Shown piece after piece: positions 1 to 64,000 of a DNA stretch of 64,000 nt; positions within the stretch are counted from its first letter, which is position 1, and each line of letters starts with the position of its first letter. Made by a program: the position numbers and the translations under genes. The stretch lies in NCBI RefSeq assembly GCF_014195535.1, contig NZ_JACIBY010000011.1, positions 62,001-126,000 on the forward strand, given 5' to 3'. This DNA is from Runella defluvii. Its GTDB lineage: Bacteria > Bacteroidota > Bacteroidia > Cytophagales > Spirosomataceae. The notes under the pieces were generated by a model that searched no databases, was not told the origin of the DNA, and saw only the letters and a program-made list of their open reading frames with translations.

Positions 1-79
1 CATTGGCCCGTCGTTTCAGCAAGCCATCATCCGCGAGGCTGCTTCGGCACTTGCTATTGATATTTCGGCTTTTGGCTAA
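1..79 (+). CDS. C-terminal end of an upstream gene (partial)
   Basis: An open frame runs in from the left edge (codons from base 2) and stops at TAA 77-79. The visible tail is about 25 residues and ends in DISAFG. It is too short to assign a family. It lies 27 bp upstream of the protease-like gene on the same strand, so the two could be co-transcribed. Confidence 0.5.
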   Translation, partial: IGPSFQQAIIREAASALAIDISAFG

Positions 80-106
80 CAGCCTGTCTCCCTAACCACG
101 TCTAAT

Positions 107-892
107 ATGCTCAAGCGATACTTATTCTGGATTATTGGGGGACTGGCCGCTGGCCTTATCAGTTATTTTGTCTTGTTTCCGCAGGTTTGGTATTGCCAAT
201 GGGTCGGTTTTTCTGATTTTAAAGCGCTCAATACTCACTTTTACGTCAGCCCCAAATCCTCTCCCAAACACCACCAATACGCCCAAAAAGTAGTGGCTGA
301 GGCAGAAAAACGAATCCAAAGCTTTTGGGGTAGCCGACAAGGAAAGCCGACAATCATTGTTTGCTACGATCCGCACGAATATGCAAAATATTGCCACAGC
401 GACGAAGGAGCGGGCTGTAGCATCGGAACACCGTGGGGCGCTTCTTACGTGGTGCTCAATTTGGACGGTATCAATACCGACGTCATCGCCCACGAAATGT
501 GTCACGATGAACTTTTCACGCGGCTCGGTTGGTGGAAAACCACCCAACAAATTCCGCAGTGGTTCAACGAAGGGCTTGCTTTGATGGTTGATTATCGTTT
601 TGTAGAAAACAAACCTCCCGCCCAGCGCTACATAGATTACAAAGATGAATGTGATTACATTTCGAGCGGTGGACAAGTAACCCTCGCGCTTACCGAGATT
701 AGCTCAATGCGCGGATTTTTTACGGGTCCCGAAGGCCGTGTTATGTTGGCTTACATGACTTCGGGAATGGAAGTATCTCGTTGGCTAGCTGCCGCAGGAC
801 AACCTGCCATCCCCGTTCTGGTCAAGCATCTTCGTGAAGGACGCGACTTTCAAGACGTTTACCAGCAGTTAGAAGCTAAAAAACAACCGTAG
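107..892 (+). CDS. Membrane-anchored gluzincin-like metalloprotease (HExxH)
   Basis: The 261-residue protein has a single N-terminal hydrophobic segment (about residues 5-28), so it is probably tethered to the inner membrane or exported. A zinc-binding HEMCH motif is seen (H129, E130, H133), followed by WFNEGLA with E155 as the likely third zinc ligand. HExxH followed about 20-25 residues later by a Glu is the layout of the MA (gluzincin) peptidase clan. The substrate is unknown. Four cysteines lie around residues 95-135, so a disulfide is possible. The gene is convergent with uvrA, with 6 bp between the two stop codons. The protease fold is fairly sure; the biological role is not. Confidence 0.7.
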   Translation: MLKRYLFWIIGGLAAGLISYFVLFPQVWYCQWVGFSDFKALNTHFYVSPKSSPKHHQYAQKVVAEAEKRIQSFWGSRQGKPTIIVCYDPHEYAKYCHSDEGAGCSIGTPWGASYVVLNLDGINTDVIAHEMCHDELFTRLGWWKTTQQIPQWFNEGLALMVDYRFVENKPPAQRYIDYKDECDYISSGGQVTLALTEISSMRGFFTGPEGRVMLAYMTSGMEVSRWLAAAGQPAIPVLVKHLREGRDFQDVYQQLEAKKQP

Positions 893-898
893 CCCGTT

Positions 899-3800
899 TT
901 ATGGGTTCATTTTCAGCTTCAAAAACTCAGCTGTGTAGTTATTTTCTAGCGCCAACATACTCTCGGGCGTACCCGCAAACGTGATGTAGCCGCCCTTATC
1001 GCCCCCTTCAGGCCCCAAATCAATAATCCAATCGGCCGATTTTATCACTTCGACGTTGTGTTCAATGACAATCACCGTATCTCCCTGATTAACCAGCGCA
1101 TTGATGGATTTTAACAATTTTTGAATATCGTGAAAATGGAGTCCCGTGGTTGGCTCGTCAAAAATAAACAACGAACGCCCTTGATTAGGGTTCGATTTAC
1201 TCAAGAAGAACGCCAGTTTGACCCGTTGGGCTTCGCCTCCTGATAAGGTATTGGACGATTGTCCCAGCTTGATGTATCCCAGCCCCACATCTTTCAACGG
1301 TTGAAGGCGCTCAGCCAATTTAGGCTCTTCTTGCTGGAAGAAATCGATGGCTTCGTCAATCGTCATGTTTAAAATATCCGAAATATCGGCCGAGTTTCCA
1401 TCGGGGCGTTGATAACGGACATCGAGTACTTCTTGTTTGAAACGCTTTCCGCCGCAGCCTTCACATTTGAGGTAAATATCAGCCATGAACTGCATTTCAA
1501 TTTTCACTTGACCTTCTCCTTGGCACGTTTCACAGCGCCCGCCTTCGACGTTGAAGGAAAAATGAGAAGGTTTATATCCTCTGGCTTTGGCCAGAGGCAC
1601 ATCGCTCATCATTTGGCGAATGTAATCATAGGCTTTGATGTACGTAACGGGATTAGAACGAGACGATTTCCCGATGGGATTTTGGTCCACCATTTCTAGG
1701 TTGTCGATGCGCTCAACGCTTCCCGTCAAATTGGCGTATTTGCCCGCATCTTCGTTGTACTCACCTTTTACGCGAGCCAAGGCGGGGAATAAAATCTTCC
1801 GAATCAGTGTCGATTTTCCTGAACCCGACACCCCTGTCACCACCGTAAGCGTTCCCAACGGAAATTTCACGTCCACGTCTTTCAGGTTATTTTCTTTGGC
1901 ACCCGTCAACTCTAGCCAATGTGTCGCTTTCCGACGGAAGGTGGGGACGGGTACTTGGTCGCGGCCCGTGAGGAAGTCGATGGTGTGGGATACAACCCCA
2001 CCCCTGCCCCTCCCCTGTGAGGGAGGGGTTGTATTATCCTTTTCATTCCGTGCAAGAACATCTTTTTGCTCTTCTACAACTGAATTAGTGCTTGAAGTAC
2101 TTAATTCCTCTCTTATTTTGCTTAAAACCTTTTCTATACTCTCAAAAACTTCTTCATTTTGAAAGCGTATCACTTTAAATCCTAATTCTTGAAGGTGTTT
2201 TGTACGAATAACATCATACTCTACCTGTTGATTGTGCACTTCACCATCTAATTCGATAATAAGTTGTTTCTCAAGGCAAACAAAATCAACAATATATTTT
2301 TCAATGGAATGCTGACGACGAAATTTAACACTTAATTGCTCTTTTCGTAAATACTCCCAGAGTGTCTCCTCTGCCCTCGTTGGATTTTTACGATTTTGAC
2401 GAACATCCTCTTTTATTGACTTCCATGTTTCAGGAGAACTATGATAAAACGGGCGGCTATAAGAAGGATTATCAGAAAAATCATCCCCCTCCCTAACAGG
2501 GGAGGGGTCAGGGGTGGGGTTGAGAATATCCTCCCAGCTCCCCTGCCAAACCACTGCTCCACCCAAATTTCCTGCATCTGGGCCGATGTCGATAATTTGG
2601 TCAGCGGCGCGCATGACTTCTTCTTCGTGCTCAACCACAATTACGGTATTGCCCATGTCGCGCAACGACTCCAACACGCTTACCAGCTTTCGGGTATCAC
2701 GCGGGTGAAGACCAATGCTTGGTTCGTCCAAAATGTACATTGAGCCTACCAAGGCACTCCCCAGCGAAGTCGCCAACTTAATCCGTTGAAATTCTCCCCC
2801 TGAAAGTGAATTAGTCAAGCGGTTGAGGGTCAAATAACCCAGCCCCACGCGGTTCATGTATTCCAAACGGTTTTCAATTTCAATCAAAATACGTTTGGCC
2901 ACGCCGTATTGAAAATCGGGTAGCGTGAGGTTTTGGAAAAATTGTAACACTTCCGAGATGGGCATCAAAACCAAATCAGTAATGGAAGTGCCTTTTATTT
3001 TTACGTAACTCGCATCCTGACGCAAACGCGATCCACGGCATTCGGGGCAGTTGGTTCGGCCTCGGTACCGCGACAACATCACACGGTATTGTACTTTATG
3101 TGTCTGCGATTCTAAATGCTCGAAAAAGGCCGTTAGACCTTCAAAATAGCTATTTCCCGTCCAGAGTAACGTTTTCTGGTCTTCGGCCAAATCTTTATAG
3201 GCGCGGTGAATCGGGAAATCAAAACGAATGCCATGACGCAACAACGGTGCCTGCCATTCGCTCATTTTTTCGGAACGCCAAGGGGCAATTGCTCCCTCAA
3301 ATACCGAAAGATTTTTATCGGGGATAACCAACTCAGGGTCTAAACCCAGTACTTTTCCAAAGCCTTCGCAGCGTTTGCAAGCTCCGTAAGGGTTATTAAA
3401 GCTAAAAAGGTTGACGCTCGGCTCTTCAAATTTTAGCCCATCCAATTCAAACTTATCAGAAAACGAACGTTTTTCTCCACCGACTACTTTTATCCAACAC
3501 AACCCTTCTCCTTCAAAAAAAGCCGTTTGTACCGAATCCGAAAGACGGAATAGCGTATCTTCGTCCTCGTGCTTAATGGCCGCTCGGTCCACCAAAACAA
3601 ATAACTCCGCTCCCTCCAAAGCTCCTTCAACGTTGCCTTCTTCCAATAATTCCTCAATCGAACGTGTTTCGTCATTTACTACGATTCGCGTGTAGCCTTT
3701 GGAAAGTAGAATGGTTAATTCTTGTTCGAGCGTACGATTTTCTTTGATGATAAGCGGTGCCAAAATCATTGCCCGCGTCCCTTCCTCGTGGCCCATAAGG

Positions 3801-4273
3801 TAATTGACCACGTCGGTAACGGTGTCTTTGCGAACTACTTCCCCCGAAACAGGCGAGTGAGTGACCCCAATTCGGGCAAAAAGCAATTTCAAATAATCGT
3901 AGATTTCGGTGGTCGTCCCTACCGTTGAGCGCGGATTTCGGGTATTGACTTTTTGTTCGATGGCTACCGCAGGCGAAATTCCCTTGATATAATCCACTTC
4001 GGGTTTTTCCATTCTTCCCAAAAACTGACGGGCGTAGCTGCTCAAGCTTTCGACGTACATGCGCTGGCCTTCGGCAAAAAGCGTATCAAAGGCCAACGAT
4101 GATTTGCCCGACCCCGATACGCCCGTTACGACAACGAGTTTGTTTCGTGGAATGGCCACATCAATATTTTTGAGGTTATTGACTCGCGCCCCTTTGATGA
4201 GGATAAATTTTTTGGGGTCTAGTCCTTCAAAATCAGAAGAAGATACAGTCGGATTACTTGTCGTTTGATTCAT
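899..4273 (-). CDS. uvrA: UvrA excinuclease ATPase with an inserted DUF559 endonuclease domain
   Basis: This is the damage-recognition ATPase of nucleotide excision repair. Seen: first Walker [10 protein letters not shown] (about residues 51-59), CxxC zinc motifs, [12 protein letters not shown] signature, second Walker A (about 814), the zinc module CETCQGEG...CEGCGGKR and the [12 protein letters not shown] signature. Without the insertion the protein would be about 948 residues, normal for UvrA; as encoded it has 1124. The extra 176 codons (about residues 585-760) fall in the linker between the two ATPase halves and encode a DUF559 nuclease domain. The frame stays open throughout. I chose the ATG at 4273 rather than an upstream TTG (4288), because a -7 promoter element lies at 4295-4302 and would place the RNA start near 4288. 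Whether the chimera is functional cannot be judged from sequence, but all ATPase motifs are intact. Confidence 0.93.
1994..2028. repeat. Left inverted terminal repeat of the DUF559 element
   Basis: A 35-bp G+C-rich sequence reading AACCCCACCCCTG and then a hairpin CCCCTCCC...GGGAGGGG around a short TGTGA-like loop. It matches the reverse complement of 2486-2521 except for one indel and one substitution. It is translated within uvrA as part of [12 protein letters not shown]. Confidence 0.85.
2486..2521. repeat. Right inverted terminal repeat of the DUF559 element
   Basis: A 36-bp inverted partner of 1994-2028, with the same internal hairpin (CCCTCCC / GGGAGGG type) and outer GGGGTGGGGTT arm. 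In uvrA it encodes [13 protein letters not shown] diverged third copy, with no nuclease gene, lies at 54587-54624. Confidence 0.85.
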
Positions 4274-4294
4274 TGGGCTGGTTTGCAAAACTCA

Positions 4295-4302
4295 CAAAAG
4301 TA
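4295..4302 (-). promoter_or_regulatory. Bacteroidota -7 element for uvrA
   Basis: On the minus strand the bases read TACTTTTG, an exact match to the TAnnTTTG consensus of the Bacteroidota primary sigma factor. It sits about 22 bp upstream of the chosen ATG at 4273, implying a very short leader. No convincing -33 TTG was found at the usual spacing. Confidence 0.5.
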
Positions 4303-4362
4303 GGGAAAACGGCTCCGATATACTAACAATCGCTGAGGTGAGTTTTGGGGTTATAACAAAAA

Positions 4363-4399
4363 ATCGGAGCAATTTGTCTCTTGACAAACTGCTCCGATT
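4363..4399 (-). terminator. Rho-independent terminator after the CBS-domain gene
   Basis: A strong stem pairs AATCGGAGCA-TTTGTC with GACAAA-TGCTCCGATT around a TCTT-type loop, with one mismatch. Read on the minus strand it is followed by a T-rich run, as expected for intrinsic termination. It lies just downstream of the CBS gene stop and upstream of the uvrA promoter. Confidence 0.8.
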
Positions 4400-4420
4400 G
4401 AAAGAATGTTTTATTGACTG

Positions 4421-4837
4421 CTAGTATTGTTCCAATAAGTACTTAATGACATCCGTAGTGGTCACAATTCCAGCGAGTTGGCCATTTTCGATAACGGGCA
4501 AGGCGTGGTATTCTTCCGAAGCTAGAATCTCTGCTACTTCTTTAATACTCAAAGTTGCCTCTACCGTACGAGGTTTTTGGGTCATTACTTGCGAAATACT
4601 CAACATCTCCAAAATGGCTTCGTCGGCGCCTTCTTGGTTTTCAAACAACGAACTGAAAGTCAAACGATTGATGTCGGTACTGCTGATGATTCCCACTACG
4701 TCGTGTCCTTCCAACACTGGAACGTGTCGAATGTGATTTTTCTTTACTAAGTCAATAACATCATGCAAATCGTCGGAAACTTGAACAGTGGCTACGTTTT
4801 TGGTCATGATGTGCGAAATTGGTTCTCTTCTTTTCAT
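4421..4837 (-). CDS. CBS-pair domain protein
   Basis: The 138-residue protein consists of two tandem CBS motifs and nothing else. The first covers about residues 8-62 (VSDDLHDVIDLVKKNHIRHVP, then GIISSTDI). The second covers about 78-136 (LSIKEVAEILASEEYHALPV, then GIVTTTDVIKYLL). CBS pairs bind adenine nucleotides and usually sense energy state or c-di-AMP-type ligands; the partner here is unknown. It is cytoplasmic, with no signal or membrane segment. It is probably a single-gene transcript, ending at the terminator at 4363-4399. Confidence 0.88.
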   Translation of the reverse strand: MKRREPISHIMTKNVATVQVSDDLHDVIDLVKKNHIRHVPVLEGHDVVGIISSTDINRLTFSSLFENQEGADEAILEMLSISQVMTQKPRTVEATLSIKEVAEILASEEYHALPVIENGQLAGIVTTTDVIKYLLEQY

Positions 4838-4946
4838 TGGGAGGATTGATTGATTGTGATGAGCAATAGTACCCTCTTTCTGGCAGAACCTTTATGACCA
4901 ATGCTACCGTTTTACCCTGCTTTTAATCATGTTTCCGAAAAATCGC

Positions 4947-5906
4947 TTATGGTAGTATCACACGGTCGATGACGTGAATAACGCCGTTGGTAGCAACAAC
5001 ATCAGCCGAAGTAACTGTGGCATTGTTGGTTCCGTTTCCAGCTCCACGCACCTGTACTGTTTCGCCCAAAGTAACCGTTAACGGAGCTTGTCCTGCTGAA
5101 GTAACCGTACCTGCTACAAGATTGGTAGAAAATACTCGGCCAACCACCACATGAGAAAGTAACACGTTGGTCAAGGTAGTCAAAGTAGCACCGCTTGCTG
5201 CATTGATTGCTTCGATGCTATTGAAAGGAGTAGCTTGGAAGGCCGCATTGGTAGGAGCAAATACGGTGTAGGGTGAGCTACCAGTCAAAACCGCAGTAAC
5301 TGTTGCACCCACCGTGAGATTTTCTTGAATTACTTTATTAAGCGCCGCTACCAAAAACGTAAAGTTGGTATTTCCTTGCGCCACTTGGAGCAAATTGCCT
5401 GCAGGTGGCAACAAAACGCGGTTAATCACATGGATCACTCCATTGTCAGCAGCTACGTCGGCTGCTATCACTTTAGCTCCATTGATAGACACCCCGCTAG
5501 TTCCTTTCGTGATGTACGCTTTTCCTCCACTCAACGTAGTCACTTCCGTGTTGCTTGCCGTTGGGAGGTCGGTTGAAAGATTTTTTGTTGCTAAAACGTG
5601 GTACTGTAACACCGCTGTCAATGTATTCACATCCAGACTATTGATAGTTGCAAGGTCTAATCCAGACGCCGTAAAAGCTGCATCGTTTGGTGCAAAAACG
5701 GTCAAAGTACCTGCCCGCAACGCATCGGCTAGTCCAGCACGGCTCACAGCCGCCCGTAAGATTGTGAAGTCATTGTTTTGAAGAACTACGTCAGTAATGG
5801 TGTTGGAAGTAGGTTCATCTTTCTCACAGCTCATTAAGAAGAGGCTGCTTGCTAAAACTGTCAATGCCAGTGAAACTGTTTTGAGTGTTTTCCAATAGAT
5901 GTTCAT
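4947..5906 (-). CDS. Lipoprotein with two fasciclin (FAS1) domains
   Basis: The start is placed at the ATG ending at 5906, which gives a standard lipoprotein signal peptide with the lipobox LMSC followed by EKDE; a longer frame to 5957 adds only a non-signal extension. Two FAS1 repeats of about 135 residues follow. Each carries the H1-type motif (FAPNDAAF; FAPTNAAF) and ends with NGVIHVINRVLLP or NGVIHVIDRVILP. FAS1 domains mediate adhesion or protein contacts at the cell surface. About 320 residues in total. The partner is unknown and no neighbouring gene suggests one. Confidence 0.9.
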   Translation of the reverse strand: MNIYWKTLKTVSLALTVLASSLFLMSCEKDEPTSNTITDVVLQNNDFTILRAAVSRAGLADALRAGTLTVFAPNDAAFTASGLDLATINSLDVNTLTAVLQYHVLATKNLSTDLPTASNTEVTTLSGGKAYITKGTSGVSINGAKVIAADVAADNGVIHVINRVLLPPAGNLLQVAQGNTNFTFLVAALNKVIQENLTVGATVTAVLTGSSPYTVFAPTNAAFQATPFNSIEAINAASGATLTTLTNVLLSHVVVGRVFSTNLVAGTVTSAGQAPLTVTLGETVQVRGAGNGTNNATVTSADVVATNGVIHVIDRVILP

Positions 5907-6032
5907 AGTTTGAAAAAAGTTTAAAAATGGAATGGGTAGATAATTGTTTAAAAACACCCATATAACTTTTTGTATAAGGCAAATTGTTTAACCTTTTCCA
6001 AAAAAAATTAAACAAAAACAAGCACAAACAAA

Positions 6033-6069
6033 AAAATAGGGCTTTCGAACAAGTCGAAAGCCCTATTTT
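6033..6069 (-). terminator. Rho-independent terminator after gcvP
   Basis: A near-perfect inverted repeat, AAAATAGGGCTTTCGA against TCGAAAGCCCTATTTT, separated by about five bases, with A/T tracts on both sides. It lies 22 bp past the gcvP stop. The symmetric tracts would also let it act on transcripts from the other direction. Confidence 0.85.
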
Positions 6070-6090
6070 TCAAGTAGTTGGCAGCTATTC

Positions 6091-8976
6091 TTACACCTCC
6101 GCTTGTGCGTATTCCTCTACAGGAATACAGGCACAAATCAAGTTACGGTCGCCATAAGCCGAATCAATACGGCTTACACTTGGCCAAAACTTATTGAAAC
6201 GCAAGTGAGGCAATGGGAAAACTGCTTTCTCACGACTGTACGGGCGGTCCCAGTTTTCGGTCAACACAATACGAGCCGTGTGTGGTGCATTTTTCAGTAC
6301 GTTATTTGCTTTGTCAGCCACACCTTCTTCCACTTCACGGATTTCGGCACGGATACTCAACAATGCGTCGCAGAAACGATCTAATTCCGCTTTTGATTCG
6401 GATTCGGTCGGCTCAATCATCAATGTACCTGCCACAGGGAACGACAAGGTTGGTGAGTGGAAACCATAATCCATCAAACGTTTGGCAAGGTCTTCGGCTT
6501 CGATACCTACGGCTTTGAAAGGACGGCAATCCACAATCATTTCGTGGGCACAACGTCCATTGCTTCCCGTGTATAAAATCTCAAATTGCCCTTCACCCGA
6601 TAAGCGTTGCTTGATGTAGTTGGCGTTTGTAATGGCCATTTTGGTCGCATTCGTCAACCCTTCACCTCCCATCATGGCGATGTAAGCGTGCGAGATGGTC
6701 AGAATGCTTGCCGAGCCATAAGGTGCTGCTGAGACTGCTCCATAAACCCCTTCCTTGACCTCGGTCAGGTTAACGTGCCCTGGCAAGTGCGGCACTAAGT
6801 GGGCTGCTACGCCAATAGGCCCCATCCCTGGGCCACCACCACCGTGAGGGATACAGAATGTTTTGTGTAAGTTGAGGTGGCAAACATCAGCCCCGATAGT
6901 CGCAGGACTCGTAAGTCCTACTTGGGCGTTCATGTTTGCACCATCCATATACACTTGTCCACCATGACTGTGAATAAGTGAACAAATATCAATAATACTT
7001 TCTTCAAACACCCCGTGGGTTGACGGATACGTCACCATCAAACACGAAAGTTCGTTGCTGTATTGTTCCGCTTTTGCTTTCAAGTCTTCAACGTCAATGT
7101 TTCCGCGCTCGTCGCACTTCGTCACGACTACCTTCATCCCAGCCATTACTGCCGAGGCTGGATTGGTACCATGCGCCGACGACGGAATCAAGGCCACGTT
7201 GCGGTGACTTTCTCCGCGCGCTTCGTGATAGGCACGAATCGTCAACAGACCAGCGTATTCACCTTGTGCTCCTGAGTTTGGCTGAAGCGACATGGCGGCA
7301 AAACCTGTAATTTCGCAAAGCCAATCATTTAAGTGCTTGAACAACAACTGGTACCCTTCCGTTTGGAAAGTAGGAGCAAATGGGTGCATTTTGCCAAACT
7401 CTGGCCAAGTCACTGGAATCATCTCGGCCGTAGCGTTGAGTTTCATCGTACAGCTTCCCAAGGAAATCATCGAGTGAACCAACGATAAATCTTTGTTTTC
7501 CAACGACTTCAAGTAGCGAAGCATGTCATGCTCTGTATGATAGTTGTTGAAAACAGGATGCGTCAAATACGCCGATTCACGCGCTAAGTTGGCAGGTAAC
7601 GATACTTCTACTTCGTCAGGAATGCTCATTTCGATACCTTCACCCGACGCAGTTGCAAACAAATCCAACAATTCAATCAAGTTGGCAAATGTTTTCGCTT
7701 CATCAAACGATACTCCTACCGAACCATTGGCATTGTGACGCAAATTGATACCGCGCTTACGAGACTCTTCTTCCAGCTGTTGCGCATTACGAACATTGAC
7801 CGTCACCGTATCGAAGTAATTTTGCGTCGCTACTTCGTAACCCATTTCTGAAATAGCATCTGCAAATGCTTTCGTTAAGCCTTGGATTTTTGAAGCAATG
7901 CTTTTTAAACCTTCTGGCCCGTGATAAACTGCATAAGCAGCAGCCATCACCGAAAGCAATACTTGGGCAGTACAGATATTTGAGGTAGCTTTTTCGCGAC
8001 GAATGTGCTGCTCACGCGTTTGAAGTGCCATACGCAAGGCACGGTTTCCTTCGGTATCTACCGACACCCCAATGATACGTCCAGGAATCTGACGTTTGTA
8101 AGCATCTTTAGTGGCAAAAAACGCCGCGTGTGGCCCGCCGTATCCCATTGGAACGCCAAAACGTTGTGCCGAACCGACTACTACGTCTGCTCCCATTTCA
8201 CCTGGAGCTTTCAACAACGTAAGGCTCAACAAATCAGCAGCGACTGCCACAAAAACGTTCAGTTCGTGGGCAGCGGCAATAAAATCAGTATAATCAATGA
8301 CCTCTCCGTCGGTGGCTGGGTATTGTACCAACACCCCAAAGATAGCAGGGTCGGTCAAGTCAACTTTAAAGTGATCGCCCACTACGACGTTGATATCCAA
8401 CGGAGTAGCACGGGTATAAATCAAATCAATGGTTTGTGGGTGGCAACGCTCCGACACAAAAAACGTCTCTGCTTTCTTTTTGGCTCCTGTACGCAAGCTA
8501 TGAAGCATCGTCATTGCTTCGGCAGCAGCCGTTGCTTCGTCCAAAAGCGAAGCATTCGCAATCTCCATTCCCGTCAAATCAATCACCGCTGTTTGGAAGT
8601 TGAGCAGCATCTCCAAGCGTCCCTGCGCAATCTCTGCCTGATACGGCGTGTAAGCCGTGTACCATGCAGGATTCTCCAAAATGTTACGCAAAATCACGTT
8701 GGGAACAATCGTATCGTAGTAACCCGTACCGATGTATGACTGGTAAATGCGATTGAGGCGGGCGACTTTTTTCAAGTCGTTGAGGTACTCAAACTCCGAT
8801 TTGGGAGCGGGCAACTCTAGCGGTCTTGCTAAACGAATAGCAGCAGGAACGGTTTGCTCAATCAACTCATCGACAGTGCTTACTCCGATGGTCTTTAGCA
8901 TTTCTTGTAACTCTTCGGGACGTTGGCCGTGGTGACGGCGCTCAAAGGATTCTTGTTGGTGAAGACTGATTTTCAT
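6091..8976 (-). CDS. gcvP: Glycine dehydrogenase (decarboxylating), P protein of the glycine cleavage system
   Basis: The 961-residue single-chain P protein decarboxylates glycine with pyridoxal phosphate and passes the aminomethyl group to the lipoyl H protein. The PLP lysine is in [18 protein letters not shown] (about residue 703). The N-terminal half has the catalytically inactive paralogous fold and ends before the [10 protein letters not shown] segment (about 495). Length and motifs are full. No gcvT or gcvH lies adjacent, so the system is dispersed, as is common in Bacteroidota. A -7 element at 9015-9022 and a terminator at 6033-6069 suggest a monocistronic unit. Confidence 0.96.
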
Positions 8977-9014
8977 CCGATTTATCAGAGCGGTCTATTG
9001 TGTGTAAGATTTCG

Positions 9015-9022
9015 CAAAATTA
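9015..9022 (-). promoter_or_regulatory. Bacteroidota -7 element for gcvP
   Basis: On the minus strand the bases read TAATTTTG, matching TAnnTTTG exactly, about 39 bp upstream of the gcvP ATG. No clear -33 element was seen at 19-21 bp. Confidence 0.5.
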
Positions 9023-9150
9023 GTCAAAAAAAAGGGTCTTTGTTGCGCCCTTTTCTTGGAAAAACAAAAACTGAAGGGTAAAGTTTGCGTTTTTGGGCTT
9101 ATTACATAAAAATTCAAAATTCTCTTTCGTAAAGCCCCGTGCACCCGTCG

Positions 9151-10830
9151 ATGAAGAATATTTTTCACATTACTGCTACTATTCTCGTTTTATACTGCCG
9201 AGTGGCCTTTTCTCAAAATGCTACTTTGCAAATCGACCTTAACAAAGAAATTGGCCCCATGCACCCTGCGTGGGCGTGGTTTGGGTACGACGAGCCAAAT
9301 TATACCTACATGAAAGACGGCAAAAAACTGCTGTCCGAACTTTCGGCACTTAGCCCCGTACCTGTTTACGTTCGTGCCCACAACCTACTAACCACAGGCG
9401 ACGGCACTCCCGCGCTCAAGTGGGGTTCTACCAATGCTTACACCGAAGATGCCCAAGGAAACCCTGTCTATGACTGGACGATTGTGGACAAAATCTTTGA
9501 CACGTACGTCGAACGGGGGATGAAACCAATGGCTCAAATTGGATTCATGCCAGAAGCGCTTTCAACCAAACCCCAGCCTTATCGCCACCAATGGGCGCCT
9601 GGTCAGCACTATACTTCGATTTACACAGGTTGGACGCACCCTCCTAAAGATTACGCCAAATGGGCCGAATTGGTCTATCAGTGGGTAAAACATTCGGTAG
9701 AACGTTACGGCAAAAAAGAAGTAGAGAGCTGGTATTGGGAGTTATGGAACGAACCCGATAGCCCTTACTGGGGCGGCACAGTGCAGGAATATTGCAAGTT
9801 GTACGATTATTCAGTTGATGCTGTTCGGCGCGCATTGCCAACGGCCAAAATCGGCGGCCCTCACGTCACGGGCCCTGCTGGACGCCGTGGTGGTGATTTT
9901 CTGAAAAAATTCCTCAAACACTGTGTTTCTGATACCAATTACGTAACAGGTAAAATTGGCACTCCCCTTGATTTTATTGCGTTTCATGCCAAAGGAGCGC
10001 CTAAACTCGTCAACGGGCACGTACAAATGAACATGGGAACGCAGCTGCGCGATATTTCGACGGGTTTCCAGATAGTCGCGTCTTTTCCCGAATTAAAGCA
10101 CTTGCCCATCGTCATCGGAGAGTCTGACCCCGAAGGCTGTGCGGCCTGTGGCATGAAAACCGACCCGCAAAACGCCTACCGCAATGGCACGATGTACTCA
10201 AGCTACACCGCCGCGTCGTTTGCCCGAAAATACGCCTTGGCCGACCTCCATCAGGTCAATTTCAAAGGCGCTGTATCGTGGTCATTTGAGTTTGAAGACC
10301 AACCTTGGTTTTATGGATTTCGTGATTTGGCCACCAACGGCGTGGACAAACCCGTACTGAACGTATTTCGGATGTTTGGTAAAATGAGCGGTCAACGCGT
10401 AGAGGTCAAAGGCAACCTAATGTATCCTGCCTTGACAGTTCGGGATTCGAGCGTACGAAAAACAACCCCCGACGTGGGTGGATTGGCCGCCAGAGACCAA
10501 CGAAAAGCTGCCGTACTTTTTTGGAATTACCACGACGACGATGTCTCTGCCGCCACCTCTTCGGTGCAGTTAACGCTTGACCATCTTCCTGCCAAAAAGG
10601 TTAAAATCACCCACTACCGCATCGACAGCCAACACAGCAACAGCTACGAAGTCTGGAAAAAAATGGGTTCTCCTGCCAATCCAACTCCCGAACAAATCAA
10701 GGAACTGGAGAAAGCGGGGCAGTTAGCGAAGCTAGGCACACCTCAAACCCAAACCGTTCAAAATAATCAGCTGATTATTACCACTTCCTTGGAGCGTCAA
10801 GGAGTGGGGTTGGTGACGTTGGAGTGGTAA
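9151..10830 (+). CDS. Secreted glycoside hydrolase family 39 (beta-xylosidase-like)
   Basis: The ATG at 9151 gives a clean signal peptide (hydrophobic IFHITATILVLYCRVAFS, cleavage before Q); an in-frame GTG at 9139 only lengthens the n-region. About 559 residues. The TIM barrel shows WELWNEPDSPYW with the probable acid/base E201, and VIGESDPEG with the probable nucleophile E324, the clan GH-A pattern of GH39. A C-terminal beta-sandwich (about 430-555) is typical of GH39 xylosidases. GH39 includes beta-xylosidases, alpha-iduronidases and other activities, so the substrate is not fixed. The gene stands alone, about 20 kb from the pectin cluster, and converges on the enoyl-CoA hydratase with a 7-bp gap. 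Confidence 0.85.
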   Translation: MKNIFHITATILVLYCRVAFSQNATLQIDLNKEIGPMHPAWAWFGYDEPNYTYMKDGKKLLSELSALSPVPVYVRAHNLLTTGDGTPALKWGSTNAYTEDAQGNPVYDWTIVDKIFDTYVERGMKPMAQIGFMPEALSTKPQPYRHQWAPGQHYTSIYTGWTHPPKDYAKWAELVYQWVKHSVERYGKKEVESWYWELWNEPDSPYWGGTVQEYCKLYDYSVDAVRRALPTAKIGGPHVTGPAGRRGGDFLKKFLKHCVSDTNYVTGKIGTPLDFIAFHAKGAPKLVNGHVQMNMGTQLRDISTGFQIVASFPELKHLPIVIGESDPEGCAACGMKTDPQNAYRNGTMYSSYTAASFARKYALADLHQVNFKGAVSWSFEFEDQPWFYGFRDLATNGVDKPVLNVFRMFGKMSGQRVEVKGNLMYPALTVRDSSVRKTTPDVGGLAARDQRKAAVLFWNYHDDDVSAATSSVQLTLDHLPAKKVKITHYRIDSQHSNSYEVWKKMGSPANPTPEQIKELEKAGQLAKLGTPQTQTVQNNQLIITTSLERQGVGLVTLEW

Positions 10831-10837
10831 ATTGGGA

Positions 10838-11599
10838 CTACTTATTCTTCTCAAAATTCCTCAAAAACTCCTCGCGGTCAGTGATTTTAAAATCGGCTTG
10901 CCATTCGTATTCTAAGCCTCGGTGAAGGCCGTGCTGCGCACCAAAATAATACATATTTTTCATGGCGGCGATGGTCTGCGCCGAGTTGCCTTTTATTTTT
11001 TCAACTACCTGGTTTACTGTCGATTCTAACTCTGCCAAAGGTACTGACTTATTTACCAACCCTATCCGGTCCGCCTCTTTGCCCGACACGGGTTGGGCCG
11101 TAAACGAAAGTTCCATCGCTTTCATCAGTCCTACTTTTTGTTGCAGACGCTGAGTCATTCCCCATTTGGGCGCAATTCCCCACTTGGTGTGCGTGTCCCC
11201 GATTTGGGCTTCGTCGGCCGCATACACTAAGTCAAAGGCAAGCATCAATTCGGTAGCGCCCGTGTAACAGTAGCCATTGACTTGGGCAATTGTTACTTGT
11301 GGCATTGCCTGTAAGGTCAGAATAAAAGCTGCGCCCATTTCCATTACTTCAAAGTTAGAAAAGTGCCCGCCTTCAATGCTTTCATTCAACGCTTTCAGGT
11401 CAACCCCTGCCGACCATGCCCGTCCAGCCCCCGTAACGACAAACACCTTAATAGATTCGTCCAACGACACTTTCCGCGCTACATCTGCCAATTCAGCGAT
11501 GAGATTGGGGCTGAGGGCGTTCAACACCGACGGACGATTGAGGGTTACTTTGGCCACTCCTGCTTCTTGCGAAAAGAGAATATCTTGGTACGTTTTCAT
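10838..11599 (-). CDS. Enoyl-CoA hydratase/isomerase family protein
   Basis: A 253-residue crotonase-fold protein. The oxyanion-hole segment GAGRAWSAGVDLKAL (about residues 55-70) and the second segment CYTGATELMLAFDLVYAADEA (about 110-130) are present. Family members hydrate or isomerise acyl-CoA thioesters. In the second segment an alanine-threonine-glutamate (GATEL) replaces the usual GGG(C/A)EL, so the exact chemistry is uncertain. It is cytoplasmic and apparently monocistronic. Neighbours give no pathway clue. Confidence 0.85.
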   Translation of the reverse strand: MKTYQDILFSQEAGVAKVTLNRPSVLNALSPNLIAELADVARKVSLDESIKVFVVTGAGRAWSAGVDLKALNESIEGGHFSNFEVMEMGAAFILTLQAMPQVTIAQVNGYCYTGATELMLAFDLVYAADEAQIGDTHTKWGIAPKWGMTQRLQQKVGLMKAMELSFTAQPVSGKEADRIGLVNKSVPLAELESTVNQVVEKIKGNSAQTIAAMKNMYYFGAQHGLHRGLEYEWQADFKITDREEFLRNFEKNK

Positions 11600-11758
11600 A
11601 TTTTTCTCGATTAATCTTTCTTAAATATCTGCATTTCTAACCGTAAAACGCTCATTTGCTGGCACATTTTTAGCTAGATTATTTACGGAGTAAAACAATT
11701 TCGTCGCTTAAAATCGTTTCTAAAATTGGAGAATCAGCCCTCCGAGACATTTTAATCG

Positions 11759-11766
11759 TAACTTTG
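11759..11766 (+). promoter_or_regulatory. Bacteroidota -7 element upstream of the GT2 gene
   Basis: TAACTTTG matches TAnnTTTG exactly. It is about 105 bp upstream of the glycosyltransferase ATG, and the inverted repeat 11783-11831 lies in the resulting leader. Confidence 0.45.
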
Positions 11767-11782
11767 CGGCCTTATTTACTCC

Positions 11783-11831
11783 AAACCTATGAGGTTTGCT
11801 AAGAAACGACACTGGTAAACCTCATAGGTTT
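11783..11831. repeat. Perfect 15-bp inverted repeat with self-complementary arms
   Basis: AAACCTATGAGGTTT (11783-11797) is exactly inverted as AAACCTCATAGGTTT (11817-11831), 19 bp apart. Each arm is also a hairpin in itself (AAACCT-AGGTTT). It would lie in the 5' leader of the downstream glycosyltransferase mRNA if the -7 element at 11759 is used. Confidence 0.85.
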
Positions 11832-11870
11832 CATACAAAAGAGCTATAGAACTGAAAACAGATTTCTTTA

Positions 11871-12611
11871 ATGTATAAAGGAAAAAAAGTAATCATCGTC
11901 ATGCCCGCTTACAAAGCGTCGCTAACGTTAGAGAAAACCTACCGAGAAATCCCGTTTGACTTGGTAGATGATATTATTTTGGTCGATGATGCTAGTCCAG
12001 ACAACACCGTCGAAGTAGCCGAGCGACTGGGCATCAAACATGTCATTCGCCACGATAAAAACAAAGGCTATGGCGGCAATCAAAAAACGTGCTACACCAA
12101 AGCCCTCGAACTGGGCGGCGACATTGTCATCATGCTTCACCCTGATTATCAATACACTCCACTGTTATTAACGGCCATGATTTCCATCATTGGTAATGGG
12201 TTGTATCAGGTCGTGTTTGGCTCACGTATCTTAGGAAAAGGCGCTCTCAAAGGCGGAATGCCTATGTACAAATACATCGCCAACCGCATTTTGACGTTGA
12301 CTCAAAACATTTTGATGAACCAAAAACTCTCCGAATACCACACGGGCTACCGCGCGTTTTCGGGGGAAGTTTTGCGGAGCGTTCCTTTTCAGAAATGCAA
12401 TGACGACTTTGTTTTTGACAACGAAATGATTGCCCAAATTTTCTGGAAAGGCTACGAAATTGGCGAAGTAACCTGTCCTACCAAATACTTTGAAGAAGCG
12501 TCATCAATCAATTTCCAACGAAGCATGAAATACGGCTTTGGCGTTTTGGGAGTATCAAGCCGCTACTTTTTGGCAAAAATTGGACTATGGAAATGGAATT
12601 TGCTAGATTAA
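11871..12611 (+). CDS. Glycosyltransferase family 2, polyprenyl-phosphate-mannose synthase type
   Basis: The 246-residue protein is a soluble GT-A enzyme. It has the nucleotide-binding start VIIVMPAYKAS, IILVDDASPDNT, a metal-site equivalent MLHPDYQY, and acceptor-side HTGYRAFSGEV and FVFDNEMI motifs. This is the DPM1-like subgroup, which moves a sugar from a nucleotide donor to a polyprenyl phosphate. No C-terminal membrane anchor is obvious. It is probably monocistronic, ending near the hairpins at 12639-12722. Donor and acceptor are unknown. Confidence 0.88.
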   Translation: MYKGKKVIIVMPAYKASLTLEKTYREIPFDLVDDIILVDDASPDNTVEVAERLGIKHVIRHDKNKGYGGNQKTCYTKALELGGDIVIMLHPDYQYTPLLLTAMISIIGNGLYQVVFGSRILGKGALKGGMPMYKYIANRILTLTQNILMNQKLSEYHTGYRAFSGEVLRSVPFQKCNDDFVFDNEMIAQIFWKGYEIGEVTCPTKYFEEASSINFQRSMKYGFGVLGVSSRYFLAKIGLWKWNLLD

Positions 12612-12638
12612 GCGAGAACGGATGACGAATTAGGAGTG

Positions 12639-12662
12639 TCTCTGGTTGCTCACAACCAGAGA
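12639..12662. repeat. GGTTG-CTCA-CAACC hairpin (dispersed family), perfect 10-bp stem
   Basis: TCTCTGGTTG and CAACCAGAGA pair perfectly around the loop CTCA. This is the reverse orientation of the GGTTGTGAGCAACC family found at 13968-14160, 34244, 52587, 56445 and 59761. It lies just after the GT2 stop codon. Confidence 0.85.
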
Positions 12663-12693
12663 AATTTGCGACCGCGTTTTTTCCTGAAAAACA

Positions 12694-12722
12694 AAAAAGG
12701 GCAGCTTGGGGCTGTCCTTTTT
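12694..12722. terminator. Bidirectional terminator between convergent genes
   Basis: AAAAAAGGGCAGC and GGCTGTCCTTTTT form a stem with one wobble-type position and a short loop, with A and T tracts on opposite sides. It is placed between the converging GT2 and thioredoxin-like genes. Confidence 0.75.
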
Positions 12723-12761
12723 GTTCACTGTCGACTGTAAAATATAGACTACCAATTGTTT

Positions 12762-13403
12762 TTAAGCGTCTTTCCAACCAATCGCACATCCTACGGCTTT
12801 GGTTTGGGTCACTACGACGGGTTTACCCGCCAAAATGTTGTTGACTGCATCTTCCACGTAGCGTTTGGTGACGCCTGCGGGGTCTTGGTAATTATCATCT
12901 ATGGTTCCAATGTATTGTACCGTGAATTTAGCATTTTCATTTCGTAAAACAAAAACATGCGGCGTACGCGTTGCGCCAAAAGCTTTGGCCACGGCTTGCG
13001 TTGCATCTTGTAAATAAGGGAAAGTATAGCCTTTCTCCGTCGCTCGCTTCTTCATATTGTCCATCGACTCGTCTTCGTAATCGGAAGCATCGTTGGAGTT
13101 AATTGCCACAACGGGAAAATTGAGCGCCCCGTATTTTTTATCCAAAGCAATGATGCGCTCTTCGTAGGCTTTGGCAAAAGGACAGTGGTTGCAGGTGAAC
13201 ACCACAATCACGCCTTTTTTGTCTTTGTAATCCGACAAATTTACGGTTCCTCCTTTGGCATTTTGAAGCTTAAACTCAGCTACCGACCCGCCGATTGGAT
13301 ACCCCACCGAAGAAGCCTGCGCGCGTTGCTGCTGAAACAACAACGTCGTTGCGATACTCACTGTCAACGCTGCGAATAATGTCGCCCAAAACTTATTTTT
13401 CAT
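12762..13403 (-). CDS. Exported thioredoxin-fold (AhpC/TSA-like redoxin) protein
   Basis: Starting at the ATG ending at 13403 (a second ATG at 13424 adds seven residues) the protein has a signal peptide or membrane anchor, then a redoxin domain. The active-site region is VVFTCNHCPFAKAYEERI, a CxxC with sequence CNHC. The later segment ATRTPHVFVL supplies the cis-Pro of the thioredoxin fold. This subgroup resembles peroxiredoxin/thioredoxin family proteins of unknown substrate. It is 44 bp downstream of the TlpA-like gene on the same strand, suggesting a two-gene extracytoplasmic redox unit. Confidence 0.85.
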   Translation of the reverse strand: MKNKFWATLFAALTVSIATTLLFQQQRAQASSVGYPIGGSVAEFKLQNAKGGTVNLSDYKDKKGVIVVFTCNHCPFAKAYEERIIALDKKYGALNFPVVAINSNDASDYEDESMDNMKKRATEKGYTFPYLQDATQAVAKAFGATRTPHVFVLRNENAKFTVQYIGTIDDNYQDPAGVTKRYVEDAVNNILAGKPVVVTQTKAVGCAIGWKDA

Positions 13404-13447
13404 GGTCGTTGGTATGTTTGCCATTCTGACGAAATCAAGTTAAAAAG

Positions 13448-13933
13448 TCACAGAAAATCAGAGAGTTCCTTTTGCAAACGGAGGGCGTCAATTTTTTGTT
13501 CAAAAAACACTTTTTTTCCCTTGGCATTGTTGAAAATCAGGGTGGCAGGAATGGCACCTGACCACTCTTTACTCACCTTCTCAATCCAGCTATTAGCGTC
13601 GGGTTCATTGAGCAACCACACGTGCGATGTTAGCTTTCGTTCGGTCACAAAAGGAACGACTCTCGTTGTCAATTCTCTAGCAAAATCCATGCTAACTAAA
13701 ATCACTTTGAGCTTCTGATTCAGGTATTTTTGCTGGGTTTGTTCAAAATATGGCAATTCTGTCACACAAGGCTTGCACCAAGTCGCCCAGAAGTTCAATA
13801 CATAGGTAGTATCGCTTTTTTGAGCAAAAAGACTATCCATCGCCGCCCATTTTACCATCGATACTTGCTGCGCTTGCCCCACCGTTTGTATCATCACCAA
13901 CAACATACCCACTATCCAGCCTTTTGCATTCAT
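13448..13933 (-). CDS. TlpA-type periplasmic thioredoxin
   Basis: 161 residues with an N-terminal signal peptide (GWIVGMLLVMIQTVGQAQ) and a compact thioredoxin fold carrying FWATWCKPCVTELP, the classic WCxxC site. The cis-Pro region is GAIPATLIF. TlpA/ResA-like proteins reduce disulfides outside the cytoplasm, for example in cytochrome c maturation; the target here is unknown. It precedes the second redoxin gene on the same strand. A tandem hairpin array lies directly upstream. Confidence 0.88.
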   Translation of the reverse strand: MNAKGWIVGMLLVMIQTVGQAQQVSMVKWAAMDSLFAQKSDTTYVLNFWATWCKPCVTELPYFEQTQQKYLNQKLKVILVSMDFARELTTRVVPFVTERKLTSHVWLLNEPDANSWIEKVSKEWSGAIPATLIFNNAKGKKVFFEQKIDALRLQKELSDFL

Positions 13934-13967
13934 TCTTACAAAATTAAAATTCTACTGCTGAATACAT

Positions 13968-14171
13968 CGGGTTGTGAGCAACCCTCTTCACAATGCTCAA
14001 TACGTCGGGTTGTGAGCAACCCTTTCCACAGCACTCAATACGTCGGGGTTGTGAGCAACCCTCTTCACAATACTCAATACATCGGGTTGTGAGCAACCCT
14101 TTCCACAACACTCAATACGTCGGGTTGTGAGCAACCCTCTTCACAATGCTCAGCAACCCTCTTCACGATGC
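13968..14171. repeat. Tandem array of 38-bp units, each with a GGGTTG-TGAG-CAACCC hairpin
   Basis: Five full units begin at 13968, 14006, 14044, 14083 and 14121 (period 38, once 39). Each contains CGGGTTGTGAGCAACCCT followed by a conserved (C)TTCCACAA-ACTCAATACGT-like spacer. A degenerate sixth unit follows from about 14152. The array separates the thioredoxin pair from polA. Short repeated stops make it non-coding. Confidence 0.9.
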
Positions 14172-14216
14172 CAAAGTAAGTACGCGATTTTTTCCCACAT
14201 TTACAAACTGACTTCT

Positions 14217-17054
14217 CTAGTGCGCTTCCAGCCAATTAAGCCCCTTTCCAATCCCCGTTTCCATTTTTACGGGCAGCGGAATGGCATTCACCATCAACTC
14301 ATTTACGTGGTGGCTCAACAATTCGATTTCATCACGGTGCGCGTCAAACACCAATTCGTCATGTACCTGCAAAAGCATACGTGACTGTAGTTTTTCGCGT
14401 TTCAGAAAATCGTGGATGTTGATCATCGCTATCTTAATCATATCCGCCGCAGAGCCTTGAATCGGCGCGTTGATGGCGTTTCGTTCGGCAAAACCACGCG
14501 TCGTTTGGTTTTGAGAATCAATATCGGCCAAATAACGCCGACGTCCCAAAATTGTTTCAACGTACTTTTGTTCACGGGCTTTGTTAATCACCATGTCCAT
14601 GTAGCTTTTTACGGCAGGAAATTCTTGGAAATAGGCTTTAATGATTTCACTTGCTTCTCCCCGCGCAATCCCCAAGCGTTGGGCTAAACCAAAGGCCGAA
14701 ATGCCATAAATGATACCAAAATTGACCATTTTGGCTTTTCGGCGCATGTCCGACGTTACTTCTTCGAGGGCTACGTTAAATACTTTACTGGCCGTACTGG
14801 CGTGAATATCAATGCCTTTATTGAAGGCTTCGAGCATGGTGGCATCTTGACTAAAAGCGGCCATGATGCGAAGTTCGATTTGGGAGTAGTCGGCCGACAA
14901 AATCACGTAGTCTTCGTTTCTAGGAATAAACGCTTTCCGAATCTCTCGTCCACGAGGCGTACGAATCGGGATGTTCTGAAGGTTAGGATTGGTACTGCTC
15001 AAACGCCCCGTCGCTGCCACTGCCTGATTAAACGACGTGTGTATTCGACCCGTCGAAGGGTTGATAAGCTGCGGCAACGCATCCACGTAAGTCGATTTTA
15101 GTTTCTGCAACTCGCGGTAATCCAAAATCTTACGCGCAATTTCGTGTTCCGATTCCAAATCCGACAAAATATCTTCTCCCGTAGCGTATTGTCCAGTCGC
15201 TGTTTTCTTGGGGTTTTTGACCAACTTCATTTTTTCAAACAAAATCACCCCCAGTTGTTTCGGAGAACCAATATTAAATTCCTCTCCCGCCAGCCCAAAA
15301 ATCTCTTGCTCCACTTGCTTCATGTCGATTTCCAACACCCCCGACATTTCGGATAAAACGTTGGTATCAACCCTTATCCCTTCACGTTCCATGGCGGCCA
15401 AAACGGGCACCAACGGCACTTCTACGCCCTTGAAGAGTTTCTCGGCTTGGTTTTCGACCAAAAGTGGTTGCAATTTATGCTTGAGTTGGAGGGTAATATC
15501 GGCATCTTCGGCGGCGTATTCCACCACTTTTTCGATGGCTACATCCCGCATGGTCAATTGTTTAGGGCCTTTTTTACCAATAAGCGCCTCAATCGCCACG
15601 GGTTCGTAGTTAAGATAGGCATTGGCTAACGCATCCATGTTATGACGCTTGTCGGGTTCAATAAGATAATGCGCCAACATGGTATCGTACAACGGCCCGC
15701 GCACCTCTACTCCGTAATTTTGCAGAATCAACATGTCGTATTTGAGGTTCTGCGCTATCTTTTCAATCTTTTCATTTTCAAGCACTTCTCGGAAATCTTC
15801 CACAATAGCTTGCGCTTCGGCACGGTCGGCTGGCACGGGTACGTAAAATGCCTCGCCGTCGCGGTAAGCAAACGCCAACCCGACCAATTCGGCATCAATG
15901 GCATCCACTGAGGTAGTTTCGGTATCAAAACAGAAAGATTCTTGCAAACTCAAATACTGCGCCAACGATTGACGAAGCTCGGGGGTATTCACCAAATGAT
16001 AGCGGTGAGCCGTGGTAGCCACTGTGCGGCGCTCATTGCTCGTTGCTGGTTCGGCACTTACACCTGTCGAAGTCACTTCGCTTGGTTTACTCACCGAAGG
16101 AACTGCCGTTGGCGCTTCGCCAAACAGGTTCAATTGGCCCGTTTTATTGGCAGCGGGAATAGCCACGGGTGCTTCTGTTTCACCCAAAAGGCGTTTTTTA
16201 AGGGTTTTAAACTCCAATTCATCCAACAGCGATGACAATAGCTCACGGTTGGGCTCGCACATGCGCAAATCTTCCTCTTCAAAGGCAATCGGCACGTTAA
16301 TATCAATCGTCGCCAATTGTTTTGACAACACTGCTAAGTCTTTTCCTTCAATGACTTTCTCTTTGAGTTTGCCTGCGAGCTTATCCGTGTTCACAATCAG
16401 GTTTTCGACCGATCCAAACTCTGCAACGAGTTTTTGAGCCGTTTTTTCCCCGACCCCAGGAATCCCAGGAATGTTATCGGACGCATCTCCTTGCAACCCC
16501 AACATATCCACCACTTGACTAATGTCGCTGATTCCCCAGCGCTCGCACACCTCTTTTGGCCCCATAATCTCCACGCCTTTGCCCGATATAGCTGGTTTGT
16601 AAAGATAAACGTGCTCTTCCACCAACTGCCCGTAGTCTTTGTCGGGGGTCATCATAAACACTTCAAACCCTTCGCGGGCTGCTTTTTTAGCGAGCGTCCC
16701 TACCACGTCGTCGGCTTCGTAGCCTTCCATTTCCAAGATAGGAATACACATTGCCTTGAGTAGCTGTTTTACGTACGGAACCGCCGTTGTGATGTCTTCG
16801 GGTTGTTCTTGGCGCTGTGCTTTGTACGCCTCAAACTGCACATGCCGAAAAGTAGGCTTTGGTGTATCAAAAGCCACCCCAAGGTGGGTCGGTTTTTCGT
16901 CTTTTAATACTTCCAATAAGGTATTGGCAAAGCCAAAAATAGCACTGGTATTTAACCCTTTAGAAGAAATTCGAGGATTTTTAACAAACGCAAAGTGAGC
17001 ACGGTAAATCAGGGCAAAAGCGTCTAAGAGAAATAATTTTTTTTCGGGTTTCAT
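14217..17054 (-). CDS. polA: DNA polymerase I
   Basis: A full three-domain enzyme of 945 residues. The 5'-3' exonuclease (about 1-295) shows EADDVVGTLAKKA and GDASDNIPGIPGVGEKTA. The 3'-5' proofreading domain (about 350-540) keeps DTETT (first Asp about 376) and the later Asp-containing motifs (NLKYDMLIL, DADITLQL). The polymerase domain has motif A VILSADYSQIELR, motif B RRKAKMVNFGIIYG and motif C LQVHDELVFD. It acts in Okazaki fragment processing and repair gap filling. A Pro/Ala/Ser/Thr-rich linker (about 295-350) joins the exonuclease modules. It is apparently monocistronic. Confidence 0.97.
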   Translation of the reverse strand: MKPEKKLFLLDAFALIYRAHFAFVKNPRISSKGLNTSAIFGFANTLLEVLKDEKPTHLGVAFDTPKPTFRHVQFEAYKAQRQEQPEDITTAVPYVKQLLKAMCIPILEMEGYEADDVVGTLAKKAAREGFEVFMMTPDKDYGQLVEEHVYLYKPAISGKGVEIMGPKEVCERWGISDISQVVDMLGLQGDASDNIPGIPGVGEKTAQKLVAEFGSVENLIVNTDKLAGKLKEKVIEGKDLAVLSKQLATIDINVPIAFEEEDLRMCEPNRELLSSLLDELEFKTLKKRLLGETEAPVAIPAANKTGQLNLFGEAPTAVPSVSKPSEVTSTGVSAEPATSNERRTVATTAHRYHLVNTPELRQSLAQYLSLQESFCFDTETTSVDAIDAELVGLAFAYRDGEAFYVPVPADRAEAQAIVEDFREVLENEKIEKIAQNLKYDMLILQNYGVEVRGPLYDTMLAHYLIEPDKRHNMDALANAYLNYEPVAIEALIGKKGPKQLTMRDVAIEKVVEYAAEDADITLQLKHKLQPLLVENQAEKLFKGVEVPLVPVLAAMEREGIRVDTNVLSEMSGVLEIDMKQVEQEIFGLAGEEFNIGSPKQLGVILFEKMKLVKNPKKTATGQYATGEDILSDLESEHEIARKILDYRELQKLKSTYVDALPQLINPSTGRIHTSFNQAVAATGRLSSTNPNLQNIPIRTPRGREIRKAFIPRNEDYVILSADYSQIELRIMAAFSQDATMLEAFNKGIDIHASTASKVFNVALEEVTSDMRRKAKMVNFGIIYGISAFGLAQRLGIARGEASEIIKAYFQEFPAVKSYMDMVINKAREQKYVETILGRRRYLADIDSQNQTTRGFAERNAINAPIQGSAADMIKIAMINIHDFLKREKLQSRMLLQVHDELVFDAHRDEIELLSHHVNELMVNAIPLPVKMETGIGKGLNWLEAH

Positions 17055-17174
17055 GGGGTGTTTGAATGTATATTAGCTACAAATAACGCAAAGTTTGGAG
17101 AGATTTTTGAAGTTTGTAAACTACCTTTTGCCTTTGTTCGTTACTTTAGGTGTTTTTTAAGATAAAATAAGCAA

Positions 17175-18854
17175 ATGGAAAATCCCATACAAAACGACCG
17201 TTGGACAGTTCGTTTACCCATTTTATTGAGTGTTACCCTTGCCGCAGGCATGTTGTTAGGTGCTACTTTTTTTGGTGGCAGCAAGGGAATTGCTGATGTA
17301 GCCCGAGGACATACCAAGTTCAAGGAAGTACTACAACTCATTGATAATAACTACGTTGACACCGTCAACACCGATGAGTTGGTGGATTATTCCATCACCA
17401 AAATGCTCGAAAAACTCGACCCTCATACCTATTATTTTAACCCCAAAGATGCCATAGCTGCGCGCTCACAACTCGAAAGTGGTTTTGATGGCATCGGTAT
17501 TGAGTTTAACCTCTACAAAGATACCGTTTACGTAGTGACACCTCTGGTCGGGGGGCCGTCGGAAGCTGCTGGTATTCAGAGCGGGGACAAAATTTTAAAG
17601 GTAAATAGCGATATTTTTACGGGTAAAAAAGTGGATAATGCCTTCATTTTTTCCAAACTCCGCGGGCCGCGCGGTAGCGAGGTTAAAATCGAAATTTTGC
17701 GCCGTGGCGTACCCAAACCCCTGTCGTTCTTGCTTCGCCGCGACCGCATTCCTACCTTCTCGGTCGATGCCGCTTATATGATGGACAAAGAAGTGGGCTA
17801 CGTCAAAGTTACTCGTTTCTCCGAATCGACCTACGATGAGTTTAAAAACGCCGTGAGTTCGCTTAAAACCCAAGGCATGAAAAAACTCATGCTCGACCTC
17901 CGTGGTAACCCTGGCGGATACATGGACAGAGCCACCAACATGGTGGACGAATTGTTGGCGGGGGATAAATTGATTGTTTACACCGACGGCAAAGACGACC
18001 GCTACGACCGCCAAACCCGCGCCAAAAATGCAGGAATGTTTGAAAACGGCAGCGTGGTTGTTCTCATCGACGAAAGCAGTGCTTCGGCCTCTGAAATTGT
18101 GGCAGGCGCACTCCAAGACCACGACCGCGCGCTCATCGTCGGACGCCGTTCGTTCGGAAAAGGCTTAGTGCAAATGCCAGTCAATCTTTCAGACGGCTCT
18201 GAATTACGTCTGACGATTTCGCGCTACTACACCCCGAGCGGCCGTAGCATCCAAAAACCGTACAAAATGGGTGACTTGGAAGGCTACGAAAAAGACATCA
18301 AAAATCGGTTCGAACACGGTGAGTTGTTTGTTTCTGACAGCATCAAAAATAATCCTAAACTTCAGTACCGTACCGACGCTGGACGCATTGTGTACGGTGG
18401 CGGTGGCATTACGCCCGACGTATTTGTACCGCGCGATACCAGCATGATGTCGCCGTATTTGTACGAGTTGTTTGCCAAAAATACCGTACGCGACTACGCC
18501 CTCAACTACGTCAACCAAAATCGCAAACAGTTTGAAAAACAAACTTTTGCCGAGTTTTTGAAAAGCTATAATGTCACCGATGCTGATTTGAACGGCGTGG
18601 TTAAAAACGCGACCGCTGATAACATCAAGTTCAACGAAAAAGAGTTTAGCCGTTCTAAGCCTTACATCCGTACGTACCTCAAGGCGCTTATTGCCCGTTA
18701 TGCTTATCAAAAACGCGACAAAGGGGGCCTCAACAACGAATTCTACCAAGTCATGTCCAACACGGACGAAGGCATTCGCAAAGCGGCAACCCTTTTTGAC
18801 GAAGCCGAAAAATTGGCCAAAGGAAACGTAAGCTTAAAAGACGCCAAAAAATAA
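17175..18854 (+). CDS. PDZ-domain S41 carboxy-terminal processing protease
   Basis: 559 residues with an N-terminal membrane/signal segment (LPILLSVTLAAGMLLGATFF). A PDZ domain (about 85-175, GGPSEAAGIQSGDKILKVN) is followed by the S41 catalytic core: LMLDLRGNPGGYMDRA, then DESSASASEIVAGAL (catalytic Ser about 302) and GRRSFGKGLVQ (catalytic Lys about 330). Such CtpA/Prc enzymes trim or degrade periplasmic proteins with non-polar C termini. A C-terminal helical region is typical of the Bacteroidota version. It overlaps the next gene by one base (TAATG), so translational coupling is likely. Confidence 0.93.
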   Translation: MENPIQNDRWTVRLPILLSVTLAAGMLLGATFFGGSKGIADVARGHTKFKEVLQLIDNNYVDTVNTDELVDYSITKMLEKLDPHTYYFNPKDAIAARSQLESGFDGIGIEFNLYKDTVYVVTPLVGGPSEAAGIQSGDKILKVNSDIFTGKKVDNAFIFSKLRGPRGSEVKIEILRRGVPKPLSFLLRRDRIPTFSVDAAYMMDKEVGYVKVTRFSESTYDEFKNAVSSLKTQGMKKLMLDLRGNPGGYMDRATNMVDELLAGDKLIVYTDGKDDRYDRQTRAKNAGMFENGSVVVLIDESSASASEIVAGALQDHDRALIVGRRSFGKGLVQMPVNLSDGSELRLTISRYYTPSGRSIQKPYKMGDLEGYEKDIKNRFEHGELFVSDSIKNNPKLQYRTDAGRIVYGGGGITPDVFVPRDTSMMSPYLYELFAKNTVRDYALNYVNQNRKQFEKQTFAEFLKSYNVTDADLNGVVKNATADNIKFNEKEFSRSKPYIRTYLKALIARYAYQKRDKGGLNNEFYQVMSNTDEGIRKAATLFDEAEKLAKGNVSLKDAKK

Positions 18855-19402
18855 TGACGCCCAAATCAGTCGCAAGCTCGCAAACAACCATTACGGAGTT
18901 GATGATTCCGTCGTACGCCAATTTTGGAGGCAAAATCCACGGAGGTATTTTGCTTTCGCTCATGGACAAAGTCGCTTATGCCTGTGCGTCTAAGCACGCG
19001 GGGACTTATGTGGTGACGGTATCGGTGGACGGGGTCAATTTTCTCCAAGCCATTGAAGTCGGCGAACTGGTTTCGTTGCACGCCTCAGTCAACTACGTGG
19101 GGCGTAGTTCGATGGTCATCGGGATTCGGGTTATTGCCGAAAACGTACGCTCAGGCACCCAAAAACATACCAATACCTCGTATTTTACGATGGTGGCCAA
19201 AGACGATGACGGCAAACCTACAGCAGTTCCGCCGTTGTTGTTGGACTCCAAAGAAGACATTCGACGGTTTTTGGAAGCCATCAAACGCCGCGAATTAAAA
19301 AACCTCTACGCCGACGAGTTTGACAACGAAAAAACGCGCTTGAGTGTGGAAGAAAACCTTCATTTGTTGGAAAAAGAACGTTGCGTTATCGCCCAAAGGT
19401 AA
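18854..19402 (+). CDS. Acyl-CoA thioesterase (hotdog fold)
   Basis: The 182-residue protein carries one hotdog domain: NFGGKIHGGILLSLMDKVAYACASKHAG (helix plus the conserved Asp) and SVDGVNFLQAIEVGELV. This resembles the YciA/cytosolic acyl-CoA hydrolase group that hydrolyses acyl-CoA to free acid and CoA. A charged C-terminal tail of about 35 residues follows. The start overlaps the protease stop by one base. The pairing with a protease gene may simply be transcriptional. Confidence 0.88.
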   Translation: MTPKSVASSQTTITELMIPSYANFGGKIHGGILLSLMDKVAYACASKHAGTYVVTVSVDGVNFLQAIEVGELVSLHASVNYVGRSSMVIGIRVIAENVRSGTQKHTNTSYFTMVAKDDDGKPTAVPPLLLDSKEDIRRFLEAIKRRELKNLYADEFDNEKTRLSVEENLHLLEKERCVIAQR

Positions 19403-19414
19403 ACCGACATTGTG

Positions 19415-19422
19415 TATCTTTG
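19415..19422 (+). promoter_or_regulatory. Bacteroidota -7 element upstream of ybaB
   Basis: TATCTTTG matches TAnnTTTG exactly, about 25 bp before the ybaB ATG and just after the thioesterase stop, suggesting a separate promoter. Confidence 0.5.
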
Positions 19423-19446
19423 CGCACTTAAAAATCAGAAAAAACT

Positions 19447-19785
19447 ATGTTTGGAGATATGATGGGAATGCTTGGAAAGGTAAAAGAATTCCAAGCCAAA
19501 ATGAAAGAAGCCCAAGAAAGCCTTGGCCAATTGAGTGAGTCGGCAGAAGCAGGTGCGGGTATGGTGAAAGTCACCGTAAATGGCCGCAAACAAATCACTA
19601 ACTTGACGATTGACCCCGATTTGATGAAACCTGAAGACGCCGAAGTCGTACAAGACCTCATCATTGCGGCGGTCAATCGGGCGATGGAAAACATCGAAGA
19701 AAAAATCAAAGTCCGTATCCAAGAATCGACCGAAGGCGTTTTGCCCAACATTCCAGGGTTGGACTTGAGTAAATTCATGAAATAA
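19447..19785 (+). CDS. YbaB/EbfC-family nucleoid-associated protein
   Basis: 112 residues with the YbaB layout: an N-terminal Met- and Lys-rich amphipathic helix (MMGMLGKVKEFQAKMKEAQE), then the beta core (VKVTVNGRKQITNLTIDPDL) and a C-terminal helix. Family members form dimers that bind DNA with little sequence specificity. In many bacteria the gene follows dnaX and recR; here it lies in a different neighbourhood, followed 6 bp later by a glycosyltransferase. Confidence 0.9.
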   Translation: MFGDMMGMLGKVKEFQAKMKEAQESLGQLSESAEAGAGMVKVTVNGRKQITNLTIDPDLMKPEDAEVVQDLIIAAVNRAMENIEEKIKVRIQESTEGVLPNIPGLDLSKFMK

Positions 19786-19791
19786 TACGCA

Positions 19792-20823
19792 ATGGATAAA
19801 ATCGCCATTGTTATTTTGAACTACAACGGGAGAAACTTTCTAGAAAAGTTTCTCCCGTCTGTTATTGCGCATTCAGAATCGTATCCAATTTACGTAGCCG
19901 ACAGTGCCTCGAAAGACGATTCGGTGGCTTGGACGCGCGCGCACTATCCCAGCGTTCGGTTGATAGAACTTCCGCAAAACCGAGGCTATGCGGGTGGCTA
20001 TAATGCTGCTTTGGGCCAAATTGAGGCCGAATATTACGTTTTGCTCAATTCTGACGTCGAAGTTACCGCCAACTGGCTCGCTCCAATGGTGCAGTTTTTG
20101 GACACTCATCCCAACGTGGGCGCGTGCCAACCCAAATTGCTGGCGTACCACGATAAAACGCAGTTTGAATACGCAGGAGCTGCGGGTGGATTTATGGATT
20201 GGCTAGGTTTTCCTTACTGCCGTGGGCGAATATTTGACCATTGCGAAACCGACAAAGGCCAGTACGATACCCCAATGCCCATTTTTTGGGCGTCGGGGGC
20301 ATGTTTGTTTATTCGGGGGCATTTATTCCACGAACTCGGCGGCTTCGACGAGGACTTTTTTGCCCACATGGAAGAAATCGACCTCTGTTGGCGCTTACAC
20401 ACGGGCGGTCACGAAATTTATTGTCTTCCTCAATCGACGGTTTATCACGTAGGTGGCGGCACGTTACCGCCCTCCAACCCCTTCAAAACCTATCTCAACT
20501 ACCGCAATAGCCTTGCGATGCTCTACAAAAACTTGCCTTCTAAAAATCGCTTTGGCATTATTTTTTGGAGATTGGTAGTGGATGGAATTTCAGCCATTCG
20601 ATTTATACCAAAAGGTGAGTGGGCAAACATTTGGGCTATCATTCGGGCTCATTTTGCGTTTTATGGGTGGATTGGGCGCAATTTATCGCAGAAGCGAGAA
20701 AAAATTATTCGAGAAATCGGACAGCCAAAAGAGGCTCATTCCCTGCCTATTGCGCCCAAGAGTGTGATTTGGGGCTATTTTGTCAAAGGTCAGAAAACGT
20801 TCGACTCATTTTCAAGACCTTAA
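19792..20823 (+). CDS. Glycosyltransferase family 2 (rhamnosyltransferase-like)
   Basis: 343 residues. The GT-A core begins with IAIVILNYNGRNFLEKFLPS, followed by VADSASKDDS and a DxD-type LLNSDVEV motif (about residue 88). GGFDEDFFAHMEEIDLCWR is the conserved acceptor/catalytic segment of WbbL-like enzymes that add deoxy-sugars in cell-wall or O-antigen synthesis. The C-terminal third has one or two amphipathic or membrane-associated segments. It starts 6 bp after ybaB, so it is probably co-transcribed with it. The donor is unknown. Confidence 0.88.
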   Translation: MDKIAIVILNYNGRNFLEKFLPSVIAHSESYPIYVADSASKDDSVAWTRAHYPSVRLIELPQNRGYAGGYNAALGQIEAEYYVLLNSDVEVTANWLAPMVQFLDTHPNVGACQPKLLAYHDKTQFEYAGAAGGFMDWLGFPYCRGRIFDHCETDKGQYDTPMPIFWASGACLFIRGHLFHELGGFDEDFFAHMEEIDLCWRLHTGGHEIYCLPQSTVYHVGGGTLPPSNPFKTYLNYRNSLAMLYKNLPSKNRFGIIFWRLVVDGISAIRFIPKGEWANIWAIIRAHFAFYGWIGRNLSQKREKIIREIGQPKEAHSLPIAPKSVIWGYFVKGQKTFDSFSRP

Positions 20824-20873
20824 TCAAAAAAATTACTTGTTTTATATTCTGTCAAAAAGCCGATAAAATCCTT

Positions 20874-20881
20874 TAATTTTG
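20874..20881 (+). promoter_or_regulatory. Bacteroidota -7 element for mreB
   Basis: TAATTTTG matches TAnnTTTG exactly, 40 bp upstream of the mreB ATG at 20922. The mreBCD genes that follow are closely spaced and would share it. Confidence 0.55.
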
Positions 20882-20921
20882 CGGCTTATAAAACTTTAGT
20901 CACTCTGCGAAAGCAAACAAT

Positions 20922-21947
20922 ATGGCATTATTTGATTTTTTAACGAGCGAGATTGCAATTGACTTAGGAACGGCCAATACCCTGATTATCCATAAGGATA
21001 AAATTGTGGTGGATGAGCCTTCCATCATTGCTTTGGACAAGAACAACGGGAAGGTGCTGGCGATTGGTCACAAAGCGATGCAGATGCACGAAAAAACCAA
21101 CGAAAATATAAAAACCATCCGCCCGTTAAAAGACGGTGTAATTGCCGACTTTACCGCCGCGGAATTGATGATTAGAGGGATGATTAAGATGATTGCTCCA
21201 AACAATCGCTTCTTTACGCCTTCGCATCGAATGGTTATTTGTATTCCTTCGGGTATCACCGAAGTAGAAAAACGGGCCGTAAAAGATTCGGCCGAACACG
21301 CAGGTGCTAAAGAGGTATATATGGTGCATGAACCTATTGCAGCTTCTATTGGTATCGGTATCGACATCACACAACCCAACGGTACCATGATTGTCGATAT
21401 TGGTGGTGGAACGACCGAAATCGCCGTGATTGCCCTTTCGGGTATTGTGTGCGAGCAATCGATTCGTATTGCGGGTGATGTTTTCACCAAAGACATCGTG
21501 GATTACATGCGCCGCGAGCACAACCTTCTCATCGGAGAGCGTTCGGCAGAGCAAATCAAAATCGAAGTAGGTTCGGCCTTGCCAGAATTAGACAGCCCTC
21601 CAGCTGACTTCGAGATTCGTGGACGTGACCTTATGACGGGTATTCCAAAAGAAATCAAAGTAACCTACAGCGAAATTGCTTACGCCCTCGACAAGTCGAT
21701 TTCTAAAATCGAAGAAGCGGTGATGAAAGCCCTTGAAATTTCGCCGCCAGAACTTTCTGCCGATATTTATACCAACGGTATTCACCTCACGGGGGGTGGA
21801 GCATTATTGCATGGTTTGGACAAACGCCTTGCGGCCAAAACCAAACTTCCTATTCACGTTGCCGATGACCCACTCAAGGCCGTTGTAAAAGGAACAGGTG
21901 AAATCCTGAAAAATTTAGAATTGTATAAATCGGTATTGATTCAGTAA
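20922..21947 (+). CDS. mreB: Rod shape-determining actin homologue MreB
   Basis: 341 residues with the actin-fold signature regions: phosphate 1 IAIDLGTANTLI, phosphate 2 MIVDIGGGTTEIAVI, and adenosine motif LTGGGALLHGLDKRLA. MreB polymerises on the inner face of the membrane and directs lateral wall synthesis with MreC, MreD and the Rod complex. Full length compared with the family. mreC and mreD follow on the same strand. The cell is therefore probably rod-shaped or curved. Confidence 0.97.
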   Translation: MALFDFLTSEIAIDLGTANTLIIHKDKIVVDEPSIIALDKNNGKVLAIGHKAMQMHEKTNENIKTIRPLKDGVIADFTAAELMIRGMIKMIAPNNRFFTPSHRMVICIPSGITEVEKRAVKDSAEHAGAKEVYMVHEPIAASIGIGIDITQPNGTMIVDIGGGTTEIAVIALSGIVCEQSIRIAGDVFTKDIVDYMRREHNLLIGERSAEQIKIEVGSALPELDSPPADFEIRGRDLMTGIPKEIKVTYSEIAYALDKSISKIEEAVMKALEISPPELSADIYTNGIHLTGGGALLHGLDKRLAAKTKLPIHVADDPLKAVVKGTGEILKNLELYKSVLIQ

Positions 21948-21961
21948 TTATTCGGATGGTT

Positions 21962-22059
21962 TATAGTCGATAGTCCATAGTCAATGGTCGATAGTCCACG
22001 GTATGCTTACTATGGACTATGGACTGTGGACTGTGGACCACCGCCCATGGACTATGTAC
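21962..22059. repeat. Inverted arrays of a 7-bp unit (TATGGAC-like) between mreB and mreC
   Basis: The right side reads as consecutive heptamers TATGGAC, TATGGAC, TGTGGAC, TGTGGAC. The left side is the same heptamer family in reverse complement (GTCGATA, GTCCATA, GTCAATG, GTCGATA, GTCCACG). Together they can fold into one long imperfect hairpin ending 7 bp before the mreC ATG. It therefore lies inside the presumed mreBCD transcript. Confidence 0.85.
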
Positions 22060-22066
22060 TAAAAAA

Positions 22067-22915
22067 ATGCTCCAACTATTTGAGTTTATTGGGCGTAACC
22101 GCAATTTTATCCTCTTTGTGTTGTTAGAGGTGTTTAGCTTTTGGTTGCTTGTCAATAACAACAACTACTGGAGTGTTGAGTACTTTAATACAGCTAATAC
22201 CCTGAGTGCCAGAAGCCTTGAATTGTCTAACGCAGCGCGCGAATACACCAATTTACGGAATGTGAACGCAGCTTTGGCCGAAGAAAACCGTCGCCTCAAC
22301 GAGCTGATTACCAAGCTTCAACAGCAAAAACCCGCCAATGCCCCCGTAGGCTATCAAGCAGACTCTGCCTTTGCCAATCGGTATAAATTTGTGACGATTG
22401 CCAAAGTAATTGAACACAGTACACACCGAGCTGACAATTACTTGACCATCGACAAAGGCTATGCCGACGGCATCAAAGAAGGCATGGGCGTAGTATCGGC
22501 GACAGGCGTCGTGGGTAAGGTCAAGATTTGCAACAAAAAATTCTCAGTCATCACGTCCATTCTGCACTCGCAGTTTATGGTTTCTACCAAGCTGCTCCGC
22601 AGTGGTGACCAAGGAACGGCCAAGTGGGAAAATAATACCACCCCTTCCCTCATTCAGCTGAAGGACATTTCTCGTTATACTACAATCATGAAGGGCGATA
22701 CAGCCGTAACTTCTGACCAAAACATTGTTTTTCCACCTGGAATCGCCGTTGGTATTGTAAAATCGTTTCGTGTAGCGCCTGACCAAGCATTTTTTGACAT
22801 CGACCTCAAACTTTCTACCGACTTTTCGAAGATTTCGTACGTGTATTTGGTAGAAAACAAATTATTGGAACAACAACAGTCGCTTCAAGAAAGCCTCACT
22901 CCAAAACGCAAATGA
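22067..22915 (+). CDS. mreC: Rod shape-determining protein MreC
   Basis: The ATG at 22067 starts MLQLFEFIGRNRNFILFVLLEVFSFWLL, a short cytoplasmic tail and one transmembrane helix; the upstream extension to 22019 is translated repeat sequence. About 282 residues: a coiled coil (about 45-95), then the two beta-barrel MreC domains (GYADGIKEGMGVVSATGVVGKV and a following barrel). It scaffolds the Rod wall-synthesis complex in the periplasm. The stop codon overlaps the mreD start (ATGA), indicating translational coupling. Confidence 0.93.
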   Translation: MLQLFEFIGRNRNFILFVLLEVFSFWLLVNNNNYWSVEYFNTANTLSARSLELSNAAREYTNLRNVNAALAEENRRLNELITKLQQQKPANAPVGYQADSAFANRYKFVTIAKVIEHSTHRADNYLTIDKGYADGIKEGMGVVSATGVVGKVKICNKKFSVITSILHSQFMVSTKLLRSGDQGTAKWENNTTPSLIQLKDISRYTTIMKGDTAVTSDQNIVFPPGIAVGIVKSFRVAPDQAFFDIDLKLSTDFSKISYVYLVENKLLEQQQSLQESLTPKRK

Positions 22916-23415
22916 ACCCAACCGAAATCATTCGCACTGTCGTCAGATGGCTCGTGTACGTGTTGCTCCACATTTTTGTTGCACGTCACTTGGTGCTGTT
23001 CGACTATGCGTTCTGTTTTATTTACGTAGGCGCTATTTTATTCTTACCGATTGAAATCAACCTCACTGCGTTATTGTTCATTGGTTTTTTTACGGGGGTT
23101 ATTATCGACACCTTCGACAACACCCTGGGGCTGCATACCTCAGCCTCCGTACTAATCGCCTATCTTCGTCCTATTATTATTAAATATCAGCTTGGGCAAA
23201 AGCTTACAGAAGGCCGCCTTCAGCTATCCATTAAAGAGTTGGGCTTCCCCACTTTCTTGTCGTACATCCTGATGCTGATTTCGATTCACCACATGGTGTT
23301 GTTTTTGGTTGAAGCAGGTAGCCTCCGTTTATTCCCCTATACCTTCTTAAAAATCGTGTGTAGCCTTGTGTTTACCACAATGACGATTATTCTAACGCGC
23401 CTTTTTTCTCGTTAA
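22912..23415 (+). CDS. mreD: Rod shape-determining membrane protein MreD
   Basis: A 167-residue polytopic inner-membrane protein with about five hydrophobic segments (for example YAFCFIYVGAILFLPIEI and LLFIGFFTGVIIDTF). MreD is poorly conserved in sequence, so the call rests on size, topology and position directly after mreC with a four-base overlap. No pbp2 or rodA follows in this window. Confidence 0.88.
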   Translation: MNPTEIIRTVVRWLVYVLLHIFVARHLVLFDYAFCFIYVGAILFLPIEINLTALLFIGFFTGVIIDTFDNTLGLHTSASVLIAYLRPIIIKYQLGQKLTEGRLQLSIKELGFPTFLSYILMLISIHHMVLFLVEAGSLRLFPYTFLKIVCSLVFTTMTIILTRLFSR

Positions 23416-23631
23416 CCTTCGCTTATTTTTCACTGACATTTTGTCCCACTTTTCATTTTCCAAAACCATTGGAATAGTTTTTGACGTATATTAGTACGAA
23501 CTAATCTGGGAACATTTATCAACAATTAATCACAAAAAAATAACCTTTCATGGATTGTTTTTGTTGATTGAAGAAAGATGATTTGCGGAGAAGGGTGATG
23601 GTTTGTTAAAATTCGTAAATTTACGGCAGCC

Positions 23632-24261
23632 ATGTCAGTCATTATGTCAGAAGAAATCGAAGAAATACCTTTAGCCGCCTCCGAAACGTCGTACAGCGAC
23701 ACAGAGCGCAACGACATCTTCAACCGCGAGTTTATGCCCCACATAAACTCCATGTACAACTTTGCCTTTAGGCTAACCATGGACGAGGACGATGCCAACG
23801 ACCTTGTCCAAGATACCTATTTAAAAGCTTTCCGTTTTATTTCTTCCTTCGAGCGGGGAACTAATGCCAAAGCGTGGTTGTTCAGAATCCTGAAAAACAG
23901 TTTTATCAACGACTACCGTAAGCGTAGTAAGGAACCTTCTAAAGTCGATTACCAAGAAGTAGAGACTACCTACAACTCGGAAGAAGCCGCAGAAGTTGAC
24001 CATACGACCGACTTGCGCGTCGAGACTGTCCAAGACATGATTGGCGACGAAGTGGCTACGGCCCTTAATTCGTTGCCCGTCGATTTTCGTACGGTTATTA
24101 TCCTTTGTGACATCGAAGGGTTTACCTACGAAGAGATGGCTAAGATTCTGGATATTCCAATTGGTACAGTTCGTTCTCGTCTGCACCGTGCTCGGAATCT
24201 CCTCAAAGACAAACTCAGAACGTATGCCGCTTCAATGGGCTACGATACTGACGAAGAGTAG
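23632..24261 (+). CDS. ECF-type RNA polymerase sigma factor
   Basis: 209 residues. Region 2 spans about 40-105 (DDANDLVQDTYLKAFRFISS, WLFRILKNSFINDYRKR) and region 4 about 140-195 (LPVDFRTVIILCDIEGFTYEEMAKIL then GTVRSRLHRARNLL). There is no region 1.1 or 3, as expected for group 4 sigma factors. An acidic N-terminal extension of about 35 residues precedes region 2; a second ATG at 23644 would shorten it by four. The next gene is a small Cys/His-rich protein that may be its regulator. It is not linked to the SusC/SusD locus, and the encoded SusC has no long signalling extension. Confidence 0.9.
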   Translation: MSVIMSEEIEEIPLAASETSYSDTERNDIFNREFMPHINSMYNFAFRLTMDEDDANDLVQDTYLKAFRFISSFERGTNAKAWLFRILKNSFINDYRKRSKEPSKVDYQEVETTYNSEEAAEVDHTTDLRVETVQDMIGDEVATALNSLPVDFRTVIILCDIEGFTYEEMAKILDIPIGTVRSRLHRARNLLKDKLRTYAASMGYDTDEE

Positions 24262-24551
24262 CAATCATAACCACCCTTTTCTTGCGGGCTAACGCGCAGA
24301 AAAAATCACCAAAAGCAGACACCCAAAATGTTTGCTCATAAACATTTGTGTTGTTGGTGAACGATTTGCTTGGTTAAATTGGTTTAGTTTGAATAACAGG
24401 GAGATTAGAAAATAAAAAGTCGTTTACACTGCCCAACAGGAAGCTCAGAAGTATTCGTGAACTTTTTCTTTGAAGAATTCCTTTTTATAATAAATAACAA
24501 AAAAACAGAAAGATTCAAAGAATTCATTGAACCTTTACAATAGTATTGGAT

Positions 24552-24827
24552 ATGCAATCGTCACCTTCTGCCACAGAGAACACGAAGTATCAGAAAGAGT
24601 ACTGCGAGCACCACGCAGAGTGTCTGAAAAAGATTCAGGCGGTCTTAGATGGAGGAGCAACCGAGGACGAGAAGGATCACTTCCGAAAGAACATGGACCA
24701 CTGCTTGCATTGCATCAAAATGTATCACCTCGAAAAGTGCGTCAAAGAATCTCTTCAATCGAAAATTGATAAACGCCTTTGCCCCGACAATCTCGTCGCT
24801 ACAATCAAAGCCAAACTCAATATATAA
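24552..24827 (+). CDS. Small Cys/His-rich protein, possible anti-sigma factor
   Basis: 91 residues from the ATG at 24552 (a TTG two codons earlier is also in frame). It has clustered potential metal ligands: YCEHHAEC and then MDHCLHCIKMYHLEKC. It is soluble and lacks a membrane segment. The HC..HC cluster recalls zinc-binding anti-sigma domains, but the canonical Hx3Cx2C spacing is not present. Position about 290 bp after an ECF sigma gene on the same strand supports, but does not prove, a sigma/anti-sigma pair. Confidence 0.6.
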   Translation: MQSSPSATENTKYQKEYCEHHAECLKKIQAVLDGGATEDEKDHFRKNMDHCLHCIKMYHLEKCVKESLQSKIDKRLCPDNLVATIKAKLNI

Positions 24828-24833
24828 TACGCT

Positions 24834-25400
24834 TTGGAAGGAAAACTCATCATCTTCTCCGCCCCGTCTGGTTCTGGTAAAACCACTATCGTTAGACACC
24901 TTCTTACTAAGTACAACAACTTAGGCTTTTCTATTTCGGCCTGCACCCGCGACCGCCGTGGCCGCAACGAAGTGGATGGCAAAGACTATTACTTTCTTAC
25001 GCCCGACGATTTTAAGAAAAGAATTGACAACAACGAGTTTGTTGAATGGGAAGAAGTATATCCTGGAGGCTACTACGGTACGTTAAAATCAGAAATCGAA
25101 CGCTTGTGGGCCAGCGGCAAACACGTCGTTTTTGACGTTGACGTAAAAGGTGGGCTCAAGCTAAAAGAGTATTTCCAAGAGCGGGCATTGGCCATCTTTG
25201 TGAAAGCTCCCAGCGAAGAAGCAATCAAAGAACGCCTCATGTCACGCGGGACAGAAACCGAAGACAGCTTGTCTAAACGACTCTTCAAGGTAAAATTTGA
25301 AATGTCATTCCAAGATAAATTTGACGTTATTCTGGTCAATGATGATTTAGAAACTGCGCTTGCCAAAGCCGAAGAATTGGTCGAAGACTTTACAAAATAG
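24834..25400 (+). CDS. gmk: Guanylate kinase (TTG start)
   Basis: 188 residues phosphorylating GMP to GDP with ATP. The P-loop is [16 protein letters not shown]. The GMP-binding region includes [22 protein letters not shown] and [13 protein letters not shown]. The lid region is [17 protein letters not shown]. The frame opens with TTG at 24834; no ATG exists before the P-loop, so TTG is the likely start. It begins 6 bp after the small Cys/His protein and is 3 bp from the following radical SAM gene, so these are probably one transcript. Confidence 0.95.
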
Positions 25401-25403
25401 CAG

Positions 25404-27605
25404 TTGCAAAAGGTTTTACTACTCACTCCGCCTTTCACTCAGCTGAATACCCCCTACCCTGCTACGGCTTACATCAAGGGGTTTCTGAACACGCTGGGCG
25501 TTGTTTCTCACCAAGCCGATTTGGGGATTGAAGTCATTTTGAAGCTATTTTCGGCCCAAGGGCTTACCCAACTCTTCGATGCCCTCGAAAAAGCCGAGCA
25601 TGACATAGAGCTTACCGAAAACGCGTTTCGTGTCTATCACCTTCGCGACGAATACATCGCGACCATTGAACCCGTCATTTCTTTTCTACAAAATAAAAAT
25701 CCCACCCTCGCCCACAGCATCTGCGACCGCACCTATTTGCCCGAAGCATCCCGCTTCAAAGACGTGGAAGACCTCGATTGGGCGTTTGGAACCATGGGTA
25801 CGCAGGATAAAGCCCGCCATTTGGCAACTCTCTACTTGGAAGATTTGGGCGATTTTCTGCAAGAAGCCATCGACCCTCATTTTGGATTTAGCCGCTACGC
25901 CGAACGCTTAGGACGCACTGCTACGCATTTTGACGAACTCTTGGCCGAACTTCAAAAGCCTGATACGCTTATTACCGTTTTTCTCCATGAGTTATTGGAA
26001 CAAAAAATGGGGGCATTCCAGCCTACCGTCGTTTGTTTGAGTGTGCCTTTTCCAGGCAATTTGTTTGGAGCACTAAAATGTGGTCAGTACCTCAAAAAAC
26101 ACTATCCTGACGTAAAAATCGTGATGGGAGGTGGCTTTTGTAATACCGAACTGCGCTCACTTTCGGACCCGCGCGTATTTGATTACCTTGACTTTGTATG
26201 CCTCGACGACGGCGAGGCTCCTCTGCGCACATTGCTCCAATACCTAGAAGAAAAACGCTCTTTGTCTTCGCTCAAACGGACGTTTGCGCGTACCGACAAC
26301 CAAGTCGTTTATTACAACGGTGCTTCGGAAAAAGACGTAGCGCAACGAGACACGGGGACGCCCGATTATTCCGACTTATGTTTATTGGACTACCTTTCGG
26401 TTATCGAAATTGTCAATCCAATGCACCGCCTTTGGAGCGATGGGCGCTGGAACAAACTGACCCTTGCCCACGGCTGCTACTGGGGAAAATGTTCTTTCTG
26501 TGACATTTCGCTGGATTATATCAAAAACTATGAACCTCTCACGGCCGCGCTGATTTGCGACCGAATCGAAGAGATTATTGCCAAAACCCAGCAAAATGGC
26601 TTTCATTTTGTGGACGAGGCCGCGCCGCCCGCTTTGCTTCGCGACGTAGCGATTGAAATCATCCGCCGCAAGCTAACCGTCGTTTGGTGGACCAATATTC
26701 GTTTTGAAAAAAACTTCACCCACGATTTATCTTTATTACTCAAAGCCTCAGGCTGCATTGCCATGTCGGGCGGATTAGAAGTCGCTTCTGACCGCTTGTT
26801 GGCGATGATGAAAAAAGGGGTAACTGTAGGACAAGTAGCACGCGTAGCCGATGGGTTTACCCAAGCGGGCATCATGGTTCACGCCTATTTGATGTACGGA
26901 TTTCCGACACAAACGGCTCAAGAAACCATTGATTCGCTCGAAATGGTGCGTCAATTGTTCGAAAACGGCGTTCTCCAATCAGGTTTTTGGCACCGTTTTG
27001 CCATGACTTCCCACAGCCCCGTGGGTTTGGCGCCCGACGCTTTCGACGTGCAGCGCATTGGGCCTAGCTTCGGAGGTTTTGCCGATAATGATTTGTACCA
27101 CGACGACCCCAAAGGTGCCAACCACGATTTGTACAGCGAAGGGCTTCGTAAGTCACTCTTTAATTACATGCACGGAGTAGGTTTTGATATTCCTCTTTCA
27201 AAATGGTTTGATTCAAAAGTACCTACGACGACCATTCCATCGAATTACATTCAGCGGCAAATGGCGCAAAATGAAGATAGCGTCCGTAAAAATGCGTTTG
27301 TGATTTGGCTTGGGAAGCTCCCTAATGTGGAGTATTTTGAGGTAAAACAAGGAAAAAAAGTAATCGAATTGGCCGAACTCCATTTTTACGATAAAAAACA
27401 CGATTGGAGCATTCAACTTCCTGCCCAACAAGCACATTTTTGGGAAGGGTTGTTTCCAAAAATCGCGATTCACCTTTTTGAACAACCACTTGCTTTCCAA
27501 CAATTACAAACGGAGTTTGAAGCAGCCCAATTGGGAAGTTTTAGCGCTTTCGCCAAAACGCCAACGTGGAAAAAACTTCGTGAAAATGGGTTGCTGATTT
27601 TATAG
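25404..27605 (+). CDS. B12-binding-type radical SAM protein of unknown substrate (TTG start)
   Basis: 733 residues. An N-terminal cobalamin-binding-like Rossmann region (LLLTPPFTQLNTPYPATAYIKGFL through KIVMGGGFCNTEL) precedes a radical SAM core with CYWGKCSFC (the Cx4Cx2C spacing of the B12-type subfamily) and FVDEAAPPALL. The C-terminal about 170 residues form an extra domain. The TTG at 25404 is required, because the first beta strand begins at residue 3. It follows gmk by 3 bp. The product may be a methyl or ring rearrangement enzyme, but no cofactor gene lies nearby. Function unknown. Confidence 0.82.
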   Translation: MQKVLLLTPPFTQLNTPYPATAYIKGFLNTLGVVSHQADLGIEVILKLFSAQGLTQLFDALEKAEHDIELTENAFRVYHLRDEYIATIEPVISFLQNKNPTLAHSICDRTYLPEASRFKDVEDLDWAFGTMGTQDKARHLATLYLEDLGDFLQEAIDPHFGFSRYAERLGRTATHFDELLAELQKPDTLITVFLHELLEQKMGAFQPTVVCLSVPFPGNLFGALKCGQYLKKHYPDVKIVMGGGFCNTELRSLSDPRVFDYLDFVCLDDGEAPLRTLLQYLEEKRSLSSLKRTFARTDNQVVYYNGASEKDVAQRDTGTPDYSDLCLLDYLSVIEIVNPMHRLWSDGRWNKLTLAHGCYWGKCSFCDISLDYIKNYEPLTAALICDRIEEIIAKTQQNGFHFVDEAAPPALLRDVAIEIIRRKLTVVWWTNIRFEKNFTHDLSLLLKASGCIAMSGGLEVASDRLLAMMKKGVTVGQVARVADGFTQAGIMVHAYLMYGFPTQTAQETIDSLEMVRQLFENGVLQSGFWHRFAMTSHSPVGLAPDAFDVQRIGPSFGGFADNDLYHDDPKGANHDLYSEGLRKSLFNYMHGVGFDIPLSKWFDSKVPTTTIPSNYIQRQMAQNEDSVRKNAFVIWLGKLPNVEYFEVKQGKKVIELAELHFYDKKHDWSIQLPAQQAHFWEGLFPKIAIHLFEQPLAFQQLQTEFEAAQLGSFSAFAKTPTWKKLRENGLLIL

Positions 27606-27611
27606 GAGACG

Positions 27612-28535
27612 CTAGGCTAAATGCAATCCTACCACAAGCCCCCACATCAATAGAAAGCTAATAATCAAAGACACATTGACCAATACCCCCGCGATTCGAG
27701 AATCGTAATTGAGTTCGTCCGCAAAGGGAAGAATCGTCATTCCAATTGGCAGAATTACGCAGACAATCAGCACATTACGAAACATGGAAGGCTCAGGAAC
27801 AAACGTGTAAAGCAACACCACCGCCAATAGCCCACAGCCATACCGAATAGCTAGAACCTTTGCCACCGCCCATACTTGGCTCTTTTCGAGGGCAAAACTC
27901 ATGTAAATCCCCATCAGTAAAAGCACCAACGGCTTGTTGGCTTTGGCCAGTACGTCCAAAAAATCGTAGGCAACGGTCGGAAGTTCGATGTCGAGCGCGT
28001 TGATAGTTAGGCCAATAAACATGGCTTGTAGCGGCGGCAATTGGAGTACTTTTCGCAGCACTTTTTTAAATTCTACGGAAGCTCCTTCTTCTTTTACCGC
28101 AAAATAACTCCCCACCGAATAAACCAATCCGAAGGTAATGATGGTATTACCAATGTCGAACATCGCGACGTAAACCAGTCCTTCTCTACCCCAAATTCCC
28201 TCAATAATAGGAAAGGCAAACAAACCTACATTGAGCCCCCCGCAGGCCATGGTCAGCATTCCTCTCAGGCGGTCGGAATAACCCGAAAACCAAAACCAGC
28301 CAATAAGTGTCATTATTGACCCCAAAGCAATGCAAAGCAAAGGGCTAAAAAACAAGGCGGGTTTAAAATCAATGCGAATCGTGCTGACAATCATCAACGC
28401 AGGGAACGTCGTGTGCATCAGAAATTTAGAGATTGATTTTCCGTCTTTTTCGGTCACAAAATCAAATTTTTTAATCAAAAAACCCATTGTGGCAATGCCA
28501 AGGGTAATGAGAAAAACACTGTTGGTCTGATTCAT
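27612..28535 (-). CDS. AEC-family transporter
   Basis: 307 residues with about ten hydrophobic segments in two halves, typical of the auxin efflux carrier/AEC family (PF03547). Recognisable are the N-terminal FLITLGIATMGFLIKKF and the half-repeat AYDFLDVLAKANKPLVLLLMGIYMSF. These proteins export or import small carboxylates. The gene diverges from the uronate operon across a 333-bp intergenic region that holds the candidate LacI-type operator, so co-regulation is possible. It converges on the radical SAM gene with a 6-bp gap. Confidence 0.85.
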   Translation of the reverse strand: MNQTNSVFLITLGIATMGFLIKKFDFVTEKDGKSISKFLMHTTFPALMIVSTIRIDFKPALFFSPLLCIALGSIMTLIGWFWFSGYSDRLRGMLTMACGGLNVGLFAFPIIEGIWGREGLVYVAMFDIGNTIITFGLVYSVGSYFAVKEEGASVEFKKVLRKVLQLPPLQAMFIGLTINALDIELPTVAYDFLDVLAKANKPLVLLLMGIYMSFALEKSQVWAVAKVLAIRYGCGLLAVVLLYTFVPEPSMFRNVLIVCVILPIGMTILPFADELNYDSRIAGVLVNVSLIISFLLMWGLVVGLHLA

Positions 28536-28722
28536 GGGAGGTGAGTTGAAGAGAGAATGCGAAGCACTACAAATGCAAAACTACAAAAGTGCGTTGGAAG
28601 GACGACCAAAAACTTTGAAAAGTCTAATTTTTAGGCCAATATTTTATGCGTAGTTTTTATTGAAGCAAAGCGTCAATAAATGGCGTTTTCTTGCCTGATT
28701 ACAATCTATTTTTTGTTAAGTA

Positions 28723-28730
28723 CAATTTTG
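28723..28730 (+). promoter_or_regulatory. Probable -7 element of the uronate operon
   Basis: CAATTTTG differs from TAnnTTTG at one base. It is immediately followed by the palindrome at 28731-28752, placing the candidate operator over the transcription start. The rest of the 333-bp divergent gap (28536-28868) is A/T-rich without other features that I recognise. Confidence 0.35.
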
Positions 28731-28752
28731 CAAACGTTATCGGTAACGATTG
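28731..28752. promoter_or_regulatory. LacI-type operator palindrome in front of the uronate operon
   Basis: CAAACGTTATC is mirrored by GGTAACGATTG: a 22-bp even-spaced palindrome with a central CG and two mismatched pairs of eleven. This is the form recognised by LacI/GalR-family repressors. It lies directly after a near-consensus -7 element and about 115 bp before kdgF. No LacI-family gene is in the window. Confidence 0.55.
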
Positions 28753-28868
28753 CGTAAAAATATCGGCGCAAATCGTTGATTTACTCCATAATTAAAAATA
28801 AACTCAATCCTACCAAACTACAACCTTGGTAGTCAAAGCCAACACATTCATAGCTAAAAAATACAATT

Positions 28869-29222
28869 TTGAACTCTTCTATTCATCCTGCATTCGAGAA
28901 AGCCTTGGTAGCCGACGGTGACATCCCTTGGGAAAAAGTTGACGATAAAATCCAACGGAAGATTATGTCCTTCTCCAACGAATTAATGTTGGTTAAAGTA
29001 GCCTTTTTACAGGGAGGAATAGGTACTATGCACAAGCATCCTCATTTACAAATTAGCTACGTCGCCAGTGGGGCCTTTGAGGTGACGATTGGAGACGAAA
29101 GTCGTTTGCTTCAAGCAGGAGATGTCTATTTTGTACCTTCCAATGTATTGCATGGCGCGGTATGTCACGAAGAAGGTGTACTCATCGACGTATTTAACCC
29201 ACTCCGCGAAGATTTTTTGTAG
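28869..29222 (+). CDS. kdgF: Cupin protein, KdgF-like unsaturated uronate linearising enzyme (TTG start)
   Basis: 117 residues forming one small cupin barrel. Metal-binding motif 1 is GTMHKHPHLQISYVASGAFEV (two His, a Gln and a later Glu) and motif 2 is PSNVLHGAVCHEEG. KdgF proteins convert 4,5-unsaturated galacturonate, released from pectin oligomers, to the linear keto form. Size, motifs and position at the head of a GH105/uxaB/uxaC/kdgK/eda operon all fit. The frame begins at TTG 28869; the next Met is at residue 33, inside the cupin fold, so TTG is favoured. Symbol assigned partly by context. Confidence 0.75.
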   Translation: MNSSIHPAFEKALVADGDIPWEKVDDKIQRKIMSFSNELMLVKVAFLQGGIGTMHKHPHLQISYVASGAFEVTIGDESRLLQAGDVYFVPSNVLHGAVCHEEGVLIDVFNPLREDFL

Positions 29223-29289
29223 CCTAAGGTACAGGAAAGCAGTACCACAAACAGTCATTACTTTTAGCCTCCATTTTTTAACTATCAAT

Positions 29290-31203
29290 ATGAAACGCGT
29301 TCTTCTACATCTCATCGTAGGTATGTTGGTAGCCTACACAGCTACCGCCCAAAAAGCCCCCTATTCGGTACGCATGGCTGAGTCGTTTATGACTTGGCAC
29401 AAAGACTCCATCGCGGTCAAAGAAAACAAACCTGCCAGTTGGGATTATGAGCAGGGCTTGATGTGCAAAGCCATTGAAAAAGTATGGAATCGGACAGGAA
29501 ACGGCAAATATTTCGAGTACGTGCGCCGCGACATGGATCGCTATGTTCAAAAAGACGGCTCCATCCGCACGTACAAATACGACGATTTTAACCTTGATAA
29601 TATACCTACGGGTCGGGCTTTGTTGACCTTGTACCAACAAACCCAACCCGACAAAGACAAATACCGCAAAGCCGCCGATTTGCTTTGGAAGCAAATTGAG
29701 AACCAACCCCAAACCAAAGAAGGTGGATTTTGGCACAAAAAGCGTTACCCTTACCAAATGTGGCTCGACGGCCTCTTCATGGCCGAGCCTTTTGCTGCTG
29801 AGTACAGCCTTATTTTTAACCATCCTGAGCATTTCGACCACATTGCCAAACAGTTTGCCCTCATCGAAAAATACGCCGTTGACCCCAAAACGGGCTTGGT
29901 TTACCACGCGTACGACGAAAGTAAAGAGCAAAAATGGGCAGACCCCAAAACGGGTCTTTCGCCTCACTTTTGGAGCAGAGCGATTGGCTGGTACGCCATG
30001 GCATTGGTCGATGTCTTAGATTATATGCCCGCCAACCATCCTGAACACGCCAATCTTATCAAATACCTTCAGCGCCTTGCCCCTGCATTGGTAAAATACC
30101 AAGACGCCAAGTCGGGCGTGTGGTACCAAATGACTACCCAAGGAACGCGCAAAGGAAACTACTTTGAAGCATCGGCTTCGTGTATGTTTGTGTATGCCCT
30201 CGCCAAAGGCGTACGGATGGGGTATTTGCCTGCCACTTACCTTGCTTCGGCCAAAAAAGGATACGCGGGTATTTTGAAGGAATTTGTGGAAGAAGAAGCC
30301 AATGGCACCATCAGCCTTAACAAAACGGTGAGCGTGGGTGGCCTCGGAGGCTCTCCTTACCGCGATGGCACTTACGAATATTACTTGAGCGAGCCAATCC
30401 GCAAAAACGACCTCAAAGGTGTGGGGCCGTTTATTTTTGCCAGCGTAGAAATGGAAATTGCAGCAGAAAACAGCCTCGGAAAAGGCAAAGTGGTAGCTGC
30501 TGATTATTATTTTAATCATGAATTCAGAAGAGACCACAATGGCAACCAAGAGCAATTTCACTACACGTGGGAAGACCGCCAACATTCAGGTTTTTGGCTT
30601 TGGGGAACTATTTTTCGGGATTTAGGGGCCAAAACCACCAGCATTACAGCCGCCCCAACCGCTGCTAACCTCAAAAATGTCAACGTCTATATCATCGTTG
30701 ACCCCGACACCAAGAAAGAAACTGCTGCCCCAAATTTTGTCCAAGAGGGCGACATCAAAGCCATCAGCGCTTGGGTAAAAGCAGGCGGAACGCTTGTGCT
30801 GATGTCTAATGACACATCCAACTGCGAACATCCTCACTTCAACCGTTTGGCCAAAGAATTTGGGCTCCAGTTTTTATCCAAAAACGTCAACATGGTACAA
30901 GGACAGCAGTGGGAACAAGGACGCGTGGACATTCCAGTGGGGAATGCAGTGTTCAAAAACACCAAAGCCGTTTACATCAAAGAGTTGTCTCCGTTGGAAG
31001 TAAAAGCCCCTGCGCAAGCACTCGTCACGCAAAAAGGCGACGTCATCATGGCCGTATCGAAAGTCGGTAAAGGGACGGTTTTTGCCGTGGGTGACCCTTG
31101 GCTTTACAACGAATATACCGACGGCCGCCGCATTCCGATGACCTACGAAAATTTTTCGGCCGCCAAAGACTTAGCATCGTGGTTATTGAACCCAAAAAAA
31201 TAA
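29290..31203 (+). CDS. GH105 unsaturated rhamnogalacturonyl hydrolase with C-terminal GATase-like domain
   Basis: The ATG at 29290 gives a signal peptide (HLIVGMLVAYTATAQ) and 637 residues; an open frame extends further upstream but overlaps kdgF. The (alpha/alpha)6 barrel (about 30-375) has YPYQMWLDGLFMAEPF with the catalytic Asp, and SPHFWSRAIGWYAMALVD. GH105 enzymes hydrate the 4,5-unsaturated uronyl group and release it from lyase products. The C-terminal about 200 residues (VNVYIIVDPDTKKE, WVKAGGTLVLMSND) look like a class I glutamine-amidotransferase-fold domain of unknown role. It ends 3 bp before uxaB. Confidence 0.9.
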   Translation: MKRVLLHLIVGMLVAYTATAQKAPYSVRMAESFMTWHKDSIAVKENKPASWDYEQGLMCKAIEKVWNRTGNGKYFEYVRRDMDRYVQKDGSIRTYKYDDFNLDNIPTGRALLTLYQQTQPDKDKYRKAADLLWKQIENQPQTKEGGFWHKKRYPYQMWLDGLFMAEPFAAEYSLIFNHPEHFDHIAKQFALIEKYAVDPKTGLVYHAYDESKEQKWADPKTGLSPHFWSRAIGWYAMALVDVLDYMPANHPEHANLIKYLQRLAPALVKYQDAKSGVWYQMTTQGTRKGNYFEASASCMFVYALAKGVRMGYLPATYLASAKKGYAGILKEFVEEEANGTISLNKTVSVGGLGGSPYRDGTYEYYLSEPIRKNDLKGVGPFIFASVEMEIAAENSLGKGKVVAADYYFNHEFRRDHNGNQEQFHYTWEDRQHSGFWLWGTIFRDLGAKTTSITAAPTAANLKNVNVYIIVDPDTKKETAAPNFVQEGDIKAISAWVKAGGTLVLMSNDTSNCEHPHFNRLAKEFGLQFLSKNVNMVQGQQWEQGRVDIPVGNAVFKNTKAVYIKELSPLEVKAPAQALVTQKGDVIMAVSKVGKGTVFAVGDPWLYNEYTDGRRIPMTYENFSAAKDLASWLLNPKK

Positions 31204-31206
31204 AAA

Positions 31207-32754
31207 ATGAGCTATCTATCTATAAACAAACTACCTCAACTTCGCCAACATCCTAACTTGGTGGTACCTGAGGCATCGTTATTCGACCTTCCCGAAAAAG
31301 TTTTACAATTTGGAACGGGGGTATTACTGCGAGGCTTACCCGATTACTTGATTGACAAAGCCAATCGCCAAGGCGTATTCAATGGCCGCATTGTAGTAGT
31401 AAAATCGACTGACTCGGGCGATTCGGCTGCTTTCGACGAGCAAGATGGTTTATATACGCTTTGTGTTCGCGGGATTGAAAACAACGAACTCGTCGAAGAA
31501 AACATCATCTGCTCGGCCATCAGCCGCGTGCTTTCGGCCAAGTCGCAGTGGGAGGCTATTCTTGAGTGCGCCAAAAATCCTGAACTACAGATTATTCTTT
31601 CCAATACCACTGAGGTCGGAATTCAATTGGTTCAAGACGATATTTCAGACACACCTCCTACTTCGTTTCCTGGCAAATTGTTGGCCTTTCTTTACGCTCG
31701 TTTCAAAGCGTTTGGGGGAAGCCAAGAATCAGGTTTGGTGATTGTTCCGACCGAATTGATTCCTGATAATGGCACCAAATTGGAGTCGATTGTGATTGAA
31801 CTGGCTCACCGCAATGGCCTAGAGTCGGGCTTCTTTGATTGGCTCGAAAGTGCCAATCACTTTTGCAACTCGCTCGTTGACCGTATCGTCCCTGGCAAAC
31901 CCGACGCCGATACGTGCCAAGCGTTGTACGATGAACTAGGTTACGAAGATAAGTTACTGACGTTGAGCGAAGTATTTCGTTTGTGGGCGATTGAAGGCGA
32001 TGAACACGTCAAACAAGTACTCTCGTTTGCCACCACCGACGACGGTATTTTTATTGAACCCGATATTAACTTGTTTCGTGAACTCAAGCTTCGCTTGCTC
32101 AACGGCACGCATACACTTAGCTGCGGTTTAGCCTACCTTGCAGGTTATGACACGGTTATCAGCGCCATGCAAGACGAAATTATGGCTTCCTTCATCGGCA
32201 ATTTAATGTTGGCCGAATTGGGCTTGGCCATTCCGTACCCGATGGACGACAAACGTCCGCAGCGATTTGGAATGCAAGTGATTGACCGTTTCCGCAACCC
32301 ACACCTCAATCACCAGTGGCTTAGCATCACGCTGAACTACACCTCCAAAATGAAAATGCGAAACGTGGCGACGTTGCTGCGTTATTACGAAATCTTTGAC
32401 TGCGTTCCTCAATATTTCTCTTTAGGGTTTGCTGCTTACTTGTATTTTATGAAGCCCGTTGCCAAAGAAGGTTTTGTGTATTTCGGTGAACGTAACGGTG
32501 TTCCTTACCCCATTCAAGACGAAAAAGCCGAGTATTTCTACCAAAAATGGCAGCAATACGATACCGCAGAGCTAGTTGAAAAAGTGCTACAAGACAAAAC
32601 TCTTTGGGACACAGACTTGTCGCTTTTACCTGGTTTTACGCAAAGTATCATAGATAACTTAGAAAATATGCTCGAAAATGGGGTAAAACAATCCCTCGAA
32701 AGCTTTTTTCTAAGACATCCCTCTCAGGTAGCCGAAACGAACGAGATTCTCTAA
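31207..32754 (+). CDS. uxaB: Tagaturonate reductase
   Basis: 515 residues of the long-chain mannitol dehydrogenase family. It has the nucleotide-binding start VLQFGTGVLLRGLPDYLIDKA and the catalytic region LKLRLLNGTHTLSCGLAYLAGYDTV (Lys and Asn/His of the family). It reduces D-tagaturonate to D-altronate with NADH in galacturonate catabolism. It starts 3 bp after GH105 and is followed 21 bp later by uxaC. No altronate dehydratase gene (uxaA) is present in the window, so it must lie elsewhere or in the adjoining sequence. Confidence 0.92.
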   Translation: MSYLSINKLPQLRQHPNLVVPEASLFDLPEKVLQFGTGVLLRGLPDYLIDKANRQGVFNGRIVVVKSTDSGDSAAFDEQDGLYTLCVRGIENNELVEENIICSAISRVLSAKSQWEAILECAKNPELQIILSNTTEVGIQLVQDDISDTPPTSFPGKLLAFLYARFKAFGGSQESGLVIVPTELIPDNGTKLESIVIELAHRNGLESGFFDWLESANHFCNSLVDRIVPGKPDADTCQALYDELGYEDKLLTLSEVFRLWAIEGDEHVKQVLSFATTDDGIFIEPDINLFRELKLRLLNGTHTLSCGLAYLAGYDTVISAMQDEIMASFIGNLMLAELGLAIPYPMDDKRPQRFGMQVIDRFRNPHLNHQWLSITLNYTSKMKMRNVATLLRYYEIFDCVPQYFSLGFAAYLYFMKPVAKEGFVYFGERNGVPYPIQDEKAEYFYQKWQQYDTAELVEKVLQDKTLWDTDLSLLPGFTQSIIDNLENMLENGVKQSLESFFLRHPSQVAETNEIL

Positions 32755-32775
32755 ATTTAATCCTCATTTACTGAC

Positions 32776-34185
32776 ATGTTGGTAACTAAGACATTTCTTG
32801 ACGAAGATTTTTTACTCCAAACCGATAGCGCACGCACACTCTACCACGAGTTTGCGAAGCAAATGCCTATCATTGATTACCATAACCACCTTCCTCCTGA
32901 CCAAATCGTAGCCGACAAAACGTTTGAGAACCTGACGCAAATTTGGTTGTACGGCGACCACTACAAATGGAGGGCGATGCGTACCAATGGTATCAATGAA
33001 AACTATTGTACGGGCGCTGCCACCGATTACGAAAAGTTTGAAAAATGGGCCGAAACCGTGCCTTATACCCTTCGTAACCCACTATACCACTGGACGCACC
33101 TTGAGTTGCAGCGTTATTTCGACGTTCACGAAGTTTTAAGCCCCAAAAGCGCCCGTCGTATCTATGACGAATGTTCGGAGAAACTGCGCACCCCTGATTA
33201 TTCGGTGCGTAACTTGCTCCGCAAAATGAACGTAGAAGTGGTATGTACCACCGACGACCCACTCGATACGTTAGAATACCACCAACAATTAGCTACAGAA
33301 GGGACGTTTGAAGTTCAAATGCGTCCTGCTTTTCGGCCTGATAAATTTATCTTAATTGGCAACGCCAACTTTGCTACGTATCTCCAAAAATTAGGCACTA
33401 TCGTTGGTTTTGAAATCAATCGTTACGACGACCTTACCAAGGCGCTCCGTGCACGCGCCGATTTCTTTGCTTCTTTGGGCTGTAAATTGTCTGACCACGG
33501 CCTAGAGCAAATCTACGCCGCCGACTTTACTCCAGAAGCAGCCGATAGCATTTTGCAAAAAGCACTTGCAGGACAGACGCTGTCTCAAAACGACATCTTG
33601 GTGTACCAATCCGCCATTTTGCACTTCTTGGGCACCATGTACCACGAACTTGGCTGGACACAGCAGTTCCACTTGGGAGCGCTCCGCAACAACAACGCCC
33701 GCGCTTTACGTCTTCTAGGCCCTGATACAGGCTGGGATTCGATTGGTGACTGGTCGCAAGCAATGGCATTGTCGAAATTCTTGGGACGTTTGGACGAATA
33801 CGACCAATTGGCAAAAACCATTATTTATAACCTCAACCCTGCCGACAACGAAGTGATTGCCACCATGATTGGCAACTTCAACGACGGGTCGATTGCGGGT
33901 AAGGTTCAGTTTGGGTCGGGATGGTGGTTTTTAGACCAAAAAGACGGCATGGAAAAGCAAATTACGGCTTTGTCGAACATGGGCTTGTTGAGCCGTTTTG
34001 TAGGTATGCTCACCGATTCTCGCTCGTTCTTGTCGTTCCCTCGTCACGAGTATTTCCGTCGTATTTTGTGTAATATGTTCGGGAATGACATCGAAAACGG
34101 CGAAATCCCCAGCGATATGGAGTGGGTTGGCCAAGTGGTTCAGAACATTTGTTACAACAACGCAAAACAATACTTTGGATTTTAG
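32776..34185 (+). CDS. uxaC: Glucuronate/galacturonate isomerase
   Basis: 469 residues of the uronate isomerase family. It opens with the metal-binding IIDYHNHLPPDQI (HxH) and has CTTDDPLDTLEYH, RPAFRPDKF and SFLSFPRHEYFRRILCNMFG. It interconverts D-galacturonate/D-tagaturonate and D-glucuronate/D-fructuronate in the cytoplasm. It sits between uxaB and kdgK, matching pathway order. A hairpin of the GGTTG family follows its stop codon. Confidence 0.96.
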   Translation: MLVTKTFLDEDFLLQTDSARTLYHEFAKQMPIIDYHNHLPPDQIVADKTFENLTQIWLYGDHYKWRAMRTNGINENYCTGAATDYEKFEKWAETVPYTLRNPLYHWTHLELQRYFDVHEVLSPKSARRIYDECSEKLRTPDYSVRNLLRKMNVEVVCTTDDPLDTLEYHQQLATEGTFEVQMRPAFRPDKFILIGNANFATYLQKLGTIVGFEINRYDDLTKALRARADFFASLGCKLSDHGLEQIYAADFTPEAADSILQKALAGQTLSQNDILVYQSAILHFLGTMYHELGWTQQFHLGALRNNNARALRLLGPDTGWDSIGDWSQAMALSKFLGRLDEYDQLAKTIIYNLNPADNEVIATMIGNFNDGSIAGKVQFGSGWWFLDQKDGMEKQITALSNMGLLSRFVGMLTDSRSFLSFPRHEYFRRILCNMFGNDIENGEIPSDMEWVGQVVQNICYNNAKQYFGF

Positions 34186-34243
34186 AACCTTTTTTTCTCA
34201 ACCACTAAGGCACTAAGATTCATTAAGTTTTCATTTTTCGTAC

Positions 34244-34265
34244 AGGCGGTTGCTCACAACCGCCT
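34244..34265. repeat. GGTTG-CTCA-CAACC hairpin (dispersed family) between uxaC and kdgK
   Basis: AGGCGGTTG and CAACCGCCT pair perfectly around CTCA. It is 22 bp upstream of the kdgK ATG, inside the presumed operon. Confidence 0.85.
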
Positions 34266-34286
34266 ATGTACTAAAAGTATAGCACT

Positions 34287-35336
34287 ATGGACATCAAAAA
34301 TAACGTAGGATTGGGGACTATTTGCTGCTTTGGGGAAGTTCTCCTTCGCTTTTCGCCTCAGTTCAACGGAGAATGGATTAAGCAAGCAAACATGCCTGTG
34401 TTTGTGGGAGGAGCCGAGCTCAATGTGGCCAATGCCCTTGCTAATTGGAACATTCCTGTTCGGTACAGTACCATCATGCCTGAAAACCAACTTTCGGTCG
34501 AAATCAAAGAATATTTGACCCAAAAAGGCATTGATACCGCAGGTATTCGCCATTTTGGAAGCCGAATTGGGGCGTATTACCTTCCTCAAGGCGCTGACCT
34601 CAAAAACGCAGGCGTGATTTACGACCGCGCGTTTTCGTCGTTTTCCGAACTTGCCGTAGGGAAAGTCAACTGGGAAGAAGTGTTGGAAGGTTGCTCTTGG
34701 TTTCATTTTAGTGCCATTAGCCCCGCCCTCAACCAAGACGTAGCCGATGCCTGTAAAGAAGCCTTAGAAGTTGCTTCCCGCAAAGGCTTGACCATTTCGG
34801 TGGACCTCAATTACCGTGCGAAATTGTGGCAATACGGCAAAAAACCCGTTGAAATCATGCCCGAGCTGGTCAAGTATTGTGATGTTATCATGGGCAATAT
34901 TTGGGCGGCCAATACGCTTTTGGGCATTCCTGTCGATAAAACGGTGGAAGAAGTTCATACCCAAGAAAGGTACCTAGCGCACAGCATTACCACTGCCGAG
35001 GCTCTTCAAGCGGCTTACCCCAAATGCAAAGCGGTAGCGCATACGTTCCGTTTTGACGCGTTTGGACAAGGCATTGAGTATTACACCACTCTCTACAAAG
35101 ACGGGCAGCAGTACGTTTCCCCTGAATTCACGACCGAAAAAGTAGTCGATAAAGTCGGCAGCGGTGACTGTTTTATGGGTGGACTCATTTACGGATTAAG
35201 CCAACATCACGCTCCGCAAGACATTATTGATTTTGCAGCGGCAGCTGCTTTTGGCAAACTGCAAGAATACGGCGACGCCACTCAACAACGCGTAGAGGAT
35301 GTGCAAGAAACCCTCCAAAGTTTGTTAAGCAACTAA
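34287..35336 (+). CDS. kdgK: 2-dehydro-3-deoxygluconokinase (PfkB family)
   Basis: 349 residues of the ribokinase/PfkB family. It shows the N-terminal GEVLLRFSP and GGAELNVANALANW motifs, and the C-terminal anion-hole/catalytic motif DKVGSGDCFMGGLIYGL with the catalytic Asp. The KDG kinase assignment rests on the operon: it follows uxaC and precedes the KDPG aldolase. It makes 2-keto-3-deoxy-6-phosphogluconate from KDG with ATP. A large nested palindrome separates it from eda. Confidence 0.9.
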   Translation: MDIKNNVGLGTICCFGEVLLRFSPQFNGEWIKQANMPVFVGGAELNVANALANWNIPVRYSTIMPENQLSVEIKEYLTQKGIDTAGIRHFGSRIGAYYLPQGADLKNAGVIYDRAFSSFSELAVGKVNWEEVLEGCSWFHFSAISPALNQDVADACKEALEVASRKGLTISVDLNYRAKLWQYGKKPVEIMPELVKYCDVIMGNIWAANTLLGIPVDKTVEEVHTQERYLAHSITTAEALQAAYPKCKAVAHTFRFDAFGQGIEYYTTLYKDGQQYVSPEFTTEKVVDKVGSGDCFMGGLIYGLSQHHAPQDIIDFAAAAAFGKLQEYGDATQQRVEDVQETLQSLLSN

Positions 35337-35342
35337 GATAAG

Positions 35343-35612
35343 ACGTTCCAAGTTTACAGTTCTATTAAACATAAAACTCAGGTTAAACGCATTAAAATAA
35401 AATGTGACTATTTATTGCTCCAGAGGAGCCAAATCTTCGTAGAAAGAAATAATTATTCTCCCCTAAAGCCCCGTCGGGGTGACCTCTTTCACCGAACGTC
35501 AGCTGCCCCGATGGGGCTTTAGGGAGGGGGGTTGTTTACTTTTTCTACAAAGGTTTTGCCTCTCCGAGGCTGTTTTTTTAAATGCGTTTAACCTGCCTAA
35601 AACTTGGAACGT
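35343..35612. repeat. 270-bp nested inverted-repeat element between kdgK and eda
   Basis: Four layers of inverted repeats are concentric. ACGTTCCAAGTTT pairs with AAACTTGGAACGT, and CAGGTTAAACGCATT with AATGCGTTTAACCTG. Next, GCTCCAGAGGAGC and a TCTTCGTAGAAAG-like arm match GCCTCTCCGAGGC and its mirror. The innermost pair is CTCCCCTAAAGCCCCGTCGGGG with CCCCGATGGGGCTTTAGGG. Small self-hairpins lie within the third layer. It fills the 390-bp gap, contains no credible gene, and would form a very stable RNA structure in the operon transcript. Confidence 0.85.
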
Positions 35613-35726
35613 TTAAAAAACTTGAAAATTCGGCAATTAAACACCTTATCTTTTGTAAGTACCTGATAATCAACACAAAATTTATAATTTTCAAATTAGC
35701 ACATTTTCAAATTAAAAAATGTCATT

Positions 35727-36392
35727 ATGGCCTTTGAACCACAAAAAGTCTATCAAACCTTAGCCAACGCCCCAATTGTCCCCGTGTTTTACCATGCCGA
35801 TGCCGACCTTACCTGCCAAATCATCAAGGCGTGTTACGAGGGCGGAATTCGGGCGTTTGAGTTCACCAATCGTGGCGACAAAGCCAAAGAAGTTTTCAAA
35901 GTATTGCGCCAATACATAAGTACAAACTACCCAGAAATGGCTTTAGGTATTGGAACGATTTTCAACGGACAGCAAGCCGAAGAGTTCATTGCAGCGGGTG
36001 CCGACTTTTTGGTACAACCCGTTACGTCTCCCGATGTTGCCGAGGTTTGTAAAGCACATAACATTGCTTGGATGCCAGGTGCGATGACCATCTCAGAGGT
36101 GTATAACGCCACCGTACTAGGCGCTGAAATCGTGAAGATTTTCCCTGGCAATGTGGTTGGGTCTGGCTTTGTGAAAGCGCTTAAAGGCCCCATGCCTGCC
36201 ACCAAAGTAATGGTAACGGGAGGTGTAGAACCCACGCCAGAAAGCCTCAAAGAATGGTTTGGAGCAGGGGTAAGCGCCGTGGGAATCGGCTCGCAGCTTT
36301 TTCCAAAAAATGTCGTCGAAGCAGGCAATTTCGAAGAAATTACTCAAAAGATAAGTGCTCTAATTAGTTATTACCAAACCCTTACAAAGTAG
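35727..36392 (+). CDS. eda: KDPG/KHG aldolase
   Basis: 221 residues, class I aldolase TIM barrel. The Schiff-base lysine lies in EIVKIFPGN, with GIGTIFN and VTGGVEPTPESLKEWFGAGVSAVGIGS as phosphate and substrate loops. It cleaves 2-keto-3-deoxy-6-phosphogluconate to pyruvate and glyceraldehyde-3-phosphate, the last step of the uronate route encoded here. The ExuT-like transporter follows 55 bp later. Confidence 0.95.
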   Translation: MAFEPQKVYQTLANAPIVPVFYHADADLTCQIIKACYEGGIRAFEFTNRGDKAKEVFKVLRQYISTNYPEMALGIGTIFNGQQAEEFIAAGADFLVQPVTSPDVAEVCKAHNIAWMPGAMTISEVYNATVLGAEIVKIFPGNVVGSGFVKALKGPMPATKVMVTGGVEPTPESLKEWFGAGVSAVGIGSQLFPKNVVEAGNFEEITQKISALISYYQTLTK

Positions 36393-36447
36393 AAGGTTAC
36401 TCCTAAACAACCTTCTACATTACAAGGATTAAAACCCTTCTACCTAA

Positions 36448-37749
36448 ATGGAAAAAATCGGTAATTATCGCTGGACGATTTGTGGTCTGGTGTTTTTTGC
36501 AACTACCATTAACTACCTTGACAGGCAGGTTATTAGCCTTCTAAAATCCACCCTTTCTGAAGAACTCAATTGGAACGATGGTGACTATGCCAACATTGAG
36601 ATTGCATTTAAACTATTTTATGCTTTCGGGATGCTTGGTGCAGGACGTTTAGTGGATAAGTTGGGTACCAAAATCGGTTATGCAGTGGCGACTACGCTGT
36701 GGAGCCTCGCAGCAGTAGCCCATGCTTTGGTCAATACGGTTTTCGGGTTTGCAGTCGTGCGCTCGGCGTTGGGTATTACCGAAGCGGGCAACTTCCCAGC
36801 TGCGATTAAAACCGTAGCAGAGTGGTTTCCTAAAAAAGAACGCGCTTTTGCCACGGGAATTTTCAACTCAGGCACCAATTTTGGAGCGATTGTAGCCCCG
36901 CTTTCTGTGCCATTTATCGCGGCTGAAATGGGCTGGCAATGGGCTTTTATTATTACAGGGATGTTGGGTTTTATATGGCTGGTTCTTTGGCTAATGTTTT
37001 ACGAAACGCCAAGTAAAAGCCCCAAACTCTCTAAAGCCGAATACGATTACATTCACTCTGACGCGGCGGAGGTATTGGCCGATAAAAATGACGTACATAA
37101 ACCACAAGTTCCTTGGACAAAGCTGTTGAGTTTTAAACAAACATGGGCTTTTGCACTTGGTAAACTCCTCACTGACCCTATTTGGTGGTTTTACTTGTTT
37201 TGGTTGCCCGATTTTCTCCAAAGCCAATACAAACTCACAGGCACTGAAATCGCGATTCCTGTGGCGTTGGTTTATACGTTATCCACGATTGGAAGCGTAG
37301 GTGGAGGTTATGTGCCTATGTATCTCATCAAGATGGGCTGGCCTGTCTTTAAAGCCCGTAAAACGTCGATGTTGGTTTACGCACTTTGCGTGTCACCTAT
37401 CGTTTTTGCTCAAATTTTGGGTGGTATAAACATGTGGTTGGCCGTTTTAGTCATTGGTTTTGCGGCGGCGGCTCACCAAGCATGGAGTGCCAATATTTTC
37501 ACGACAGTTTCTGATATGTTTCCCAAATACACCACAGCCTCCGTCACTGGAATCGGCGGTATGTTTGGCGCGTTGGGAGGTATTTTGCTTTCACTGTTGG
37601 TTCAGAAAAACATGTTTGTCTATTACCGTTCTATTAATCAAATCGAAACGGCGTATTACATCATGTTTTTTGTATGCGGAGCAGCCTATGTTTTGGCCTG
37701 GGTGGTTATGCACTTCTTAGTACCAAAAATGAAACCCGTTGAATTATAA
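36448..37749 (+). CDS. Hexuronate transporter of the MFS (ExuT-like)
   Basis: 433 residues with about 12 transmembrane helices. Typical anion:cation symporter-family motifs are seen: NYLDRQVISLLKSTLSEELNW, GAGRLVDKLGTKIGYA, and LGITEAGNFPAAIKTVAEWFPKKERAFATGIFNSG. Relatives import galacturonate, glucuronate or aldonates with protons. Position after eda supports uptake of a monomeric uronate across the inner membrane. The stop overlaps the start of the next small gene by one base. Confidence 0.9.
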   Translation: MEKIGNYRWTICGLVFFATTINYLDRQVISLLKSTLSEELNWNDGDYANIEIAFKLFYAFGMLGAGRLVDKLGTKIGYAVATTLWSLAAVAHALVNTVFGFAVVRSALGITEAGNFPAAIKTVAEWFPKKERAFATGIFNSGTNFGAIVAPLSVPFIAAEMGWQWAFIITGMLGFIWLVLWLMFYETPSKSPKLSKAEYDYIHSDAAEVLADKNDVHKPQVPWTKLLSFKQTWAFALGKLLTDPIWWFYLFWLPDFLQSQYKLTGTEIAIPVALVYTLSTIGSVGGGYVPMYLIKMGWPVFKARKTSMLVYALCVSPIVFAQILGGINMWLAVLVIGFAAAAHQAWSANIFTTVSDMFPKYTTASVTGIGGMFGALGGILLSLLVQKNMFVYYRSINQIETAYYIMFFVCGAAYVLAWVVMHFLVPKMKPVEL

Positions 37750-38177
37750 TGATGAAAAAGATAGTCTTAGTACTTTTTCTTAGCGTTTGCTCGTGGGCAG
37801 CGCAAGCACAGTCGAAAGATGAAGTAGCGGTAGCCAACGCCGTTGAAGCGCTCAAAAAAGCGATGATAGACGCTGATAAAACAGTCCTCGAAAACCTTGC
37901 TGCTGACGGCCTTAGCTACGGGCATTCAAGTGGAAAAGTGGAAGACAAAGCGGAGTTTGTTCGCGCTATTGTCAGCGGAGAATCTGATTTTGTTACTATT
38001 GATTTGACCGAACAAACCATCAAAATTGTGGGCACCAATGCCATCGTTCGCCACAAGCTTTCTGCCAAAACCAACAACAAAGGGCAAGCAGGAACCGCTA
38101 ATATTGCGATTCTGCTCGTTTGGCAAAAACAAAAAGGACAGTGGAAAATGTTAGCGCGCCAAGCGGTGAAGATTTAA
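37749..38177 (+). CDS. Secreted NTF2-like (DUF4440) protein
   Basis: 142 residues: a signal peptide (MMKKIVLVLFLSVCSWAAQAQ) and a single NTF2-like cone fold (KAMIDADKTVLENLAADGLSYGHSSG through LVWQKQKGQWKMLARQAVKI). Such domains bind small ligands or act as simple enzymes; the function here is unknown. The one-base overlap with the transporter makes it the last gene of the uronate operon. A strong hairpin with a T-tract follows. Confidence 0.82.
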   Translation: MMKKIVLVLFLSVCSWAAQAQSKDEVAVANAVEALKKAMIDADKTVLENLAADGLSYGHSSGKVEDKAEFVRAIVSGESDFVTIDLTEQTIKIVGTNAIVRHKLSAKTNNKGQAGTANIAILLVWQKQKGQWKMLARQAVKI

Positions 38178-38196
38178 TAAGTGGGTCGGGTTGCCC

Positions 38197-38245
38197 AACC
38201 TCCCGAAAGTTCAAAACTTTCGGGAGGTTCGTTTTTTCGGGAGGT
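38197..38245. terminator. Terminator at the convergence of the uronate operon and the pectin locus
   Basis: AACCTCCCGAAAGTT pairs perfectly with AACTTTCGGGAGGTT around CAA. It is followed by a T-run and then a partial third arm (CGGGAGGTTC) with another T-run. It lies 20 bp after the NTF2-like gene stop and 8 bp before the end of the opposing CBM9-like gene. Confidence 0.85.
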
Positions 38246-38252
38246 TCTTTTT

Positions 38253-38915
38253 TTATTTCAAATGTAATGTCCCAAAAGAATCAGGACGGTGGAATCGTGG
38301 GGTTGCTCCGCTCATGGTTGGACTCCAACACAAAAAAGCACAATCGGCAGGGCTACATTTCCAATCAGTAGTTGAATGTGATTGGAGCGAGACGATGCGG
38401 TAAAAATTGAGGCGATAGGTGTCCTTTTTCCCACCCAATAAAGCCCACGGAATCTGCATTTTGCCCGACCACGTATCGCCTGCGGTCTTCACTTCATGTT
38501 TTATTCCCGCTTTTTCGTAAGGTACAAACGCCAAATTTTGCGGGGCTTCTTTCGTAGGATTTTCAATCCACCCCACAAAAAGAGCATTATTAGGGTTAAT
38601 TTCTAATTCCAAATACCGCGTCGGAATGGCTTCGCCTTCGGCTATAAACAACTCAAACACTTCCTGATTCCACATATCGGTATTGTGCCCTCGGTAGCTA
38701 TTTTCTTTCCAAAAAGGGTTTTGGCCGCACTCAAAATCAATGTACAAATACGTGTCATCGTAACGAAGTTTTACCTCTGTAGGCTGGGGAGCCGTACGGC
38801 CATCGGTAGCGTATTTGAATTGCGTTTCGGGCAACGTCAACCATTGCTGGGAAGTTAAGGTAACAGAAGGGTTAGCAAGATTCATGAGGAACAACGATAG
38901 TAGAAAACTGTACAT
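38253..38915 (-). CDS. CBM9-like carbohydrate-binding protein
   Basis: 220 residues forming a single beta-sandwich of the family 9-like carbohydrate-binding module type. It shows VKLRYDDTYLYIDFECGQNPFW, then the DMWNQEVFELFIAEG strand pair and YLELEINPNNALF. CBM9-like proteins often bind sugar reducing ends. The N-terminus is weakly hydrophobic (FLLSLFLMNLANP), so export is possible. It is the last gene of the minus-strand block, starting 7 bp after the DUF2264 gene. Confidence 0.78.
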   Translation of the reverse strand: MYSFLLSLFLMNLANPSVTLTSQQWLTLPETQFKYATDGRTAPQPTEVKLRYDDTYLYIDFECGQNPFWKENSYRGHNTDMWNQEVFELFIAEGEAIPTRYLELEINPNNALFVGWIENPTKEAPQNLAFVPYEKAGIKHEVKTAGDTWSGKMQIPWALLGGKKDTYRLNFYRIVSLQSHSTTDWKCSPADCAFLCWSPTMSGATPRFHRPDSFGTLHLK

Positions 38916-38921
38916 AATTGG

Positions 38922-40178
38922 CTAATAATTAACGGCTCCGTCTTTTTTAAAAGGCTTTCCTGACCACGCTTTCTTCTGCGTCCATTCAGCATCGGCATCG
39001 CTCCAAAACGGGTCAGACGCAGGTAAGCCAAGCGGCAAAAATCCCAACGTAGTCAGATACATACTTCCTGAATTGGAATACGAGTCGGCAATCGTGGGCT
39101 GATGTCCCGCAAAGCCCAGCGTGAGCCAGCCTTCTTGGTCAAACACCCCTTCTTGCGAAAACATCCGCTTAATAACGGCAGTCAGGGCACAACGCGCTTG
39201 AGACGGAGTCACGTTTTCGGGTAACTGATGAATCAATGCGGCATGCGTCAACGACTGAAATGCAGCTACTCGGTACGTAATACTACGGCCAAAGGCAGGA
39301 AATGTACCTTCGGGGGAGATTAAACGTTCCAAAAAATCGGCATGACGCTGCATCCGTTTTACGGCAAGGTTAGTACGGTCTTGTAAGGCTTTGTGGTTTC
39401 CGTTGGGCGATTGGCGTTTGTTGACTTCCAGCCACGTTTGCAGTACGTCCACCAGCATGGGTTGGATGACAAACGAATTGTAATAATCAATGTGAAACAC
39501 TTCGCCGTCTTTGAACCAACCATCTCCTACGTACCACTCCTCAATTTTCCGAACGCCAAACTCAATGCGATAACGGTCGGCATTTTCGCCAATCGACAAC
39601 AGAAAAGCTTCTACAATGGCCGCAAAAAGTACCCAATTATTGTTGGGCGGAACAACTCGTCGTAACAGTGTAAATTCCTCAATCACCCGTTTTTGGGTAG
39701 TAGCATCCAGCGGTTTCCAAAGAGCATCGGGCGCTTTGAGAAACGCCTGCGCCAAAAAGGCGGCGTCCACCAGCGTTTGGCCTTCTTTTCGCCACAGCAT
39801 GTAGTCAGGTGAGTCGGGGTTGACGCTGTTTTCGATGCTTTTGAGGGCGTACTGTTTGAGCTTTTTGCGTAATACTCCTTCTTCGGTATCGTCGTCGGGC
39901 AAGGCCAACCAAGGTGCCACGCCCACGATGGTACGGCCAAAAGCCTCCAAGTACGCGACTTTGGCATTGCGGTTGTCCCAGGTGGGGCTGAACTCCACTT
40001 TCCAGTTTTTGACCAGCGTGTGTTGGCTCAAATTTCTCAGGACGGGTTCGGCGATTTTGTAAAGTAGCTTGGCCCAATACAGGCGCACGTTTTCGGTAGC
40101 GGGTTGCAATGGCTTTTGCCAATTCAGCACACCCCACCCCAAGGCTGCGTTGGTATGGAGAAAATTTCTTCGGTTCAT
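38922..40178 (-). CDS. DUF2264 family protein, probable (alpha/alpha)-barrel hydrolase
   Basis: 418 residues with an N-terminal RRNFLHTNAALGWG segment resembling a twin-arginine signal. It shows the DUF2264 pattern: WVLFAAIVEAFL, DGEVFHIDYYNSFVIQPML and the C-terminal LTLGFAGHQPTIADSYSNSGSMYL. Members occur widely in pectin loci and are thought to be (alpha/alpha)6 glycan-active enzymes, but I know of no fixed activity to assign. It is preceded by the toxin-antitoxin pair on the same strand. Confidence 0.82.
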   Translation of the reverse strand: MNRRNFLHTNAALGWGVLNWQKPLQPATENVRLYWAKLLYKIAEPVLRNLSQHTLVKNWKVEFSPTWDNRNAKVAYLEAFGRTIVGVAPWLALPDDDTEEGVLRKKLKQYALKSIENSVNPDSPDYMLWRKEGQTLVDAAFLAQAFLKAPDALWKPLDATTQKRVIEEFTLLRRVVPPNNNWVLFAAIVEAFLLSIGENADRYRIEFGVRKIEEWYVGDGWFKDGEVFHIDYYNSFVIQPMLVDVLQTWLEVNKRQSPNGNHKALQDRTNLAVKRMQRHADFLERLISPEGTFPAFGRSITYRVAAFQSLTHAALIHQLPENVTPSQARCALTAVIKRMFSQEGVFDQEGWLTLGFAGHQPTIADSYSNSGSMYLTTLGFLPLGLPASDPFWSDADAEWTQKKAWSGKPFKKDGAVNY

Positions 40179-40193
40179 TGGTAGGGATAAAAA

Positions 40194-40481
40194 TTAGCGT
40201 TTGCGCCTTGAATCAACAATGTTCAGCACATGAATAATTTGTTGTTCTTCCAAAACGCTGTAATAAACTAAGTAGTGGGGTTTGACTCTAAACTCACGAA
40301 CGGAGCTTAAAAGTTCGTGTTTTCGGCCAGCGTAAGGCTGCCGTACAAGCATATCAACGGTATCAATTAGAAATTCTGAAAAGTTGTGAGAAGCTTCAAA
40401 ACCCCATTTATCTAACAGATAGACCAATATTTCCCTAATATCTTCTTGGGAATTGGGCGAATATATTATTTGGAAAGCCAT
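40194..40481 (-). CDS. RelE/ParE-family toxin
   Basis: 95 residues. The pattern is typical of the ParE/RelE fold: IIYSPNSQEDIREILVYL, a middle helix with VDMLVRQPYAGRKHELLSS, and the C-terminal strands VREFRVKPHYLVYYSVLEEQQIIHVLNIVDSRRKR. Members inhibit translation or gyrase. Its start overlaps the end of the upstream small gene by 16 bp, the usual antitoxin-toxin arrangement. It sits inside the carbohydrate locus between DUF2264 and the lactonase gene. Confidence 0.85.
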   Translation of the reverse strand: MAFQIIYSPNSQEDIREILVYLLDKWGFEASHNFSEFLIDTVDMLVRQPYAGRKHELLSSVREFRVKPHYLVYYSVLEEQQIIHVLNIVDSRRKR

Positions 40482-40705
40482 TCGTTTACCTTGTTTCGCA
40501 ACTCATCACTTCTCACTCCTTCGGCTGGGTTTTGTTGTAACGAAGTGGTCAAAGTTTGTACAAACGCAGGGGCATTACTATCAAAATGAATTTCTCTACT
40601 TTGAAAAAAGAAACTGAGATTAGCATACAAATCTTCAATGTCTTGCTCATCGGTTAGCAAGTCAATTTGTTGATGTATTTTTTCTTTTAGCTCAATCACC
40701 GACAT
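40466..40705 (-). CDS. Putative cognate antitoxin
   Basis: 79 residues from the ATG ending at 40705 (a TTG at 40732 would extend it by nine). It is acidic and helical (VIELKEKIHQQIDLLTDEQDIEDLYANLSFFF). No classic DNA-binding domain is recognised. The antitoxin role is inferred from its size and the 16-bp overlap with the toxin gene. A DNA-binding start domain, if any, is not visible. Confidence 0.65.
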   Translation of the reverse strand: MSVIELKEKIHQQIDLLTDEQDIEDLYANLSFFFQSREIHFDSNAPAFVQTLTTSLQQNPAEGVRSDELRNKVNEWLSK

Positions 40706-40771
40706 CGTTTTACTTCTTTTAGTTTTAATCAAAATTAGAGAAAAATGTCAGAAAAGCAAATTTAACCCTTC

Positions 40772-41887
40772 TTACTCCAGCACTTTCAAACACACAGGCA
40801 TCGAGACCTTGATTTCTTTGCCAGTGGGTGTCAATTTCCCCGTTTTGGTATCTCGGCTAAAAATCACGACGTTATCCGTGTCTTGATTCGCTACAAGTAC
40901 CCATTTTCCCGTAGGATCAATCATAAAATTGCGGGGTGTTTTACCGAGTACATCTTGGTTTCCGACGTAGGTAAGCTCACCCGTTTTTGGGGCAATGCTA
41001 TAAATGACCAAGCTCTCTTGGGCGCGGTTGGAGCCGTACAAAAACTTCCCGTCGGGCGAAACATGAATATCGGCGCACCACATACGCCCCGTGTAGCCAC
41101 TGGGGAGCGTCGTCACCGTTTGTACGGGGGTTAATTTCCCTTTTTTGTACTCAAAGCGCGTCATTGTTGCGTCCAATTCGTTGATAACATAGGCCCATTT
41201 TTCGTTGGGGTGAAACGTAAAGTGGCGTGGCCCAGCCCCAGGCGTGGCCGCCGTAAACGCAGGATTGCCAGGCGTAAGACGTCCTGCTTTTGTATCGAGG
41301 GTGTAGGTCATAATCTTGTCCATACCCAAATCAGGCACAAACACATCGACGTTGTTAGGCGCGACATTGATGGAATGGACGTGTGCTTTTTCTTGGCGTG
41401 CTTCATTCACGCTTTTGCCTTCGTGCTGAATGGTTTGGGTAGCTACCCCAAGTGAGCCATCGGCCTGAACGGGTAAAATACTCAAACTACCACCGCCGTA
41501 GTTTCCCACCATTACCCATTTCCCTTTTTTATCAGTCGCCACGTGACAGGGGCCATTGCCTCCCGCCGATTGGGTATTGATGAACGTCAATGTCCCTGTA
41601 TTTTTATCGAATGAGTACGAATTTACGGCCCCGCCATTTACTTCCGCCACCGAATACACAAAACGTTTATCGGGCGAAATAGCCAAAAAAGAAGGATTCT
41701 TAACTCCTTTGGCAACACTTACGGGGCTAAAATCACCCGTTTCGGTATTGAATTTATAGACATAAATGCCTTCGCTGGTTTTGGTTGTGTAGGTACCGAT
41801 GAAGAGGTACTTATCGGCGTTTTGTCCCCACGCACAAACATTGAGCATTGCCAGCAGGCCAACCAGTAAGAAATTGCTTCGTTTCAT
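40772..41887 (-). CDS. Secreted lactonase-family seven-bladed propeller
   Basis: 371 residues with a signal peptide (FLLVGLLAMLNVCAWGQ). The propeller repeats resemble the 6-phosphogluconolactonase/YbhE family: YLFIGTYTTKTSEGIYVYKF, FLAISPDKRFVYSV, GPCHVATDKKGKWVMVGNYGGGS and GAGPRHFTFHPNEKWAYVINEL. Because it is exported, the intracellular phosphogluconolactone substrate is unlikely; an aldono- or uronolactone is a reasonable guess. A terminator-like hairpin of the upstream gene lies before it. Confidence 0.85.
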   Translation of the reverse strand: MKRSNFLLVGLLAMLNVCAWGQNADKYLFIGTYTTKTSEGIYVYKFNTETGDFSPVSVAKGVKNPSFLAISPDKRFVYSVAEVNGGAVNSYSFDKNTGTLTFINTQSAGGNGPCHVATDKKGKWVMVGNYGGGSLSILPVQADGSLGVATQTIQHEGKSVNEARQEKAHVHSINVAPNNVDVFVPDLGMDKIMTYTLDTKAGRLTPGNPAFTAATPGAGPRHFTFHPNEKWAYVINELDATMTRFEYKKGKLTPVQTVTTLPSGYTGRMWCADIHVSPDGKFLYGSNRAQESLVIYSIAPKTGELTYVGNQDVLGKTPRNFMIDPTGKWVLVANQDTDNVVIFSRDTKTGKLTPTGKEIKVSMPVCLKVLE

Positions 41888-41910
41888 TCCGTCTGTTTTT
41901 TATAAAAATA

Positions 41911-41941
41911 AAAAGCGAACTCAGTAAGAGTCCGCTTTTTA
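41911..41941 (-). terminator. Terminator after the six-hairpin glycosidase gene
   Basis: AAAAAGCG-ACTC pairs with GAGT-CGCTTTT around AGTAA. On the minus strand the stem is followed by a T-rich stretch. It separates the glycosidase gene (stop at 41968) from the lactonase gene. Confidence 0.7.
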
Positions 41942-41967
41942 AAGGATTTATATCGATTTTCTTACTT

Positions 41968-43569
41968 CTACAGCCCTAATTTCAGCTTCATTGGTTGTAG
42001 TTTTTTGGCTCGCCCTACTTCTTTTCCGTCCACCAATATGCGGAAACCTTTGCCTTTTTGGTAATGTTTACCCGTTTTGTCCCAAAGCACCGTCACACTT
42101 TTTCCGTGGTACAAAACTTTATCCAAACAAAACCAATCCCACTGATTTTGAGGAACTAACGGATGAATTTCCAAAACATCATCGGCGCGAGGTTTGAGTC
42201 CTACCAAGTCACTGATAATCAAATCGGCATAGCCTGAGTGGTTGTAAAACTTGCTGCGGGGGTCGTCGCCTTTGAGCCATCGGCCATTTTTCTCGTCTTG
42301 GTATTCTCCGAGGTACAACTTACCATTCATTTGGTGCGAACGCGCATAACGGTGAAGCTCATCGTAGAACACCTGCGGCGTCATTCTCCCGTGGTTTTTG
42401 TAATTAGTAAGCAAATTTGAAAGTCCTCGTAGCGTTTGGGTCGTGGCAAAAGGCCACACGGGGCCGTCCCACTCACAGCCATGCCCCGAACCGTGCGTCC
42501 GAAACAACGGGTGTCGGCGCTCGGCGGTGGTCAATCCCCAAGGGGCCCGAAACCCCGTCGTATCGGTGAGTTGTTCCCACTGTCGGGCGTAGTTTGGAGC
42601 ATCGTCGGGCAGGTTGAAGTACCACGGGATAAACCCAATGGCTTCGCGGGCTTGGTCGAGGTGGCCGTTTTCGTGTTTTACTTTAAAAAACGACGCTGAT
42701 TCATCCCACAAGTTTTCGTGAACGAGGCGTTTAAGCGTTTCGGCTTTTTGCTGGTATTTCTGACGAAGCGTATCATTGCCCACAATGGCCGCCATGCGCG
42801 ATAACGCAAGGGCATTTCCGTACATGTAACTGTTGATGGTCGGACGGATGTTTTTTTCTTTTCGCGAGCCACTTATCGATTCTTCCATCGCGTCACGAAC
42901 GTCAAATTGCCAAAAAAGCTGCGTTGGAAGCATTTTCTCCGTTTCCCATTTACGGTAATCGGCCTCTAAATCAAGCAGTGTTTTTTGTAAAAAAGTTTTG
43001 TCTAAGTTTACCAAATACCGACCATAAACGGCATCGTCCACCCAACTACTGAAGGCATGAAAACGTTGAACGCTATGTTTGGGGTCAACGTACAGCCAAA
43101 ACGAAATGTAATCGTTGATGTACTGCGGATTGTGCAGCCATCGCCCTTCGTAAATGTGGTGCCCCAAGGCGCTGCTAATGGCGTTGTGCTTACCCGCGTG
43201 GTTGACTTTGGTGATAAATTCGGTAAAAATAAAGCCATCAGGCGTTTGTTTGAGGTGCTTTCGGAATGACCACCAACGGTAATTATAAACCGTCCGAATG
43301 ACCGAATCGGGGCAATCAAACAATGGAACGTTTTTAGAAAGCCATTCAAACGATTGCTCGTTGGTGACGTAGTTTTTGACGGCTTCCTCGTCGATGGAAT
43401 TAAAATAAGCAATGTCTTTTTTGAGTGCGTCGGTGGTTAAAACCGTTGCCTTTTGCCCGAAACTTTGAAGGAACAAAAGGCAAAAGGCAAGGGGTAAGAG
43501 TCGGACCGTCCCACGGCAAATTTGCAAGGGGCAAAAGGCAAAGAGCGTATTATATTTTTTCGTGTACAT
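41968..43569 (-). CDS. Secreted six-hairpin glycosidase-like protein (GH63/MGH1-like)
   Basis: 533 residues with a signal peptide (LLPLAFCLLFLQSFGQ) preceded by about 20 extra residues encoded by (GGCAAAA)-type repeat DNA. The mature part is an (alpha/alpha)6 barrel: YNYRWWSFRKHLKQTPDGF, FWQFDVRDAMEESISGSRKE, RPTINSYMYGNALALSRMA, GCEWDGPVWPFATTQTLRGL, and a short C-terminal beta domain. These motifs resemble the MGH1-like/GH63 group of inverting glycosidases. The substrate is not deducible. A heptamer-rich start suggests that the true initiation site could be downstream, but no internal Met precedes the hydrophobic core. Confidence 0.78.
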   Translation of the reverse strand: MYTKKYNTLFAFCPLQICRGTVRLLPLAFCLLFLQSFGQKATVLTTDALKKDIAYFNSIDEEAVKNYVTNEQSFEWLSKNVPLFDCPDSVIRTVYNYRWWSFRKHLKQTPDGFIFTEFITKVNHAGKHNAISSALGHHIYEGRWLHNPQYINDYISFWLYVDPKHSVQRFHAFSSWVDDAVYGRYLVNLDKTFLQKTLLDLEADYRKWETEKMLPTQLFWQFDVRDAMEESISGSRKEKNIRPTINSYMYGNALALSRMAAIVGNDTLRQKYQQKAETLKRLVHENLWDESASFFKVKHENGHLDQAREAIGFIPWYFNLPDDAPNYARQWEQLTDTTGFRAPWGLTTAERRHPLFRTHGSGHGCEWDGPVWPFATTQTLRGLSNLLTNYKNHGRMTPQVFYDELHRYARSHQMNGKLYLGEYQDEKNGRWLKGDDPRSKFYNHSGYADLIISDLVGLKPRADDVLEIHPLVPQNQWDWFCLDKVLYHGKSVTVLWDKTGKHYQKGKGFRILVDGKEVGRAKKLQPMKLKLGL

Positions 43570-43636
43570 GGGTTAAATCTTATATTTTGTCATTTTGGCC
43601 TTGGATGGCGCGTGGCTCTGCCGCGTGACAACTATT

Positions 43637-43655
43637 ATCAGGCCTCTGGCCTGAT
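43637..43655 (-). repeat. Perfect hairpin after the GH20-like hydrolase gene
   Basis: ATCAGGCC pairs with GGCCTGAT around TCT, one base from the stop codon of the gene ending at 43657. A second G+C-rich sequence of similar make-up (CGCGTGGCTCTGCCGCGTG) lies 20 bp further on. No clear T-tract follows. Confidence 0.7.
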
Positions 43656-43656
43656 G

Positions 43657-46383
43657 CTATTCAAACAACCAATCAATATTCTTCTTGTTGCCCGCCATGC
43701 CCGCGTCGAAAATAGGGATGGTTTGGTTTCCTTTCACAAAGCCCAACAAAAGGCACGCCCCTTTGCCCAGATTGAACGTATGCGTTCCCGCCCCAAATGA
43801 GTACGCGTGGACGTTGGCAGGTGGAAAACCATTGACCAAAACGGCATTTGAAATTTTGATTTCGGCTTGCCCGTAATCGTTGGCGCTGGCGTCGGTTTCT
43901 AACTCGGGAGTTGGTAAATAACTGGCTTTTTTTTCGTTAAAAAACCCAACCAATAACTTCACAGGCTCCTGCGTCGTGAAAGTCAGTGTAGTACGTTGCG
44001 ATTGAAGTTGATTTTTGGCCAACTTAATTCCTTTCAACGCCTGTAATTCGGGCGCAATTCCGCTAATCACTGCCGCCGTATCACTAAAAACGGCTTGTCC
44101 TTTTACCGCCGAAAACCACGCTGCCTGCGGGCTTTGTAGGGTCACTTCGGCAGGTTGCAATAGCACCAATTGCTTGGTAGTCTGCGAACTATGGGTTTTG
44201 AGCGAATCTATTTTATGCTTAAACGTTTTCAACTCTTTTTCATAAACGGGCAGCATTTCTGTCCACGTTTTGTACGCACCCTCAAACCCACGCATCGGAA
44301 TTTTGCGTTGCTGCGTTTGCATACTGTTGGCATACAAATAAGTATCTTTGGTCAAGGCAACGAGCTTAGCGTAATGGCTTACGCTTTTCTCCAAATGCGG
44401 TAATGCCTTCTCCAAATCACGAACATCGTTTGAGTACTTAAAACGTAGCGTTGCCAGTGCCGCACGCGCTTTCTCGGCATAGAAATTCGCCATGGCATCT
44501 TGGCAATGGACGTCGTTCCGAAGGCGACCAAATTCCTCCTTGTTTTGGGTAACACTTGCCGCCGCGCGCTCAATCGCCTCTACGGCCTTTTGTCCATGAA
44601 CAACCACCTCATCGGCTACCTTCACGGGCGTTTCGCCAAGGTGCGGCTGTCGGTTCCAGTCTTTTTCTGCATACTCAATAATCATCTCACCCTCAGGCGC
44701 TTCCGATTCGTACATGAGGGTAAACAAACCGTATCGAAACGGATTAATGAGCTGCGTCATCAACATGCCCAACGTCAGCGTTTGGCGGTTTCCGTCCGTG
44801 ATTCCGTAGCGGCGAAGGAGTTTAGGAGAAATTTCCCCCGTTTGTTCGTAGGCTTCCAACACGTCTTTGCCTTTATCGAGCGGTAAGCCGTATTTCTCTG
44901 CCAGTTGATTGCCCCAATAATTGATTTCGGCGGGGCGCTCCCGTTTTGAATTCCACGCGTAGCGCGCCCACGTTTTGTACCAAATCCAGTCACGATCCAG
45001 TTGAAAAAGGCGTTTTTCAGCTTTATCGGCCGTGTAAGGCCAATCCCAGTACGATGCCTGCGGGTACAAATGAAGGCCGTTGGCTTCGTACACGTTGTGC
45101 ATAGCCTGCACCGATTTTTGAATAAAGTCAGCCGAACCGTACCGAAAAGGCTCCAAATTGGCCAAAATATGCACATTTTCAACGTGGACTGTCCCAATGC
45201 GACTCAGACTGCGGTGTAAATCGGCCCACTTACCGCGAGGCGTGTAGGTCGTTAGCGCTTCGCCGTTGTACTTGGCCATCGTATATAGGTTTTTATACAA
45301 AGGCAAAGCCGATTTCATCACCCGAGGGGCGTCGGTATCGTGGGCACGAAGCACAATGGGCGGCTCGGTCGTTTTTCCCAGGGCTTTAAGTCCGTCTTGC
45401 ACGCCTGGAATAATGGTTTTGGTAAACCAATCGACGTCATCCTGCCCCTGCCCTTCCATCGCTTCACCGAGTGTAATCAATAAACCTACATTGGGATATT
45501 TTTCAACAAAAGCGGCAATGGATTTACGCGTGTAATCGGCAATCAAAGGCACAATCGGGCGGTTGCGGTCTTGGGTTTTAATGCCGTGTTTTTCAGCAAA
45601 AGGTTTAGAAACAATGATGTTGTAAAACATTTGAATCACCCAAATTCCGCGCTTATCGGCCTCGGTGGTGAGGAAGCTAAAAAGCGCTTCATTTTTTTGA
45701 AACGTTGCCTCATCCACCTCCAACGCGTATGGGTAGTCTTTCAATTTCACCAACGACGCAAACGGGTGTCCGTTCCACAAATAGAGCGAATTGTACCGAT
45801 TTTCGACCATCATGTCTAAGTACCTAATCCACTGCGCTTTGTCGTATAACCACGGAAACGTCTCGGGAGTATAAGGATACTCATATACCTCACGACCAGG
45901 CAAATAGACGGGTTTTTGAATACCAATACAGGTACCACGTAGCACCATTTCGGGCTGGTCTTTGAGCGAAAGTTGTTGGGGTAAACGTTGGTTTTTCTTG
46001 AATTGCTCCGCTAATTCTAAACACCCGTACAAAGCCCCCGAAGCATCGCTCCCCGCCACAAACAACGGAGAAGTGGGCTGCTTGAGGAGTTCAAAACTTT
46101 CTTTGGAGGGATTGGCGGCAAGCGTGAGTTTTTGACCAAGTGTAAGTTTTTGAAAAACGGGGTCGGTGGCTACTCCAACGACAATTTGGTAGCTATTCTT
46201 GGCAATGCTTTTGTTTAAAGTCACTTGATAACCTGCAACGCTCAAGGCTGTTTTTAGCTTTTCTACCCCAAAATTCACCCGTGCGCTCGGGTCAGTTGCC
46301 CAGATGTTGACGGTTTGTTGGGAAAAAGCCGCCTTCGCCGAAAACAGAATAAGATATAGCCAATAAAAGGGTTGTTTTCTCAT
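43657..46383 (-). CDS. Large secreted hydrolase with GH20-like N-terminal domain (alpha-galacturonidase/glucuronidase candidate)
   Basis: 908 residues with a signal peptide (FYWLYLILFSAKAAFSQ). An alpha/beta domain of the kind found before GH20 and GH67 barrels (about 22-130: INIWATDPSARVNFG-like start, SDASGALYGCLELAEQF) is followed by a TIM barrel (RYLDMMVENRYNSLYLWNG, LLITLGEAMEGQGQDDVDWF, HDTDAPRV) with several acidic candidate residues. A helical region and a C-terminal beta domain complete it. Bacteroidota proteins of this build are named as alpha-uronidases in some annotations; the activity here is inferred only from that and from the locus. Confidence 0.6.
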   Translation of the reverse strand: MRKQPFYWLYLILFSAKAAFSQQTVNIWATDPSARVNFGVEKLKTALSVAGYQVTLNKSIAKNSYQIVVGVATDPVFQKLTLGQKLTLAANPSKESFELLKQPTSPLFVAGSDASGALYGCLELAEQFKKNQRLPQQLSLKDQPEMVLRGTCIGIQKPVYLPGREVYEYPYTPETFPWLYDKAQWIRYLDMMVENRYNSLYLWNGHPFASLVKLKDYPYALEVDEATFQKNEALFSFLTTEADKRGIWVIQMFYNIIVSKPFAEKHGIKTQDRNRPIVPLIADYTRKSIAAFVEKYPNVGLLITLGEAMEGQGQDDVDWFTKTIIPGVQDGLKALGKTTEPPIVLRAHDTDAPRVMKSALPLYKNLYTMAKYNGEALTTYTPRGKWADLHRSLSRIGTVHVENVHILANLEPFRYGSADFIQKSVQAMHNVYEANGLHLYPQASYWDWPYTADKAEKRLFQLDRDWIWYKTWARYAWNSKRERPAEINYWGNQLAEKYGLPLDKGKDVLEAYEQTGEISPKLLRRYGITDGNRQTLTLGMLMTQLINPFRYGLFTLMYESEAPEGEMIIEYAEKDWNRQPHLGETPVKVADEVVVHGQKAVEAIERAAASVTQNKEEFGRLRNDVHCQDAMANFYAEKARAALATLRFKYSNDVRDLEKALPHLEKSVSHYAKLVALTKDTYLYANSMQTQQRKIPMRGFEGAYKTWTEMLPVYEKELKTFKHKIDSLKTHSSQTTKQLVLLQPAEVTLQSPQAAWFSAVKGQAVFSDTAAVISGIAPELQALKGIKLAKNQLQSQRTTLTFTTQEPVKLLVGFFNEKKASYLPTPELETDASANDYGQAEIKISNAVLVNGFPPANVHAYSFGAGTHTFNLGKGACLLLGFVKGNQTIPIFDAGMAGNKKNIDWLFE

Positions 46384-46394
46384 GAATTTTTATT

Positions 46395-46441
46395 TTTGGG
46401 AACACGGAGGTTCACAGAGTTAGACACAGAGTATCACGGAG
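46395..46441. repeat. Half-copy of the ACACAGAG/CACGGAG repeat
   Basis: GAACACGGAGG, TTCACAGAG, GACACAGAG and ATCACGGAG occur in a row between two genes. They match the units of the inverted element at 52692-52780. Confidence 0.65.
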
Positions 46442-46455
46442 TATGGCAAAAAACA

Positions 46456-48294
46456 TCAGTTATTCGATGTTTTCAACGATTTTATGACAAATACAGCTTC
46501 CGACTCCACGGCGCTGCTGTTAGGCAAGTCGTAATTCTGGTCGGTGGGGGTGTCAGCATCGGGGAAACGGCGGACATCGCCCGTACGGAAAACGACCCGT
46601 TTGAACGAGGCTACGGGAGCGAAATAGACTTTTGCCCCCTTGCTTTGGCCATTTACAAACACATTAAAAATTCGTTTGCTTGGGTCGAGTTCGAGCCGAA
46701 TTTCGTAGGCTTTGCCTGCTTCGTATTTCATAATGCCCGAATTTCGGTAGCCAACTTTGGCTTTCAGTTCCCCATCCACATCAAAAATCAAGCGCGTAGC
46801 GGCACTGCCTTTGGCATCTTGTAATTCAATGTGCAAGCGTCCTTTGTCGGTTTGTTGGGGAACAACCGTGAACGTAACCACCACTTTTTTGCTCTCAGGA
46901 ATAACCCGTTCGGCTTTGGCGTAATCAAACGCATCGCTATCGCGTAGTACCAAGTTTTTGGAACCATCGGCGGCTTTTTCCATTTTTACTGACGCTCTAA
47001 GCGGGCTAAAAATATTCCAAAACTTCAGTTCATCTCCCGCGGGCAAGTCGTTGAATACGTCATTGACGTGCGTTTTTACTTCATCGGTAATGGGCACGGG
47101 AATTTTGGATACCCAAATATCCTCTTTGTTCATGCTATACGTCACCCACAAGTTTTTATCGGGTGGCGTGCCGTTGCCTTCTTCCATGCCACGAACGTAT
47201 TGTGGCCCGTACGATTTGTAATTTCCCCCGTAACGCATGGACGTAATTTCGCCATTGACCAACAACAAGTTATCGTACGCGAGTCCATCTTTGCTAACCG
47301 ATACCGCCAGCGGCCAACGAAACTCCGCAGGGTTATAAACCGTGGCATAGCGTCCATCGGACGTCCGTTGCCCCCAAATTTTGGCATTGCTGTTAACAAA
47401 GCCTGGCGCGCGTAATGGCGCGTACAACCACGTTTTGCCATTATCCTTGCTCACCGACGTCAAGGCGTGCTTCCACAAACCCACGACGTTTCCATTGGGT
47501 AAATGGTAGTAACTAAACGCCTTCAATTCCCGCTTCAACGGCACGAGCGGGTCGTCGCGGTCGGCTTCTTCGAGCCATTGCTGCATCATGAGCGGATTGG
47601 CCAACAGCTCGTTACATGCTTCCACAAAACCTGCATCGTTGGAAGTGGTATAAAACGGATAAGCCGATTTCGACTTATCCCAAGTAGCGTTGTGTCGAAT
47701 AAAATAAATGGGGCCAAACCGCCCGTCGGCGTAAATTTCCCGCACCACGCGGCCAATTCCTTTCCCGTCGTTCGGATCGTCTTTGGCATCCAAGGCAATT
47801 CCATAATACGCCAATGTCAACAAGCGATTTTTCTTCGATACAAAAAATCCCATGCGTTGGTGCATGACAGCATCAAGGTTTTTGGCCACGCCTGCATACC
47901 CTTGTTTTGTCCAACCGTCAGGAATACGGTAAGTGGGAAAAAGCACCGTTGGGGTTGTCCATTGGTAGCCGTCTTTGGACGACGTAATAAGGGTAGCCCC
48001 TGGCGGCACGTGTTCCCCCACGGGGTTGCTCAAATAATGCAGGTAAAACGTGTTGTTCCAATACACCAGCATCGGGGCGTGGTTGTAAGTCCAATCCAAC
48101 GCCGTGCCGCTTTTGTTTTCACGGTCGGCCCTGAATACCTGAATGTTATGCACTCCCACCGCAGGACTTAATTGCCCGTGGTGATAGTCCACATTAGAAA
48201 GTGTTTTGCCCACGTAACGTATGGTATCTTGGGCTTGGACGGTCGTGGTAATTAGCCAAGCCAAGAGAGAAATTAAATGGTGTTTGTAATTCAT
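46456..48294 (-). CDS. Secreted BNR/sialidase-like propeller with C-terminal LamG-like domain
   Basis: 612 residues with a signal peptide (LISLLAWLITTTVQAQ). The N-terminal about 390 residues look like a BNR-type propeller: NHAPMLVYWNNTFYLHYLSNP, SKDGYQWTTPTVLFPTY, SVSKDNGKTWLYAPLR and PLAVSVSKDGLAYDN. The C-terminal about 170 residues resemble a concanavalin/LamG-like sandwich (VVVTFTVVPQQTDKGRLHIEL). Such propellers are found in sialidases and some polysaccharide lyases, so it may cleave a glycosidic bond in pectin side chains. Activity is not assigned. It is co-oriented with the GH43-like gene upstream. Confidence 0.7.
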   Translation of the reverse strand: MNYKHHLISLLAWLITTTVQAQDTIRYVGKTLSNVDYHHGQLSPAVGVHNIQVFRADRENKSGTALDWTYNHAPMLVYWNNTFYLHYLSNPVGEHVPPGATLITSSKDGYQWTTPTVLFPTYRIPDGWTKQGYAGVAKNLDAVMHQRMGFFVSKKNRLLTLAYYGIALDAKDDPNDGKGIGRVVREIYADGRFGPIYFIRHNATWDKSKSAYPFYTTSNDAGFVEACNELLANPLMMQQWLEEADRDDPLVPLKRELKAFSYYHLPNGNVVGLWKHALTSVSKDNGKTWLYAPLRAPGFVNSNAKIWGQRTSDGRYATVYNPAEFRWPLAVSVSKDGLAYDNLLLVNGEITSMRYGGNYKSYGPQYVRGMEEGNGTPPDKNLWVTYSMNKEDIWVSKIPVPITDEVKTHVNDVFNDLPAGDELKFWNIFSPLRASVKMEKAADGSKNLVLRDSDAFDYAKAERVIPESKKVVVTFTVVPQQTDKGRLHIELQDAKGSAATRLIFDVDGELKAKVGYRNSGIMKYEAGKAYEIRLELDPSKRIFNVFVNGQSKGAKVYFAPVASFKRVVFRTGDVRRFPDADTPTDQNYDLPNSSAVESEAVFVIKSLKTSNN

Positions 48295-48310
48295 TTTTAG
48301 AAACGGTTTG

Positions 48311-48467
48311 TCAGGGCTAAAGCCCTTCTAGTTAGCTTTCCTTTCATGCCCCACGCTAAAGCATGGGGTTAATAGAACAGCATCGAGCCAGTGAAGATTA
48401 TCCTAAAACCACGTCCTTTAGGGCGTGGAGCAGCCTTAGCTACTCAGCAAAAGGGCTTCAGCCCTGA
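48311..48467. repeat. 157-bp nested multi-hairpin element
   Basis: TCAGGGCTAAAGCCCTT at the left end mirrors AAGGGCTTCAGCCCTGA at the right, forming an outer stem. Inside are two separate hairpins: CCCCACGCTAAAGCATGGGG and CCACGTCCTTTAGGGCGTGG. The layout is cloverleaf-like. It fills the gap between the GH43-like and BNR genes and contains no gene. Confidence 0.8.
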
Positions 48468-48472
48468 CCTAC

Positions 48473-49375
48473 TCACTCCCGTAAGCCTTTCAGCACCTTC
48501 TTTTTGGCCTTAAAAATAGTCCCGTGCTTGTGGCCCTGCGGCACTAAAATATCCGCATTGGCGTCGCTAAAGGTTTTAAAATCTTGAGTCCGAACGGCGT
48601 CGTAGCGTTTATCTTGATAGGTGTCAAAATAAATCAGCCACTCATCACCCGTTTTCACGACCGAAGGGCCTTCCGTAAATTTTTTGCTAAATGGCACCGA
48701 TACGTTTTCAAAAGGTCCTAACGGAGTTTTACCAAAAGCTACTTTTAGGTTTCGTTCGGGGCGAGTGTTATCTTTGAGTACCAACACATAGTCGTTTTTT
48801 TGACGCTTGACAATCACTGCATCAATCACACTAAAGCCTGGGTCAAAGAAAAGTTGGGTGGGGGTAAATGTCTTAAAATCTTTGGTCGTCGTGTAATACA
48901 TGCGGTGATTATTGTCTTCGTCTTCGATGCCCCTAGGAAAACGAAACGGAATTGTGGAAGCCCAAATAATGACAAATCGATCGGCTTCGTCGTCGTAAAA
49001 CAGTTCGGGGGCCCACACGTTGACGGTAGTTGGTTCGTGCGCCATCACGGGCAAGAGTCGTTGCTCCGACCAGTGAATCAGGTCTTTGGAACTGGCATAC
49101 CCAAACCCTTTGTCTCCCTTCCAGCTCGTTGTCCATACCAAATGATACGTTCCGTCTTTCCCGTGCACCATTGAGGGGTCACGCATTACTTTCTGCGTAC
49201 CGATTTCGGGTTTTAACAAGGTTTTATTGAGGTCATTCCAGTGGCGACCGTCGTAGCTGTACAGCATTCGTAAGCCCTCGTTGGCAGGCTCGTGGAAAGA
49301 CGTAAATAGCCACACGTCTTTGCTGCACGAGCAGCATAAATAGGTAATGAGCAAAAGGGATAAAAGTCGTTTCAT
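48473..49375 (-). CDS. GH43-like five-bladed propeller lipoprotein
   Basis: 300 residues with a lipoprotein signal (LLITYLCCSCSK). The propeller shows MRDPSMVHGKDGTYHLVWTT (Asp of the first blade), NVWAPELFYDDEADRFVIIWAS (Glu/Asp region), SVIDAVIVKRQKNDYVLVLKD and EGPSVVKTGDEWLIYFD, where the Glu is a candidate acid. This is the GH43/GH117-like fold, used by arabinanases, xylosidases and galactosidases. Length is shorter than two-domain GH43 enzymes. It is probably anchored at the cell surface or in the periplasm. Confidence 0.82.
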   Translation of the reverse strand: MKRLLSLLLITYLCCSCSKDVWLFTSFHEPANEGLRMLYSYDGRHWNDLNKTLLKPEIGTQKVMRDPSMVHGKDGTYHLVWTTSWKGDKGFGYASSKDLIHWSEQRLLPVMAHEPTTVNVWAPELFYDDEADRFVIIWASTIPFRFPRGIEDEDNNHRMYYTTTKDFKTFTPTQLFFDPGFSVIDAVIVKRQKNDYVLVLKDNTRPERNLKVAFGKTPLGPFENVSVPFSKKFTEGPSVVKTGDEWLIYFDTYQDKRYDAVRTQDFKTFSDANADILVPQGHKHGTIFKAKKKVLKGLRE

Positions 49376-49398
49376 TGGAGAATGTTATCTGTTTTGAA

Positions 49399-49427
49399 CC
49401 ATTCCAAGGTTTCAAACCTTGGAATGG
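49399..49427 (-). terminator. Perfect palindrome after the beta-helix fusion gene
   Basis: CCATTCCAAGGTTT and AAACCTTGGAATGG pair perfectly with a single-base loop, starting 2 bp after the stop codon at 49429. There is no strong T-tract on the minus strand, so attenuation or mRNA 3'-end protection is as likely as termination. Confidence 0.6.
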
Positions 49428-49428
49428 C

Positions 49429-52400
49429 TTATCTTTTTTGCAACCAAATGACCGAAGCCGTTCCCGTCGGGTTCTTCACCGTCACTACCGTTCCACCCTT
49501 TACTTGTTCTGCCGAAGTGGTCATTTCTCCCGTTTTTGGGGCAATAAACCGTACGGTGTAAGAGTGCGGAACTTGCGTTAAATCAAGCGATGCTTCGGAA
49601 GATTCGGTATATATGACAAATCCAACGTTGGCGTTTCCCAACACCCATTGCTGCGGAGAAGATACCAACGGCTTCATGGTGGGTAGGTCTTTCAAAAATT
49701 GCCCATCGGCCACCGAAGGGATACTTGCCATCGAGCCACCTGCCAACACTACTGCCCACCCAAAGGCTTCCTGCCCGTCGCCTGAATACATTACGGCTTT
49801 GTCGGGAAACTGTCGGCGGTATTCGCTCACGGCCCGATACACTTGGTCAAACGAACTTCGTTTGGGACTGAGCAGTCGGGCGTGCTGTCGGGGTGCCAAG
49901 TTTTGCCCTCCAGCGGGTGCATAAGCCGTGCCATTGGCTTGGTAGTGCCAGTAGCGAATGTCTATTATATCGACCGTCGCAGCGCGTGGAGCATCGGCCA
50001 AAATCGCGTCTTGAACGTCTTTGGTGGTACTGAGGCCGACCCACACATTCTTCTTTTTCTCTTTTTCCCACTCTCTAATAACATCCAGCCAAAACTGCAC
50101 AAACGACAACGGCCCCGTATATTCGGCACTAATCAACTGAATGACCCCCGTTTGTTCCGAAAAATTATCAAGACATTGGCGAATATAAGCTCGGTGCAAC
50201 TGCCGACGAACGGGGTGCGACACGTCATAAAACTGTTCGGCCATAAAAATCCGTTTGTCGCCTGCGTAAGGCACGGGCTCGGGAAAGCCTGTTTGGTTGA
50301 GGTTATTAGCAGGACGCCACGGAAAATCGGCGTAATGCGCTCCCGCTTCGATGATGTTGTGTTGGAAATAGTTTTGGTGAATCAGTACCAGCCCCTTTTG
50401 GTCGGCCAATTGGGCAAACTGCTGGAGGCGGCTCCAATACCACCGATTGTAACGGGTCAAGTCGTATTTACTAAGTCCGTCCCATGCGGTTTCTTTGCCA
50501 CTTCGCGCAAAAGGCAACTCATAAAAAGGCGTCCAAACCTCGCCGTCCATCCGTCGAATGCGCTCGTGGTCATCGCGGCGGCGGTCATACCAAAGGCCAT
50601 AATTGTGGTCAATCGCCAACACATTATTGGCTTTCATCCAGTCACTAACCTCGTTCAGGTCGTCGGTCAGGCCGCGTCCCGTCATCCGAGGCACAAAGCG
50701 GGTTAAATGGGGTTTGGCATTTTCCAACCCATGCGGACGCGCGCTTCCATTCCACCAAGTCACATCCTGTCGCTTGCCCGTTTGAACGGTATTCCCGCGC
50801 ACCAACCAACCATTTTGAAGGGTCAAAGCAGGGGCATTCGTAGGCTTCGACGCCGTTGGCAAACCAAGTTGTTCGATTGTTTTTGCCGTTGTTTGGGTTG
50901 GAATGGGCTGTCTTTCGGGGGCTTTTTGAATAAATTCGTCTAAGGTCAAAATAGGTTGCTGCGCCAACTTTGTCAACGCTATCGCCACCTCTACTTTGGG
51001 GCTACTCGACGCTTCGGACTCGACGGGCATTAAAATCATCCGCGCCTTTGTCGATTCGCCCAGGCGGTCAGCCAATTGCGCGTAGTATAAGCTTCGGGGG
51101 CGAATGTGTTCGTTGGACATTTCCCAATGCCCATTTCCCGCAAACTGCGCCCACGTACCAAACGCCCAATTTTCAGCCGTAGGGGGCTTTGGACAATCGA
51201 CTTTGGCCGCTGTGCATTGCCAAAATACGCTGTTGGCCGCCGTCCAGCCTGCCCCTTGACCGTCTTGTCCACGGTTTCCAAAACTAAGGGCATTTCCATC
51301 ACTATTCACAATGTCAAACAATACACCCGACGCCCAACTGTCAATCGTCCCGCTGAAACTATGCGGCTCATGCGATTCGCATTGCACAAAGGCGTTGGGA
51401 CCTGCCGCACAATATCCCACTGCAAAATCGTGGTAGCCGTTTTCGGCATACAAACGCTGAAAAAGCCCTTGTTGTCCTTGCGTAAAAAAAGTATAACGAC
51501 GTTCTCCGCCAATTTCTGAAATAGGCTCCAACGCTCGGCAATCCTCGACGGTAACGCGACGAGCAGCGGCCAAAACGCTCACAGCCGCTCCTGCAAAGTG
51601 TTTGAATGTCACTTGACGTACCCAAGCGTCTTGGACATTGTCTAGCGAAATCCCTACCCAACGGTGGTCTTCATCTTTGGGATTAGAAACATCGTAAGCC
51701 GATACCAGCCTCAGGTTTTCCACCCCTACGTTGGTAATCGTGTTTTGTTGTTGATAAACTCGTATGCTTCCGCCTCCGTACGACGCATCTAATGCGGTCG
51801 TCAAGGGGGCATCAAGCGTTAATTCATTGCCCGAAATGGCCGTAATCGTTCGATCCCAATAGCTGTCTCGTTGTCCCGCTTTCCAGCCCAGCGCCGTCAC
51901 ACCTCCGCCAAAGTGCTCCGTCCCAAGGGCTTGAATCCATTCTTTGGTCGAAGGGCGGTGTATTTGGATAGCATCTCCTACTTTTAGCCCCGACGCATCT
52001 TCCACGGCCAATGTCATCGCATTGACGGGTACGTACGGGTTTGTGATTCGTAAACGGCTCTTTGATAGCACATTTTGTCCACCAATGACATTGACCAAAT
52101 GCTCCCGCGACGTACCTGCACCTATGATGGTGGTTCCGTTTTCGGTCATGCCACTTCCGCGCAGCACAACTCCTGAGGCTTTCAAGCTCAGTTGACCCGC
52201 CACTTCAAACGTTCCTTTTCCCAACAAAACCGTTCCTCTAAATCCATTTTTATCCAAGGGTAAGGTGGCTACGTACTCAATCGCTGCCTGAATGCGGTTA
52301 GTGGCATCGCCTTTTTGCGCATTCACTACTACCCGAATCGGCACGTCGGGAATGGACTCGGCTCCCGCCCGATACCCACAGTACGAAAAGTCAGGAAGGC

Positions 52401-52551
52401 GGTTGCCGAGTGAATCGGGGGTATAAAGCATTTTGCCCTGTTCGTTTTGAAAAACAGGGGGTTGTTTTTTGACGGGTTTGGGAGTTTGAGCCTGAAGCTC
52501 TGCGCCCATTACCACCGTCAGGAACAATAGTTTATGTAAAAATATTCTCAA
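49429..52551 (-). CDS. Secreted two-module protein: right-handed beta-helix fused to a TIM-barrel-like hydrolase domain
   Basis: 1040 residues with a signal peptide. The N-terminal half (about 60-560) is a pectate-lyase-type parallel beta-helix: DATNRIQAAIEYVATL, GTVLLGKGTFEVAGQLSLKASGVVLRGSG and many short strand repeats. The C-terminal half (about 630-1030) is a different fold: SDWMKANNVLAIDHNYGLWYDRR, LVLIHQNYFQHNIIEAG, VIQLISAEYTGPLSFVQFW and VMYSGDGQEAFGWAVVLAGGS. This looks like a GH-A-type barrel, related to the DUF6298 group as far as I recall. It probably combines two actions on pectin. Neither active site is proven. Confidence 0.72.
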   Translation of the reverse strand: MRIFLHKLLFLTVVMGAELQAQTPKPVKKQPPVFQNEQGKMLYTPDSLGNRLPDFSYCGYRAGAESIPDVPIRVVVNAQKGDATNRIQAAIEYVATLPLDKNGFRGTVLLGKGTFEVAGQLSLKASGVVLRGSGMTENGTTIIGAGTSREHLVNVIGGQNVLSKSRLRITNPYVPVNAMTLAVEDASGLKVGDAIQIHRPSTKEWIQALGTEHFGGGVTALGWKAGQRDSYWDRTITAISGNELTLDAPLTTALDASYGGGSIRVYQQQNTITNVGVENLRLVSAYDVSNPKDEDHRWVGISLDNVQDAWVRQVTFKHFAGAAVSVLAAARRVTVEDCRALEPISEIGGERRYTFFTQGQQGLFQRLYAENGYHDFAVGYCAAGPNAFVQCESHEPHSFSGTIDSWASGVLFDIVNSDGNALSFGNRGQDGQGAGWTAANSVFWQCTAAKVDCPKPPTAENWAFGTWAQFAGNGHWEMSNEHIRPRSLYYAQLADRLGESTKARMILMPVESEASSSPKVEVAIALTKLAQQPILTLDEFIQKAPERQPIPTQTTAKTIEQLGLPTASKPTNAPALTLQNGWLVRGNTVQTGKRQDVTWWNGSARPHGLENAKPHLTRFVPRMTGRGLTDDLNEVSDWMKANNVLAIDHNYGLWYDRRRDDHERIRRMDGEVWTPFYELPFARSGKETAWDGLSKYDLTRYNRWYWSRLQQFAQLADQKGLVLIHQNYFQHNIIEAGAHYADFPWRPANNLNQTGFPEPVPYAGDKRIFMAEQFYDVSHPVRRQLHRAYIRQCLDNFSEQTGVIQLISAEYTGPLSFVQFWLDVIREWEKEKKKNVWVGLSTTKDVQDAILADAPRAATVDIIDIRYWHYQANGTAYAPAGGQNLAPRQHARLLSPKRSSFDQVYRAVSEYRRQFPDKAVMYSGDGQEAFGWAVVLAGGSMASIPSVADGQFLKDLPTMKPLVSSPQQWVLGNANVGFVIYTESSEASLDLTQVPHSYTVRFIAPKTGEMTTSAEQVKGGTVVTVKNPTGTASVIWLQKR

Positions 52552-52561
52552 AACGGATATT

Positions 52562-52665
52562 GACTTATTCGTTTATGTATTCGGTCGGGTTGTGAGCAAC
52601 CCTCACCACGATTTACTTATTCGTTTATGTATTCAGTCGGGTTGTGAGCAACCCTCCACACTGCT
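52562..52665. repeat. 52-bp direct repeat carrying two GGGTTG-TGAG-CAACCC hairpins
   Basis: The unit GACTTATTCGTTTATGTATT-CGGTCGGGTTGTGAGCAACCCTC occurs twice, one directly after the other, with hairpins at 52587-52602 and 52639-52654. It lies between the start of the fusion gene and the end of the pectate lyase gene. Confidence 0.85.
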
Positions 52666-52691
52666 GAGCAATCCTCTCCACGAAAATAATA

Positions 52692-52780
52692 GACACAGAG
52701 TGACACGGAGTTTTTCACGGAGTTACACGATGTATCAAACTCTGTGAAACTTGGTGCCTAACTTCGTGCAACTCTGTGTC
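52692..52780. repeat. Inverted element built from ACACAGAG/CACGGAG units
   Basis: GACACAGAG...CACGGAG...CACGGAG...TTACACGA is mirrored by GACACAGAG...GCACGAAG...GCACCAAG...CACAGAG on the other strand, giving a 90-bp imperfect palindrome. The same units appear at 46395-46441. It lies 12 bp beyond the pectate lyase stop and could act as a 3'-end structure. Confidence 0.8.
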
Positions 52781-52791
52781 CAAAAGGAAAA

Positions 52792-54558
52792 CTATGGTTT
52801 TACCTGTTTCACCGAAACGACGCTGTTGAGGTAGTCTTCGATGTTGGTATAACCGTCTTTGTTTTTATCCAAACGCGCATCCGAAGGGTCACGAGGATTT
52901 AGTCCGTTTTTGGTTTCCCACGTATCGGGCATTCCGTCGCTGTCGGTATCCACGTAAGGCGTTCCTTTGTATTCAGGATACCCACCGACTTGAGAAATAT
53001 CGGTAATGATTCCTTGCTTGTACGAATCAATCGGCAAGCGACGGTGCTTAAACTGTGTTTCGGGCAGTTTGACGCCTTCTAAGTACGTAATTTTTCCCGT
53101 ACGAACTTGCTCCACAATGCGTGTATCTACGGGGTCGCGCTTCGGCAATGTTGCCCCCGCATTGGCTAACACGTAGTCGTGGGCTTTTGGGGTGGTCAAA
53201 ATCGTCATTTCTGGCATGGGAAGTGGCTTGTTTACTTTGATGTCGGGCATGTACTTGTCGGCATTTTTGAAATTTTCGACTTGTACACCACCGTTCCAGT
53301 TGTCTTTGGTCACCACGTCGTTTCCTTCCACCACGTTGCCATCCACATAAGCACGTCCAAAGGTCAAGTACCCCAGCTTACTTCTCCCTGATTCAGGTTT
53401 CAAAATACGATACCCAATAGGTGAATCTTTTGGTGTTAGTGGGCCAGGTTTGAAATAATTATTGACAATGTTGTACATGGCGCGGTAATCGCCACCGTCC
53501 ACCGAGCGGTGTACCCAGTTGAACACTACGTTGTTGACAAAATTAAAAACACCAAACCAGCCAATCGACGGGTTACGACCAGCGTTGTCGGCCCAAAGGT
53601 TGCGCATAAACGTACAGTTTTCGCCCCCCAACGTGCTTCCAAAGGCGTGATTCCACGTATCTAATGCTTCGGAAAAAATGGAATTTTGAATGGTAATATT
53701 GACCGTAGGTAACTTTTGCTCAGTTGTCCCCGTGCTGTCGTTGTACATGTGGCGATACATCGACATGTTTTCGTCTAAGCCCCAGCTCGATGACACGTGG
53801 TCGATGATGATATTTCCAATCGGATTGCCACCAATCGAATCGTCGCGACGACCGACGTTGGTCTCTCCCCGACGAAAACGCATGTAGCGAATCACGACAT
53901 CGTGGGTATTGATCCAAACCGACTCTCCCGCCACGCACACCCCATCACCTGGGGCTGTCTGCCCTGCAATCGTAATGTAAGGTGCCCGAATAATAAGCGG
54001 TGATTTGAGTCGGATAATACCTGCTACGTTAAAGACCACCGTACGCGCACCTCCCTGTTCGCAAGCATCGCGAAGGGTTCCTGGGCCACTGTCTTCGAGG
54101 CTCGTCACCACATATACTTTACCACCACGTCCACCAAACGAAAATGCGCCGCCACCCTCTGCCCCTGGAAAGGCTGGAATCGACGCTTGGGGCAAATCGA
54201 CGGGCCGCGCCGCCCACGGGATGTAGGGTTTGCCTTCGCGGGATTCTTTTTGAATGATGGGCAACGCCTTTTGCCAAGCAATATTCGACTGATGCATCGC
54301 TTCTTTGAGCATATCGTCGCTGGCTTTTTGGATGTCTTGGGGGACTTGCGGATACTGGGCCAAAACGAGTTGTTTTGTTACCAGTAACACCGCTATCACC
54401 AAAAGTGATGAAAATTTAGCCCGCAGATAACGCAGATTTTCAAGCGCTGATAGCCGCAGATTTTTCAAAAAACCAGTATTGTATAATTCTAAGTCTGGTG
54501 TGATTACTGTCTCTGTCATAGATTTGGTTTGTTTTAACTCTCCCTTACAGTACGCCAT
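52792..54558 (-). CDS. Secreted pectate lyase (PL1-like) with calcium-binding C-terminal segment
   Basis: 588 residues. Right-handed beta-helix with the lyase landmarks AFPGAEGGGAFSFGGRGGKVYVV, SLEDSGPGTLRDA, PYITIAGQTAPGDGV and IIIDHVSSSWGLDENMSM. The C-terminus has TDSDGMPDTWETKNGLNP and DKNKDGYTNIEDYLNSV, calcium-binding loops like those of thrombospondin type 3 or dockerins. It cleaves polygalacturonate by beta-elimination (family inference). The signal peptide core (LLVIAVLLVTKQLVLAQ) is preceded by about 50 residues partly encoded by CGCAGATAACGCAGATTTT-type repeat; ATG 54519 is an alternative start. Confidence 0.88.
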   Translation of the reverse strand: MAYCKGELKQTKSMTETVITPDLELYNTGFLKNLRLSALENLRYLRAKFSSLLVIAVLLVTKQLVLAQYPQVPQDIQKASDDMLKEAMHQSNIAWQKALPIIQKESREGKPYIPWAARPVDLPQASIPAFPGAEGGGAFSFGGRGGKVYVVTSLEDSGPGTLRDACEQGGARTVVFNVAGIIRLKSPLIIRAPYITIAGQTAPGDGVCVAGESVWINTHDVVIRYMRFRRGETNVGRRDDSIGGNPIGNIIIDHVSSSWGLDENMSMYRHMYNDSTGTTEQKLPTVNITIQNSIFSEALDTWNHAFGSTLGGENCTFMRNLWADNAGRNPSIGWFGVFNFVNNVVFNWVHRSVDGGDYRAMYNIVNNYFKPGPLTPKDSPIGYRILKPESGRSKLGYLTFGRAYVDGNVVEGNDVVTKDNWNGGVQVENFKNADKYMPDIKVNKPLPMPEMTILTTPKAHDYVLANAGATLPKRDPVDTRIVEQVRTGKITYLEGVKLPETQFKHRRLPIDSYKQGIITDISQVGGYPEYKGTPYVDTDSDGMPDTWETKNGLNPRDPSDARLDKNKDGYTNIEDYLNSVVSVKQVKP

Positions 54559-54586
54559 CTCAGTCTTTCAGACGAGAGAGCTTATA

Positions 54587-54624
54587 CCCCTTCTCCTAAA
54601 AGGAGAGGGGGCAGGGGGTGAGGT
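54587..54624. repeat. Solo copy of the DUF559-element terminal repeat
   Basis: CCCCTTCTCC-TAAA-AGGAGAGGGG hairpin followed by GCAGGGGGTGAGGTT: the same architecture and order as the uvrA element's right repeat (hairpin, then CAGGGGTGGGGTT). It abuts the susD stop codon. No nuclease gene accompanies it. Confidence 0.7.
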
Positions 54625-56387
54625 TATTTTAAAGGATCAAAGCCGCCGCCCCAGGTATTGTTTTGAATAATCTTAGGATTATTATCAATGGCTGACTGCG
54701 GGATGGCAAAGAAATAATATTCTGGTTTCCAATTGATTGCGTACTTAGTATCCAATTGTTTTGTCACAATGGTGAAATAATTGGTATAGGCCACATCCAA
54801 ATCAACGTTGTCGCGCGTGGTAGCAAAATCGGCAGGTACGCCCGTTGTTTTAAGGTTAATGGTCACGCCTGTTCTTCTTTTACCGTTGAGGGTTTTCTCA
54901 ATGAGTTTCCAACGACGCAAGTCCCAAAAACGCTTTCCTTCAAAGGCAAACTCAATCTGGCGCTCAAACAAAATCGCCTCAAACATCTCGGCACGCGTCA
55001 TGTTGGCTTTTAGGCCGTACAAGCCGTCGGTTCCTGCTTCAATTCCCGCTCTTTTGCGGATGGCTTTGAGGTGGGTATAAGCCTCTTCGAGACTATTAAT
55101 TCCACAGGCACTTTCGGCCAAATTAAGCAATACTTCCGCAAAACGAATCTCAATCCAATCCGTACCCGAGTACTGCACATCGCTCACGCCCACGGTTGGG
55201 TTGATGGCTTTACGCGTGTAAAAACCAGTGTTTGAAGCTTTCGTTTCTACCGTTTTACCACCAGCAAAATACGTCCAAAGTTTATAAGAAGTATTCCCAT
55301 TTAAAGGCCAATTGGCACCATTGTACGCGATGGTTTTGTCAAAACGAGGATCACGGTTTTTGTAGAACAATTGGTCAGAATAGGTGTATTTGGTCGATTC
55401 ACCCACTTTTTTCCCGTCTTTCATCGGAAACGCTTTGACCATTTCCCACGAAGGCTGGTTAGAGCCTCCTGCTGTTCCTGCGTACGATGGGCGCGTCGAA
55501 TTGTCGTAGCCGTTGTTTTTCTTGGTTTGGTCGCCCGTTGAGGTATTAAACCCCGTCAAGAAAACCGCCTCTGGGTTGTTCGCTTCCTGAAACCACAACT
55601 GGTCAAACGAGGCATGTAAACCGTATCCGTTGGCCACCAGCAAATCATACGCTTGTTTGTTGGCCGCGTACGAAGCCTGCCATTTAGCCGCATCGTCGGT
55701 TGGGTTAAATTGTGGACTGGCAGCATACAAAAGTGCGCGTCCTTTGAGCGCGGCCGCACCTCCTTTGGTGATGCGTCCCCAATCTGATGAGCCCCACTTT
55801 CCTGGCAGAAACAACATCGCTGAGTCTAAGTCACTGACAATTTGCTTATACGTTTCGGTCGTCGTATTTCTTGACAAAAACGCGGCATCACGCGCTTCAA
55901 CTCCCACAGCCTGAAGGGGTTTCGTCACCAAAGGCACGCCTCCGTACAAACGAACCAAGTCAAAATAACGCCAAGCCCGAAAGAACTGCGCCTGTGCATT
56001 GAGGCGATTTTTGGTCGCCTGCGCAATGGTTCCACCGTTTACATCATTGATAAAGGTATTGATTACTCGAATTTTCCCGTAGTTGTTTGTTGCATTGAGC
56101 GCCGTTCCAAAATCAGCTACGTCATTGACTAACAGCGTTCCTTCAAAAAACTTGCTTTCACCCGACGACTCATCCGAAAGATCGGGGCGCGTTCCCCACG
56201 TGCCTCCCCACGAAGCAGGTAAGTTCTGGTCGTAAATGTAGTCTAAGTTCATCCGAGCCAGCACCGAGTCTTTAAAAATAAGGCTTCCGTTGACCGAACC
56301 TAAATCGGTTTTATCGAGTACCTTTTCGCAACTTGCCAGTCCAAGCAGTCCCAAAAGGCTGAGTATAGAAAAATAGTTCCGTTTCAT
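54624..56387 (-). CDS. SusD/RagB-family surface glycan-binding lipoprotein
   Basis: From the ATG ending at 56387 (an ATG three codons upstream is alternative) the protein has about 587 residues. A lipoprotein signal (LLGLLGLASCEK) leads to the all-helical TPR-like SusD fold: RLNAQAQFFRAWRYFDLVRLYGGVPLVTKPL, KGGAAALKGRALLYAASPQFN and the C-terminal RQIEFAFEGKRFWDLRRWKLIE. It lids the SusC barrel and binds the oligosaccharide. It lies 93 bp after susC and before the pectate lyase, so pectin fragments are the likely ligand. Confidence 0.95.
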   Translation of the reverse strand: MKRNYFSILSLLGLLGLASCEKVLDKTDLGSVNGSLIFKDSVLARMNLDYIYDQNLPASWGGTWGTRPDLSDESSGESKFFEGTLLVNDVADFGTALNATNNYGKIRVINTFINDVNGGTIAQATKNRLNAQAQFFRAWRYFDLVRLYGGVPLVTKPLQAVGVEARDAAFLSRNTTTETYKQIVSDLDSAMLFLPGKWGSSDWGRITKGGAAALKGRALLYAASPQFNPTDDAAKWQASYAANKQAYDLLVANGYGLHASFDQLWFQEANNPEAVFLTGFNTSTGDQTKKNNGYDNSTRPSYAGTAGGSNQPSWEMVKAFPMKDGKKVGESTKYTYSDQLFYKNRDPRFDKTIAYNGANWPLNGNTSYKLWTYFAGGKTVETKASNTGFYTRKAINPTVGVSDVQYSGTDWIEIRFAEVLLNLAESACGINSLEEAYTHLKAIRKRAGIEAGTDGLYGLKANMTRAEMFEAILFERQIEFAFEGKRFWDLRRWKLIEKTLNGKRRTGVTINLKTTGVPADFATTRDNVDLDVAYTNYFTIVTKQLDTKYAINWKPEYYFFAIPQSAIDNNPKIIQNNTWGGGFDPLK

Positions 56388-56444
56388 TGTTGTCATTTGT
56401 TTTGTGGCGAACCACCTTTTTTGTTCATTACTAACAGGTTATGG

Positions 56445-56462
56445 CGCGGTTGTAAGCAGCCG
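56445..56462. repeat. GGTTG-family hairpin between susC and susD
   Basis: GCGGTTG and CAGCCGC pair around TAAG, with one G-T wobble. It lies 18 bp past the susC stop, in the susC-susD gap, where structured RNA could alter the relative expression of the two genes. Confidence 0.7.
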
Positions 56463-56479
56463 CAACCACTGCACTTTCA

Positions 56480-59400
56480 CTACAAACCAAGGTTAACACC
56501 CAGCGAGAACGAGCGCAACGTTGGATACGCATCGTAGCTTCCTGAGTACACTTTGTAGCTGTATGGATTGTAGAAATTGAACGGATTTACCGCCACCAGA
56601 TATACCTTCAAGTTGCTCATACCCAATTTTTTTGCGGCCTTCGCAGGTAATCCATACGATACGTTGAAGTTGCGCATACCCGCGGTAAAAGCATTGACAA
56701 ACCAAAAATCGGATTGAACCTGATAGGTATCTTTATAGTAAGGGCTTGGGTAAGTTGCTGTGGTGTTTTCGGGCGTCCAGTGGTCAGTCCAAAACTGCGG
56801 ACGATTGGCCGTCAAGGTCGCTTGCGCACGTGCCGTTGATTCAACTACCCCTTGTCCACCAAACGACGCTCCCATTACGACCGAGACCGACAGGTTTTTG
56901 TAGGTAGTGCTTACGTTGAAACCTAATCCGTAATGATTATTTGCTTTTTTGGTTAAGAACAACTGGTCATCCGTCGTAATTTTCCCGTCGGGAGCAGTGT
57001 ATTGTCCTGTTGCATCTTTGGGGCCTCTCACGTCTTGATAATAAAGCATTCCTGGCTTGGGAGCAGCCCCGAAAATGGTATAACCTGGATTTTTCTCCAA
57101 CCAGCTGTCCACGTCTTGCTGCGTACGAAACATCCCCGCATACTGGTAGCCTTGCACGCCCATGTCAGTAGATTTTCCGATGGGGTCTTCGTAAGTGCCA
57201 ATTTTACCTTTGTCCACATCCACAATCAACTGTTTGTTATCGCTCCATGACAAAAACGCATTGACTTTATACGTCCAGTCGTTGGTAATTTTATCAGCCC
57301 AGCCCAACGAAATTTCGTAACCAAAACCATCGACCGACGCATAGTTTTCCGACGGAAGAGTAGCCCCAACGAGCAACGGCACCGACGACGTAAGAGCCGT
57401 AAGCATGTTGTAACGATGGTCATAAAAGGCATCTAACCCCAGCGACAAGCGATTTTTCATGAATTGAGCATCAATCCCGAAGTTGTACTTGGTGTTGTTA
57501 TCCCAACGTGCCTGACGGTTGGCCATGGCGTTGTTAGGAGAAATAATCAACGGACGGTCGCTGTTTCCGCCAAATACGGCTCCTTTGCCCGTTTGGATAG
57601 AATAACTCGTCAACCAGTTGTAGGCTTTGGTGGCATCTCCCCCCATGAACCCAAGCGACCCACGGAATTTCAGGAAGTCCACAAAAGACACGTTGTTTTT
57701 GAAGAAATTTTCGTCCGAAATCACCCAACCTGCCGATACCGACGGGAAAAAGCCCCAACGATACTCGGGAGCAAAGTTGGTAGAAGCATCGTAGCGTGCC
57801 GCAACTTCTAACAAATATTTATTGCCATAATTGTAATTGATACGACCTGCATACGACAAGTTTCCTGACTCTGATTGGCTTTCAGAAGCCGTTTGAGTAC
57901 CTGTGGCATAACGCATATTGGGCAGCCCGCCGATGATGACACCTTCGGCCATGGCGGCTACGTTGTCGTAGTTGGTTTCTGATTGTTCAAAAAAGGCAAT
58001 TCCCGAAACATGATGTTTCCCAAATTGGCGGTCGTAGTTCAAATAGCCGTTAAATTGGTACGTGTCATTGTAACTTGGGTTGATGCGTACACGGTCGCCG
58101 TTGTTCATAGAAACCGTCCGTAAAATATCGCCTCCGTAAATGTGCTTATTCTGGCCTAACATACTGAACGCATAGACATTGTACTTCGTCCCGTATTGCT
58201 TTCCGAAGCTATTATCAAGGGTTTTGGCAAACAATACGCGGGCTTTCAAGCCTTTGATAAACGGAATTTCGTAGTTAATATTAGCCGTTACGTTCAAGCC
58301 CGTGTTGCGCGTACGAGTAAAATTGTCAGAATTTTGTACTTCAAAAAAGTGAAACGCGTCAACCGTGTTTACGTTGCTGGCATTTGATAACAACACAGGC
58401 AGGCCATTGATATACGGCGGATTAAACTGCGGTGTATATAGCAACGACTTCATGTCGTTTTCGGGGTTTTCGCCGCCTTGTTTGAGGTAATACATTTGTT
58501 TGTCGTACAAATCACCACTCAACGACAAACCCGTCTTCAAGCCCTTTGCCACGGTAATATCTGCACTTGCTCGGAAGGTCCATTTGTTGGCGTTAATCTT
58601 GTCGAAATTGGCATTTTGGGCATTGTACGTAATACCCGCAAAGTACGTAGCCCGCTCACTTCCTCCGCTCACATTAAGCGCATGACGCATCACTGACGAC
58701 GGTTTCCACGCCATTTTTAACCAATCGTAGTTGTTTTGTTTAAAATGGTCGAGTTCGTCTTGGGTATAAATCAATGGGTCGGTAGCGGTCTTTCCTCCAG
58801 CAAAATTAAGGTCGTTCATGTAGGTAGCATGTTCATACCCATTCATCATTTTGGGCAACATAGCTGCATCCGATACCCCTACCGAACCACTGTAGCTAAA
58901 CTTCGGGGCACCTGCTTTTCCGCGTTTGGTACTTACTACCACTACCCCTTGGTTAGAACGCGCTCCGTAAATAGCCGCTGCGGCATCTTTCAAGACCGAA
59001 ATGGCTTCCACTTCTGATACGTCCAAAAGGTTAAAATCATCCTCGGTTCGTACCACGTTGTCAATCACAAACAAAGGGCGTAGCGTACCACCGTCTTTAG
59101 ATAAAATAATTGGATTCCGAACCGTCAGCTGGGCATTGTCCCCTGGGCGGCCCATTCCTCCCGAAACGCCTACCCCTGGCATTTGCCCCTGCAACGCCGC
59201 CGACAAACTCCCGACGGGCAGTTCTTGAATGGCTTTCATGTCAACAACAGCAACGGCTCCCGTAAGGCTCACTTTTTTCTGCGACCCATAACCGACTACG
59301 ACTACCTCGCTGATGGAAGCCACGTCATCGTCGAGGGTTAAGTTAATATTGGTTTGGCCATTGACGGCCACTTCGCGCACTTTATACCCTACTGAGCTAA

Positions 59401-59698
59401 TCACCAAGATTTCGTTCCCTTTGGGTACATCAATTTTAAAATTCCCTTCGCCGTTGGTAAATGTTCCTACTTTTGAACCTTTGATAATCACGTTGGCCCC
59501 TGGAATGGGTTGCCCAGCAGCGTCCTTTACATTTCCTGTTACGGTAATGGCGGCCGTTTTCACGGTTGTTTTTGGGGCAGTTCCTCCGTGTTTTTCAGCG
59601 TAGGAAACTCCCATAAAACAAACAGCTACTACCGCCGTGAGACATGCCTTGGCGAGGCTTTTGTCCCATGTTAGTTTGGTTTGTAAAAAAGGATTCAT
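56480..59698 (-). CDS. SusC/RagA-family TonB-dependent outer-membrane transporter
   Basis: 1072 residues. Signal peptide (ACLTAVVAVCFMGVSYA), a carboxypeptidase-D-regulatory-like domain (about 50-125: VTGNVKDAAGQPIPGANVIIKG), the TonB-box region SEVVVVGYGSQKKVSLTGAV, then plug (about 135-245) and 22-strand barrel ending in SFSLGVNLGL. Energised by TonB, it imports oligosaccharides delivered by SusD. No N-terminal signalling (STN) domain is seen, so an ECF-sigma signalling role is unlikely. The downstream order is SusD, lyases and glycosidases; upstream are DUF3826 and GH95. Confidence 0.96.
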   Translation of the reverse strand: MNPFLQTKLTWDKSLAKACLTAVVAVCFMGVSYAEKHGGTAPKTTVKTAAITVTGNVKDAAGQPIPGANVIIKGSKVGTFTNGEGNFKIDVPKGNEILVISSVGYKVREVAVNGQTNINLTLDDDVASISEVVVVGYGSQKKVSLTGAVAVVDMKAIQELPVGSLSAALQGQMPGVGVSGGMGRPGDNAQLTVRNPIILSKDGGTLRPLFVIDNVVRTEDDFNLLDVSEVEAISVLKDAAAAIYGARSNQGVVVVSTKRGKAGAPKFSYSGSVGVSDAAMLPKMMNGYEHATYMNDLNFAGGKTATDPLIYTQDELDHFKQNNYDWLKMAWKPSSVMRHALNVSGGSERATYFAGITYNAQNANFDKINANKWTFRASADITVAKGLKTGLSLSGDLYDKQMYYLKQGGENPENDMKSLLYTPQFNPPYINGLPVLLSNASNVNTVDAFHFFEVQNSDNFTRTRNTGLNVTANINYEIPFIKGLKARVLFAKTLDNSFGKQYGTKYNVYAFSMLGQNKHIYGGDILRTVSMNNGDRVRINPSYNDTYQFNGYLNYDRQFGKHHVSGIAFFEQSETNYDNVAAMAEGVIIGGLPNMRYATGTQTASESQSESGNLSYAGRINYNYGNKYLLEVAARYDASTNFAPEYRWGFFPSVSAGWVISDENFFKNNVSFVDFLKFRGSLGFMGGDATKAYNWLTSYSIQTGKGAVFGGNSDRPLIISPNNAMANRQARWDNNTKYNFGIDAQFMKNRLSLGLDAFYDHRYNMLTALTSSVPLLVGATLPSENYASVDGFGYEISLGWADKITNDWTYKVNAFLSWSDNKQLIVDVDKGKIGTYEDPIGKSTDMGVQGYQYAGMFRTQQDVDSWLEKNPGYTIFGAAPKPGMLYYQDVRGPKDATGQYTAPDGKITTDDQLFLTKKANNHYGLGFNVSTTYKNLSVSVVMGASFGGQGVVESTARAQATLTANRPQFWTDHWTPENTTATYPSPYYKDTYQVQSDFWFVNAFTAGMRNFNVSYGLPAKAAKKLGMSNLKVYLVAVNPFNFYNPYSYKVYSGSYDAYPTLRSFSLGVNLGL

Positions 59699-59760
59699 TG
59701 AAGAGTAATTGGATTAGTTGTGAACTTAAATTGAGGTTTAGTAATTGGTATTTTTCAATC

Positions 59761-59838
59761 GCGGTTGTGAGCAACCGCTTACACAGAGGCGTGGTTGTGA
59801 GCAATCACGTGCATAGAGGCGCGGTTGTGAGCAACCGC
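59761..59838. repeat. Three GGTTG-TGAG-CAACC hairpins at 30-bp spacing upstream of susC
   Basis: GCGGTTG-TGAG-CAACCGC at 59761-59778 and 59821-59838 flank CGTGGTTG-TGAG-CAATCACG at 59790-59809, where a G-T wobble keeps the pairing. The array lies between the DUF3826 gene stop and the susC start, in the likely leader of susC. Confidence 0.85.
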
Positions 59839-59849
59839 TTACACGGGCA

Positions 59850-60482
59850 TTAGGATTTGTTTTTTGCTTCTTTGATTCGTTTTTCCCAGTCTTGACCCGC
59901 CTTTTTCATGTCAATTCCTTGGGCCGATAAGTAGTTGTTGATTTTTCCTTTGTACTTGCCAAACCACGCATGTTTTTTCTCCGACGTATCGGCATCCATG
60001 GCCAACTCGCGGGCTTCGGTGAGCCACGTTAGGATTTGGACTTTTTGGGTTTCGGTCAAATCGGGCAGCATTTCTTGGTAGCCACGGTACGTTTTGGGCA
60101 ATACCCCGTACGTCATTCCGTCTTTCACTTGGTCCACTTGGGCGGGCGTAAGTTCTTTGGCAAGGTCGGCCAAGTAATTTTTGTGCAATTGCCCCAGTTG
60201 AGCGTTCGTTTCTGCCTCCAACTGTTTTGTTTTTTCTTCCGACGGGTCGGTCAACGTTTTTTTAGCCGCCTTTACGCCTTCGTGAAGGGTATTCAAATCG
60301 AGGTATTGCTTGGCTACGCGGTGGCTTACCCGTTTGAACTGAGCAGAATCAGGCAGTTGCAACGCCGCCACTATCTTTTGGGCACGCTGCATTACTACTT
60401 GTTCATACGCGATTTCTTTGTCGTTGGCTTGCCCCAATGCAGTCGTGGCTACAACCCAGAAAACAAACAACAGTCTTTTCAT
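59850..60482 (-). CDS. DUF3826 family secreted protein
   Basis: About 210 residues from the ATG ending at 60482 (TTG 60488 is in frame upstream). Signal peptide (LLFVFWVVATTALGQ). The mature protein is mostly helical and charged: AYEQVVMQRAQKIVAALQLPDSAQFKRV and LTEARELAMDADTSEKKHAWFGKYKGKINNYL. It belongs to DUF3826, found beside pectin and rhamnogalacturonan loci in Bacteroidota. The function is unknown. It sits between the GH95 gene and susC on the same strand. Confidence 0.82.
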   Translation of the reverse strand: MKRLLFVFWVVATTALGQANDKEIAYEQVVMQRAQKIVAALQLPDSAQFKRVSHRVAKQYLDLNTLHEGVKAAKKTLTDPSEEKTKQLEAETNAQLGQLHKNYLADLAKELTPAQVDQVKDGMTYGVLPKTYRGYQEMLPDLTETQKVQILTWLTEARELAMDADTSEKKHAWFGKYKGKINNYLSAQGIDMKKAGQDWEKRIKEAKNKS

Positions 60483-60502
60483 TTTCAATTAGTTATATTT
60501 AT

Positions 60503-63280
60503 TTAAAACTCTTTCAATTCAATCGTTTGCCCTTTTTGGATAACCAACTCTCGTACTTTCCCAGCGTAGCGAAGGGTGCAAGGGTTTCCCGCCACAGACG
60601 TGATTTTTACGTAGGTGAGTTTGCCTTGTTTCCAACTCACATCTAGTTCAAAACCACCACGCGCTTTAATGCCTCGGATATTTCCTTTGGGTAAGTCTTG
60701 GGGCAATGCAGGGAGGAGGTCAATGTACTTGGTGTGGCTTTGTAGCAACATCTCGACGATGCCTGCCGAGCCACCAAAATTGCCGTCAATCTGAAACGGT
60801 GGGTGGGCGTCAAACAAGTTGGCGTACGACCCGCCTGCTCCCGAAGCAGGGCGCAACAGCATTTTGACCATTTTTTGGGCGTGTTCACCGTCTTTAAAAC
60901 GTGCCCAAAAGTTGATTTTCCACGCCAAACTCCAGCCTGTCCCTTCGTCGCCACGGTACAGCAGCGATTGGCGGGCGGCTTTGGTCACCTCAGGTGTTTC
61001 ATCCCAATTGATTTCGTTACCTGGGTGTAGCCCCCACAAGTGCGATACGTGGCGGTGTTTGTTGGTGGTATCGTCTTTGTCTTCGAGCCATTCTTGCAAC
61101 TGCCCATATTTCCCAATTTGGTTAGGGGCAATTTGAGCGTAGGTAGTTTGCAAGGTTTTGCGCCATGCATCGTCAGTTTTTAGTACTTCCGACGCCGCGA
61201 TGCAGCTTTTAAGCAATCCGCGAATGATTTGGTGATCCATCGTTGGCCCTGCCACCAGCCCGCCGTTTTCGGGCGAATTGGAAGGTGTACTAATCAGCCA
61301 ACCTGTTTTGGGGTCTTTGACCAAAAAATCCACAAAAAACGCCGACGCTTCTTTCATCATCGGGTAGGCGGTTTTTTGCAAAAATTCACGGTCTTGGGTA
61401 AACAAGTAGTGTTCCCACAGGTGCTGGCAAAGCCACGCCGCCCCCGTGACCCAAATACCGTGATTGGAGGCGTTGATGGGGGTGGTATTGCGCCAAATAT
61501 CGGTATTGTGGTGCACCACCCAGCCGCGCGCGTTGTAGTAGGTGCGAGCCGTTTCTTGCCCTGCTACCGACAATTCTTTGATCATTTCCAACAACGGCTC
61601 GTGCAACGGCGAAAGGTTCAGCACTTCGGCTCCCCAATAGTTCATCTCGGCGTTGATGTTCGTGGTATATTTACTTCCCCAGGGCGGCGCTAATAAGTCG
61701 TTCCAAATCCCCTGCAAGTTGGCGGGGCGGGTCTTGGGGCGTGAACTCGAAATCAGCAAATAACGACCATATTGTACGTATAACGCCATCAAGGCAGGGT
61801 CTGGGGTTTGGCCAAACTGTGCAAGTCGTTGCTGGGTTGGTAGGTTTTCGGCGGCGCTTTTACCCAAATCAATCGAGAACGTTTGGTAATACGATTGGTA
61901 TTCTTTACTGTGCGCTGTTAGTATTTCTTCGTACGTTTTTTTGCCAATTTTCGTCATCGTTTGTTGACACAACGCTACGGGATTGGCCGAAATATCTTGG
62001 TAATTGACGTAGTTCGTCGCTGCTGTTAGGTAAAACGTGACGTTGTCGGCTTTTTCAATTTCAATGCCTTGGTCGGTGCATTTAAGCGTGCCATTTTGCA
62101 ACTGCACTGTCAGGTAGCTTTCTCCTTTCAACGCGCCATTTTTTACCTTTACCGACAATGCCAACGTATGCTTGTCCAGGCGGCGAAGTAAGTAGCCTTT
62201 GTGCGGACTGCTCAACGCAGCCGTGAGGGATAAGCTGGCTTTGCGGTCAGCTTCTAAGCGAACAACCATGACTTGCTGAGGTTCACTCACAAAATACGTT
62301 CGGGTAAAATGCGTTCCGTTGGTGCGAAAGCTGGTTTTACAAAGTGCGTCCGACAGACGAAGCTCGCGACGGTAATCGCTGATTTCGCCCAAATCTGAAA
62401 GCGTCAACGTCAAATCCCCAAACGGCTGATAATCGGCCTGGTATTTGGGTGTCGCAGGGGGATTTTCGTCCTGAATTTTGTATTTCCACGGTTTTACCAA
62501 CGAAATCAACGCAGTCGGTTCGTCTTCAGGATACAACCCGATGGGCCGCGAAGTATCTTTATAACCTGCAATTCCACCTTTGTCAAAAAAGTTAATCACC
62601 TGAATGGCAATCACATTGCTGCCTGGTTTCAATAAATTGGCAGGGATGCGGTATTTTCTAGGGTCAAGGCTGTTGGTAGTTCCAATCAATTGCCCATTGA
62701 CGTACGTCAGGTCATAATCACGAACGCGGTTTAGGTCCAGCACTATGCTTTTCCCTTGCCAGTTGGCAGGAACGTCAACGGTCGTACGAAACCAAACGGC
62801 TCCATCCAACCCTTCAAAACCAATGGCTTCCCAGCCTTCGTAGGAAGGCACAGGCATGGTTTCCCAGCGGGCATCATCAAAGTCCATCAACGCAGGATTG
62901 CCCACCAAGCCCTTCAAGGCCAGCATGTCAGCCGTCCATTGTTCTTTTTTGCCTTCTTGGGTTTTTAGCCCCATAAAATGTATTTCGGCCAGTTGTTCGG
63001 CGGCTTTTTGCTTTCCTTCGGCCAACAACTGACGGATTTCGGCTAGGTACTTCGCCGCATCTTGTCGGTTTGGGTTACGTGGCTCGCCCGTCCAGAGGGT
63101 TTCTTCGTTGAACTGAATACGGTCTTTTTTTACCCCTCCAAACACCATTGCCCCCACTCTGCCGTTGCCAATGGGCAACGCTTCCGTCCATTTTTCGGCA
63201 GGAGTATTGTACCACAGTTGGTAGTCCTGTGCGTACCCCCAAAAAGGAAGTAGAAGGATATGAAAAAGGAGTTTTTTCAT
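60503..63280 (-). CDS. Secreted glycoside hydrolase family 95 with inserted beta-sandwich
   Basis: The ATG ending at 63280 gives a signal peptide (LLFHILLLPFWGYAQ) and 925 residues; the longer frame to 63379 overlaps the preceding gene. N-terminal GH95 domain (WYNTPAEKWTEALPIGNGRVGAMVFGG, NEETLWTGEPRNPN) is interrupted by a galactose-binding-like jelly roll (about 130-250, WFRTTVDVPANWQGKS, NVIAIQVINFFDKGG). The (alpha/alpha)6 barrel follows (INAEMNYWGAEVLNLSPLHEPL, GWVVHHNTDIW, LIDGNFGG-like FQIDGNFGGSAGIVEMLLQS). GH95 enzymes remove alpha-L-fucose or alpha-L-galactose. In this locus, L-galactose or L-fucose on rhamnogalacturonan is plausible. Confidence 0.9.
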   Translation of the reverse strand: MKKLLFHILLLPFWGYAQDYQLWYNTPAEKWTEALPIGNGRVGAMVFGGVKKDRIQFNEETLWTGEPRNPNRQDAAKYLAEIRQLLAEGKQKAAEQLAEIHFMGLKTQEGKKEQWTADMLALKGLVGNPALMDFDDARWETMPVPSYEGWEAIGFEGLDGAVWFRTTVDVPANWQGKSIVLDLNRVRDYDLTYVNGQLIGTTNSLDPRKYRIPANLLKPGSNVIAIQVINFFDKGGIAGYKDTSRPIGLYPEDEPTALISLVKPWKYKIQDENPPATPKYQADYQPFGDLTLTLSDLGEISDYRRELRLSDALCKTSFRTNGTHFTRTYFVSEPQQVMVVRLEADRKASLSLTAALSSPHKGYLLRRLDKHTLALSVKVKNGALKGESYLTVQLQNGTLKCTDQGIEIEKADNVTFYLTAATNYVNYQDISANPVALCQQTMTKIGKKTYEEILTAHSKEYQSYYQTFSIDLGKSAAENLPTQQRLAQFGQTPDPALMALYVQYGRYLLISSSRPKTRPANLQGIWNDLLAPPWGSKYTTNINAEMNYWGAEVLNLSPLHEPLLEMIKELSVAGQETARTYYNARGWVVHHNTDIWRNTTPINASNHGIWVTGAAWLCQHLWEHYLFTQDREFLQKTAYPMMKEASAFFVDFLVKDPKTGWLISTPSNSPENGGLVAGPTMDHQIIRGLLKSCIAASEVLKTDDAWRKTLQTTYAQIAPNQIGKYGQLQEWLEDKDDTTNKHRHVSHLWGLHPGNEINWDETPEVTKAARQSLLYRGDEGTGWSLAWKINFWARFKDGEHAQKMVKMLLRPASGAGGSYANLFDAHPPFQIDGNFGGSAGIVEMLLQSHTKYIDLLPALPQDLPKGNIRGIKARGGFELDVSWKQGKLTYVKITSVAGNPCTLRYAGKVRELVIQKGQTIELKEF

Positions 63281-63284
63281 CCGT

Positions 63285-64000
63285 TTAAGAGGTTTGGAAA
63301 ACAGACTTGATGTATTGGGTATTTGCTCCAAAATTTTTCTTGACGTTGTGCGGCTCTTTGGCATCGCGGGAACGCTCAATAACCAGCCAGCCTTCCCATT
63401 TCATCTCATCGAGGGTTTGTTTTACTTTTTTAAGGTCGAGGCGGGTATTATGCTCAAGCCAAACGCCATCCTCATCCGTACAATGAATCTGGCAAATGCG
63501 CTTGCGACCCAGTAGTTTAAGCTCTTTCATCAAATCACGTCCTGCCTTGAGCGGATTGGAAAAATTGAAATAGATTTGGATGTGTTTTGAACCTATTTCT
63601 TTCAAAAGTTCTACTTCGCCTTGAGCATCCAACGACGTTTCGATGCCAATCACCACTCCTGCTTTTTTGGCCATTTGCCCTACTACTTTGAGTCGTTCTA
63701 CGATGGCAGGGCGTAATTCGGGGTTTTGTACCAAATCTCCCTGAACACCCAATGGCAAAAAGCCCACTTTCACATTCATGGCCTTCATGGTATCGATGCA
63801 GTCTTGCACCATGCGCTGGTAAGTGGGGCGCGTCGCAAACGATTGGGCATAAAAACCCGTCATTGCCAGCGAACAAATCTCCAGTTGAAGCTCTTTGGCT
63901 TTGTCCAAAAACTGCTGGCGCACTTCTGGCCTAGCTAATTGGCTATCAAAGGTTTCCCGATTACCCAAACCTCCCATGTCGATTTCTACACCGTCGGCGC
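63285..64000 (-). CDS. Sugar phosphate isomerase/epimerase-like TIM barrel (N-terminus beyond window)
   Basis: The visible part is at least 238 residues and continues in frame past the right edge (ADGVEIDMGGLG before the first internal Met at 63977). It shows xylose-isomerase-like barrel features: ICSLAMTGFYAQ, VVIGIETSLDAQGEVELLKEI, CQIHCTDEDGVWL and WLVIERSRD. Probably a sugar isomerase or epimerase with metal ligands in the Glu/His/Asp positions. It ends 4 bp before the GH95 start, so it is likely the same operon. Cell location cannot be told, because the N-terminus is missing. Confidence 0.8.
   Translation of the reverse strand, partial: ADGVEIDMGGLGNRETFDSQLARPEVRQQFLDKAKELQLEICSLAMTGFYAQSFATRPTYQRMVQDCIDTMKAMNVKVGFLPLGVQGDLVQNPELRPAIVERLKVVGQMAKKAGVVIGIETSLDAQGEVELLKEIGSKHIQIYFNFSNPLKAGRDLMKELKLLGRKRICQIHCTDEDGVWLEHNTRLDLKKVKQTLDEMKWEGWLVIERSRDAKEPHNVKKNFGANTQYIKSVFQTS

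Follow-up and report, generated by a model that had tools for sequence, protein, structure and literature searches.

Results

An in-frame nuclease cassette in uvrA of Runella defluvii

The DNA analysed is a stretch of 64,000 nucleotides from Runella defluvii (the window), in which uvrA, encoding excinuclease ABC subunit A, lies on the minus strand (899..4288) as one open frame that includes an inserted element and gives 1124 residues from the ATG at 4273. The element, of 528 bp or 176 codons (1994..2521, minus strand), is in frame in the linker preceding the second ATPase half, and both parts of UvrA align with insert-free relatives. A sequence-only reading of the window had described this insertion and its unbroken frame, and the observation is real and confirmed here; the length of the insert varies with the relative compared, the stop-to-stop frame being 173 codons longer than that of genome G006 and 163 longer than that of G010. 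The G+C content of the insert (39%, or 34% without its arms) lies below that of the remaining uvrA (47%), as had also been noted.

The centre of the insert encodes a DUF559 or Vsr-like nuclease domain of approximately 109 residues (2096..2422, minus strand) with its conserved D and E-x-D-G-x-x-H intact. It belongs to Pfam DUF559 (PF04480) with an E-value of 5.7e-36 and a score of 123 bits against a curated cut-off of 20.6, and the residues singled out earlier, D663, E674 and D676, are spaced (11 and 2) like the domain's conserved D, E and D. The insert frame holds no ATG and no TTG, and its two GTG codons (94 and 116 of the insert) fall well within the domain, so that the whole nuclease could hardly be produced except within UvrA.

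The ends of the insert are a 5' arm (gene strand; 2486..2521, minus), consisting of an outer tail AACCCCACCCC followed by the hairpin CCCCTCCCC-loop-GGGAGGGG, and a 3' arm (1994..2028, minus) that is an inverted copy of it. Ungapped, the arms are 82% complementary over 33 nt, and with one gap allowed 35 of 37 columns agree, which makes their earlier description as near-identical inverted hairpin repeats of about 36 bp a fair one; each arm also forms a separate hairpin. A 23-base piece of the end repeat had no match, at up to three mismatches, in 100 shuffles of the window, and inspection by eye of the uvrA sequences revealed no evident target-site duplication.

We infer that UvrA is translated with the insert as an extra domain. 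Its removal from the product by an intron, an intein or other splicing would be in keeping with the listing of EDxHD enzymes among the homing endonuclease families of group I introns (PMC3943268) and with the mention of an EDxHD-family DUF559 gene in a section on inteins (PMC9403480), both in the accessible parts of these sources, but is highly improbable given that positions 1700-2800 match nothing in Rfam at E-values up to 1 and that the Pfam matches include no intein domain. An intron or intein was rejected, as Rfam and Pfam give no support. The open frames of the other copies described below are not independent evidence against splicing, since those copies were chosen for their open frame.

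Empty and filled uvrA sites

All 59 genomes searched, among them the window's own, have UvrA. Among the 30 uvrA linkers that were read, which include those of all 13 same-genus genomes, the insert is found in two, the window's genome (G000) and G003, both within the genus, and is absent from 28. The alignment of relatives, which had been proposed as a check for the empty site, accordingly finds that the insert is not common to all relatives. In G010 the linker is short and free of insert, with flanks 98% and 99% identical to the window's. Outside these 30, a genome of another genus (G160, locus L074) carries a different DUF559 domain, 56% identical, in the same UvrA linker and with palindromic ends of its own, which is probably a separate gain.

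In the comparison of G000 with G003 the insert has 11.5 synonymous differences over 111 sites (dS 0.111), against 155 over 400 (dS 0.546) in upstream uvrA and 79 over 243 (dS 0.427) in downstream uvrA (Fisher p 2e-8 on rounded counts). When the gene is divided into segments of 40 codons, all five that overlap the insert have a dS of 0.10-0.14, and their neighbours 0.46 and 0.43; elsewhere in this pair dS is 0.32 for mnmE, 0.45 for hisF and 0.99 for scoAB. The low divergence and its sharp edges indicate that the two uvrA genes had separated long before they came to share the insert, which moved as a unit. The insert-free G010 is nearer to G000 than G003 is, with a dS of 0.342 in upstream uvrA, 0.231 in mnmE and 0.442 in scoAB, the exception being downstream uvrA (0.468, against 0.427 for G003). 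On the strength of the empty sites and the divergence gap, a simple vertically inherited domain was rejected for uvrA. The gap is what homing predicts; nuclease-free recombination could give the same, and ordinary interspecies recombination could also account for the transfer.

Clearly lower divergence of the insert is confined to the uvrA pair. In the four other pairs for which dS is computable for both insert and host (scoAB, leuS of Gillisia, metH of Flavobacterium and mnmE of G006 and G008, the last near saturation) the dS of the insert is 0.67-0.87 of the host's, which fits long vertical inheritance and implies that recent transfer is not general; for six further pairs the dS of the insert is not computable.

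DUF559 copies in other host genes

A family scan found DUF559 at E-values up to 1e-8 in 84 of 222 genomes, and 35 of the 95 copies in this family set lie in frames of more than 250 residues, 30 of them with at least 105 residues of frame on both sides (on one side of L089, L091, L095, L096 and L099 the frame is shorter). Rows with fewer than 70 HMM positions, duplicates and rows with less than about 150 bp on either side had been dropped, reducing the family set from 98 to 95 and another from 29 to 28, and L097-L099 were excluded from HMM building. A scan of genome contigs gave at least 574 relatives, the best 80 of which carry 79 Bacteroidota names and one of a cyanobacterium; 61 of these 80 lie in frames above 250 residues and 59 in frames above 400, a share biased upward by the choice of the best 80 when set beside the 35 of 95 in the family set. 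Two other sets hold 28 and 35 copies, the best-scoring among the matches listed, with 5 of the 35 from one genome. The four sets together hold 235 copies; 120 of them lie in frames above 250 residues, and 100 of these 120 have at least 105 residues of frame on both sides.

NCBIfam names approximately 25 host families in Bacteroidota and Cyanobacteriota. It was run on one or two examples per host, with further members, such as 28 LeuS, assigned by motif, and some of its names fall short of the curated cut-off in score, which is to be expected where a protein is cut or interrupted. In the family set the hosts are MetH, IleS, UvrA, MnmE, ScoA-ScoB, an AddB-like protein and methylmalonyl-CoA mutase; the wider sets add LeuS, ValS, RecG, IcmF, IspG, WecB, MazG, AcsA, a RecB-like protein, HsdR, alpha-xylosidase, a LegC-type aminotransferase and WbcJ, and the Cyanobacteriota hosts are PriA and IspE. 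The element is C-terminal in IspG and N-terminal in LeuC, Gmk and an HMG-CoA lyase-like protein, three cases in which the open frame may just happen to extend past the true start. Repeat-flanked DUF559 copies had been suggested as something to look for elsewhere, and they were found, many of them in frame within other genes; the finding is broader than the sequence-only reading saw, with relatives in frame across many conserved genes of two phyla. The majority of the hosts named are tRNA synthetases or enzymes of metabolism, so that a special link to DNA-damage sensing, as first proposed, finds no support.

None of 78 stand-alone copies lies in an opposite-strand frame above 250 residues in the loci examined, and antisense insertion was rejected on this count. 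An ATG occurs near 60 of 95 in-frame and 74 of 78 stand-alone copies, figures that are uninformative in bulk on separate expression. Matches were found in 40 of 72,556 plasmid records and 2 of 50,697 phage records, the latter figure leading us to reject phages as the main carriers; viral contigs gave 145 DUF559 relatives, with 80 loci kept.

Several loci show more complex arrangements. Two separate DUF559 insertions share one open frame in metH of G019 (L070:4034-8968) and in ispE of G664 (L336:334-2064), one of the latter preceding the gene's own start region, and L089:2825-4990 (G120) contains tandem DUF559 units, one full and two partial. Cyanobacteriota genomes of 1.7-2.3 Mb have up to seven DUF559 copies each among the matches listed, many in frames of 350-950 residues. 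Subunits A and B of 3-oxoacid CoA-transferase are in one open frame in all five same-genus genomes where they were found (L169, L170, L168, L166 and L167), with palindrome-bearing linkers to which DUF559 is added in two of the five; insertion of the element may have fused the two genes.

Conservation and relationships of the nuclease

The D and E-x-D-G-x-x-H of DUF559, which we take to be its catalytic residues, are invariant in all 95 copies of the family set, the window's included, and the motif is intact in 233 of 235 copies over the four sets (118 of 120 in frame and 115 of 115 stand-alone). In the 5 of 11 pairs with a computable and unsaturated dS the core has a dN/dS of about 0.1, showing that the nuclease is under purifying constraint. 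A profile of 27 DUF559 domains matches 3HRL ('endonuclease-like protein') at 1.8e-32, 3R3P ('mobile intron protein') at 5e-6 and PvuRts1I at 0.0016; the window protein alone has no match to 3R3P at E-values up to 1. On the assumption that 3R3P is the homing endonuclease I-Bth0305I, the family displays two marks of an EDxHD or Vsr-like nuclease, namely a sequence relation to that enzyme (through the 27-domain profile) and conserved catalytic residues. YcjD is a DUF559 protein. Its profile is reported to find Vsr at 1e-5 in the accessible text of Kosinski et al. (PMC1189080).

A tree of 170 domains (172 before removal of rows below 90 residues and of L099), with 110 usable columns and many weak forks, divides into two halves, one holding most of the stand-alone and the other most of the in-frame copies; the state switches at least 11 times, and the in-frame rows undergo at least 34 changes of host label, the labels being set by motif and by eye (L283, labelled Icd in the tree, is IcmF by NCBIfam). 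Copies from the same host often cluster, among them six RecG and six MnmE, which suggests that long vertical stays and changes of host both occur.

The intact catalytic residues and low dN/dS would also be expected of a stable gained domain, kept in UvrA for a function in repair, and the Caulobacter protein VsrA, which has a DUF559 domain, is linked genetically to DNA damage, the damage response of a methyltransferase mutant depending on it (PMC12907096, in the part available). Such a domain is nonetheless improbable here, as the insert occurs in so few genomes of the genus, similar cassettes occur in enzymes unconnected with repair, and the low divergence of the insert shows lateral spread; a special repair role for the insert in UvrA is unlikely.

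Palindromic ends and nuclease-free palindromes

Terminal inverted repeats, of the kind that define insertion sequences and MITEs, are present in the arms of the window's insert and around 129 of the 235 copies. By set, an inverted-repeat score of at least 18 is reached by 59 of 95, 36 of 80, 12 of 28 and 23 of 35 copies; random places in these loci, scored in the same way, gave 0 of 190, 160, 56 and 70 (0/476 in total), and mismatched flank pairs gave inverted repeats in 5 of 95 in the family set. Judged roughly and by eye, most of 34 in-frame copies with inverted repeats share one end design, ACCYCACCCC, a few bases and then CCCCTCTCC-loop-GGAGAGGGG, from which the ends at MetH, ScoAB and some others depart more. 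A strict arm consensus is found on both sides of 29 of 95 in-frame and 18 of 78 stand-alone copies, and per side in 23-47 copies, as compared with 0-2 for reversed flanks and 6-10 on the wrong strand. Neither an inverted nor a direct repeat reaches threshold in 37 of 95 in-frame copies, all six RecG cases among them, and in 31 of 78 stand-alone copies.

The pattern of the right end, at up to two mismatches, occurs in 11 of the 13 genomes of the genus, and its reversed control in none of the 13. Of 30 loci with this pattern, a few of which overlap, 25 lie in open frames above 250 residues, 7 of these 25 being the ends of the nuclease elements in uvrA and mnmE; a strict search for whole two-hairpin palindromes found three in 30 loci. 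Palindromes in frame in unrelated genes, the hallmark of Rickettsia palindromic elements (RPEs), are therefore found here too. In G004 (4.3 Mb) there are 52 end-pattern matches, many of them at contig starts (first 75 bases) or arranged as divergent pairs with a spacing of about 62 bp, and a high-copy palindrome probably broke the assembly.

In hisF, G000 and G003 carry a nearly identical 80-bp two-hairpin palindrome in frame; the same place holds a different palindrome in G010 and G007, a short loop in G005 and G008 and unrelated inserts in the other six. Quite different repeat-rich inserts, of the CAGTTCACAGTT type, are seen in the hisF loop of G009, G012 and G002 (L289, L290 and L292), and this loop appears to be a hotspot at which small insertions of several families settle in frame.

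Four genomes (G004, G006, G008 and G010) have the nuclease in mnmE, and two (G005 and G012) have just a palindrome there; G000, G003 and G007 hold short stretches that may be remnants. G001 gave no match, and the reading of mnmE covered genomes other than G002, G009 and G011. G005 is closely related to G008 (dS of 0.37 in mnmE, 97.7% identity in UvrA). Where G005 has a single 79-bp palindrome, G008 has the nuclease between two inverted copies of it, identical at 75 and 72 of 79 positions. In uvrA, and by eye also in mcm and ileS, half of such a palindrome stands on each side of the nuclease. Taken with the doubling in mnmE, these halves allow the element to be viewed as a nuclease that has settled within a palindrome or between two of them.

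The palindromes themselves might instead be the mobile units, moved by another enzyme, either a RAYT-type transposase or plain recombination, with DUF559 as a passenger. Like palindromes without nuclease recur in the genus, many in frame within genes, the mnmE nuclease between two whole palindromes resembles a composite transposon, and REPs with their RAYTs are a known precedent in the accessible part of PMC3733652. A passenger is rather unlikely all the same, since a crude pattern found no RAYT-like signature in 215 loci, the active-site motif is kept in nearly all in-frame and in every stand-alone copy, and DUF559 between inverted repeats recurs in two phyla.

Discussion

The insert in uvrA is best explained as a splice-less, in-frame, homing-like mobile element in which palindromic hairpin ends surround a DUF559 nuclease of Vsr-like or EDxHD type, a reading based on comparison of sequences to which we give a probability of about two in three. 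Mobility of the element is well supported; by what mechanism it moves, we infer. The earlier proposal of a nuclease-repeat element that spreads into permissive linkers is supported overall, both by the empty sites and by the repeat-flanked in-frame copies in many genes.

Mobile elements in genes usually break the host gene or splice out. In-frame fusion of a homing endonuclease to its host gene without splicing is known from fungal mitochondrial rps3, which differs from the present case in nuclease class and compartment, and we know of no palindromic ends there. The nearest bacterial parallels each share part of the design. RPEs are in-frame palindromes in unrelated genes and are apparently tolerated (PMC10969869, in the part available); the nuclease-free palindromes described here resemble them in behaviour, and the present system differs in that the long form carries DUF559, no nuclease being named for RPEs in that part of the text. 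REPs also occur within genes, including uvrA of O. terrae and Thioalkalivibrio, and one REP class is said to be without a dedicated transposase (PMC3733652, accessible text). According to the same text, REPtrons, in which a RAYT gene is flanked by REPs, likewise have palindromes on both sides of an enzyme gene and further copies elsewhere without the enzyme, but the enzyme here is a DUF559 protein of PD-(D/E)XK type, not a RAYT (a tyrosine HUH transposase), which sets the element apart from a REPtron, and it is translatable inside host proteins. In Thiomargarita, as far as the available portion of PMC4853749 goes, a MITE is tied to a PD-(D/E)XK_2 (Yhg-A) gene and interrupts hupL; small inverted-repeat elements are linked there, too, to a PD-(D/E)XK nuclease gene, but of another nuclease family and with no in-frame nuclease cassette described.

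The EDxHD homing endonucleases, among which DUF559 has been placed (PMC9403480, in the part available), are a further parallel. The profile match to 3R3P links DUF559 to I-Bth0305I, and lateral movement into one site fits such a nuclease. The present element differs in its palindromic ends, its many host genes and a host protein apparently translated with the insert, and no intron or intein was found, residence in which is usual for EDxHD nucleases without strictly defining them. In-frame palindromes and the DUF559 nuclease family are each already known; titles and abstract openings, with subscription journals largely outside the search, yielded no work joining DUF559 with palindromic ends or in-frame insertion.

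In the mechanism that we envisage, cleavage by the nuclease, either of an allele without the insert or of a related palindrome, would be repaired from the filled copy, and nuclease and ends would thereby be carried across, as in homing. The short nuclease-free palindromes would be empty target sites or deletion products, and the host would tolerate the insert because the frame stays open and the linker loop is dispensable for function. A more specific version, that the nuclease homes into protein-coding palindromes, recognizing its own ends at short copies, cutting there and being copied in between, is put forward tentatively, at somewhat less than even odds. As the palindromes would already be in frame, this would explain how one nuclease can enter unrelated genes by the dozen without breaking their frames.

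The element appears to persist in conserved enzymes of two phyla as an extra nuclease domain, and offers a testable candidate for the spread of protein-coding palindromes; if homing into palindromes is true, it would supply their missing mobilizer and constitute a new class of mobile element. Some caution is suggested in annotation, since many Bacteroidota enzymes with an internal DUF559 domain may host the element and need not be fusions selected for function. More broadly, such insertion would let proteins acquire whole domains within their loops, and its sites may provide a natural map of the loops that tolerate a domain of 110 residues.
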